Below the pieces are notes generated by a model that was given only the letters and a program-made list of their open reading frames with translations, was not told the origin of the DNA and searched no databases. Shown here in pieces: positions 1 to 34,487 of a stretch of DNA of 34,487 nt. The position numbers and the translations under genes were made by a program. The stretch's first letter is position 1, and each line of letters starts with the position of its first letter. The DNA is from a bacterium (GTDB lineage Bacteria; Latescibacterota; Latescibacteria; Latescibacterales; Latescibacteraceae), in NCBI GenBank assembly GCA_021372535.1, contig JAJFUH010000075.1:1-34487 (forward strand). Direction: 5' to 3'.

Positions 1-1221
1 TTTGATGTCGCTCTGAGGGTATCTGGTGATAAGACGCTGAAACGATTCGGCCGCTTCCTTGAACTTGCTGCCATCATAGGCAATCATGCCCGTCTCATAG
101 AGCGCCTTGTCTGCATAACGGCTCTCGGGGTATTTATCCGCGAGTGTTGTGTACGCTTCAACTGCGCCGGGACTGTCTCCGGCAAGTTTTCTCGTGAGAG
201 CAAGCCTGAACCACGCCGAATCGATATTTTCGGCATTCGGGTACGTTTTGATGACCTTGAGAAAGACCTCCGCTGCCTTGTCGTAACGCTTTTCCTGATA
301 GAAGGTCCATCCGACAGCCTCCATTGCATCGGAAGCGATGCTCTCATCGGGAAATTCCTCGTAGACTATCTGGTAGTTTTTACGGGCAAGCGCATACCGC
401 TGAAGCTGAAAGTTGGCCTCGCCGAGGAGATAATAACCCTTCACGACCATCTTGCGGTCGTTCACCACGTTGATAACATCGTTCATCATCGTGATGGCAT
501 TGTCGTAATCGCCGATCTTGAAATAGGATTCGCCCATCTTGAACCGGCAGATATTCTTGAGCGTGCTCTCAGGATACAGCTTGAAAACCTTGCCGAATGC
601 ATCGACAGCGCTTTTATAGTCACCGAGATTCTGGTAAGTTACACCGAGACTGTACCACGCCCAGTCCGCCACATCGCTCTTGGGAAATTTTGTTGCCAGC
701 GCAAGGTACGTTTCGGCGGCCTTGCTGTAGTTTTTCATATTGTAATAGGCATCGCCGACATTGTACATCGCTTCGGCGACGTTGACACTCGACGGATACT
801 GTTTCAGGAGACGTTCAAGAGTCGAGGTGACCTTCTCGTACTGTTTCATCTGGAAATAAACCCGTCCCTGAAGAAACAGCACCTTGTCCATAATATCAGT
901 CGAGGGATTTTCCTTCTGGATACGGGTAGTCAACTGGAGTGTTTTTGTATAATCTTTCTTGTAAAAATAAGACCCTGCTATGAGAAAGCGGGCATTCACG
1001 ACAAGCTTCGAATCGGGGTAGGTGTCAGTGAACCGTTCGAGTTCCTTTATCGCCATATCATACATGCCTTCGGCATACAGACCCGCGGCATATTTATAGT
1101 CCCTGTTTTCCTTAGTGTTGGCGGCAGCCTGAGCATTGAGAGGAGCGGCCGGCTGAAAAAACACTGTCAGCATAAAAACAAAAACTATCGCAGGAATACA
1201 CTTTGTGCTATATTTTTTCAT
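1..1221 (-). CDS. Exported TPR-repeat protein (C-terminus outside the window)
   Basis: An uninterrupted reading frame of 407 codons runs from an ATG at 1221 to the window edge, so the 3' end is missing. The N-terminus (MKKYSTKCIPAIVFVFMLTVFF...) is a classical signal peptide ending near AQA. The rest is about ten degenerate TPR units of the YbgF/BamD type, with motifs such as AEAMYNVGDAYYNMKNYSKA and ADWAWYSLGVTYQNLGDY. Such proteins act as periplasmic or outer-membrane scaffolds for envelope machinery. Nothing here identifies the partner. A weak GGCGGG lies upstream of the ATG, and a candidate promoter precedes it at 1262-1290. Family assignment is firm; the specific function is unknown. Confidence 0.85.
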   Translation of the reverse strand, partial: MKKYSTKCIPAIVFVFMLTVFFQPAAPLNAQAAANTKENRDYKYAAGLYAEGMYDMAIKELERFTDTYPDSKLVVNARFLIAGSYFYKKDYTKTLQLTTRIQKENPSTDIMDKVLFLQGRVYFQMKQYEKVTSTLERLLKQYPSSVNVAEAMYNVGDAYYNMKNYSKAAETYLALATKFPKSDVADWAWYSLGVTYQNLGDYKSAVDAFGKVFKLYPESTLKNICRFKMGESYFKIGDYDNAITMMNDVINVVNDRKMVVKGYYLLGEANFQLQRYALARKNYQIVYEEFPDESIASDAMEAVGWTFYQEKRYDKAAEVFLKVIKTYPNAENIDSAWFRLALTRKLAGDSPGAVEAYTTLADKYPESRYADKALYETGMIAYDGSKFKEAAESFQRLITRYPQSDIK

Positions 1222-1539
1222 GATACCCGCCAGTTCTTTTTTTAAAAACCATTTACATAAAAACATAAAATATAGCCCACTCAAAGTCAATGTTTTTAAA
1301 ATAAAATAACACAGAAAATAAAAGCGAACGGCAGCGAAGTGGAATATTAAAAAACAGCAATCCATCATCATATGTCCGATTCGTATATGTATATCTGACG
1401 ATTGAAACCGCCCGAACGTTTATTATGTAGTTGGATAGATTTACACTTTTTTTATGGATTTTTAGTGAACAGACTTATCAACGCAGCAGTTTTAGCAAAC
1501 GCACATCCGGATGTACCCGGATTTATCAGGGATGAGCCC
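1222..1539. other. Divergent intergenic region
   Basis: This AT-rich spacer separates the leftward TPR gene from the rightward alkD-like gene. Apart from the leftward promoter candidate, no RNA gene, strong hairpin or operator was seen. A TTG-initiated extension of the rightward frame (from 1402) is open, but its residues do not resemble the AlkD family and it lacks a ribosome binding site. Confidence 0.5.
1262..1290 (-). promoter_or_regulatory. Candidate sigma70-like promoter for the TPR gene
   Basis: On the minus strand TTGACT (1290-1285) is followed after 17 nt by TATGTT (1267-1262), about 40 nt upstream of the TPR gene ATG at 1221. The match is moderate (5/6 and 4/6), and no transcript evidence exists. 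Confidence 0.4.
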
Positions 1540-2253
1540 ATGGAATTCAACGATATTATTTCCCGTTTCGAGGCCCTCGAAAAACCCGAAGCGGTCAAGG
1601 GCATAGCCGCGTACGGCATCACCGAGGAAAAAATCTACGGAATCCCGATTCCGACCCTCAGGTCTCTGGCGAAAGAGGCGGGAAAACCCGACCACGGGCT
1701 CGCTCTCCGGCTGTGGGAGCATGGAAGCCGTGAATCCCGTATTCTCGCAGCCATGATCGATAACTACAGGGAGGTCACCGAAGCGCAGGCGGAAACATGG
1801 GTGCGGGACTTCTCCTCATGGGAAGTGTGCGACCAGTGTATCCTGAATCTCTTCAAAAAAACACCGTTCGCATGGGATAAAGCGGTTGAATGGAGTTCGC
1901 GGAATGAAGAATTCGTGAAACGGGCAGGGTTTGCACTCATGGCAATTCTCGCGGTAGGCGACAAAAAAGCCAGCGACAGTCAGTTCGAACATTTTTTCCC
2001 TATTATCGCACGGGAGGCCACGGACGAGCGAAACTTTGTCAAAAAAGCGGTTAACTGGGCGCTCCGCCAGATCGGCAAACGGAACAGTCACCTCAACAAA
2101 AAAGCCCTCGAAACCGCATACAGGATATGCGAGATCGATTCGAAGAGCGCACGATGGATAGCCCGTGACGCCATCAGAGAACTCGAAAGCGAAGCGGTTC
2201 GCAAAAGGCTGAAATTGCCATGGAAACGAAACAGGATTGATATACCATTATAG
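1540..2253 (+). CDS. alkD: DNA alkylation repair glycosylase, AlkD-like (HEAT-repeat)
   Basis: With the ATG at 1540, preceded by AGGGATGAG, the product is 237 aa, the usual AlkD length. AlkD removes positively charged N3- and N7-alkylated purines using a superhelix of HEAT-like repeats. Residues corresponding to the known lesion-contacting set are present: W94 and D98 (SSWEVCD, matching the W-x-x-x-D of AlkD), R128 (KRAGFAL) and W173 (NFVKKAVNWALRQIGKR). The C-terminal block SARWIARDAIREL is also typical. An upstream TTG at 1402 keeps the frame open but looks untranslated. The stop lies 21 bp before the nucleoside transporter, so the two are probably cotranscribed, without an evident functional link. 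Confidence 0.88.
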   Translation: MEFNDIISRFEALEKPEAVKGIAAYGITEEKIYGIPIPTLRSLAKEAGKPDHGLALRLWEHGSRESRILAAMIDNYREVTEAQAETWVRDFSSWEVCDQCILNLFKKTPFAWDKAVEWSSRNEEFVKRAGFALMAILAVGDKKASDSQFEHFFPIIAREATDERNFVKKAVNWALRQIGKRNSHLNKKALETAYRICEIDSKSARWIARDAIRELESEAVRKRLKLPWKRNRIDIPL

Positions 2254-2274
2254 AATATTCCATAGGAGTATTTC

Positions 2275-3570
2275 ATGTCACCATACAATTTCATATCATT
2301 CGGCGGCATATTCGTCCTGATGATCATTGCATGGCTGTTCTCTTCCGACCGGAGGATCGTGAACTGGCGGCTCATCATTTGGGGCGTCTCCATCCAGTTC
2401 GTATTTGCCTTCGTCATCTTCATATTTCCCCCGGGAATAAAGCTCTTTCTCTGGCTTAACGCGCTTGTGGTGAAGGTCATGGGATCGGCAATGGCCGGGG
2501 CAGAGTTCGTTTTCGGACCTCTTGCCTTATCGCCGGGTAAAGAGGGCTCGCCCGGATTCATACTTGCGTTCCAGGGACTTCCGACTATCATCTTTTTTTC
2601 CGCGGTGATGTCTATACTGTATTATTTCGGAATCATGCAGAAGATCATACAGTTTTTCGCCCGACTCTTTACCGTTCTCATGAGGGTATCGGGGGCAGAA
2701 TCACTCTGCACCGCATCGAATATATTTGTCGGGGTCGAGTCGACCCTCACCATCAAACCTCATCTTGAAACCATGACCCGCTCGGAGCTGACCACCATAC
2801 TCACCGCGGGTATGGCCACAGTCGCATCGAATGTGCTTGCGGTGTATGTTTACAGCCTCAGAGAACAGTTTCCCACGATTGCGGCGCATCTTATCTCTGC
2901 ATCGTTTCTGTCCGCCCCTGCGGCGCTCATCATGTCAAAGCTCATCATGCCGGAAACGGAAACACCAAAAACTCTCGGTACACATGTGGAAATCGATTAC
3001 CGTCGCGAGAGTAATGTTTTTGAAGCGATCATCAGCGGAGCAAACTCGGGTGTCAGGCTCATCGTGGGAATTGTCGCCCTCCTGATCGCGGTGCTCGGGC
3101 TCGTTGCTCTTGCCGATCTTGTGTTCATTGGTATCGGCGATAAAATCAATGCTCTGTCCGGAATCGGCATTGACTGGTCGATCAAGGGGCTTCTGGGATA
3201 TGCCTTCTATCCTGTCACCCTCATGCTCGGCATACCGCGGGCGGACGCGGGGGTGATTGCCCGGATTATCGGCGAACGTACCATCGTCACCGAGCTGACT
3301 GCATACCAGGACCTCGCAAAGGTCATGGCAGGGGGACTTCTCAGCGAGACGCGATCGGCGGTTATCTGCTCCTATGCTCTCTGCGGATTTGCCCATATCG
3401 CATCGGTTGCCATCTTTATCGGGGGCATATCGGCAATCGCTCCCAGAACAACCAATGCCCTGAGCCGTGTCGGGATAAAAGCTCTTATAGCCGCAACGCT
3501 CGCATGCCTCATGACAGCCTGTATCGCCGGGACATTCTATACCGAGGGATCGGTGCTGTTTCGTGGATGA
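2275..3570 (+). CDS. Concentrative nucleoside transporter (CNT/NupC family)
   Basis: A 431-aa polytopic inner-membrane protein, expected to import nucleosides with Na+ or H+. It carries the CNT core motifs QGLPTIIFFSA in the first re-entrant hairpin region and AESLCTASNIFVGVES, followed by TIKPHLETMTRSEL and the second hairpin ASVAIFIGGISAIAP. An AGGAG ribosome binding site sits 7 nt before the ATG. Length and motif order fit an intact CNT protein. DeoC is encoded 4.4 kb downstream on the same strand, which fits use of deoxyribonucleosides, but the two are not adjacent. Substrate and coupling ion cannot be read from the sequence. Confidence 0.92.
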   Translation: MSPYNFISFGGIFVLMIIAWLFSSDRRIVNWRLIIWGVSIQFVFAFVIFIFPPGIKLFLWLNALVVKVMGSAMAGAEFVFGPLALSPGKEGSPGFILAFQGLPTIIFFSAVMSILYYFGIMQKIIQFFARLFTVLMRVSGAESLCTASNIFVGVESTLTIKPHLETMTRSELTTILTAGMATVASNVLAVYVYSLREQFPTIAAHLISASFLSAPAALIMSKLIMPETETPKTLGTHVEIDYRRESNVFEAIISGANSGVRLIVGIVALLIAVLGLVALADLVFIGIGDKINALSGIGIDWSIKGLLGYAFYPVTLMLGIPRADAGVIARIIGERTIVTELTAYQDLAKVMAGGLLSETRSAVICSYALCGFAHIASVAIFIGGISAIAPRTTNALSRVGIKALIAATLACLMTACIAGTFYTEGSVLFRG

Positions 3571-3654
3571 GACGAGAGAAAGGGATAAAGAGGCAAAGGG
3601 ACAGAGGGTAAAAGAACTGTCGATAACAGTGGAATTGACACCAATACCTGTTTC

Positions 3655-4452
3655 TCACATGAGCCCGCCAAAAGCGCCGCCGTCCACGGAGATGGTCGTA
3701 CCGGTCATGTAGGATGCCCTCTCGCTGGCGAGAAAGACGACGAGCGCGGCAAGCTCCTCCGGTCTTCCGAGACGTTTCATGGGAATTGCCGACTCATGCT
3801 GAATTCGTGCTTCTTCGAGAGTAATACCCTGCTTTTTCGCGCGGTTGTCGAGGATGGACTGTATACGCTCGGTGTTGAAGCTGCCCGTCGCGATGGTGTT
3901 GATGAGAATCCCCTTGTCGGCGACCTCGCGTGAGAGCGTTTTCGCCATCCCCACGACTGCGCTCCTCAGAGCGTTCGAGAGCAAAAGCCCCGCTATCGGT
4001 TCCTTGACCGCGCTCGAAGCGAGATTGATAATCCTTCCCCATCCTTTCGGGATCATGACAGGGAGCACAGCCCGTATCATACGAACCGCACTCATGAGCG
4101 TAAGATGAAACGCCGCCTCCCATGCCGCATCGTCAAGCTCGTCGAACATTCCCGGAGGAGGTCCGCCGGCGTTGTTGATGAGGATGTCGACGCCTCCGAA
4201 TTTTGTTGTGGCTTCCCTGACCAGTTTTTCCGGTGAATCGGCAAGGCTTATGTCACAGGCAACCGGGACTACATCCGTCCCGAAGGTTTCCGAAATCGAG
4301 CGCGCCGTATCGAATATCCGGTCGAAATTCCGTGAGCAGAGCACCATGCGCACACCTTCGCCCGCAAACGCCTCGGCGCATGCTCTGCCGAGTCCCTGTG
4401 ATGCTCCGCATACGATAGCGGTTTTCCCTTTGATTCCAAGATTCACTGTCAT
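3655..4452 (-). CDS. SDR-family oxidoreductase with altered active site (FabG-like)
   Basis: A 265-aa Rossmann-fold short-chain dehydrogenase/reductase. The cofactor loop GASQGLG lies at residues 16-22, NNAG at 93-96, the catalytic-serine region LASSAVKE near 145-151, and a C-terminal SVDGGAFGG. The usual YxxxK is replaced: aligning on the following helix (AVVGMAKTLSRE) puts S159 at the Tyr and R163 at the Lys position (SNALR). I recall an SDR subgroup annotated as BKR-like that also deviates in the catalytic tetrad, so this is probably a genuine divergent lineage rather than decay. A GTG at 4446 with GGGAG six bases upstream is the better-spaced start and would shorten the protein by two residues. 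Substrate unknown. Confidence 0.88.
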   Translation of the reverse strand: MTVNLGIKGKTAIVCGASQGLGRACAEAFAGEGVRMVLCSRNFDRIFDTARSISETFGTDVVPVACDISLADSPEKLVREATTKFGGVDILINNAGGPPPGMFDELDDAAWEAAFHLTLMSAVRMIRAVLPVMIPKGWGRIINLASSAVKEPIAGLLLSNALRSAVVGMAKTLSREVADKGILINTIATGSFNTERIQSILDNRAKKQGITLEEARIQHESAIPMKRLGRPEELAALVVFLASERASYMTGTTISVDGGAFGGLM

Positions 4453-4567
4453 CTCCCTGTTACGTTCGGTATAAGCGGGTCAGATTATCGGGAAATATGT
4501 AATCATATCGTTAAAAAGACAGAATTCATACGGTAAACACATACCAGACCCAAATCCCGTTAAGAAT

Positions 4568-5419
4568 CTATCGATGCGATGCTGTCTTGAGTGCTTCAGC
4601 GGCGCGAACGCACCGGGGATTAATTTCGAGTGCTTTTCTGAAATGCTCCAGCGCCTGTTCCCGGTCACCACGTTTCATAAGCTCCGATCCGAGGTCGCAC
4701 TGAACCGATGCGTTGTCCGGATCGATTCCGAGCGTTTTGGATAGCTCTGCAATCGCACCATCAATGTCGCCGTCCATCGAGAGTGTACAGGCGATCTCAC
4801 GGTGGGTTTCGATATCCACGGAGTCAATATCGAGAGCCTTCTTGAATTGTTCCATTGCCGCTTTACGGTCGCCATTTTCCCTGAGAGCCATTCCCATGAT
4901 CCGGCAGGCATCGCTCCGAGCGGGATCGACGGCAAGGGCGCGTCTGCAATACCCTGCAGCGCCATCATAATCGCCAAGGTCATATCGTACGGAACCCAGC
5001 AGTACAAGCGATTCGCCATCCTGCGGTAACACCCTGAGCGCCCGTTCGTAGTTTTCGGAGGCGCCGGTGTAGTCCTTTTTCTCCTGGAGAAGTTTCCCCG
5101 CATAAATAAGGGCATCCACATCATCGGGCTTAATGGCAAGGGCGCGCTCATAACTTGCCAGTGCGCCGTCGCTGTCGCCGAGATACCTGAGACAATGGCC
5201 AAGCAGATAGTGCCCGTTGAAATCGTTCGGAGCGATATCGAGAAACTTTCTAAAGCCTTGCGCCGCGTTCTCGTAATTTCCCTGTATATACTGATCCATG
5301 GCGCCTTCGAAGATCGCCTCGCCCATATACCGTGACTGAGCGGCTGAACAATACGGAATCGCCAGCACAACTGCGAGCGATAGTACGAACTTTTTACATA
5401 TCCTGAGGGCAAAGTACAT
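4568..5419 (-). CDS. Periplasmic TPR-repeat protein
   Basis: The ATG at 5419 gives 283 aa; an in-frame TTG at 5428 is a less likely start. AAGGA lies about 11 nt upstream of the ATG. A signal peptide (KKFVLSLAVVLAIPYCSAAQS) is followed by about seven canonical 34-residue TPRs filling the protein, for example NGHYLLGHCLRYLGDSDGAL and SLVLLGSVRYDLGDYDGAAG. TPRs mediate protein-protein contacts and no catalytic domain is present. It is flanked by an SDR gene 115 bp downstream and a cytidylate-kinase-like gene 297 bp upstream on the same strand, which does not reveal a function. Confidence 0.9.
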   Translation of the reverse strand: MYFALRICKKFVLSLAVVLAIPYCSAAQSRYMGEAIFEGAMDQYIQGNYENAAQGFRKFLDIAPNDFNGHYLLGHCLRYLGDSDGALASYERALAIKPDDVDALIYAGKLLQEKKDYTGASENYERALRVLPQDGESLVLLGSVRYDLGDYDGAAGYCRRALAVDPARSDACRIMGMALRENGDRKAAMEQFKKALDIDSVDIETHREIACTLSMDGDIDGAIAELSKTLGIDPDNASVQCDLGSELMKRGDREQALEHFRKALEINPRCVRAAEALKTASHR

Positions 5420-5716
5420 ACAATACAATTCCTTATATTATGTATCGGACATGCATCACCGGATCATTTTTCTGTATGAAAATAACAGTATTCTAACGCT
5501 TCTCATCTGTTTACGATACAGGAAGTTTAAAAAAATATTCCGCCGGATCAATTATATCGGAAAGGAACGGATAGAAGAATAAATGCCGCCTGATTCGGTA
5601 CCTTACAGAGTAACAGGATAACCGGTTCGTGTACATTCGCCGGAAATGTAAAACCGATCCGGTAAATAACCACTACATACCCGTCACCTCGACCATACGG
5701 TGACAGGCCGGAATCT
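5420..5716. other. Intergenic region between TPR and cytidylate-kinase-like genes
   Basis: About 300 bp without a credible gene. A short inverted repeat GTCACC / GGTGAC (5683-5688 with 5699-5704) lies just past the end of the kinase-like gene but lacks a U-tract. No RNA gene or clear promoter was recognised. Confidence 0.4.
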
Positions 5717-6538
5717 TCAACGGCGGGGGCCTTTACGGCGGTCTTCCATGCGACGGTCCGGTTTATTGTATGACCTTATGGGACGGCCTTCGTGGAAAAC
5801 GGCATTCTCCATGTCACGGAGTGTCCAGATATTCGTCGGATCACGGCGCTCACCTTTTCTCCGTCCTTTCAGGCGACGGTCGGGGCCGCGGCGTTCTCTG
5901 ACTCCGGGGATAAAGTCATATGTTCTGCTGAACTGACGGGTGGCTTCAATAATGATGTACGCAGCCGCGTCGATACCGAGCTTAGAAGAATCGATAGTCA
6001 TATGATATGCTTTCGAATCGTACCAGTCGCCATGAAAATACCGCTCGATGAAGTAAGCGCGCATACGGTCGGACTTTTTCATCATTTCACGGGCATCATC
6101 GGAAGAAATGCCATAAAGACCGCTGATACGCCCGATACGAAATTCATCGTCCGCAAATACGCGGACATGAAAAGCCCTGTCGAAGTCTTTCAGTATGTAC
6201 TGCCCGCCGCGGCCTACGATAACCATTTTCCCCTCTTCGGCAAGACCGCTCACAACATCACTGCAGAACTCGATATATTTTTCAGGGTTGAGATGCTCTT
6301 TGTCTTCGGTCATGATTTTTCCGATACGGGGCGCAATAAAATTCTTGAGCCACTCAACAGCCCGTGAATGGTACTTTTCGTCAAAATTCTCCACTTCCTC
6401 GATGCTGACACCGGCCCGCTCGGCGACTCTGAGTATAAGACCGGAGTCCACAAGGTTATATTTTAATCCTTCGGCCACTTTTTGTGCAATTTCGTCACCG
6501 CCGGAACCGAGAAGCCTGGAGATAGTCACAACAGCCAT
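5717..6538 (-). CDS. Cytidylate-kinase-like protein with Arg-rich C-terminal tail
   Basis: 273 aa from an ATG preceded by AGGGAGG. Residues 1 to about 200 resemble the cytidylate-kinase-like P-loop family (Cytidylate_kin2): VTISRLLGSGGDEIAQKVAE forms the phosphate-binding loop, VIVGRGGQYIL follows, then FHVRVFADDEFRI and the lid-like RMRAYFIERYFHGDWYDS. The family is related to CMP kinase but has no settled substrate. The last ~70 residues are unusual: two strongly basic segments (RRGPDRRLKGRRKGERRD and KPDRRMEDRRKGPRR) flank WTLRDMENAVFHEGRP. Similar RR-rich stretches occur in linkers of bacterial signalling proteins. A nucleic-acid or membrane contact is possible but unproven. Confidence 0.82.
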   Translation of the reverse strand: MAVVTISRLLGSGGDEIAQKVAEGLKYNLVDSGLILRVAERAGVSIEEVENFDEKYHSRAVEWLKNFIAPRIGKIMTEDKEHLNPEKYIEFCSDVVSGLAEEGKMVIVGRGGQYILKDFDRAFHVRVFADDEFRIGRISGLYGISSDDAREMMKKSDRMRAYFIERYFHGDWYDSKAYHMTIDSSKLGIDAAAYIIIEATRQFSRTYDFIPGVRERRGPDRRLKGRRKGERRDPTNIWTLRDMENAVFHEGRPIRSYNKPDRRMEDRRKGPRR

Positions 6539-6564
6539 AATGCCTCCCTTATTTTTACCCCGCC

Positions 6565-6595
6565 ATTATACTCTGTTCCATATAAATAATGTAAA
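6565..6595 (-). promoter_or_regulatory. Candidate promoter of the cytidylate-kinase-like gene
   Basis: On the minus strand TTTACA (6595-6590) is separated by 19 nt from a perfect TATAAT (6570-6565), roughly 30 nt before the ATG. The -10 is strong; the spacing is long. Confidence 0.4.
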
Positions 6596-6783
6596 ACAGG
6601 AATAAAGACAACATTTTTTCGGGATTACCCGGTTCTTTTTAAACAGGAATAATTTGCATAATCCAAGAAACCGCAGTTTTTGATACATAACGGTCAATCG
6701 GACAGAGAGAAAGACCGCGTTCCATTTCAAGTTTTGAATCAGCCCCGATAAAGCACTATGAGAGGCGTATTCCCCGAAATCCG

Positions 6784-6813
6784 TTGACAGTCCCCATCAT
6801 TGTTTAGTATACT
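6784..6813 (+). promoter_or_regulatory. Sigma70-like promoter of the M42 peptidase gene
   Basis: A perfect TTGACA (6784-6789), an 18-nt spacer and TATACT (6808-6813, 5/6) lie about 50 nt before the GTG start at 6864. This is one of the best housekeeping-type promoter matches in the window. Confidence 0.6.
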
Positions 6814-6863
6814 TGCCGTTATATTCCTGAAAAATGCAATCATTTTTACAGAAAGGTACTCCC

Positions 6864-7922
6864 GTGAGAAAGAAATCGCTCGATTTTCTAAAACATATCC
6901 TGTCAAGCCCGAGTCCTTCCGGCTATGAACAGCCTGTCCAGCAGCTCTGGCGCGACTATACAAAGCTGTTCGCCGATGTCCGCACCGACAGCCATGGCAA
7001 CACGATCGGGGTGCTCAATCCGAAAGGTACCCCGCGAGTCATGTTTGCCGGTCACTGCGACGAAATCGGATTCCTTATCCGGTACATCGACGATAAAGGT
7101 TTCCTCTATTTCGGACCTATCGGCGGTTTCGATGAATCCATTATCCCGGGACGCCGCGTGATGATACACACCTCGAAAGGCCCCGTTCCCGGCGTCATCG
7201 GTAAATCACCCATTCATCTCATGAAACCGGACGACCGTAAAAAAGCGTCCGAAATCAACGATCTCTGGATTGACATCGGCGCAAAAAACAAAAAAGCGGC
7301 AGCAGGGCTCGTTTCCATCGGCGATCCTGTCACCTATCTCGATGATTACCTCGAATTGAAAACGGGACTCGCCGTTGCCCGGGCCTTCGATAACCGTATC
7401 GGCTCGTTTATCGTCGCCGAGATTCTCCGGGTGTTGTCGGAGTCGAAAACGCTTAAAGCCGCAGTGCACAGCGTATCGACCGTGCAGGAAGAAATCGGTC
7501 TCAGAGGCGCCCATACGAGTGCATACGGTGTCGATCCCCAGATCGGCATCGCCACTGATGTGACATTCGCGACCGACCAGCCGGGAGTCGATCCGAAGCA
7601 TGTCGGCGATATCAAGCTTGGCGGAGGCCCCGTCATCGCCCGCGGCCCCAATATCAATCCCCGGGTCTTCGACCTGCTCGTCGAAACGGCGAAAAAGAAG
7701 AAAATTCCGTACCAGATAGAGGGTATCTCACGGGCGACAGGCACCGACGCCAATGCCATACAGCTGACAAGAGCCGGTGTCGCAGCCGGGCTCGTCTCCG
7801 TGCCGCTGCGTTACATGCATACGCCGGTTGAGACTCTCGATCCGGGGGATGTTGAAAACACGGTGAAACTCATGGCATTTTTCGCGGAGGCTCTGACCCC
7901 CGATATGAGTTTCATCCCATAA
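6864..7922 (+). CDS. M42-family metallopeptidase (glutamyl aminopeptidase-like)
   Basis: The GTG at 6864 has AAAGG 7-8 nt upstream and gives 352 aa; an in-frame ATG at 6834 lacks a ribosome binding site. M42 enzymes are dinuclear-metal aminopeptidases forming large cytosolic tetrahedral complexes. All metal and catalytic positions are visible: H64 (FAGHCDEIGF), bridging D176 (RAFDNRIG), E209/E210 (QEEIGLRGA), D232 (IATDVT) and H319 (RYMHTPVE). No signal peptide is present, as expected for a cytoplasmic enzyme. Annotations of this family as cellulase or CelM are historical. The gene precedes deoC by 88 bp on the same strand and may share its transcript. Precise peptide specificity cannot be stated. 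Confidence 0.93.
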   Translation: MRKKSLDFLKHILSSPSPSGYEQPVQQLWRDYTKLFADVRTDSHGNTIGVLNPKGTPRVMFAGHCDEIGFLIRYIDDKGFLYFGPIGGFDESIIPGRRVMIHTSKGPVPGVIGKSPIHLMKPDDRKKASEINDLWIDIGAKNKKAAAGLVSIGDPVTYLDDYLELKTGLAVARAFDNRIGSFIVAEILRVLSESKTLKAAVHSVSTVQEEIGLRGAHTSAYGVDPQIGIATDVTFATDQPGVDPKHVGDIKLGGGPVIARGPNINPRVFDLLVETAKKKKIPYQIEGISRATGTDANAIQLTRAGVAAGLVSVPLRYMHTPVETLDPGDVENTVKLMAFFAEALTPDMSFIP

Positions 7923-8010
7923 TCATGACTATATAACCGTCTTTACTGCTTCTCCTGGGCAAAAAAACCTTGCTCAGCGGATGAAATGCAACATTGTGGA
8001 GAAATTAATT

Positions 8011-8706
8011 ATGTTCGGAATTACAGACGAGGAAATCCGGAAGCTCGTTTCGGTAATCGATTATTCCGATGCGCTCACCATAACCGCCGGGGAAACCGAA
8101 GCCCGAGCCGCCTGCGATGCGGCAAAACGTTACCGGTTCCGGGCTGTCGTGGCTTTTCCCCAGTATCTCGGGATTCTGGTCGACAGTTTAAACGGATCGG
8201 GTGTCCGGGCACAGATTCCCGTAGGATTTCCCTGCGGAGGAACGACAACGCGAACAAAATGCTTCGAGGCAGAGGAAGGCCTGAAACGCGGCGCAACCGA
8301 TCTCGACATGGTCATGAATATATCCGCCTTCAAACAGGGCGAATATGGCCGGGTATCGCAGGATATCGCAGAGGTCATGAAAGTGGCCAGGCCATTCGGT
8401 GTGCCCTTTAAAGTGATCATCGAAATCGGCGCTTTGACCGAGAAGGAAAAGGTTACCGCTTCAAAGCTTGTTCTGGATTCGGGCGCAGATTTCATCAAAA
8501 CGTGCACGGGATTCGGCCCGGGACGGGTCACCTTGCACGACATCGGCCTGATACGGGAGACTGTCGGCGGCAAAATGGGTATCAAGGCATCGGGCGGGGT
8601 AGCTTCTATCGAGGATGGTGTCGCAATCATGCGCGCCGGCGCCACGGTGGTCGCCATGCGCAGATTCCTCGTCGACCAGCTCGAAGCGCTCGGATGGGAA
8701 AAGTAA
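8011..8706 (+). CDS. deoC: Deoxyribose-phosphate aldolase (DeoC)
   Basis: The start chosen is the ATG at 8011, which follows GGAG with 9-nt spacing, giving 231 aa; an ATG ten codons upstream (7981) lacks a Shine-Dalgarno. The class I aldolase splits 2-deoxyribose 5-phosphate into glyceraldehyde 3-phosphate and acetaldehyde in deoxynucleoside catabolism. Key residues are intact: D99 (LDMVMNIS), Schiff-base lysine K163 (DFIKTCTGFG) and K192 (GIKASGG), in the order and spacing of the E. coli enzyme (D102, K167, K201). It follows the M42 peptidase and converges on cobO. The CNT transporter at 2275-3570 could supply substrate, but linkage is only by proximity. Confidence 0.95.
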   Translation: MFGITDEEIRKLVSVIDYSDALTITAGETEARAACDAAKRYRFRAVVAFPQYLGILVDSLNGSGVRAQIPVGFPCGGTTTRTKCFEAEEGLKRGATDLDMVMNISAFKQGEYGRVSQDIAEVMKVARPFGVPFKVIIEIGALTEKEKVTASKLVLDSGADFIKTCTGFGPGRVTLHDIGLIRETVGGKMGIKASGGVASIEDGVAIMRAGATVVAMRRFLVDQLEALGWEK

Positions 8707-8800
8707 CCGCTGAACGTTTCATGAACGTCACTCAACGTGATATCAGTGGTTTTTTCCTGCCGTGACATCCTGCTTTCGAAGGGGAACCATTTGAAAACGG

Positions 8801-9316
8801 CTATAACTCGATTCCCCTACGAGCCTTTACGCCCCGGCTGTAATAGTGTTTTACCATGCGCATCTCGGTGACGAGGTCTGCCCTCTCGATCACCCGTGGG
8901 TCGGCGTCCCTTCCGGTAATAACCAGCTCCACTTGGCCGGGTTTCGCATTCATGACATCGAGGAGATCGTCCGCGGAAAACAGCCCGAGATGAACAGCAA
9001 CATTCGCCTCGTCCAGAATCACCAGATCGTAATCGCCTGACACAAGAATATCCCGAGCTTCCCCGAGCCCTTCGGCGGCGCGATGTATATCTTCGCTTCC
9101 CGGCGCTTCGGTAATGAAACGACCGCTGCCATACCGGCGGACTGCAACTGAGTCGCCCAAGCGGTCAAGCGCCCGGTTTTCACCGCATTCCCTGCCCTTC
9201 CCGAACTGTGCGACGAACACCTTCAACCCTGCACCGGCCGCCCTGAGGGCAAGCCCGAGCGCTGCTGTGGTTTTCCCCTTGCCGTCGCCGGTATATACCT
9301 GAATGTATCCTTTCAT
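8801..9316 (-). CDS. cobO: Cob(I)yrinic acid a,c-diamide adenosyltransferase (CobO/BtuR type)
   Basis: 171 aa, ATP:corrinoid adenosyltransferase of the CobA/CobO/BtuR family, which attaches the 5'-deoxyadenosyl group to cob(I)alamin. The P-loop GDGKGKTTAALGLALRA starts at residue 10, the Walker-B-like segment is YDLVILDEANVAVHLGL, and the family C-terminus ITGRDADP...ADLVTEMRMVKHYY-GVKARRGIE is complete. GGAG lies 11 nt before the ATG. It is the last gene in the leftward B12 cluster, 224 bp after btuC. It would convert cobalamin imported by the upstream transporter, or salvaged cobinamide, into coenzyme form. The gap may hold its own promoter or allow readthrough; I cannot decide. Confidence 0.95.
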   Translation of the reverse strand: MKGYIQVYTGDGKGKTTAALGLALRAAGAGLKVFVAQFGKGRECGENRALDRLGDSVAVRRYGSGRFITEAPGSEDIHRAAEGLGEARDILVSGDYDLVILDEANVAVHLGLFSADDLLDVMNAKPGQVELVITGRDADPRVIERADLVTEMRMVKHYYSRGVKARRGIEL

Positions 9317-9540
9317 AGACTATTATCTCCATACAATAACATCAGTCAGAGTTTCTATACAAATATTTCACCACAAAGACACAAAGACACGAAAAGACAT
9401 AATCGATTATTTATACTATATTTAGTAGTTAATTAACATTGACACATATCCATAAAAAAAACAACTCAGCGAAAAACAGCCATCAATTACAATTTTATAA
9501 ACAGATCGGATTATGAACGTTCGGCCATCGATGACATCGG
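9317..9540. other. btuC-cobO intergenic region with a dispersed repeat
   Basis: 224 bp containing a 33-nt repeat copy at 9361-9393, built on CACAAAG units and described separately. No terminator separating btuC from cobO was recognised. Confidence 0.45.
9361..9393 (+). repeat. CACAAAG-type dispersed repeat, copy 1
   Basis: This 33-nt unit starts AAATATTTCACCACAAAG and ends CACGAA. It is 31/33 identical to the reverse complement of 22942-22974; the only differences are two A/G changes at equivalent positions within the CACAAAG units. Confidence 0.75.
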
Positions 9541-10545
9541 TCAGGTTCGGCTGACAAAACTGTGCTCGGAGGAACCCCCGAGGAGCAGCCAGAGGAAAAA
9601 AGGCCCGCCGAGGAGGGCGGTTATAACCCCGACCGGGATTTCAGCCGGAGCGATAATGGTTCGCGCAATGGTATCGCAGACCGCAAGGAGCATCCCGCCG
9701 AACATGAAAGTGGCCGGAGCCAGGTACCGGTGATCGGGGCCGATGAATATACGGCAGATATGGGGAGTCATCATCCCCACGAAACCTATCGGGCCGCACA
9801 CCGAAACCACGCCGCCGACCATGAGCGATGTAGCGAAAAAGAGGGCGGTTTTGACTCTTTTCACATCAACGCCGCGGCTTTTCGCCATATCGTCACCCGT
9901 TGTTATCAGATTCAATTCCTTCGTCAGCATGAAAACGAACATGCTTCCGGTGAGGAGGAACGGTCCGATGTTCATTGCGGCACTGTATCCGACGATCTCG
10001 AATCCGCCCATAAGCCAGCGGATTATCCGGTACGAACCGGCAAAATCACTCATATACTGGGCAAACATGATAAGGCTCGAAAAAAAGAAACTCACGGCGA
10101 CTCCGGCAAGAAGCATCGTCGATGTTGAAAAGCCTCTGCGCGCCTGTGTCAGTCCGTACACGATGAAAATCGATACGAGCGCGCCGAGGAAGGAATAAAT
10201 CGACTGCCCTGAAATCCCGGCCAGTGAGAACGGTATCCCCGCTATCACATACACCGAAGCGCCAAAAGCCGCGCCGCTCGACACACCGAGCGTGAAGGGT
10301 GTCGCAAGGGGATTACGGAACAGCGCCTGAAAAGCCATGCCGCTCAGTGCAAGCGCAGCCCCCGCACAAAAAGCGGTCAGTACCCGGGGCACCCTGATCT
10401 TCCAGAATATATCGGTATATATATCACCGCCCCCATGAGTCAAAACAGCCACAGGCGAAAGATTTTTCATGCCGATAAACGGAGCGAGCGCAGTCAAGGC
10501 AACCGCGCAGGCGAAAAGCAGAAACAGAACGGTGATTTTTTTCAT
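9541..10545 (-). CDS. btuC: Vitamin B12 ABC transporter permease (FecCD/BtuC family)
   Basis: 334 aa, eight to ten predicted membrane segments starting with a signal-anchor-like N-terminus (MKKITVLFLLFACAVAL). It has the FecCD hallmarks: RVPRVLTAFCAGAALALSG, FRNPLATPFTLGVSSGAAFGA, and the coupling/late motifs GFVGMMTPHICRIFIGPDHR and AEIPVGVITALLGGPFFLWLL. The family moves siderophores, heme or cobalamin. B12 is assigned here because the operon sits behind a cobalamin riboswitch and ends with cobO. The start overlaps the btuD stop by four bases (ATGA), indicating translational coupling. Confidence 0.93.
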   Translation of the reverse strand: MKKITVLFLLFACAVALTALAPFIGMKNLSPVAVLTHGGGDIYTDIFWKIRVPRVLTAFCAGAALALSGMAFQALFRNPLATPFTLGVSSGAAFGASVYVIAGIPFSLAGISGQSIYSFLGALVSIFIVYGLTQARRGFSTSTMLLAGVAVSFFFSSLIMFAQYMSDFAGSYRIIRWLMGGFEIVGYSAAMNIGPFLLTGSMFVFMLTKELNLITTGDDMAKSRGVDVKRVKTALFFATSLMVGGVVSVCGPIGFVGMMTPHICRIFIGPDHRYLAPATFMFGGMLLAVCDTIARTIIAPAEIPVGVITALLGGPFFLWLLLGGSSEHSFVSRT

Positions 10546-11345
10546 GGCTTCTGCACCTCGGGAACAACAATCCGCTGCCCGGTGACCGGATGACAGACAA
10601 ACGTGAACGGCCGTTCGTAGATATGTTCAAGAATCTCGTTGGTCATGATTTCCTCGGCTTTCCCGCAAAAAACCACCGTCCCGTTTTTGACGATAACGAT
10701 TCTGTCGCTTCTGAGCGCTGCGTTATTGATATCATGGGTGACAGTGATGATGGTGGTTCCGAATTCACGTTTTATGGTATCGAGAATCGTATAAATATCG
10801 GTTTCGTGTTTCGGGTCCAGAAAAGTCGTCGGCTCGTCGAGGAGAAGAATCCGGGTGCTCTGCGCAAGAGCAGCGGCGATATAGACGGTCTGCCGCTCTC
10901 CGCCGCTCAGGGTGTTGAGACCGCGCCCGGCAAGATTCGCAGTACCGGTCAGAACAAGCGCGTTCCGCACTGCTTCCCTGTCCTTGCCGGAAAAGGAGGT
11001 AAACGGGCTGAGATGAGGATACCGCCCCATGAGCACAAACTCCTCGACAGTAAAGGACAGACCGCTTCCGTTACCCTGCGGAACATAACTCATGACCCGG
11101 GCGAGTTCCCTCTGGCTGTAGCGTTCGAGGGACTTCCCCCGGAGGGTAATCGTCCCGGTACCGCCGGTATAGATTCGCATCAGGCACTTGAGGAGCGTTG
11201 TTTTTCCCGCTCCGTTCGGGCCGATGACCGACAGATATTCATCCTCGTAAACGGAAAAGGAGACGGAATCCAGAATCCGCAACGCACCGATGGAAAACGT
11301 ATAATTTTCAATCGTTATGAGGGGATTTTTCACCGGGTTTCCCAT
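10542..11345 (-). CDS. btuD: Vitamin B12 ABC transporter ATP-binding protein
   Basis: 267 aa, FepC/BtuD-type ATPase energising the BtuC permease. Walker A GPNGAGKTT spans residues 42-50, the Q-loop YVPQGNG is near 88-94, the signature LSGGERQ is at 146-152, Walker B ILLLDEPT at 166-173, and the switch histidine is H204 (TVTHD). All ATPase elements are intact. AAGGAAG precedes the ATG. The gene overlaps btuF by 16 bp and btuC by 4 bp, so the three are a tightly coupled unit. Confidence 0.95.
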   Translation of the reverse strand: MGNPVKNPLITIENYTFSIGALRILDSVSFSVYEDEYLSVIGPNGAGKTTLLKCLMRIYTGGTGTITLRGKSLERYSQRELARVMSYVPQGNGSGLSFTVEEFVLMGRYPHLSPFTSFSGKDREAVRNALVLTGTANLAGRGLNTLSGGERQTVYIAAALAQSTRILLLDEPTTFLDPKHETDIYTILDTIKREFGTTIITVTHDINNAALRSDRIVIVKNGTVVFCGKAEEIMTNEILEHIYERPFTFVCHPVTGQRIVVPEVQKP

Positions 11346-12256
11346 GGCGCTTCCTTATGGATGATGCGGGCCAGATCCTCAAGCAGCATGATAAAACGCG
11401 GCCCCGGTATCACGGTGTAATCGGAATCTATCACACTGATACGGTGGTTTTTTACCGCTTCGAGCCCGGGAACACCTTCCCAGTCTTTTATCGCGGCAGC
11501 CTCATTAATATCCATCGTACCGAAACCGGGGAGAAGGTCTACGATAATGTCAGGATCGAGCATCAGTATTCCCTCGCCGGACAGAGAGGGATAGGCAACA
11601 TCATGCCCCTCGTAGGCGTTGATGCCGCCGGCGTATGTTATCAGCTCATCGTAAAACGTATTGTGCCCGGCGACGAATACCTCGCTCAGTGAACCCGAAC
11701 CAACCGTCCGGCCGACCGATATCAGGACTCTCGGCCTCTGTAACCCATCCGTCTTTTTCTTTATCACACCGATTCTGCCGTTGATGTCCGAGACAATCTC
11801 CCGGGCCTTGTCCTCCATCCCGCATGTTTTTCCGATCGTCATAATCGCATCCAGAATATCCGCTGTTTTTTCATTGCGGACGGTTACATAGTGTATTCCC
11901 ATGTCGCGGAGATAGTTTACCGCTTCCTCGTGGACTGTGAGCAGAAAAACGATATCCGGTCTGAGCGCGGCGATCGCCTCGTAATTCGGGTCGATATACC
12001 CGCCAATACGCGGTTTTTTACGGGCTTCGGGCGGATAATTGCAAAACCGCGTCACACCAACAACCTTGTCTCCGAGACCGAGCGCAAAGAGGGTTTCCGT
12101 AATCCCGGGCGAAAGGGAAATGATACGCGAACACGAACGGAGTCCCTCTCCTTCGGCGCCATCGGGCGGAGATACTCTTCCCGGCCGGTAATAACGGATA
12201 CCGGCTGCACCGGCCAGGAGCAGTATCAGGAAACATAGTACCCAAATCCTTCTCAC
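11330..12256 (-). CDS. btuF: Periplasmic B12-binding protein of the ABC importer (BtuF-like)
   Basis: A GTG at 12256 preceded by GAGGGG gives 308 aa starting VRRIWVLCFLILLLAG, a signal peptide or membrane anchor. An in-frame ATG at 12283 would add nine residues but lacks a ribosome binding site. The Peripla_BP_2 fold is clear: RIISLSPGITETLFALGLGD, VVGVTRFCNYPPEARKKPRIGG, ALRPDIVFLL, and in the C-lobe GGINAYEG and LMLDPDIIVDL. It captures corrinoid in the periplasm and delivers it to BtuCD. No lipobox cysteine was found in the leader. Ligand identity is inferred from the riboswitch and operon. Confidence 0.92.
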   Translation of the reverse strand: MRRIWVLCFLILLLAGAAGIRYYRPGRVSPPDGAEGEGLRSCSRIISLSPGITETLFALGLGDKVVGVTRFCNYPPEARKKPRIGGYIDPNYEAIAALRPDIVFLLTVHEEAVNYLRDMGIHYVTVRNEKTADILDAIMTIGKTCGMEDKAREIVSDINGRIGVIKKKTDGLQRPRVLISVGRTVGSGSLSEVFVAGHNTFYDELITYAGGINAYEGHDVAYPSLSGEGILMLDPDIIVDLLPGFGTMDINEAAAIKDWEGVPGLEAVKNHRISVIDSDYTVIPGPRFIMLLEDLARIIHKEAPWETR

Positions 12257-12314
12257 ACCAGTCCCCTCTATAAAACCATTCATCCATTTTTTCAGACTGG
12301 ACGGTTTTATGAGC

Positions 12315-13691
12315 TTATTTAATGAGCGTGGCTTTTACCGTTCGGGCAAAATTGCCGTCAGTTACCCGAATATAATACATCCCGGACGACAGGGAAACCG
12401 CATTCCAGCCTACCATATAAGTCCCCGCGCCCATGAACGTATCGGTGAGCGTATCCACCCGCTGCCCCGCACTGTTGAACACATCGATGCGGATCACGCC
12501 CGGCTCGGCAAGGGTAAAGGACACCGATGTCTGCGGGTTGAAGGGATTCGGATACGCCGCGCCGACTGTAAAGGTTTCGGGAGTGGAATCTGCGCCTGCC
12601 ACATCAGTGGGCGTCTCTTTGCCTGTGTATACCATCGAGTAGGGCGGAAGCTCTGTAGGATAATAATCCAGTCTCGGCGGGTTTTCATCGGTGAACGGGC
12701 TCAGGACATACAGGCCGGGCTTTTCGGAATCGGTCGACCCGACATAGAGAAGCCCGCCCGACATGACCACTCCGCCGCCTGCGCCGGGAACCGGCAGTTT
12801 CTCGCCGAGCGTTCCGTCATTATAATTGAATTCACGTGCCACAGTATTCCAGCTTTCATCGAACAGTAGCACAAGCCCGTACCCGGCGGAAAAAGTCGCC
12901 ACACCGGATATACTCCCCCCGGCATCGGCTTCGCTGACGAGCTTCTGCTGCGTAGCGGAGGGATTGGCAAGGTCGAGCTTCCATACTCCCTCGTCGGAAA
13001 TACCATATGTCGTCCCGGCAAGATAGAGTGTGTCGCCCGTGAGCGAGCACGACTGCGGATTTTTTATTGCAAGCTCAATTCCCTGAACGCCTTCGGCGGC
13101 CGTATCCATATCGACTATGGAATCAGTCGCCGGATCGATCGCGAGAAGAACCGCGGTTCCGGCTGCATACTGGCTCATATCGTACCGCTGGAGAACGACA
13201 TAGACCCTGCCCTTATAGACAAATCCCATACATGCCTCAGGTGAACCGTCCGCGTCCGCCCACGGAGAAATATCGATTTCCCCCTTTTTGAACGATGCTT
13301 CTGTTTTTGCGGCTGGATCGACAACCAATATCCTGTCAGTGCCATAGAGGAGCAGATACGCTTTCGATTCGAAAAATACTATGTCGCGCGGATTCGATTT
13401 CGCGCCCACGCTGTACTGGTAAATCCTGTCATTACCGGAAATGGAAGCCGGGTTGTACTTGCTTACTGCATCAGCTCCAAAGCCCTCAAGGATATAGAGA
13501 TACGTGCCATCCGTCTTGACACGTGAATCCTGAAAAACCGGGAGAACATTATCGGAAAGAATTCCGGTTTCAGTCGAAAAAACGGCCGTATTCCCTGTCT
13601 GGTAATCCGAGGTTATCATGACAAGCGTTCCACCGGAGACGGCATGGACACAAAGCATAAGAATTATGGACATCAGGGATGCATACTTCAT
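12315..13691 (-). CDS. Exported beta-propeller protein with FlgD-Ig/T9SS-like C-terminal domain, in the B12 operon
   Basis: 458 aa. A signal peptide (MKYASLMSIILMLCVHAVSG) is followed by about 330 residues of propeller-like repeats of the YncE/NHL appearance (TDGTYLYILEG, NPRDIVFFESKAYLLLYGTDRILVVD, MGFVYKGRVYVVLQRYD, LTGDTLYLAGTTYG). Residues ~376-458 form the PNPFNP (381-386) domain ending in FARTVKATLIK, typical of FCB-group C-terminal sorting/FlgD-Ig domains. GGAG precedes the ATG. It lies between the TonB receptor (246 bp upstream) and btuF (about 60 bp downstream) inside the riboswitch operon. In Bacteroides the BtuB partner BtuG is a seven-bladed surface propeller that binds B12; this protein may fill that role. 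That is inference: no sequence match to BtuG is claimed, and it has no lipobox. Confidence 0.8.
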   Translation of the reverse strand: MKYASLMSIILMLCVHAVSGGTLVMITSDYQTGNTAVFSTETGILSDNVLPVFQDSRVKTDGTYLYILEGFGADAVSKYNPASISGNDRIYQYSVGAKSNPRDIVFFESKAYLLLYGTDRILVVDPAAKTEASFKKGEIDISPWADADGSPEACMGFVYKGRVYVVLQRYDMSQYAAGTAVLLAIDPATDSIVDMDTAAEGVQGIELAIKNPQSCSLTGDTLYLAGTTYGISDEGVWKLDLANPSATQQKLVSEADAGGSISGVATFSAGYGLVLLFDESWNTVAREFNYNDGTLGEKLPVPGAGGGVVMSGGLLYVGSTDSEKPGLYVLSPFTDENPPRLDYYPTELPPYSMVYTGKETPTDVAGADSTPETFTVGAAYPNPFNPQTSVSFTLAEPGVIRIDVFNSAGQRVDTLTDTFMGAGTYMVGWNAVSLSSGMYYIRVTDGNFARTVKATLIK

Positions 13692-13937
13692 TGAAACTCT
13701 CCGAATTATAATAGTTATGTATTATGGAACAAGAACCATCGTTATTTCACGATGTAAAACCTGACCAATCCGATTTCCTTTACTCTTCCCTCCTTTTCAG
13801 GCGTTGAGAAAAACACCATGTACGTGGATACATGCTGTCAAGGGCCGGCACAAAGTGCCGATTTACATGACCTTGGCAGCAATAAAACAATACATTTCAG
13901 TATCGGGCGCGCGAAAAAGATATTTTTTTTCGCCCTC
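13692..13937. other. Spacer between receptor and propeller genes
   Basis: 246 bp with a small hairpin CGGCAC-AAA-GTGCCG (13846-13860) and, on the minus strand, a TATAAT (13710-13705) with a poor -35. It may contain a weak internal promoter or processing hairpin. No terminator U-tract follows the hairpin, so readthrough from the riboswitch promoter is plausible. Confidence 0.4.
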
Positions 13938-16208
13938 TTACAATGTCACGACAAAGGTCGCCATATACGAACGTCCGGGTTTAGGCATGCCCTGTGTATC
14001 GAATGTGTACACACCGGTAAGGTTTTTTACGATAACGGTGCAGGTATACCGCCCGTTTTTGAACGGTATCGACAGCCCTGCATCGTGGAGGGTTCTGCCG
14101 GGATACCGTTTATGAGGCTGGTTCGCCCTGTCAAGGTAGTAACTGCTCTTTCGGTCGATGGACCAGAACGGAACAAACCGTCCGAACAGGCATTCCACCC
14201 TGAAACCGCCATAATTCCCCGGACGGTCGGGCAGCTGCTTGTCACGGTAGTAGGCTCGTGTTTCCTTTGTGACCCTCGATTCCTGAAACGTCCAGTTCCC
14301 GGAACAGGTGAAACGGTTAATCAAGCTGCCGCTCCAGACGATTTCGGTTCCTTTTACGTACGAACCACCGACATTTTCGGGAGTGACAAACCCGGCGTCC
14401 GTGGTATACCACTGGATCAGATTCGTGAAATCATTCTCGAAATACGCGCATTCGATACTTCCTGAAAACGACGATCCGGCCTTACCGAATCTGAATACGC
14501 CGCCGGCATCCCGGCGAAGAATATGTTCAGGCTTGAGATTCGGATTCGAAAGGGTCGTTCCCCTGTCGCCGAACAGTTCATAAAATCCCGGGACTCGCGA
14601 TATATCGCCATAATTTGCCTTTACGGACAATCCGCGCCATACCCTGAAATTGATACCGGTATGAGAATTGGTCACATGATTGAATTTCGACTTCGGCGTT
14701 ATCCTGTTCTGTGGGGACGGCTGACCTTCATACGAGCTGAAATACCGGTCCCGCCTGAGACTGGCGGTAAATACGAGGCGTTCGCCGGGTATTCTGACCA
14801 TAATATCGCTCACAAGGGCGTACTGCTCACGGTCGCAGGACAGCGGCAGGGTCTGCTGAAGCCTGTTTTCCGGCCTGTAGGATTCGTGTTTCGCTGTCGG
14901 AGTAAGATTGAACGCGGCAATATCGGACAGATGAACGGTAAACGGGAGTATAAAACTGTACGTATTTGTCTTGTAGACATTATCCTGGTATCCCCACCCG
15001 ACGCTGCCGTTTTCATCGCTGTAATGTTCATAATTGTAAATATGATGAAAACTTGGTTTTACCTGCAGGTAATCCCGGAAAAGCGGTTTGACGGTCAGAT
15101 TTGCCTGAAAAAGGTTCTTTGTCGTTTCGAGGGATGCATACGAATACCTGATGTTGTCGTTACCGGGAAGGTTTTTATGATTCGAGAGGACATGATCCGA
15201 GAATTCAAAGATTACACCGTCACATAGAATATGGCTGTACTTTGCAAGCAGGTTCGATGAGCGGAACTGATCGTTGAACCGCCGGGCTCTGTAGTCGTCC
15301 TCACTGTTGTACATGGTGCCGTTATCGCTCATGTATTTAAAATCGTTATCGGAAGATGCATAATCGAGAGTGACGAGAAACCGTGACCGTTCATGCGGAA
15401 TACTGAAGACAGTATCGGCGGTGAATGTGTTGAAAGAGCCGTATCCCGCGGAAAATGTTTTCTGCGCCGTATGAGCAGACCGTGTTTTGATATTGATCAC
15501 GCCGCCGACAGCATCGCCGCCGAACTGGACGGGCGCTCCGCTTCTCCAGACCTCCACGCTTTCGACATTGGTCAGCGGAAGCGTTCCCAGATTAACCGCT
15601 CCCCCGACAGCCTCATTGAGGAGCATGCCGTCGATATAGACCTGTACCTGATTCGAATACGAGCCCCTGAGGGATACTTCACTGTAATCGCCGAGTCCGC
15701 CCATACTGCTGATGCTTGCGCTCGGAGTCGCCCGTATGACATCGGCAACCGTCGTCGCCTTGTTCTCGAATTCGGACCGTTCGACAACAGTGACAAATGA
15801 CGAGGCTTTTTCCGGCTCTGCGGGAACGGCTTTCTGTGTGCCCAGGACGACGATTTCATCGAGCCGGTATGCCTTTCCGGTCATCATGATGTTTAACGGT
15901 TCCGATGCATCACCGGGAACGGTTACGGTTTTTACAACATCATCGAATCCGGAATACGGCGCCGAAACCGAGAGCACATATTCGCCCCGCGGCACCGGGC
16001 GGATTTCGAACCGTCCGGCCGCATCGGTCGTATCGGCATACACCCCCGGCGAAAGTTTCACAACGGCCACAGGGACAGGAGTATTATCCGGACGGCGTAC
16101 TGTTCCTGTAACCGCATGGAGAGAGTTTTGAGCCTGCGCACACGGATTTTCCGAAATAAAAGGAAGGTACACCGTCATGCAGATTATGATACTTACAAAT
16201 TTTGTCAT
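13938..16208 (-). CDS. btuB: TonB-dependent outer-membrane receptor, BtuB-like
   Basis: 756 aa. A signal peptide (~1-27) is followed by a carboxypeptidase-regulatory-like beta-sandwich (~32-108, VTGTVRRPDNTPVPVAVVKL...), a TonB-box-like DEIVVLG at 117-123, the plug (~135-245, with SEVSLRGSYSNQVQVYIDGMLLNEA and GGDAVGGVINIKT) and a barrel to the C-terminus. The first gene after the cobalamin riboswitch, it is expected to import cobalamin across the outer membrane. The N-terminal sandwich is typical of FCB receptors and absent from E. coli BtuB. A GGGGA lies about 12 nt before the ATG. Substrate assignment depends on the riboswitch and on downstream btuFDC. Confidence 0.93.
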   Translation of the reverse strand: MTKFVSIIICMTVYLPFISENPCAQAQNSLHAVTGTVRRPDNTPVPVAVVKLSPGVYADTTDAAGRFEIRPVPRGEYVLSVSAPYSGFDDVVKTVTVPGDASEPLNIMMTGKAYRLDEIVVLGTQKAVPAEPEKASSFVTVVERSEFENKATTVADVIRATPSASISSMGGLGDYSEVSLRGSYSNQVQVYIDGMLLNEAVGGAVNLGTLPLTNVESVEVWRSGAPVQFGGDAVGGVINIKTRSAHTAQKTFSAGYGSFNTFTADTVFSIPHERSRFLVTLDYASSDNDFKYMSDNGTMYNSEDDYRARRFNDQFRSSNLLAKYSHILCDGVIFEFSDHVLSNHKNLPGNDNIRYSYASLETTKNLFQANLTVKPLFRDYLQVKPSFHHIYNYEHYSDENGSVGWGYQDNVYKTNTYSFILPFTVHLSDIAAFNLTPTAKHESYRPENRLQQTLPLSCDREQYALVSDIMVRIPGERLVFTASLRRDRYFSSYEGQPSPQNRITPKSKFNHVTNSHTGINFRVWRGLSVKANYGDISRVPGFYELFGDRGTTLSNPNLKPEHILRRDAGGVFRFGKAGSSFSGSIECAYFENDFTNLIQWYTTDAGFVTPENVGGSYVKGTEIVWSGSLINRFTCSGNWTFQESRVTKETRAYYRDKQLPDRPGNYGGFRVECLFGRFVPFWSIDRKSSYYLDRANQPHKRYPGRTLHDAGLSIPFKNGRYTCTVIVKNLTGVYTFDTQGMPKPGRSYMATFVVTL

Positions 16209-16232
16209 GTATTCGACATATCCCCGAAAAAC

Positions 16233-16264
16233 AAAAAACCCGGTTTACATTTCTGTAAACCGGG
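16233..16264 (-). terminator. Rho-independent terminator, expression platform of the B12 riboswitch
   Basis: On the minus strand a perfect 11-bp stem (16264-16254 with 16249-16239) is closed by a GAAA tetraloop and followed by six U (16238-16233). It lies between the aptamer and the receptor ATG at 16208, exactly where a transcription-attenuating riboswitch would place it. Confidence 0.9.
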
Positions 16265-16290
16265 TGCCGTTTTTCACCACGTATTTTCAT

Positions 16291-16480
16291 GCTCCCCAAT
16301 ACCCGTGGGCAGGCAGCATCTCATAAACAGGGCCGGTCTTCTGACTTCCGGATCGTTCTACTCGCCGAGCCTTCCCATCATTTAAGACAGTGGCATACTT
16401 CGGCTTTCGTTCCCGGTTACAGCGGCGGGTCCGTAACGGATTTTCACCGTTTTCCCAATTGCTAATTCCCTGTATTGAAA
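16291..16480 (-). promoter_or_regulatory. Cobalamin (B12) riboswitch
   Basis: Read on the minus strand, the leader contains the diagnostic B12 box AGTCAGAAGACCGGCC (16346-16331), preceded by GCCACTG and GGGAAGG elements. The conserved 5' block contains GGTGAAAATCCG and CCGCTGTAACCGG. P1 can form between CAATAC (plus coordinates 16472-16477) and GTATTG (16297-16302). An intrinsic terminator follows. Coenzyme binding is expected to favour termination and shut off btuB-propeller-btuFDC, and possibly cobO. Confidence 0.95.
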
Positions 16481-16508
16481 ATATAAGCATGTTCCTGGAA
16501 TCAGGCAA
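16480..16508 (-). promoter_or_regulatory. Candidate promoter of the B12 operon
   Basis: Minus-strand TTGCCT (16508-16503), a 17-nt spacer and TATATT (16485-16480) place the start site near 16474, at the first base pairs of aptamer helix P1. The promoter lies directly beside the terminator of the upstream DUF4382 gene. Confidence 0.5.
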
Positions 16509-16509
16509 G

Positions 16510-16544
16510 AAAAAAACTCCACCAGTAGAAAACCGGTGGAGTTT
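16510..16544 (-). terminator. Rho-independent terminator of the DUF4382 lipoprotein gene
   Basis: A perfect 10-bp stem (16544-16535 with 16523-16514) with an 11-nt loop and a U-rich 3' side (A-run at 16510-16516 on the plus strand) sits about 30 nt after the stop at 16575. It insulates the B12 operon from upstream transcription. Confidence 0.85.
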
Positions 16545-16574
16545 CTCATTCTGATGTGATAATCTGAAGCAGAC

Positions 16575-17354
16575 TTATTTGAGAGTTATTTCACCAAGTT
16601 CAGTCGTTTTACCGATGGTAACCGCAACATCGGGTGTCGAAAAACCATTACCGAGTGTATCGGCTACCGCCACGGTAAATGAACCGGCGGGCATAAAACT
16701 CAGCAAAAAATCACCGTTAGTTTCGCTCACGAACGCGGAGTTGACAGTATCACTGCCCGCAATGGCATAAGCGACTGGAGAAGCCTGGTAATTTGTCACC
16801 CGCCCCTTTATCGCTCCCGACTGAGCCTTGGGAATAAGCCGCAGCCTTGGATTCAGCGTATATTCCTGTTTTTTGCCCTTTTCATGAATTGACCGTGCAA
16901 CATCAAAATCCACAACAAGTTCGGTATCGATACCCGGTTCGATGTCAAACGCCGGACCGAGCTTCAGGCCGCTGCTCGCGCCGCTCGGAACGGCAAGGGG
17001 GTACGAATTATCGCTGATAATAACCTCGGCGCCGGTGATTATCAGCCTGATCTGGCTGTAATGACCCGCTTCCAGCTTCTTTTCGCCCAGAAGGGCGGTA
17101 ATACCGCTGCTCAGTTTCAGCAGGTCAAATGTCTGCGGAGTGGTGCTGACAGTGATCCATTCATTCTCGTAATTTGCGGAGATTTCTGAAAAGGTGATGT
17201 TGACCTCCTGAAAAATCCCCGGAGAATCGGTTAAAAGCAGTTTCAGCGTACCGGTAGTCTCACCCGGAGATGTGGATTTGTCATTGTCGTCTCCGCAGCC
17301 TAAAACAAAAGCAAGTGATAGAGTACCTATCAAAAATAAAGTTATCAAACGCAT
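16575..17354 (-). CDS. DUF4382-domain lipoprotein
   Basis: The ATG at 17354 has an excellent AGGAGGT six bases upstream, giving 259 aa; an open extension to 17411 is not needed. A lipoprotein signal ends at C20 (AFVLGC), followed by a short polar linker GDDNDKSTSPG. Residues ~33-180 match DUF4382: GTLKLLLTDSPGIFQEVNITFSEIS, then LLKLSSGITALLGEKKLEAGHYSQIRL. A second small domain from ~193 (GAIKGRVTNYQASPVAYAIAGSD...NGDFLLSFMPAGSFTVAV) is a carboxypeptidase-regulatory-like beta-sandwich. Likely an envelope lipoprotein of unknown function, transcribed alone and terminated before the riboswitch. Confidence 0.88.
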   Translation of the reverse strand: MRLITLFLIGTLSLAFVLGCGDDNDKSTSPGETTGTLKLLLTDSPGIFQEVNITFSEISANYENEWITVSTTPQTFDLLKLSSGITALLGEKKLEAGHYSQIRLIITGAEVIISDNSYPLAVPSGASSGLKLGPAFDIEPGIDTELVVDFDVARSIHEKGKKQEYTLNPRLRLIPKAQSGAIKGRVTNYQASPVAYAIAGSDTVNSAFVSETNGDFLLSFMPAGSFTVAVADTLGNGFSTPDVAVTIGKTTELGEITLK

Positions 17355-17409
17355 CTCTTTACCTCCTATGAGTGGTTTCATTGAGCCATTCCTGTAATAA
17401 ACATACAAC

Positions 17410-17438
17410 AATACATGACAGGTGTGCGGTGTCCTGTA
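17410..17438. repeat. Imperfect inverted repeat upstream of the DUF4382 gene
   Basis: ATACATGACA (17410-17419) and TGTCCTGTAT (17429-17438) are inverted repeats with one mismatch and a 9-nt spacer, 56 bp upstream of the lipoprotein start. It could be an operator or a 5'-leader hairpin. Confidence 0.4.
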
Positions 17439-17645
17439 TCACACATATGAGGCAAAAGCCTTCTTATTGCATAGAAAACCTTTACAGCACTGATTATTTT
17501 TTTAAAAATCATCATTTTTGCAACAAATCTTTATTATATATACTCATTGTGTATAATATGCAGATTGGAAAGTGAATTATTCAGTCCTGCTTCATTCTAC
17601 CTGATCTTTCCAGAGAAAATTGCAATTCCTGCATGGGAGGCTGAT

Positions 17646-19655
17646 ATGTATTTGACGAATCGAAACACGGAAACACGTGGACTATGGTTTTTTATTCTTC
17701 TCATCTTCCTGGCGAATCCGGTGGTCAGCCAGAATCTGAATGTCGAAACCATTTCGGTCGATCCCGACCGGATGAACCGTTACCTCGTCGCCGAAGCGGA
17801 AAAACTCCGCAATGAAGCCTGGGAACGTATCAATACCCCTGAAAAACTCGAAAAAGAGCGTGATACCCTGCTTCGTGAATTTCGTTTCATGATCGGTCTG
17901 GAGCCCCTTCCGGAACGCACGCCGCTCCATGTTACGATAGTGCGAACCGTGGACCGTCCCGAATACACTGTCGAAGTACTCCATTACCAGAGTCTTCCCG
18001 GTTTTTATGTTACGGCGAATATCTATCGCCCCAAAAAGGGGAAAGCACCTTTCCCCGGAGTAATCTGGGGACCTGGACATTCGGCACATCCCGATGGCGC
18101 AAAAGCGCTACGCCAGAATTATGCCATCCCCTGGGTTCGCGCGGGGTATATCTGCATGATCATCGACCCGATACAGGTTGCCGAGGTGTTCGGCATACAC
18201 CGCGGAACACATTCGTGGGAATTTTACGACTGGTATGCCCGCGGTTATACACCGGCGGGTATCGAGGTATGGAACGCCATGCGGGCTGTCGATTATCTTC
18301 TGACCCGCCCCGATGTCGACGGGAGCAGACTGACCATCAATGGCGTCTCGGGAGGCGGTCACCTGAGCTGGATGACAGGAACGGCGGACGACCGCATTGC
18401 CGTTGTCCAGCCGGTTGCCGGTACTGCGGATGTTCTCGCCCATATAGAACTCGACCTCCAGCAGAGGCACTGCGATTGCGCCTATTTCATCAACACATAC
18501 CGTCACGACTGGTGTACTCTCGCCGCGCTCATATCGCCGCGTCCTCTCCTCATGCATAACTCGACCGATGACATCTATTACCCTCCCGAAGGATATAAGC
18601 GTGTACTGGAACAGGCCCAAACCCTGTATTCATTCTCAGGAGAACCGGATAAAACCGGTATGTTCGAAGTGCCGGGCGAGCACGGTTATTTTCAGGCTCA
18701 GCGTGAAAAAGCGGTAGAATGGAGCAACTACTGGCTCATGGGAAAAACCACAAAAATCGAGGAAAAACCGTTCGATCCGATAACGGATGCCGAGCTGTCG
18801 GTTTTTGGAGAAGCAGTACCCCCGGATGCCATAAATGCCGGGATACAGGAAACATTCATACCAGCCGCGAAACCTGTTGTCTGTGAAAATCTTGAACTAT
18901 GGAAGATTAAACGGTCGGAAATTCTCGACAAACTGAATACCGTTGTGTTCAGAAACATGCCCCGGCCGTGGAAAGGAGTTGTCAAAAAAACGGGCATCGG
19001 CAATGCATGTATTCTCGAAACGGAACCGGGTATCGAGGTGGGAATGATTTCCTGGTCTCCATCCCCGGAAGGAGGTAAGAAACCTGCTGTGCTCTATATT
19101 GCCTCTCCGGGGGATACCGAGAACAGCGCCTCAAACTTCCTGAGAAGCTATCCGTTTCTGTCCGACTCGACCACACGTCACATTGTTTATCCGAGAGGAA
19201 TCGGCACTACAATCTGGAATGGCATAGAGAGAAGAAGATTCGAGCGGTGTGCAATGCTTCTGGGACGGACGGTGGATGAGATGAGGCTCTATGATGTACT
19301 CTGTGCTGTCGATTATGTGGCGTCGCTGCCCTCGTTCGACGGGCACCTCACTATTACCGGAAGAGGAATGCAGGGCCTGCTCGGTGCATATGCCGCTCTG
19401 CTCGATGACCGTATCGAACGGGTAATTCTGCATTCCCCGCCGCTCAGCCACAGGAGCGGCCCGATTTTTCTTAATATACTCCGATACACCGATATTCCGG
19501 TCTCGCTTGCCCTGCTCGCGCCGCGGGAACTTGTGTTTCTGACTTACGAGATTGAATCGTTCGATTACACGAAAAAGGTGTATCATCTGTATAACGCAGA
19601 TAATCGTTTCCGCAGGGGCTATACGGTGACACAGATATTGAACACAGAAAAATGA
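17646..19655 (+). CDS. Exported tandem alpha/beta-hydrolase; second domain lacks the nucleophile
   Basis: The ATG at 17646 with GGGAGG upstream gives 669 aa with a signal peptide ending near PVVSQ. Domain 1 (~95-365) is an acetyl-xylan-esterase/dienelactone-hydrolase-like fold with nucleophile elbow G-V-S235-G-G-G, acid candidates D308/D309 (NSTDDIYYP) and H346 (GEHGYF). Domain 2 (~395-660) repeats the architecture (RLYDVLCAVDYVASLPSFDGHLTITG, matching NAMRAVDYLLTRPDVDGSRLTING). At the elbow, however, it has G-R-G574-M-Q-G, so serine is replaced, and no acid/His pair is evident. One active esterase plus one pseudo-hydrolase domain is inferred. A TATAAT at 17552-17557 may belong to its promoter. 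Substrate unknown. Confidence 0.87.
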   Translation: MYLTNRNTETRGLWFFILLIFLANPVVSQNLNVETISVDPDRMNRYLVAEAEKLRNEAWERINTPEKLEKERDTLLREFRFMIGLEPLPERTPLHVTIVRTVDRPEYTVEVLHYQSLPGFYVTANIYRPKKGKAPFPGVIWGPGHSAHPDGAKALRQNYAIPWVRAGYICMIIDPIQVAEVFGIHRGTHSWEFYDWYARGYTPAGIEVWNAMRAVDYLLTRPDVDGSRLTINGVSGGGHLSWMTGTADDRIAVVQPVAGTADVLAHIELDLQQRHCDCAYFINTYRHDWCTLAALISPRPLLMHNSTDDIYYPPEGYKRVLEQAQTLYSFSGEPDKTGMFEVPGEHGYFQAQREKAVEWSNYWLMGKTTKIEEKPFDPITDAELSVFGEAVPPDAINAGIQETFIPAAKPVVCENLELWKIKRSEILDKLNTVVFRNMPRPWKGVVKKTGIGNACILETEPGIEVGMISWSPSPEGGKKPAVLYIASPGDTENSASNFLRSYPFLSDSTTRHIVYPRGIGTTIWNGIERRRFERCAMLLGRTVDEMRLYDVLCAVDYVASLPSFDGHLTITGRGMQGLLGAYAALLDDRIERVILHSPPLSHRSGPIFLNILRYTDIPVSLALLAPRELVFLTYEIESFDYTKKVYHLYNADNRFRRGYTVTQILNTEK

Positions 19656-19732
19656 AACCCGGATTGATTATTTTCGATGATTATGCGAGGTCTGTCGGGA
19701 CATCATCATGATACAGGTTGTAAAGCCAAATG

Positions 19733-20668
19733 TTACTTGTACGCCCGCGCCCATGAAGGACAATCATCCAGCATTTTATTATCGGTCACCGCATGCTGGT
19801 CGGATCCATCGGCATTCATGACATATACCTCACGGTTGCCGTCACGGAGGCTGACAAATGCGATCTGTGATCCGTCCGGCGACCATACCGGATTGATGTT
19901 CATCTCGGTACTGTTTGTGAGGTTCACAATATCTGAACCATCGCTTTTCATGACATAAATATCATAATTACCGTCCCGGTTGGACATGAAAGCAATTCTT
20001 GCACCGTCACGCGACCAGGAAGGGCAATCGTCCTGAGCAGTGCTGTCGGTGATTTTTGTCTGGTTAGAACCATCGGCATTCATGACATATATATCCGTGT
20101 TCTCCTCGATTGTGGTGACATAGGCAATCCTGGTTCCATCCGGAGACCATGACGGCGCGGAATTGAGATCGGGGGTATTGGTCAGATTAACCGGATCGGA
20201 GCCGTCAAGACTGATAACAAATATATCGCTCGTTTTGCTCCGGCAGCAGACAACAGTTTCATACACAATTCTGGTTCCATCAGGCGACCAGTTCGAACGG
20301 CCGATACCGATGGCTTTTTCGTGAACTCTCCGTATACCTGTTCCGTCGGCATTGACAATGAACAGACCAAATGCGTTTTTGCTGCTACGGTTGCTTGCGA
20401 AAGCGACCATCGTGCCATCGGGAGACAACGAAGGATAACGGTTCCATCCCTTGCCGTCGGTCAGTTTTACAGGATTCGAGCCATCGGAGTCGATAATCCA
20501 TATATCGAATGTTCCGCTTCTTAGGGACTCGAATACGATTTTCGACGGAGGTACGTTTTTCTTGCCTGCTCCGGGGGCGTCCGAAGATTTCTCTTTTGAA
20601 CATGATACGAAAGAAATCGCACTTACAAACACAACAATGATTACATAATACAACATACAGTTTTTCAT
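19733..20668 (-). CDS. TolB-like PD40 beta-propeller lipoprotein
   Basis: 311 aa, lipoprotein signal with cysteine C23 (AISFVSC), an SK-rich linker, then six PD40/TolB-type blades with the recurring WSPDGTRIAY / DIYVMNADGSN pattern from ~45 to the end. No other domain is present. It resembles the TolB propeller but lacks the N-terminal TolB domain and is not beside tol genes, so a Tol-Pal role is not implied. Highly similar successive blades suggest recent internal duplication. AAGGTG precedes the ATG. It converges on the tandem hydrolase gene, 77 bp away. Confidence 0.9.
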   Translation of the reverse strand: MKNCMLYYVIIVVFVSAISFVSCSKEKSSDAPGAGKKNVPPSKIVFESLRSGTFDIWIIDSDGSNPVKLTDGKGWNRYPSLSPDGTMVAFASNRSSKNAFGLFIVNADGTGIRRVHEKAIGIGRSNWSPDGTRIVYETVVCCRSKTSDIFVISLDGSDPVNLTNTPDLNSAPSWSPDGTRIAYVTTIEENTDIYVMNADGSNQTKITDSTAQDDCPSWSRDGARIAFMSNRDGNYDIYVMKSDGSDIVNLTNSTEMNINPVWSPDGSQIAFVSLRDGNREVYVMNADGSDQHAVTDNKMLDDCPSWARAYK

Positions 20669-21322
20669 TGATTACACCTTTATAAGGACAGTATCATTCG
20701 ATAAAGATTGAACAGCATATGATTATTCTGCAATCCATTATCACCCAAAACACCGGAGAAATCCTCAATAATGTTACCATGGAATATCCGATAAATCAAG
20801 TGGTTATTTTAATGATCCGGCCATCCCCTTTTTTCAGAACACTTTTTTATATGTTACTTCCTTTACGTGCCCAAAGGAAGTAACCAGGGAAAGGGCACCC
20901 CGTGAAAAGCCTTTTTCCCCGTTCACTGCCCGTTTTTCGGGAATGTGTGAACTCACGAGCCTTCGGCCCGCTCGGACAGCACCCATTCTTTTTCCGAAAA
21001 CCGGTTGTGACCATGGGGTTTTTCAACGTGTTTATAAATTCACAGGTCTTGATGGTCTATCTTCTATTATAATCAATGTATTACAATACAATTCATCGTG
21101 GTTTTGGGAGATAGCCACGTTATTTTTACTGATTTGACGATCCCCATTTTTAAAAACGTTTTTTATATCACCAATAAAAAAAACTGTCTTATACCGGGTA
21201 TTTTTTTTACTTTTCAGTAAAATACTTTTCAAGTTCTTCTCAAAAAGGTTGATTCCCGTACTTATATCATATTCCAGAGCGTGATATTACTGTCATCTGA
21301 AGCAAATATGAGGAGGTATCAA
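20669..21322. other. Long intergenic region with a repeat-like element
   Basis: About 650 bp without a convincing gene. The left and right parts are AT-rich. A more GC-rich insert at about 20820-21020 contains the inverted repeat ACTTCCTTT-N8-AAAGGAAGT (20855-20880). A 64-codon ORF (20943-21137) has no ribosome binding site and is composed partly of this insert; I do not call it a gene. Confidence 0.5.
20855..20880. repeat. 9-bp perfect inverted repeat within a possible dispersed element
   Basis: ACTTCCTTT and AAAGGAAGT are separated by 8 nt, at the left side of a GC-richer insert in an AT-rich spacer. No second copy was found in this window. Confidence 0.5.
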
Positions 21323-22759
21323 ATGGATAGAAGGGATTTTTTGAAAAAAACAGCCTCGACTGCCGGACTGGTCTGCGCCGGAAGCGAACTCGCCAGCCTG
21401 ATGATACCGACCGAGGCTGGAGCGGTGGCTACCGGCGGCGGAATCGACATCGAGGAAGGCGTATGGATGCTCGAATCGGGAAAAGAGCGTAATGTCATGC
21501 CACAGATACGGCCTGAAATCCTCAATAATCCGCGCGCCGTTTTTCTCATCGAGACCCATGTGAGCGGTTCTCCCGATCCGCAGGGATTTTTCACCGACTC
21601 ACGCGACCAGATTTATGAAACTGGGAAAAAAATCGTGCCCGATATTTTTGTAAAAGGTTCCACAAAAGGCGGATCGACATTTATCAAAATGAACTATACA
21701 TGGATTCCCGATAATTCATACAGCCCGGTGACCGGAGTCATCACCTCTTCTGACTTTGCGGCAGGATTTGTCGAGGGACTCCGTGAAATCGGCAACACCA
21801 ATGTCATGCTCGGAGACCGCGGAGGAACGAACATCCGTAACCACCGCATGACCGGTATTTACAACGTCATGGACGCGCACAATATCAACGTGATGATGCC
21901 AACATACGAGCGCTTCAGCCATTACAACAAAAACGAACTCAACTGGCATAAAGTTCCCAAACCGGTAGTCTGGAACACCATACCGACCTACAGACCGCTC
22001 GGGGATCCGGACAACATGTTCATCAACATGCCAAAACTCAAGAACCACTACCTCACGGGCACCACACTCTCGGTAAAGAATCTCCAGGGATCGGTTCCGA
22101 CCGGTTACGGCCATTACTGCAATGAGTGGGCGGAGCTCGATTTCCTCATTAAAAATGTCTACATGATTAATCCCAGGCACTTTACGAAAGACTGGAGAGA
22201 AAGTGTCGAGGCGGCTTTTCTGAAACACCGCGAGGCCGGATTCAAATACTGGGATTACGAGGGCGCCTACAAAAAATACGAAGCCGAAGGAGGACGGCCT
22301 GCCTTCGATAAAATCCGGGAAAACCGTGAAGCCGTCCGGGAATTCATGAAAGAGCATCCCTACCTCATGCGGGACGAACTGTGGACCCAGCGTGCGCTCG
22401 ATTCCGCATCGGCCATAAAACCCACGATCAACATCGTCGAGGGCGTCATAGGCCGTGACGGCGACGGGTTCAGTATCGGAAAGGACGAGCTGTGCAACAT
22501 CGTTATAGCAGGCCTTTCCACCTTCGAAACCGATGTGATCGGCTCGTACATCATGGGGCAGAATCCGCAGGAGCTCTGGTTCACCCGTGTCATGAAAGAA
22601 CGGGGACTTGCCGAGTGCGATCCCGAAAAAATCGACGTCTACTTTATCAGGAACGGTGAGGTCACACCGGTCAAAAACCTTGCCGGGATTCGGCGGTACA
22701 AACTCGGGTGCAATATCCATGCGATGCTCAGGGAAACCGGCAAACGGCTCTTCTGGTGA
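21323..22759 (+). CDS. Tat-exported DUF362-family protein
   Basis: The ATG at 21323 follows AGGAGGT directly and gives 478 aa; the open 14-codon extension upstream is unlikely to be translated. The N-terminus MDRRDFLKKTASTAGLVC is a textbook twin-arginine signal. The body carries DUF362 hallmarks: FIKMNYTW, a central NMPKLKNHYLTGTTLSVKNLQG block, and INIVEGVIGRDGDGFSIGKD, followed by the NIVIAGLSTFETDVIGSYIMG segment. The family is thought to be redox or Fe-S linked, but no ferredoxin-like CxxCxxC cluster is visible, so cofactor and reaction are unknown. Tat export implies folding or cofactor loading in the cytoplasm. It lies 240 bp upstream of a second exported enzyme (nitrilase) on the same strand. 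Confidence 0.9.
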   Translation: MDRRDFLKKTASTAGLVCAGSELASLMIPTEAGAVATGGGIDIEEGVWMLESGKERNVMPQIRPEILNNPRAVFLIETHVSGSPDPQGFFTDSRDQIYETGKKIVPDIFVKGSTKGGSTFIKMNYTWIPDNSYSPVTGVITSSDFAAGFVEGLREIGNTNVMLGDRGGTNIRNHRMTGIYNVMDAHNINVMMPTYERFSHYNKNELNWHKVPKPVVWNTIPTYRPLGDPDNMFINMPKLKNHYLTGTTLSVKNLQGSVPTGYGHYCNEWAELDFLIKNVYMINPRHFTKDWRESVEAAFLKHREAGFKYWDYEGAYKKYEAEGGRPAFDKIRENREAVREFMKEHPYLMRDELWTQRALDSASAIKPTINIVEGVIGRDGDGFSIGKDELCNIVIAGLSTFETDVIGSYIMGQNPQELWFTRVMKERGLAECDPEKIDVYFIRNGEVTPVKNLAGIRRYKLGCNIHAMLRETGKRLFW

Positions 22760-22813
22760 TAACCTGATTCTGCGATACCGGGAGAATGATTTATATGCGT
22801 AAATATTCCGTTA

Positions 22814-22838
22814 ATTGAATCTATTCGCAAGATTCAAT
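22814..22838. repeat. Hairpin after the DUF362 gene
   Basis: A perfect 9-bp stem ATTGAATCT / AGATTCAAT (22814-22822 with 22830-22838) and a 7-nt loop lie 55 bp after the stop. There is no U-tract, so it is a processing or weak termination candidate only. Confidence 0.45.
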
Positions 22839-22843
22839 AGAAC

Positions 22844-22866
22844 ACGGATTATACGGATATACGCGG
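22844..22866 (+). repeat. ACGGATT-type repeat, copy 1
   Basis: A 23-nt unit of ACGGATT-type words. About 17 of 23 positions match the reverse complement of 33175-33197. It is a degenerate member of a simple dispersed repeat. Confidence 0.4.
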
Positions 22867-22941
22867 ATTTGTTTTTATATATCTTTTTGATGTCAACATT
22901 TAATTGTCATTAAAGATAGTATTAATAATCTATTATATCTC

Positions 22942-22974
22942 TTCGTGCCTTTGTGCCTTTGTGGTGAAATATTT
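22942..22974 (-). repeat. CACAAAG-type dispersed repeat, copy 2
   Basis: The reverse complement of this 33-nt segment is 31/33 identical to 9361-9393. It lies immediately 5' of the nitrilase gene, about 25 bp before its start. Confidence 0.75.
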
Positions 22975-22999
22975 TCTCGAATAATCCGGGTCAGGAATA

Positions 23000-24022
23000 A
23001 TGATGAAAAGAAGAACCTTTGTAAAGGCAGCGGCGGCAGGCGGTTTTACAGGTATACTCGAACAGGGATGTTCGGCGATGGTCAACCGGTCGAAACCGCC
23101 CAATCCCGAATATCTCAATAAAAGCAGTACGGGGCAGACAGCGGCTCTACTGTCCGTTGCCACCTGCCAGTTCACGGTTACCGGCAATATCGAAAACAAC
23201 TGCAGGACGGTTTTGCGGCTCATGGACACTGCAAAAGCCGAGGGCGCCGATGTGGCACATTTTTCCGAAACATGCCTCGGCGGATATGCCGGAGTCGATT
23301 TCGAGACATTCGACACATATGACTGGGACACCCTCCGGCGCTGCACCGAAACAATCATGAACCACGCGGGTGAATTACACCTGTGGGTAATTCTCGGCTC
23401 GAATCACCGTCTCACCGAAAATCATAAACCTCATAACAGCCTCTATGTTATCGATGACAATGGGAAAATTGTTGACCGCTATGACAAGATGTTTTGCACG
23501 GGTAACAAAGAGGGAACATCCGGTGACCTCAAACATTACAGCTCCGGCTCGCATTTTTCCGTACTCACCATAAAAGGGATCATATGCGGGCTGCAGATAT
23601 GCCATGACATGCGTTATCCCGAATTATACCGTGAACATGCGAAACGGGGCGTTCAGCTCATGTTTCATTCGTACTATAACGGGAAACGGAAATTCAAAAA
23701 TCCGAAGAACCCCGATGAAAACATCTGGGGAGTCATTACCGAACCGACCATGCAGACGTATGCGGCGGAAAACAACATGTGGATAAGCGCCAATAACACG
23801 ACAACGCCGGAGAGCTGCTGGCCGAGCTTTTTCGTCCGTCCCGACGGCGTTATCACCGGCAGGCTCAAACGTAACAGAGAGAGCCTGCTCATATCCATCG
23901 TCGATACACGGTACTCGTATTACGATGCTTCACGGGAATGGCGGGAGCGAGCCATGAGCGGCGTTTACCACAGTGGGGAAATGATCACAGACGAGCGTTC
24001 GGACGACAGAACATCATTGTGA
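23000..24022 (+). CDS. Exported carbon-nitrogen hydrolase (nitrilase superfamily)
   Basis: 340 aa. The Glu-Lys-Cys triad is present: E90 (FSETCLGGY), K163 (RYDKMF) and C201 (LQICHDMRYPE), in the normal order. The superfamily hydrolyses nitriles, amides or carbamoyl compounds. Unlike most members, the protein begins with a Tat-like leader (MMKRRTFVKAAAAGGFTGILEQGC) and so should act outside the cytoplasm. The Cys after LEQG might be lipidated, although the -3 residue is atypical for a lipobox. AGGA lies five bases before the first ATG; a second ATG follows immediately. Substrate unknown. With the DUF362 gene it forms a pair of Tat-type exported enzymes. Confidence 0.9.
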   Translation: MMKRRTFVKAAAAGGFTGILEQGCSAMVNRSKPPNPEYLNKSSTGQTAALLSVATCQFTVTGNIENNCRTVLRLMDTAKAEGADVAHFSETCLGGYAGVDFETFDTYDWDTLRRCTETIMNHAGELHLWVILGSNHRLTENHKPHNSLYVIDDNGKIVDRYDKMFCTGNKEGTSGDLKHYSSGSHFSVLTIKGIICGLQICHDMRYPELYREHAKRGVQLMFHSYYNGKRKFKNPKNPDENIWGVITEPTMQTYAAENNMWISANNTTTPESCWPSFFVRPDGVITGRLKRNRESLLISIVDTRYSYYDASREWRERAMSGVYHSGEMITDERSDDRTSL

Positions 24023-24049
24023 AACGGTGACTTATTTTTACGGTATAGA

Positions 24050-24114
24050 CCCTGAAACGGGTTCAGGGTGAGGTGGATTCGGTCCAGTCGTCATGCTGAA
24101 CCTGTTTCAGCATC
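24050..24114. repeat. Double hairpin repeat (REP-like)
   Basis: Two 8-bp stems in tandem: ACCCTGAA / TTCAGGGT (24050-24057 with 24063-24070) and ATGCTGAA / TTCAGCAT (24094-24101 with 24107-24114). They lie between the nitrilase and the convergent UroD gene. The second hairpin and its GTC prefix recur in variant form at 27771-27794. Confidence 0.65.
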
Positions 24115-24160
24115 TATCATCAATGATCAATAATACTGACAAACAGATACACTGGGAAGT

Positions 24161-25330
24161 TTACCGCATATCTTCAATATCATACTCGCCGAGATCGAGG
24201 GGATATCTCCCATACTCCCGGACGAGCTTGACCACGTAATCATACCTCTGTCCCGAAATGTTCCCGGGAACGGAATGATCCGACTGGAAAATGAATCCCC
24301 CGCCCTTTGCGGCATTGAGTTTCCTCAGCACGATCTTTTTCAGGTCATCGAGTTCTGCCTGCGCCCAGTCGAGCACATCCATGTTGCCGCAGAAGGCAAT
24401 GCTGTGCCCGTATCTGCGCCGCAGATCGATCACATCGAGACCCGCCTTGGCCTCGAGGGGATTGTAGGCATCGACGCCGAGTTCGATGAAATCCCCGAAA
24501 ATACGGCTGACATTCCCGCAGCCGTGATAGATAACCGGCAGGTTATGCGCATGACAGACATCGATAATGGCCTTTACCCCGGGTTTGAAATAAGTTCGCC
24601 AGTATTCGGGTGAGAAAAACATATCCTTACGGTATGCCACATCGCCCCAGATAACCATGCCGTCCAGCATGCCGCCCGCCGCCTCAATCTGGGCTTTCGC
24701 CATTTCGACCGAAAAATCGTTGATACGCCCGACAAACGCTCCCAGCTCATCTGGATAGAGCCCTATCCAGAGCAGGGCGTTTTCCGAGCCGATAATCCGC
24801 CAGAGAGTCTCATAGCCCTCGCATACGCTTCCATATACGGGGAAATCCGGATAGAGCGACCGCACCGAATCGATCCAGGGCGGGCTGTTTCTGAAAAACC
24901 CGTCGCCGACGCCGGCTATCTGGTTATCGCCGCCGTTGAAATACCGCCGCTCGTCATGAGGATCATCGAAGCGGAATGCCGTCATCTTCTCAACGGTATC
25001 GGTACCGAATTCGAGGTACGCCGGCATGGGATGGTCATACTTCTTCTGTATCACCGCCTCGAAACCGGTCCGGACAACAATTTCCTCATCATTTTCGCGG
25101 AGAACCTCGAACTGCTTTATGTGGGGATCCATATTGGGCACCGTCACAATCCAGTCGAGGTCATAGTAACGATAGATGTCAGCGTCAGCCGGAAGACCAA
25201 GGTCCTTTTTCCAGCGCTCGATGAAACTCCCCCAGAAAAAGTCGCTCACCGGCACACGGTCGGGCTCGATGTGGCGGAGCGTTTTATTCATCCTGTCCAG
25301 CTTGGCAAGACACGAAGCCGTTCTTTCCAT
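24161..25330 (-). CDS. Uroporphyrinogen-decarboxylase-family protein (MtaA-like), copy 1
   Basis: 389 aa, TIM-barrel UroD superfamily. The N-terminus (LDRMNKTLRHIEPDRVPVSDFFWG) and the glycine/metal-site region VIYHGCGN with a later AFCGNMDVLDW are family landmarks. The H-x-C...C arrangement resembles the zinc site of corrinoid/methylcobamide methyltransferases such as MtaA rather than heme-biosynthetic HemE. AAGGAG precedes the ATG. It is the third gene of a leftward UroD-RhaT-UroD set, 73 bp after the transporter. A role in demethylation or use of an imported methylated compound is an inference; no corrinoid protein gene is adjacent. Confidence 0.85.
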   Translation of the reverse strand: MERTASCLAKLDRMNKTLRHIEPDRVPVSDFFWGSFIERWKKDLGLPADADIYRYYDLDWIVTVPNMDPHIKQFEVLRENDEEIVVRTGFEAVIQKKYDHPMPAYLEFGTDTVEKMTAFRFDDPHDERRYFNGGDNQIAGVGDGFFRNSPPWIDSVRSLYPDFPVYGSVCEGYETLWRIIGSENALLWIGLYPDELGAFVGRINDFSVEMAKAQIEAAGGMLDGMVIWGDVAYRKDMFFSPEYWRTYFKPGVKAIIDVCHAHNLPVIYHGCGNVSRIFGDFIELGVDAYNPLEAKAGLDVIDLRRRYGHSIAFCGNMDVLDWAQAELDDLKKIVLRKLNAAKGGGFIFQSDHSVPGNISGQRYDYVVKLVREYGRYPLDLGEYDIEDMR

Positions 25331-25403
25331 GATTCCGAACTCCTTCTAACGCTAATATATTCTTTTTTGGGGCTTTTTGAAGAATTGCCCCTCTTTTCTT
25401 CTT

Positions 25404-26414
25404 TTACAGCGTATTACTCACCGCAACGATGATAATCGCTGCGATAAGCACCACAAGCCCACGGTTAAGCAGTGACCGTGCAGACTGCGGGGCATCCTTC
25501 CATTCACCTCTCCAGATTCCCCAGAGATTGCCAATGATAATCACCGAGGACATGAACAGCACCCAGCCAACGACGACTCCGAAGCTTCCGAGTGTCGACG
25601 CGCCGAATCCGTACATATACAGGCCGGCGCACCAGAGCAGTCCCATGAGCGCTCCGAGACCCAGGTTACGGACTGTTTCGGGACCGAAAAACTGCCTCAT
25701 AGTATGCCGTTTCACCATGAGATACAGACAATACAGAACGTTGACAGAACCCCCGCTGGTCAGAATAAGCGCCCAGGCGGTATTGGTCGCGAATGCATCG
25801 GATACTCCGGCGCTTTTAGCGGCTTCGATCAGCCCGGCGCTGTATGCGAATCCGACATTCAGGAGGGACGACATGACTCCCGCGGCAATCGCCAGCGCCA
25901 GTTTGGCGGTCAATGAACCGGAGCCGGAAGCTGATGGTTCAGATGCGGGCTGTTTGCGTGCAAACGCCCTCGAACAGAGGACAATCCCGACAATGGTGAC
26001 CATCGTTCCCGCTATGAGTACAAGGCCGCGCACCTCAAACAGGGCGGACGGGAAAAACACGACAAGCGGAATGAGCGCCCCGAGACTCGAAACGGTACCC
26101 AGCACGATGGGGTATGCCAGGGCCATACCGAGCCTGTCCATCGCAAGACCGTTCAGCACACCCCCGATTCCCCATAATCCGCCGAAGACGATAAAGACGA
26201 GCATGTCGTGAGGCGACACCGTACGGTATATGGAAAAAATGCCGGGCACCGTGAGGATTATGAATATCCAGCTGAAAACAATCATCCCGGAAAGCGCAAA
26301 TATGGACCAGGTATGTTCCCACTCCCATTTTCTCGTAAAGGTCATGGGAAGATAGAACGAACCCTGCAGAAACCCGGCAATGGAAATAAAAACAAGACCA
26401 TATAGTATTGCCAT
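25404..26414 (-). CDS. RhaT-family sugar/proton symporter-like transporter
   Basis: 336 aa, about ten membrane segments, of the drug/metabolite transporter superfamily and most like L-rhamnose-proton symporters: GSFYLPMTFTRKWEWEHTW near the N-terminus and FGGLWGIGGVLNGLAMDRLGMALAYPIVLG in the middle are typical. A hydrophilic loop (ARKQPASEPSASGSGS) separates the halves. It sits between two UroD-family genes (73 bp and 101 bp gaps), implying it imports a compound they act on. No rhamnose catabolic gene is present, so the substrate should not be called rhamnose without evidence. Confidence 0.86.
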   Translation of the reverse strand: MAILYGLVFISIAGFLQGSFYLPMTFTRKWEWEHTWSIFALSGMIVFSWIFIILTVPGIFSIYRTVSPHDMLVFIVFGGLWGIGGVLNGLAMDRLGMALAYPIVLGTVSSLGALIPLVVFFPSALFEVRGLVLIAGTMVTIVGIVLCSRAFARKQPASEPSASGSGSLTAKLALAIAAGVMSSLLNVGFAYSAGLIEAAKSAGVSDAFATNTAWALILTSGGSVNVLYCLYLMVKRHTMRQFFGPETVRNLGLGALMGLLWCAGLYMYGFGASTLGSFGVVVGWVLFMSSVIIIGNLWGIWRGEWKDAPQSARSLLNRGLVVLIAAIIIVAVSNTL

Positions 26415-26515
26415 AACGCACCCCCGGATTGATTAAATACAGTGAATAAAATCTCAATGCCGCTTTTTATCCGCCCGCTACCGGCATTACATTCAATTAT
26501 CGGTCCATATATCTA

Positions 26516-27595
26516 TCAAGCATCTCTCCCGAGCGAGCTATAACGGCCATAACGATGAGCGGCTTCGACCATGGCAACAAAATTCCCGGGCGGAATACCA
26601 TCCATGATGCTTGTGGAGGAACCGAGCACCCATCCCCCTCCCGGAGCAAGGTTGATACAGTATTCCCTCACGCGTTCCCCGATCTCCTCCTTCGTACCGT
26701 ACGCAAGGAGAACGGTGGGAATATTACCGATAAAGGCCATTTTCCCGGCCCAGCGTTTTTTCACTTCGAAAATATCGTTCGATTCCGGTTCGATGGGATG
26801 AACCATATTAAATCCCACATCATAGAGAATCGGCAGAATTTTATCCATCTTCCCGTCGGTGTGCATGAGAAGGAGCTTTCCAAGCTCCTTTGCGGGAGCG
26901 ATAAGTCGTTTCATGCGGTGCGGGAAAATCTCATCGAACATATCGGGATTGATCATGAGGCCATCATTATGGCCGATGTCGTCATTAACCATGAAAAACG
27001 CCACTGCATCGCCGTACCGTACACAAACCTCCCGCATCACCATTTCCTGGTGTTCGAGGAGAATATCCATGAGCTTTTCGAGAAACGGCCGGTCGTCATA
27101 AAACAGGAGAAAAGCATCGTTGACACCCACTGCAAGCATTGTGCTGTCGAAAAACGAGGTGAAATTCGCCACAACACCGATTCCTGTTCCTTCGGCGGCC
27201 CTGATGTAACGTTCGAGATAGTCGAATTGTTTTTTCATGGGAACCGGCGGTTCGAGGTTTCCCAAATCCGCAGGGCTCTTCACCGTGCCGCCGATGTAAT
27301 GTTCGGTACCATCGGAAGCCTGGCAGAACACGTTGTTCGGACGCCAGGAAAAATTGCAGAGCACCGCATCCATTCCGAGACGGGCGGCAAACTCGACATA
27401 ATCCTCGGGGGCAACCGAGATTCCCCCCACGCGCGCGTCCTCGACATCGTATTCCAGCCTCCGACCCAGAACATATTCATAGACCGGCTTGCTCGTAACC
27501 CATAATTCAAGGTGCGGCACACGATCGGGCTCTTCATGTTTCAGCGCTTTGATAAGACGGTTGATATCGGATTTTGCATAATCGTGACTATGCAT
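26516..27595 (-). CDS. Uroporphyrinogen-decarboxylase-family protein, copy 2
   Basis: 359 aa, UroD superfamily, only distantly similar to the copy at 24161-25330. Landmarks are the N-terminal RLIKALKHEEPDRVPHLELW, the central VVANFTSFFDSTMLAVG, LLLMHTDGKMDKILP at the site where corrinoid methyltransferase relatives have H-x-C (here H-T-D), and the Gly-rich C-terminus NLAPGGGWVLGSSTSIMDGIPPGNF. GGAGGG lies just before the ATG. It is the first gene of the leftward three-gene set. The difference at the putative metal site suggests the two UroD proteins do not share one chemistry. Not a HemE candidate; no other heme genes are near. Confidence 0.86.
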   Translation of the reverse strand: MHSHDYAKSDINRLIKALKHEEPDRVPHLELWVTSKPVYEYVLGRRLEYDVEDARVGGISVAPEDYVEFAARLGMDAVLCNFSWRPNNVFCQASDGTEHYIGGTVKSPADLGNLEPPVPMKKQFDYLERYIRAAEGTGIGVVANFTSFFDSTMLAVGVNDAFLLFYDDRPFLEKLMDILLEHQEMVMREVCVRYGDAVAFFMVNDDIGHNDGLMINPDMFDEIFPHRMKRLIAPAKELGKLLLMHTDGKMDKILPILYDVGFNMVHPIEPESNDIFEVKKRWAGKMAFIGNIPTVLLAYGTKEEIGERVREYCINLAPGGGWVLGSSTSIMDGIPPGNFVAMVEAAHRYGRYSSLGRDA

Positions 27596-27770
27596 CGACC
27601 CTCCATAATTAATTACGTATATGCGGTATTGTACAGGTGATAGATGAATCTATGAAAACTCATTCCAAATGTAAACAAAAAACACTGATCAGCGGATTCC
27701 GGACATGAACGAATATGGAGAATTTATTAATGTTTTTTGCACCGGTGGATAAACACTGACATCTGATTTT

Positions 27771-27794
27771 GTCATGCCGGATTTGTTTCGGCAT
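27771..27794. repeat. Variant copy of the GTCATGC-hairpin repeat
   Basis: ATGCCG (27774-27779) pairs with CGGCAT (27789-27794) around a TTTGTTT-containing loop. Sequence and layout match the second hairpin at 24094-24114, with compensating changes (CTGAA to CCGGA and TTCAG to TTCGG). Confidence 0.55.
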
Positions 27795-27904
27795 CAATTC
27801 CAGACAGTAATTTCATTATTTATTCGCCGAAGCACTATCTCAGTAGTGAGGACCCGTTTAAAAGGCCGAGCCGGAAAACATGAATAACTATTATAAAAAA
27901 AAGC

Positions 27905-27942
27905 TTGACAAAACTATAGACAAGTGTAAATTTACAGTTGTA
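27905..27942 (+). promoter_or_regulatory. Promoter with tandem BlaI/CopY-type operators
   Basis: TTGACA (27905-27910) is followed by two dyads of the TACA-N2-TGTA type used by BlaI/MecI/CopY repressors: GACAAGTGTA (27919-27928) and the perfect TACAGTTGTA (27933-27942), centres 14 bp apart. The region between also forms TGTAAATTTACA. A weak -10 (TAAATT, 27927-27932) would be covered. The site lies 44 bp before the blaI-like start, so autorepression is expected. Confidence 0.7.
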
Positions 27943-27985
27943 AATAAACCTTTCCTGTCCATTTCTTCATATGTCGAGGTATGTT

Positions 27986-28363
27986 ATGGTAAATGAAAAA
28001 TTCACACGTCTACAACTGCGCATCATGCAGGTGCTCTGGCAGAGAAAACGGGCGACCGCGCGGGAAATAACCGATGCCCTTGCCGCGCTGGAACCGATCG
28101 CCCACTCGACAGTGCAGACTCTGCTCAGAAGACTCGAACGCCGGAAAGTAATCGATCATGATGAAAACGATGCCACGTTCGAATACTTCCCGCTTGTTCG
28201 CAACGAAAGAGTGGTACAGCAGATGTTCCAGGACTTTCTCGACCGCCTTTTCGCGGGTTCCCCGCAGGGCATGGTTTCTTATCTGCTCAAAAACCGTTAT
28301 GTAACCCCCGGGGAGCTTAAAGAACTCTCCGAGCTTTCGGAAAAAAGGAGCAATAAGCGGTGA
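27986..28363 (+). CDS. blaI: BlaI/MecI/CopY-family transcriptional repressor
   Basis: The ATG at 27986, preceded by GAGG at 8-nt spacing, gives 125 aa; an in-frame ATG 15 bases upstream is less well supported. The winged-helix domain fills residues 1-75 (FTRLQLRIMQVLWQRKRATAREITDAL, then HSTVQTLLRRLERRKVIDHDE), and the C-terminal helices that dimerise and are cleaved during induction follow. The repressor should bind the TACAGTTGTA-type dyads in its own promoter. Its stop overlaps the start of the M56 peptidase gene (GTGA), the arrangement of classic blaI-blaR1/mecI-mecR1 pairs. Confidence 0.93.
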   Translation: MVNEKFTRLQLRIMQVLWQRKRATAREITDALAALEPIAHSTVQTLLRRLERRKVIDHDENDATFEYFPLVRNERVVQQMFQDFLDRLFAGSPQGMVSYLLKNRYVTPGELKELSELSEKRSNKR

Positions 28364-31311
28364 ACGGAACACAACTGCAGGCTTGGTTGTTAATCCTCTC
28401 CAATTATGCAGCCACCGCGGGGGCGAATCTTTTCCTCCAGTCCGGTGTAGTGATCACGGTTGGCATTGCGGCTGCGCATGTGCTGAGGAAACAGGGGGCG
28501 GCTGTCCGTTCTCTGGTGCTTCGGGCATTTCTCACAGCGGTTTTCCTATGCCCGCTCATGTGGATCATTATTCGGGAAACGGGTATCCGGGGATTCGTTA
28601 TTCATATACCACTCATCACCTCCGTGCAGATGTCTTCCCCTGCTGCTCTGTTGCCAAAGATTCGGAACGATAGTGACGACGTTCATTCCTATTCCGCCCC
28701 TCAGTCTTTACCCGGCGGCTCTCCCGACCGGTATCACTATCCTGCGCCTCCTGGTGTCAAAGCGCCTCTCCTGACATCAGACCGCATGGATTCCATGACG
28801 AATGAACCGGGATTCTCCGCTACGAGCCATAAAACAATTCACGTGCAGGCGCGGCGATTTCTCCCGCTTAACGGACGGGCACTCGTCTACCTTTCGTTTG
28901 CCATTCTCTGGATCACGGTATCTCTCTTTCTTATAGTCAGACTTATTCTGCATCATCTGTACATCATACTCATACGTCGTTCAGCTGTCACCGCAAAGGA
29001 ATCATTCCGTACAGCCTGCGCCAGAGCGGCACGGGAGATCGGCATCAGTCCTCCCCTTATTCTTCAAAGCCCTTCGGTGTGGAGTCCGTTTCTTGTCGGA
29101 ATCGTAAAGCCTTGCATCTTTCTCCCTCTCGGGAGGCAGGAAGCGTTGCTCGAAAGCCGGGCGGTTTTCCTCCATGAACTCGCACACTATCGCCGCCGCG
29201 ACAACCTCTGGAACCTCTTCCGGCATATCGGAGTCGCCCTTATCCCTTACCAGCCGCTTATGTGGATATTATCCCGGCTGATCGAGGAGACGAGCGATTA
29301 TGCCTGTGACGATGTGGTGATGAGCGCCACCGGTAATCACAAGGCATATGCCCGGAATCTCATTGCCATTGCAGATGCCTGCAATCCCAGAGTCCATGAA
29401 CTCGTCACAGGGGTGGGTATTGTCTCTGCTTCCCCGCTGCGCCGCAGAATAGAGCGGATTCTCAATGCTTCCCGGGCGATATCTCTCAAAGTGAGCTCAT
29501 ATATGCTCGTGACTGTTTATTCGCTCTGTCTTTCGGTGGTCTTTCTTGCCGGGCTCGTGGGTATTCGCGGAAAAAGCTTTGCTCAGATACGGACTATCCC
29601 CGAAACAGTCTCGCGCAAGGCAGCGGAGGTCACTCTCGCGGCGGTTTCAGCTGTAAAAGAGCAGGTAAGCAAGTCGCTGCAACCCGAACAGGCAGAATCT
29701 CTCGCATATCATGCGATTCCTCCTCTACAGAAAACACACGACCGGGGTGAAGGTGTTCCGCTGGTTTCCGGACAGCCGAATACCGCACACGATGATTCAG
29801 CCGGTTCCCAATCGTCTGAACCCACCGTTACCGATGCAGTAATGGAACACGCATCCGGTGACGGGCTTTCCATGAGCAATTTCCAGGCGGCTGTTTTACA
29901 TGAATCGGAGCCTGCCGCAGCGGAAACACTGGAAGATACTTCGGAGAAGACCTCTTCAGCACGCCAGACCGACGCATCACAGCCGGAATCAGAACCGGTG
30001 GCGTCTCCGGTTCTTTCTCCCTCTCAAGTTGATATCCGATTCGAAGGAACGGACCATCGCGAGTATGTGACTGCACAATCCGGCCCCCTCGAAATAGCGG
30101 TTCCGGACGGGCTTCCCTCAACTCTGCTGGAGAGTCTTGAGAACGGTCAGGAAAATCCGGTGTGGTCTCCTACGGGAAAACTCATCGCTTTCACCGGGAG
30201 AGGGGGTCAAGGCATCTGGGCGATTCCCGTGCAGGGCGGCAGACCGTCTCTCGCGCTTGACAATACGGGAGAGTCTCTATACGACGGGAGCGTGTCGCCG
30301 AGGGGAAAGACGCACATCCTCTGCTTCACTCCCGATGGCGGCGAAATAACCTTCGTGAAATACATCCCGAAAATAAACGGTTTTGAGAAAAAAACCGCCG
30401 CTGAAGGACTGTCTCTCATGCCGGTCATCGAGAGTGTCAACATTCGCACCGGCGAGCGCAGGGAGATTGTGAAGGATGCAAGCGAAGGATGCTGGAGCCC
30501 TGACAGCAGGTACTTTGTATATGTGGATGGCGACTACTATGGCATCTCCGTACTCGATTTGACCTCCGGTGAATCAAAAAGGATATCCGGCACCGGGAAA
30601 TCTCCCACGATTACGCCCGATGGTGAATTCATCATATACGTTGACTGGAGCTGGGACGCTACAGATCAGCTCTTCCGCGCCCCGATCGAGGGCGGCCAGC
30701 CGGAGCAGCTCACCGGCGAGGGACTCTGGTGGAACCCGAAATGCTCGCCTGACGGCGAATGGGTGCTCTGTTCAGGGTGCGTCATCGAGTACGGATCGTA
30801 CGCTCTGCTGAGGGCGTATAACCTCAAAAACCAGATGGCGTACGATCTGGTCATCAACAAATCGGAGACCGCGGAGATGGGTGACTGGTCACCAAGCGGC
30901 CGTCAATTCTGCTACACGCTCTATGGCGGAGCGTTCATCAACGGCAAGAATATCAAGAAATCTACAATTTACATAAGCGATTTCGGACTGTGGAAATCAG
31001 CCCAACCGGATACTGCAGCATCTTCGGAGCCGGTTGAATTCAAACTCATCGGGAATTTCCCGAACCCGTTCAATCCTTCCACCACGATACGGTTCTCACT
31101 TCCGGGGGATGGCTTCACGGAACTGGTCATCTATTCGATTACCGGCCAGAAAATCCGGGAGCTCGTTTCACAGGAACTTTCCTCAGGGATACATTCGGTT
31201 GTGTGGGACGGGCGTGATCAAAACGGAATACCGGTGTCATCCGGCATTTACATTTCTCGGCTGAAGATGGAAGGAAAGGTTGAGACTGGTCGGATGACAC
31301 TGGTTAAATAG
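28360..31311 (+). CDS. M56 (BlaR1/MecR1-like) membrane protease with PD40 propeller and FlgD-Ig sensor region
   Basis: 983 aa from a GTG overlapping the repressor stop. Three hydrophobic segments (~20-40, 48-70, 178-200) precede the zinc motif H272-E-L-A-H276, a downstream acidic block E309-E-T-S-D313, and a last transmembrane segment (~380-402). Beyond the membrane there is a Ser/Glu/Pro-rich linker (~410-575), a PD40/TolB-like propeller (~598-880, NPVWSPTGKLIAFTG, GDWSPSGRQFCY) and a PNPFNP (901-906) FlgD-Ig domain to the end. BlaR1 relatives carry a penicillin-binding sensor here; none is present. By family analogy, ligand binding outside should trigger proteolysis inside and loss of the repressor. 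The ligand is unknown. Confidence 0.9.
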   Translation: MNGTQLQAWLLILSNYAATAGANLFLQSGVVITVGIAAAHVLRKQGAAVRSLVLRAFLTAVFLCPLMWIIIRETGIRGFVIHIPLITSVQMSSPAALLPKIRNDSDDVHSYSAPQSLPGGSPDRYHYPAPPGVKAPLLTSDRMDSMTNEPGFSATSHKTIHVQARRFLPLNGRALVYLSFAILWITVSLFLIVRLILHHLYIILIRRSAVTAKESFRTACARAAREIGISPPLILQSPSVWSPFLVGIVKPCIFLPLGRQEALLESRAVFLHELAHYRRRDNLWNLFRHIGVALIPYQPLMWILSRLIEETSDYACDDVVMSATGNHKAYARNLIAIADACNPRVHELVTGVGIVSASPLRRRIERILNASRAISLKVSSYMLVTVYSLCLSVVFLAGLVGIRGKSFAQIRTIPETVSRKAAEVTLAAVSAVKEQVSKSLQPEQAESLAYHAIPPLQKTHDRGEGVPLVSGQPNTAHDDSAGSQSSEPTVTDAVMEHASGDGLSMSNFQAAVLHESEPAAAETLEDTSEKTSSARQTDASQPESEPVASPVLSPSQVDIRFEGTDHREYVTAQSGPLEIAVPDGLPSTLLESLENGQENPVWSPTGKLIAFTGRGGQGIWAIPVQGGRPSLALDNTGESLYDGSVSPRGKTHILCFTPDGGEITFVKYIPKINGFEKKTAAEGLSLMPVIESVNIRTGERREIVKDASEGCWSPDSRYFVYVDGDYYGISVLDLTSGESKRISGTGKSPTITPDGEFIIYVDWSWDATDQLFRAPIEGGQPEQLTGEGLWWNPKCSPDGEWVLCSGCVIEYGSYALLRAYNLKNQMAYDLVINKSETAEMGDWSPSGRQFCYTLYGGAFINGKNIKKSTIYISDFGLWKSAQPDTAASSEPVEFKLIGNFPNPFNPSTTIRFSLPGDGFTELVIYSITGQKIRELVSQELSSGIHSVVWDGRDQNGIPVSSGIYISRLKMEGKVETGRMTLVK

Positions 31312-31404
31312 ATAGGGCTCTGAGGCACTAAGGCACTGTCTCCATAATGAATTCCTTCTCATCTTCAGATACATTTCACCTCATTCCATAAGGAGGAATG
31401 GGCC

Positions 31405-33027
31405 ATGAAACACACAACTCACACACCGAATGGGACCGTATCACAGTCCCGGAACGTGAAAGCTGTACTGCTTGCGTTCGCCCTGCTGGCCGTAATTTTC
31501 ATGATAGCAGCGCCCGCGCCCGCCCAGGACGATTTCCCGTGGGCAAAAAGGGTAGTCATTTCCGGTCCTACAAGTGAAGAGCTGAGATCAAAAAACATAT
31601 TCAAGATGATTGACTTGCCCGATTGCCCTCAGTGGGCGAAGGATATATTCAGCCAGCCCAATGATGTCTATGATCTCGAAGACGATCCTATTAACAAAAC
31701 AATGACCCTGCTTCAGTTTCTTCATACCTATAACCGGAATCCTTTTTTTACTCCCGATGGGAAATGGATTATATTCGATGATTTCCTTTTCGCCGCATGG
31801 ATGATTCCGGTAGAGGGCGGTGAGCCTCGTCTTGCAAGTGATTGGTATATGAGTTTCATCCGCGACTGGAATTCGCCTGACAAAAAAATTATCGGGGGAT
31901 CCGCGGGCATCTGGCGGACATGCGGTCTCACCCCTGACGGTAAAGAAGTAGTCGGTGTCCGCAAGCTCTTCGTTGACGAACAACAGGGGGACAATTCTTA
32001 CACCGTCACCATGCCGGACGGTACCACCGTGCAGGCAGGCGAATTGCTCACTCGCTCCACCACTCTTGTCTCCCGGAACATCGACACCGGAGTGGAGCGT
32101 ATCATCTCCAAGGACGCCATACAGGGGCGTTGGAGCCATGACGGACGTTGGTTCGTATTTGTGAAAAGGGATCCCAATATGTTTATCACGCCGAAAGGCT
32201 GGAACCTGGACGTTTGGGAGCCGATAATAACGGGAATGTATGTCAGGGACATGTCCAACGGGAACGAGTGGCAGATAGCTCAGATGGCAACCTGCCCCTG
32301 CTTCAGTCCGGATGATTCCATGGTCATCTGCAGCATGAAGGACGCAAACGGCCTCTGGCAGATATTCAGTATTCCCTGCGAGGGCGGTGTCCCGAAACAG
32401 CTCACCTTCTACGGTCCGAACAACGATGGCAGGAACGCCCGTGTTTCCGATGTTTCTCCGGATGGTCAGTGGATTCTCCATACGGGAGATTTTACTTCCG
32501 GCTCTGAAACAAAAACCGGACTCTGCGTTTCTAATATGGTCACCGGTGTGTCGTATCCACTTTTCCCGGATGCGCAGTGTGTAACTACCGAAGGCTCATG
32601 GTCTCCGGATGGCAGGAAAATTGTATTCTCCGCAAGCTACCCCGGATTTGAAGACGGTGTCAGGGTAGGTGATCGTTATGCCATTTACGTCATGGATTTC
32701 GATCCAATGACCTTCAGAAAGCCATCGGCAGTTGCCGAGTTGGTTCCTGCCGGCTTCGCTGTCACCGGCAACTATCCGAATCCGTTCAATCCATCGACAA
32801 CCATTTCGTTCAGCCTGTCTGAAATGGGATCGACGACTCTTACCGTATACGATGTGCTCGGCAGAAAAGTCCGGACACTTCTGGATGCTCAGTTACAGGC
32901 GGGGAAACACAGCGTTGTGTGGGATGGAAGAGATGATGGCGGGAATATGGTTTCTTCCGGAGTCTATATTCCGCAGCTCGTCAGCGGGGGAAATGTTGCT
33001 GCGGGACGCATGATGCTGACAAAATGA
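31405..33027 (+). CDS. Secreted PD40 propeller protein with FlgD-Ig/sorting domain, paralogue of the M56 sensor
   Basis: 540 aa, start supported by AAGGAGG. A long signal peptide ends at APAQD. The rest is a PD40-type propeller (NPFFTPDGKWIIFDD, GRWSHDGRWFVFVKRD, CFSPDDSMVIC, DVSPDGQWILHTG, GSWSPDGRKIVFSA) and a C-terminal PNPFNP (458-463) FlgD-Ig domain ending GRMMLTK. It parallels the sensor half of the M56 protein blade for blade (RIISKDAIQGRWSHDGRWFVFV against REIVKDASEGCWSPDSRYFVYV) and ends almost identically. It follows the M56 gene by 93 bp and is probably in its operon. Ligand binder, target or competitor of the sensor are possible roles; none is proven. Confidence 0.87.
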   Translation: MKHTTHTPNGTVSQSRNVKAVLLAFALLAVIFMIAAPAPAQDDFPWAKRVVISGPTSEELRSKNIFKMIDLPDCPQWAKDIFSQPNDVYDLEDDPINKTMTLLQFLHTYNRNPFFTPDGKWIIFDDFLFAAWMIPVEGGEPRLASDWYMSFIRDWNSPDKKIIGGSAGIWRTCGLTPDGKEVVGVRKLFVDEQQGDNSYTVTMPDGTTVQAGELLTRSTTLVSRNIDTGVERIISKDAIQGRWSHDGRWFVFVKRDPNMFITPKGWNLDVWEPIITGMYVRDMSNGNEWQIAQMATCPCFSPDDSMVICSMKDANGLWQIFSIPCEGGVPKQLTFYGPNNDGRNARVSDVSPDGQWILHTGDFTSGSETKTGLCVSNMVTGVSYPLFPDAQCVTTEGSWSPDGRKIVFSASYPGFEDGVRVGDRYAIYVMDFDPMTFRKPSAVAELVPAGFAVTGNYPNPFNPSTTISFSLSEMGSTTLTVYDVLGRKVRTLLDAQLQAGKHSVVWDGRDDGGNMVSSGVYIPQLVSGGNVAAGRMMLTK

Positions 33028-33092
33028 CAGTTTAAGCTGCAAATGGGTGTCCGGTCAGAAATCTAACCCGGAAAATTCAAAAATGATACCCG

Positions 33093-33120
33093 GCAGGGAC
33101 AGGTCACGGCCTGTCCCTGC
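33093..33120. terminator. Bidirectional hairpin between convergent genes
   Basis: A perfect 11-bp GC-rich stem (33093-33103 with 33110-33120) with a 6-nt loop lies between the convergent propeller and HDOD genes. The 3' flank is only mildly U-rich, so this is a probable rather than textbook terminator. Confidence 0.55.
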
Positions 33121-33174
33121 TTGATTATTACAATTTTACCCGGACACTCTTGAATATATTAAAAAAATTCACAC

Positions 33175-33197
33175 CCGTGTAAATCCGCCCAATCCGC
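33175..33197 (-). repeat. ACGGATT-type repeat, copy 2
   Basis: The reverse complement matches 22844-22866 at about 17 of 23 positions. It sits in the convergent spacer after the terminator-like hairpin. Confidence 0.4.
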
Positions 33198-33237
33198 GAG
33201 AATTCCTGTTTTATTAAATTTTGTGAATAAACCCAGG

Positions 33238-34113
33238 TTAATCAATTTCCGTGAAAAAATCCTGAATTTCTTTCTTATATGCACCCAGTTTCTGTTCGAT
33301 TATATCAAGATTCGATTTTACTTTTTCCTGAGATAATCCAAGAATAGCCAGCGCTGCCGGGGAAGGATCGGGAACGAGCGAATCACAGGGATTGCCTATC
33401 TGAATCTTGCGGCACATGTAATCCGCCAGATTGATGATGTGGGGCATTTTATTACCCATCTCGGTCATCGATCCGGGATCATGGTGAAGCGATATTGCTG
33501 AGCTGATTTCCTCGGGCAATCCCCAGAGATCGCAGAGTACCTCACCGATCATGGTATGGTCGGTATTCAATATCCTTCGTTCGGCAAGTATGATCCGGCA
33601 TCTGTTTTCAGCGGCTAATTCGACAACTTTCGCATACTGCACGGGGAAAATCAGAGCAAGAACAATTTTACCAATATCATGAAGCAAACCGATTGTATAG
33701 GCGACTTCGGGACGTTCTTTTATCGTAAGCTGGGAAATTATCTGTGAAGCCCTGGCCGTTCCTTCCGAATGCAGCCACAAACCCGGAAGGTCCACTACCG
33801 ATGAGCCTTCGTTATCGAAGAAATAATGAAGAACCGAAACTGAGACAATAATTTCCTTTATTGTATTGAAACCAAGAACTACCACAGCTCGCGAAAGAGA
33901 AGTGATTGTGGTTGAGGAACCATAATAAGCGGAATTTGCAACTTTAAGAATTTTCGCTGTCAGAGGAGGATCGTGCTCGATTACTTTTACAAGATCGCTG
34001 ATACTCGCCGAATCATCGTAAATGATTTTAGTAACTTTTCCTACTATCCCGGCGGAGGTAGGGATACTCGACTCGATTGACCTTTTAACATCCTCAATAA
34101 AATCTATAGACAT
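33238..34113 (-). CDS. HDOD-domain signalling protein
   Basis: The ATG at 34113 with AGGA upstream gives 291 aa; an in-frame TTG six bases earlier is less likely. The HDOD domain (~12-210) is typical: IPTSAGIVGKVTKIIYDD, HDPPLTAKILKVANSAYYG, then ISSLSRAVVVLGF-like TSLSRAVVVLGFNTIKEII and the helix with GLLHDIGKI. A further LHHD and TDHTMIGEVLCDLWGLP resemble HD-phosphohydrolase positions, but HDOD proteins usually lack the complete catalytic set. HDOD proteins take part in c-di-GMP, chemotaxis or stress signalling as scaffolds. No partner domain or neighbouring sensor gene is visible; expressed alone. Confidence 0.9.
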   Translation of the reverse strand: MSIDFIEDVKRSIESSIPTSAGIVGKVTKIIYDDSASISDLVKVIEHDPPLTAKILKVANSAYYGSSTTITSLSRAVVVLGFNTIKEIIVSVSVLHYFFDNEGSSVVDLPGLWLHSEGTARASQIISQLTIKERPEVAYTIGLLHDIGKIVLALIFPVQYAKVVELAAENRCRIILAERRILNTDHTMIGEVLCDLWGLPEEISSAISLHHDPGSMTEMGNKMPHIINLADYMCRKIQIGNPCDSLVPDPSPAALAILGLSQEKVKSNLDIIEQKLGAYKKEIQDFFTEID

Positions 34114-34487
34114 ATACAAATCCTGACTTTTTTTATAAACTGTTTTTATTATTTTATTATCACGGAAGCATATAAGAGGACATATGCACCGGTTATCATG
34201 TCATTGAAGAGAAAAACGGTTTACTTCCAAAACAATAGCGGATAACAGCGTCCGTTTCAAATTACAAAAATAAATTTCGCCAATATCGCTCTCCTGGGTC
34301 ACTTTTTTTAGCCCGGAAAATATGGTATATATAATATCCTTTACAAATTTATCGTACTATTGTTACTCATGAATGTACAATAATTGATAAAGGGGTTTTC
34401 ATGCAGGATTGATTAAAAAACCTTTAAAATTTATTTGTGCATGTGCATATATTTATATTACTAATATAATATATATCTAATAAAATA
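34114..34487. other. AT-rich upstream region of the HDOD gene
   Basis: About 370 bp, strongly AT-rich toward the window edge. It probably includes the leftward HDOD promoter, but no hexamer pair was convincing. No ORF with a ribosome binding site, RNA gene or clear hairpin was seen. Confidence 0.45.

Follow-up and report, generated by a model that had tools for sequence, protein, structure and literature searches.

To our knowledge, the membrane protease BlaR1 and its partner repressor BlaI are known almost only as a switch for beta-lactam resistance. The operators of the bla and mec genes follow the pattern TACA-N2-TGTA. Roles have been assigned to the catalytic residues of BlaR1 (PMC9834060), and these are the roles used here. 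A second point of reference is the PorA-PorXY-SigP circuit of Porphyromonas gingivalis, in which a protein with a T9SS tail feeds an inner-membrane pathway controlling secretion genes; how inner-membrane regulators learn of the T9SS or of surface cargo is open even in this species (PMC7712824).

The locus described here lies in a stretch of 34,487 nucleotides (hereafter, the window; contig C75) from a 5.35-Mb draft genome of 236 contigs in the uncultured phylum Latescibacterota, whose lineage is probably metagenome-assembled, and all claims below rest on sequence and on prediction. In the named collection, the relatives of the window are MAGs assigned to Candidatus Latescibacterota.

Receptor anatomy and zinc site

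The open reading frame at 28360 to 31311 (+) is a single intact gene with a GTG start that encodes a receptor of 983 aa, for which Pfam, AlphaFold2, and NCBIfam give the order M56 protease, disordered linker, TolB-like propeller, and T9SS-type C-terminal domain. The membrane and protease part (residues 1 to 405; 28360 to 29574) is defined by the Peptidase_M56 match (PF05569; 5e-23 over residues 179 to 366; 82.1 bits against a curated cut-off of 31), by alignment with BlaR1 (8EXP), by the AlphaFold2 model, and by its catalytic residues. The initial annotation had recognized an M56 membrane protease by its HELAH motif (residues 272 to 276; nucleotides 29173 to 29187), and the profile match bears this out; the NCBIfam equivalog blaR1_generic is not reached (70.8 bits; cut-off, 400). 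The receptor has four hydrophobic segments, and the loop between TM2 and TM3 is predicted to be disordered.

Beyond the protease, residues 406 to 569 (29575 to 30066) form a linker rich in Ser, Thr, Pro, and Glu, with AlphaFold2 pLDDT values below 50; it is 164 residues long, and linkers of 174 to 241 residues are found across nine sensors measured. It is followed by a TolB-like PD40 beta-propeller (residues 570 to 877; 30067 to 30990), recognized by Pfam (1.5e-8), AlphaFold2, and Foldseek, and by an Ig-like domain (residues 893 to 983; 31036 to 31308; FlgD_ig, 6.6e-7). The linker, propeller, and Ig-like fold that had been proposed from the letters alone are recovered in the AlphaFold2 model of the full receptor (16 homologues), in which the protease, propeller, and Ig-like domain are ordered and residues 89 to 169 and 406 to 569 are disordered, although with a pTM of 0.40, the placement of these parts relative to each other carries no meaning. 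Modeled alone from 27 sequences, the sensor reaches a mean pLDDT of 86. TolB is the top Foldseek match of both models, and among PDB sequences, the protease matches BlaR1 (8EXP and 8EXS) and the propeller matches TolB; the TolB equivalog TIGR02800 is not reached by the propeller (43.6 bits; cut-off, 343). Searches of Pfam, PDB sequences, and Foldseek detected no penicillin-binding or transpeptidase fold in the sensor, as had been expected, so beta-lactam sensing through a canonical acylated domain is unlikely; the broader claim that something other than beta-lactams is sensed holds to that extent. The receptor is probably a BlaR1-type M56 protease with a cargo-like, non-beta-lactam sensor.

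The terminal domain requires a different name from the FlgD-Ig that it was first given. The residues labeled FlgD_ig also pass TIGR04183, the model for T9SS type A sorting (26.7 bits; cut-off, 23), and, judged by these profile scores, the former is a fold label and the domain is of the T9SS sorting type. Together with the four membrane segments, this places a cargo-type tail on a membrane-anchored receptor. The same genome encodes SprA, the T9SS outer-membrane pore (a 2140-aa frame), and 118 TIGR04183 tails, and SprA is present in 60 of 64 Latescibacterota genomes.

Residues H272, E273, H276, D281, D317, Y330, and R363 correspond to H201, E202, H205, D210, D246, Y261, and R294 of BlaR1, and all are kept. 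The third zinc ligand, however, is Asp313 (in Asp313xxxAsp317), whereas BlaR1 has Glu (E242xxxD). Asp occupies this position in 11 of 12 propeller receptors (the window and 10 of its 11 propeller paralogues) and in both TPR receptors; Glu is found in other M56 proteins examined and in one propeller receptor (G003 C109). Because of this substitution, the activity of the protease is uncertain, and across nearly the whole clade, the receptors could in principle have an inactive or much weakened protease and act as nonproteolytic anti-repressors or scaffolds. We regard this as decidedly improbable, given that the remaining catalytic residues are all conserved, that one member retains Glu, and that Asp is able to ligate zinc, as it does in the asp-zincins. 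The receptor is likely to be proteolytically active, as far as its residues indicate. The loop matching the BlaR1 autocleavage site has a conserved G-x-G-hydrophobic motif in most propeller and TPR receptors.

The operon in the window

The blaI-type gene (27971 to 28363, +; 130 aa; Pfam Penicillinase_R, 7.3e-27, 94.5 bits against a cut-off of 22.6) overlaps the receptor gene by 4 bp, which confirms the overlapping start and stop by which the two had been said to be coupled. The accompanying description of a one-component switch is not apt, since receptor and repressor are two proteins. Matches of the repressor to the NCBIfam BlaI/CopY/MecI models fall under the curated cut-offs. In an alignment by eye, the BlaI proteins do not share the residues of the Staphylococcus aureus cleavage site and keep only a hydrophobic residue at the position equivalent to P1'.

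The best promoter-like site on the forward strand, a sigma-70-type TTGACA-N16-TAAATT (27905 to 27932), precedes blaI. Over and just after its -10 element lie the perfect palindrome TGTAAATTTACA (27925 to 27936), which overlaps the promoter, and then TACAGTTGTA (27933 to 27942), which has the TACA-N2-TGTA pattern. Each of these two motifs occurs once in the window, at this promoter, and 27925 to 27942 is a putative BlaI operator.

Downstream of the receptor gene, and separated from it by 93 bp in which no promoter and no convincing terminator were found, is a gene (31405 to 33027, +) for a 540-aa secreted protein, the candidate output or cargo of the operon. It combines a PD40 propeller (1.7e-14) with a T9SS C-terminal domain (FlgD_ig, 8e-10; TIGR04183, 31.1 bits) and has an N-terminal stretch that reads like a signal peptide. 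A sequence scan places an intrinsic-terminator-like hairpin of 13 pairs at 33092 to 33121 (+), closing the operon. Read from these signals, the functional unit exceeds the receptor gene to which it was first assigned and extends from about 27905 to 33121.

A repeated cassette with apparently exchanged sensors

The genome contains 13 M56 genes and 16 BlaI-family matches. Five of the M56 proteins (those of the window and of contigs C152, C88, C219, and C59) are propeller-tail receptors, each with blaI upstream and a secreted propeller-tail protein downstream; among the remaining M56 proteins are some with TPR, carboxypeptidase-regulatory, or further domains and one (C38) with only the tail. The cassette runs in the order promoter/operator, blaI, protease-propeller-tail receptor, and one or more secreted proteins with PD40 or Reg_prop propellers. 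In the four genomes sampled from the family, all 13 cassettes whose upstream sequence is available have blaI immediately before the receptor gene, and 11 of 11 have a secreted propeller downstream of it; these counts were tallied by hand from gene maps, and the cassettes are not independent events. A survey of M56-PD40 fusions and their linked genes, as the initial annotation had advised, finds the fusion with blaI in every sampled genome of the family, but the unit is larger than a protease-repressor pair, comprising three genes with a secreted propeller-tail partner.

This recurrence also settles whether the receptor is an assembly artefact or a pseudo-fusion of two genes, a concern that had been raised at the outset and to which a draft of 236 contigs lends some substance. 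Full-length homologues occur on independent contigs in three further genomes of the family, and 11 complete genes in four genomes show this architecture, some of them on public contigs that were assembled independently. With the fusion present in each of the four genomes sampled, we reject an artefact, the probability of which is negligible.

The promoters of the cassettes share sequence features. Of 18 regions upstream of blaI, 16 contain CTTGACA, among them those of all 13 propeller cassettes (mean of 0.14 and maximum of 2 in mononucleotide shuffles). The fuller pattern CTTGACA-N14-18-TAAATTTA has six sites in the 5.35-Mb genome, and its reverse has none. Four of these sites are upstream of blaI genes (C5, C75, C218, and C219), and one lies before a gene for propeller-tail cargo that has no blaI of its own (C206:59184-61343); the sixth, upstream of a pilus-assembly-like gene (C135), may be due to chance. 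The C218 cassette has a second promoter of the CTTGACA/operator kind upstream of its secreted gene.

Full-length receptor matches are limited to the family itself among 64 Latescibacterota genomes. Among 386 genomes searched outward from the window, the only other propeller-bearing M56 protein is in an unrelated genome (G336), under a strict threshold that would miss M56 fusions with very different propellers. A plasmid collection yielded only partial matches, and in a library with few subscription papers, we found no report of M56 fusions with propellers or T9SS domains in Latescibacteria, which is weak evidence of novelty.

By their protease parts, the propeller and TPR receptors group together in a single clade (98/98). 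The propellers of the sensors, in contrast, are intermixed with those of secreted proteins, and a single origin of the sensor propellers is rejected (p-AU, 7.5e-62), a result to which the divergent propeller alignment adds uncertainty and for which the sensor group was fixed by gene context before the tree was built, with one contig-end fragment (L047 6504-7448) treated as a receptor that was probably cut short. The sensors of the C219/C408 and C513 cassettes are each sister to the secreted protein of their own cassette; strict pairing of each sensor with its own partner was considered and fails for the window, whose two propellers are not sisters. A mosaic is apparent in G003 C20, in which BlaI and the protease are nearest those of the C88 cassette (70% and 41% identity, respectively) but the closest propeller is that of the window (58% identity; next best, 36%), so that a window-type sensor is found with a different output class. 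From the single protease clade, the interleaved propellers, and this mosaic, sensor modules appear, on phylogenetic grounds, to have been swapped among receptors and with secreted cargo. The T9SS tail, the repeated operon, the interleaving of propellers, and Asp313 all lie beyond what the initial annotation had described.

Candidate signals and comparison with known systems

We favor, with moderate confidence, a BlaI/BlaR1-type derepression switch that has been re-equipped with a sensor from the lineage's own T9SS cargo and that induces its operon and surface propeller proteins. BlaI would repress the operon by binding over the promoter -10 element. The receptor would span the inner membrane, keep its active site on the cytoplasmic side, and hold out the propeller and T9SS-type tail on a flexible linker some 165 residues long. 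If this cargo-like module were engaged, whether through the propeller by its ligand or partner or through the tail by the T9SS machinery, the protease would become active and cut BlaI, and expression of blaI, the receptor, and the secreted propeller-tail protein would rise. To the observed receptor anatomy, operon layout, and module exchange, this scheme adds BlaI binding, BlaI cleavage, and the direction of the response, which we infer by homology to BlaR1 (PMC9834060). The signal could be a ligand common to the secreted propeller, as beta-lactams are common to BlaR1 and its output, an option favored by the tail-less TPR receptors and the tail-less G336 fusion, or it could be the T9SS itself, sensed via the tail, an option that gains from receptor C38, which has only the tail, and from the example of PorA (PMC7712824). 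The uncertain activity associated with Asp313, the unconserved BlaI cleavage site, and the fact that sensor and output are not always sisters speak against the derepression switch, as does the fact that T9SS tails are normally borne by soluble exported proteins, so that the tail of an anchored receptor may be only a structural leftover.

The two possible signals can also be set against each other as separate explanations. The propeller could act as a periplasmic sensor of a soluble glycan, peptidoglycan piece, or protein, with the tail and linker being passive remains of a cargo gene; this is a tentative explanation but one with substance. The TolB-like fold, the recent history common to sensor and cargo propellers, and the occurrence in another phylum of an M56-PD40 fusion with a short linker and no tail all speak for this explanation. 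Passive remains, however, accord poorly with tails that still score above the TIGR04183 curated cut-off in each of the genome's five propeller receptors and with the retention of a long linker in every receptor measured. If it is instead the tail that senses, the receptor would compete with cargo, and T9SS occupancy or backlog would be relayed through the protease to cargo synthesis. We view this as possible but doubtful. The tail is present in 11 of 11 complete propeller receptors, C38 (454 aa) has nearly nothing else outside the membrane, and six M56 proteins in a second Latescibacterota family have the tail and no propeller; the wide occurrence of SprA and the feeding of tail-bearing PorA into PorXY-SigP (PMC7712824) point the same way. 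Because the TPR receptors of the same protease clade lack the tail, it is not needed in every member, and recognition of the receptor tail by the T9SS is putative.

A more far-reaching version, which we consider unlikely, is that the receptor spans the envelope: the T9SS would export the propeller and tail to the surface, the protease would stay in the inner membrane, and the linker would cross the periplasm. The 164-residue linker would be long enough, with a contour length exceeding 50 nm at the usual 0.35 nm per residue, and the tail is of the T9SS sorting type. If so, proteolysis would relay contact at the surface straight to a repressor in the cytoplasm.

By the derepression reading, one lineage seems to have multiplied the resistance switch and reused it to control surface proteins. 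Its cassettes offer a modular natural set for asking how M56 receptors relay signals from unrelated sensors, and they suggest a way in which a phylum with a T9SS may tie the production of surface proteins to the state of its envelope or surface.

Among the systems compared, BlaR1/MecR1 with BlaI/MecI of Staphylococcus and Bacillus share with the window a membrane protease of the M56 gluzincin type whose catalytic residues correspond, an extracytoplasmic C-terminal sensor, an adjacent winged-helix BlaI repressor, and a TACA-N2-TGTA-like site over the promoter. The window differs in having a TolB-like propeller and T9SS-type tail on a long disordered linker as its sensor, Asp as the third zinc ligand, a secreted propeller protein rather than a beta-lactamase or PBP2a downstream, and a phylum with SprA and T9SS tails as its setting. 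At the G336 locus (L124 5057-7369), too, BlaI overlaps an M56 protein whose sensor is a PD40 propeller, but there is no T9SS tail, the linker is short, no secreted propeller adjoins, and the protease falls outside the clade. TolB of the Tol-Pal system is the closest solved fold of the receptor propeller, although TolB is a free periplasmic protein and the anchored receptor matches the TolB model only in part. With T9SS type A cargo proteins, the receptor has in common the C-terminal sorting-type domain, which passes the curated TIGR04183 cut-off; the cargo proteins are soluble with a cleavable signal peptide, whereas the receptor is anchored by four transmembrane segments. Finally, in the PorA circuit, cargo and sensor (the histidine kinase PorY) are separate and there is no protease-repressor pair (PMC7712824), whereas in the window, the membrane protease itself carries the cargo-like module as a fusion.

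Other extracytoplasmic parts of M56 receptors

Elsewhere in the source genome, the cassette at L024 8908-13902 (contig C218) is organized as in other loci, but a TPR sensor replaces the propeller and tail of the receptor; a separate CTTGACA promoter with a similar dyad serves the gene for the secreted propeller protein. The M56 receptor at L020 112-4686 (contig C94) has an extracytoplasmic part composed of many carboxypeptidase-regulatory (Ig-like) repeats, as likewise does that at L017 5305-7926 (contig C5). A minimal receptor of 454 aa that adjoins its own blaI (L015 8028-9775, contig C38) carries hardly more than the T9SS-type tail in this position. The tail, again without a propeller, is present on M56 proteins of another Latescibacterota family, f8 (L083, L084, L089, L092, L093, and L103), where it was apparently acquired separately. 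In an unrelated genome (G336, L124 4638-7369), BlaI is followed by an M56-PD40 fusion with neither a tail nor a secreted partner.

Cassette-type promoters and a riboswitch

A cassette-type promoter precedes a propeller-tail cargo gene on contig C206 of the source genome (59184-61343; L114 5185-7344), which has no adjoining blaI and is a possible regulon member. Another precedes a blaI on contig C5 (L017 2747-4781), whose next gene encodes a secreted thioredoxin-like protein, not an M56 protein. Within the window, a Cobalamin riboswitch (16314-16506, minus strand; Rfam RF00174, 109.9 bits) lies upstream of a minus-strand gene run, one product of which (12315-13691) is propeller-like and ends in a T9SS-type tail.

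The third zinc ligand

At receptor residues 313-317 (window positions 29296-29310), the site of the third zinc ligand, the Glu of BlaR1 is replaced by Asp nearly throughout the receptor clade.
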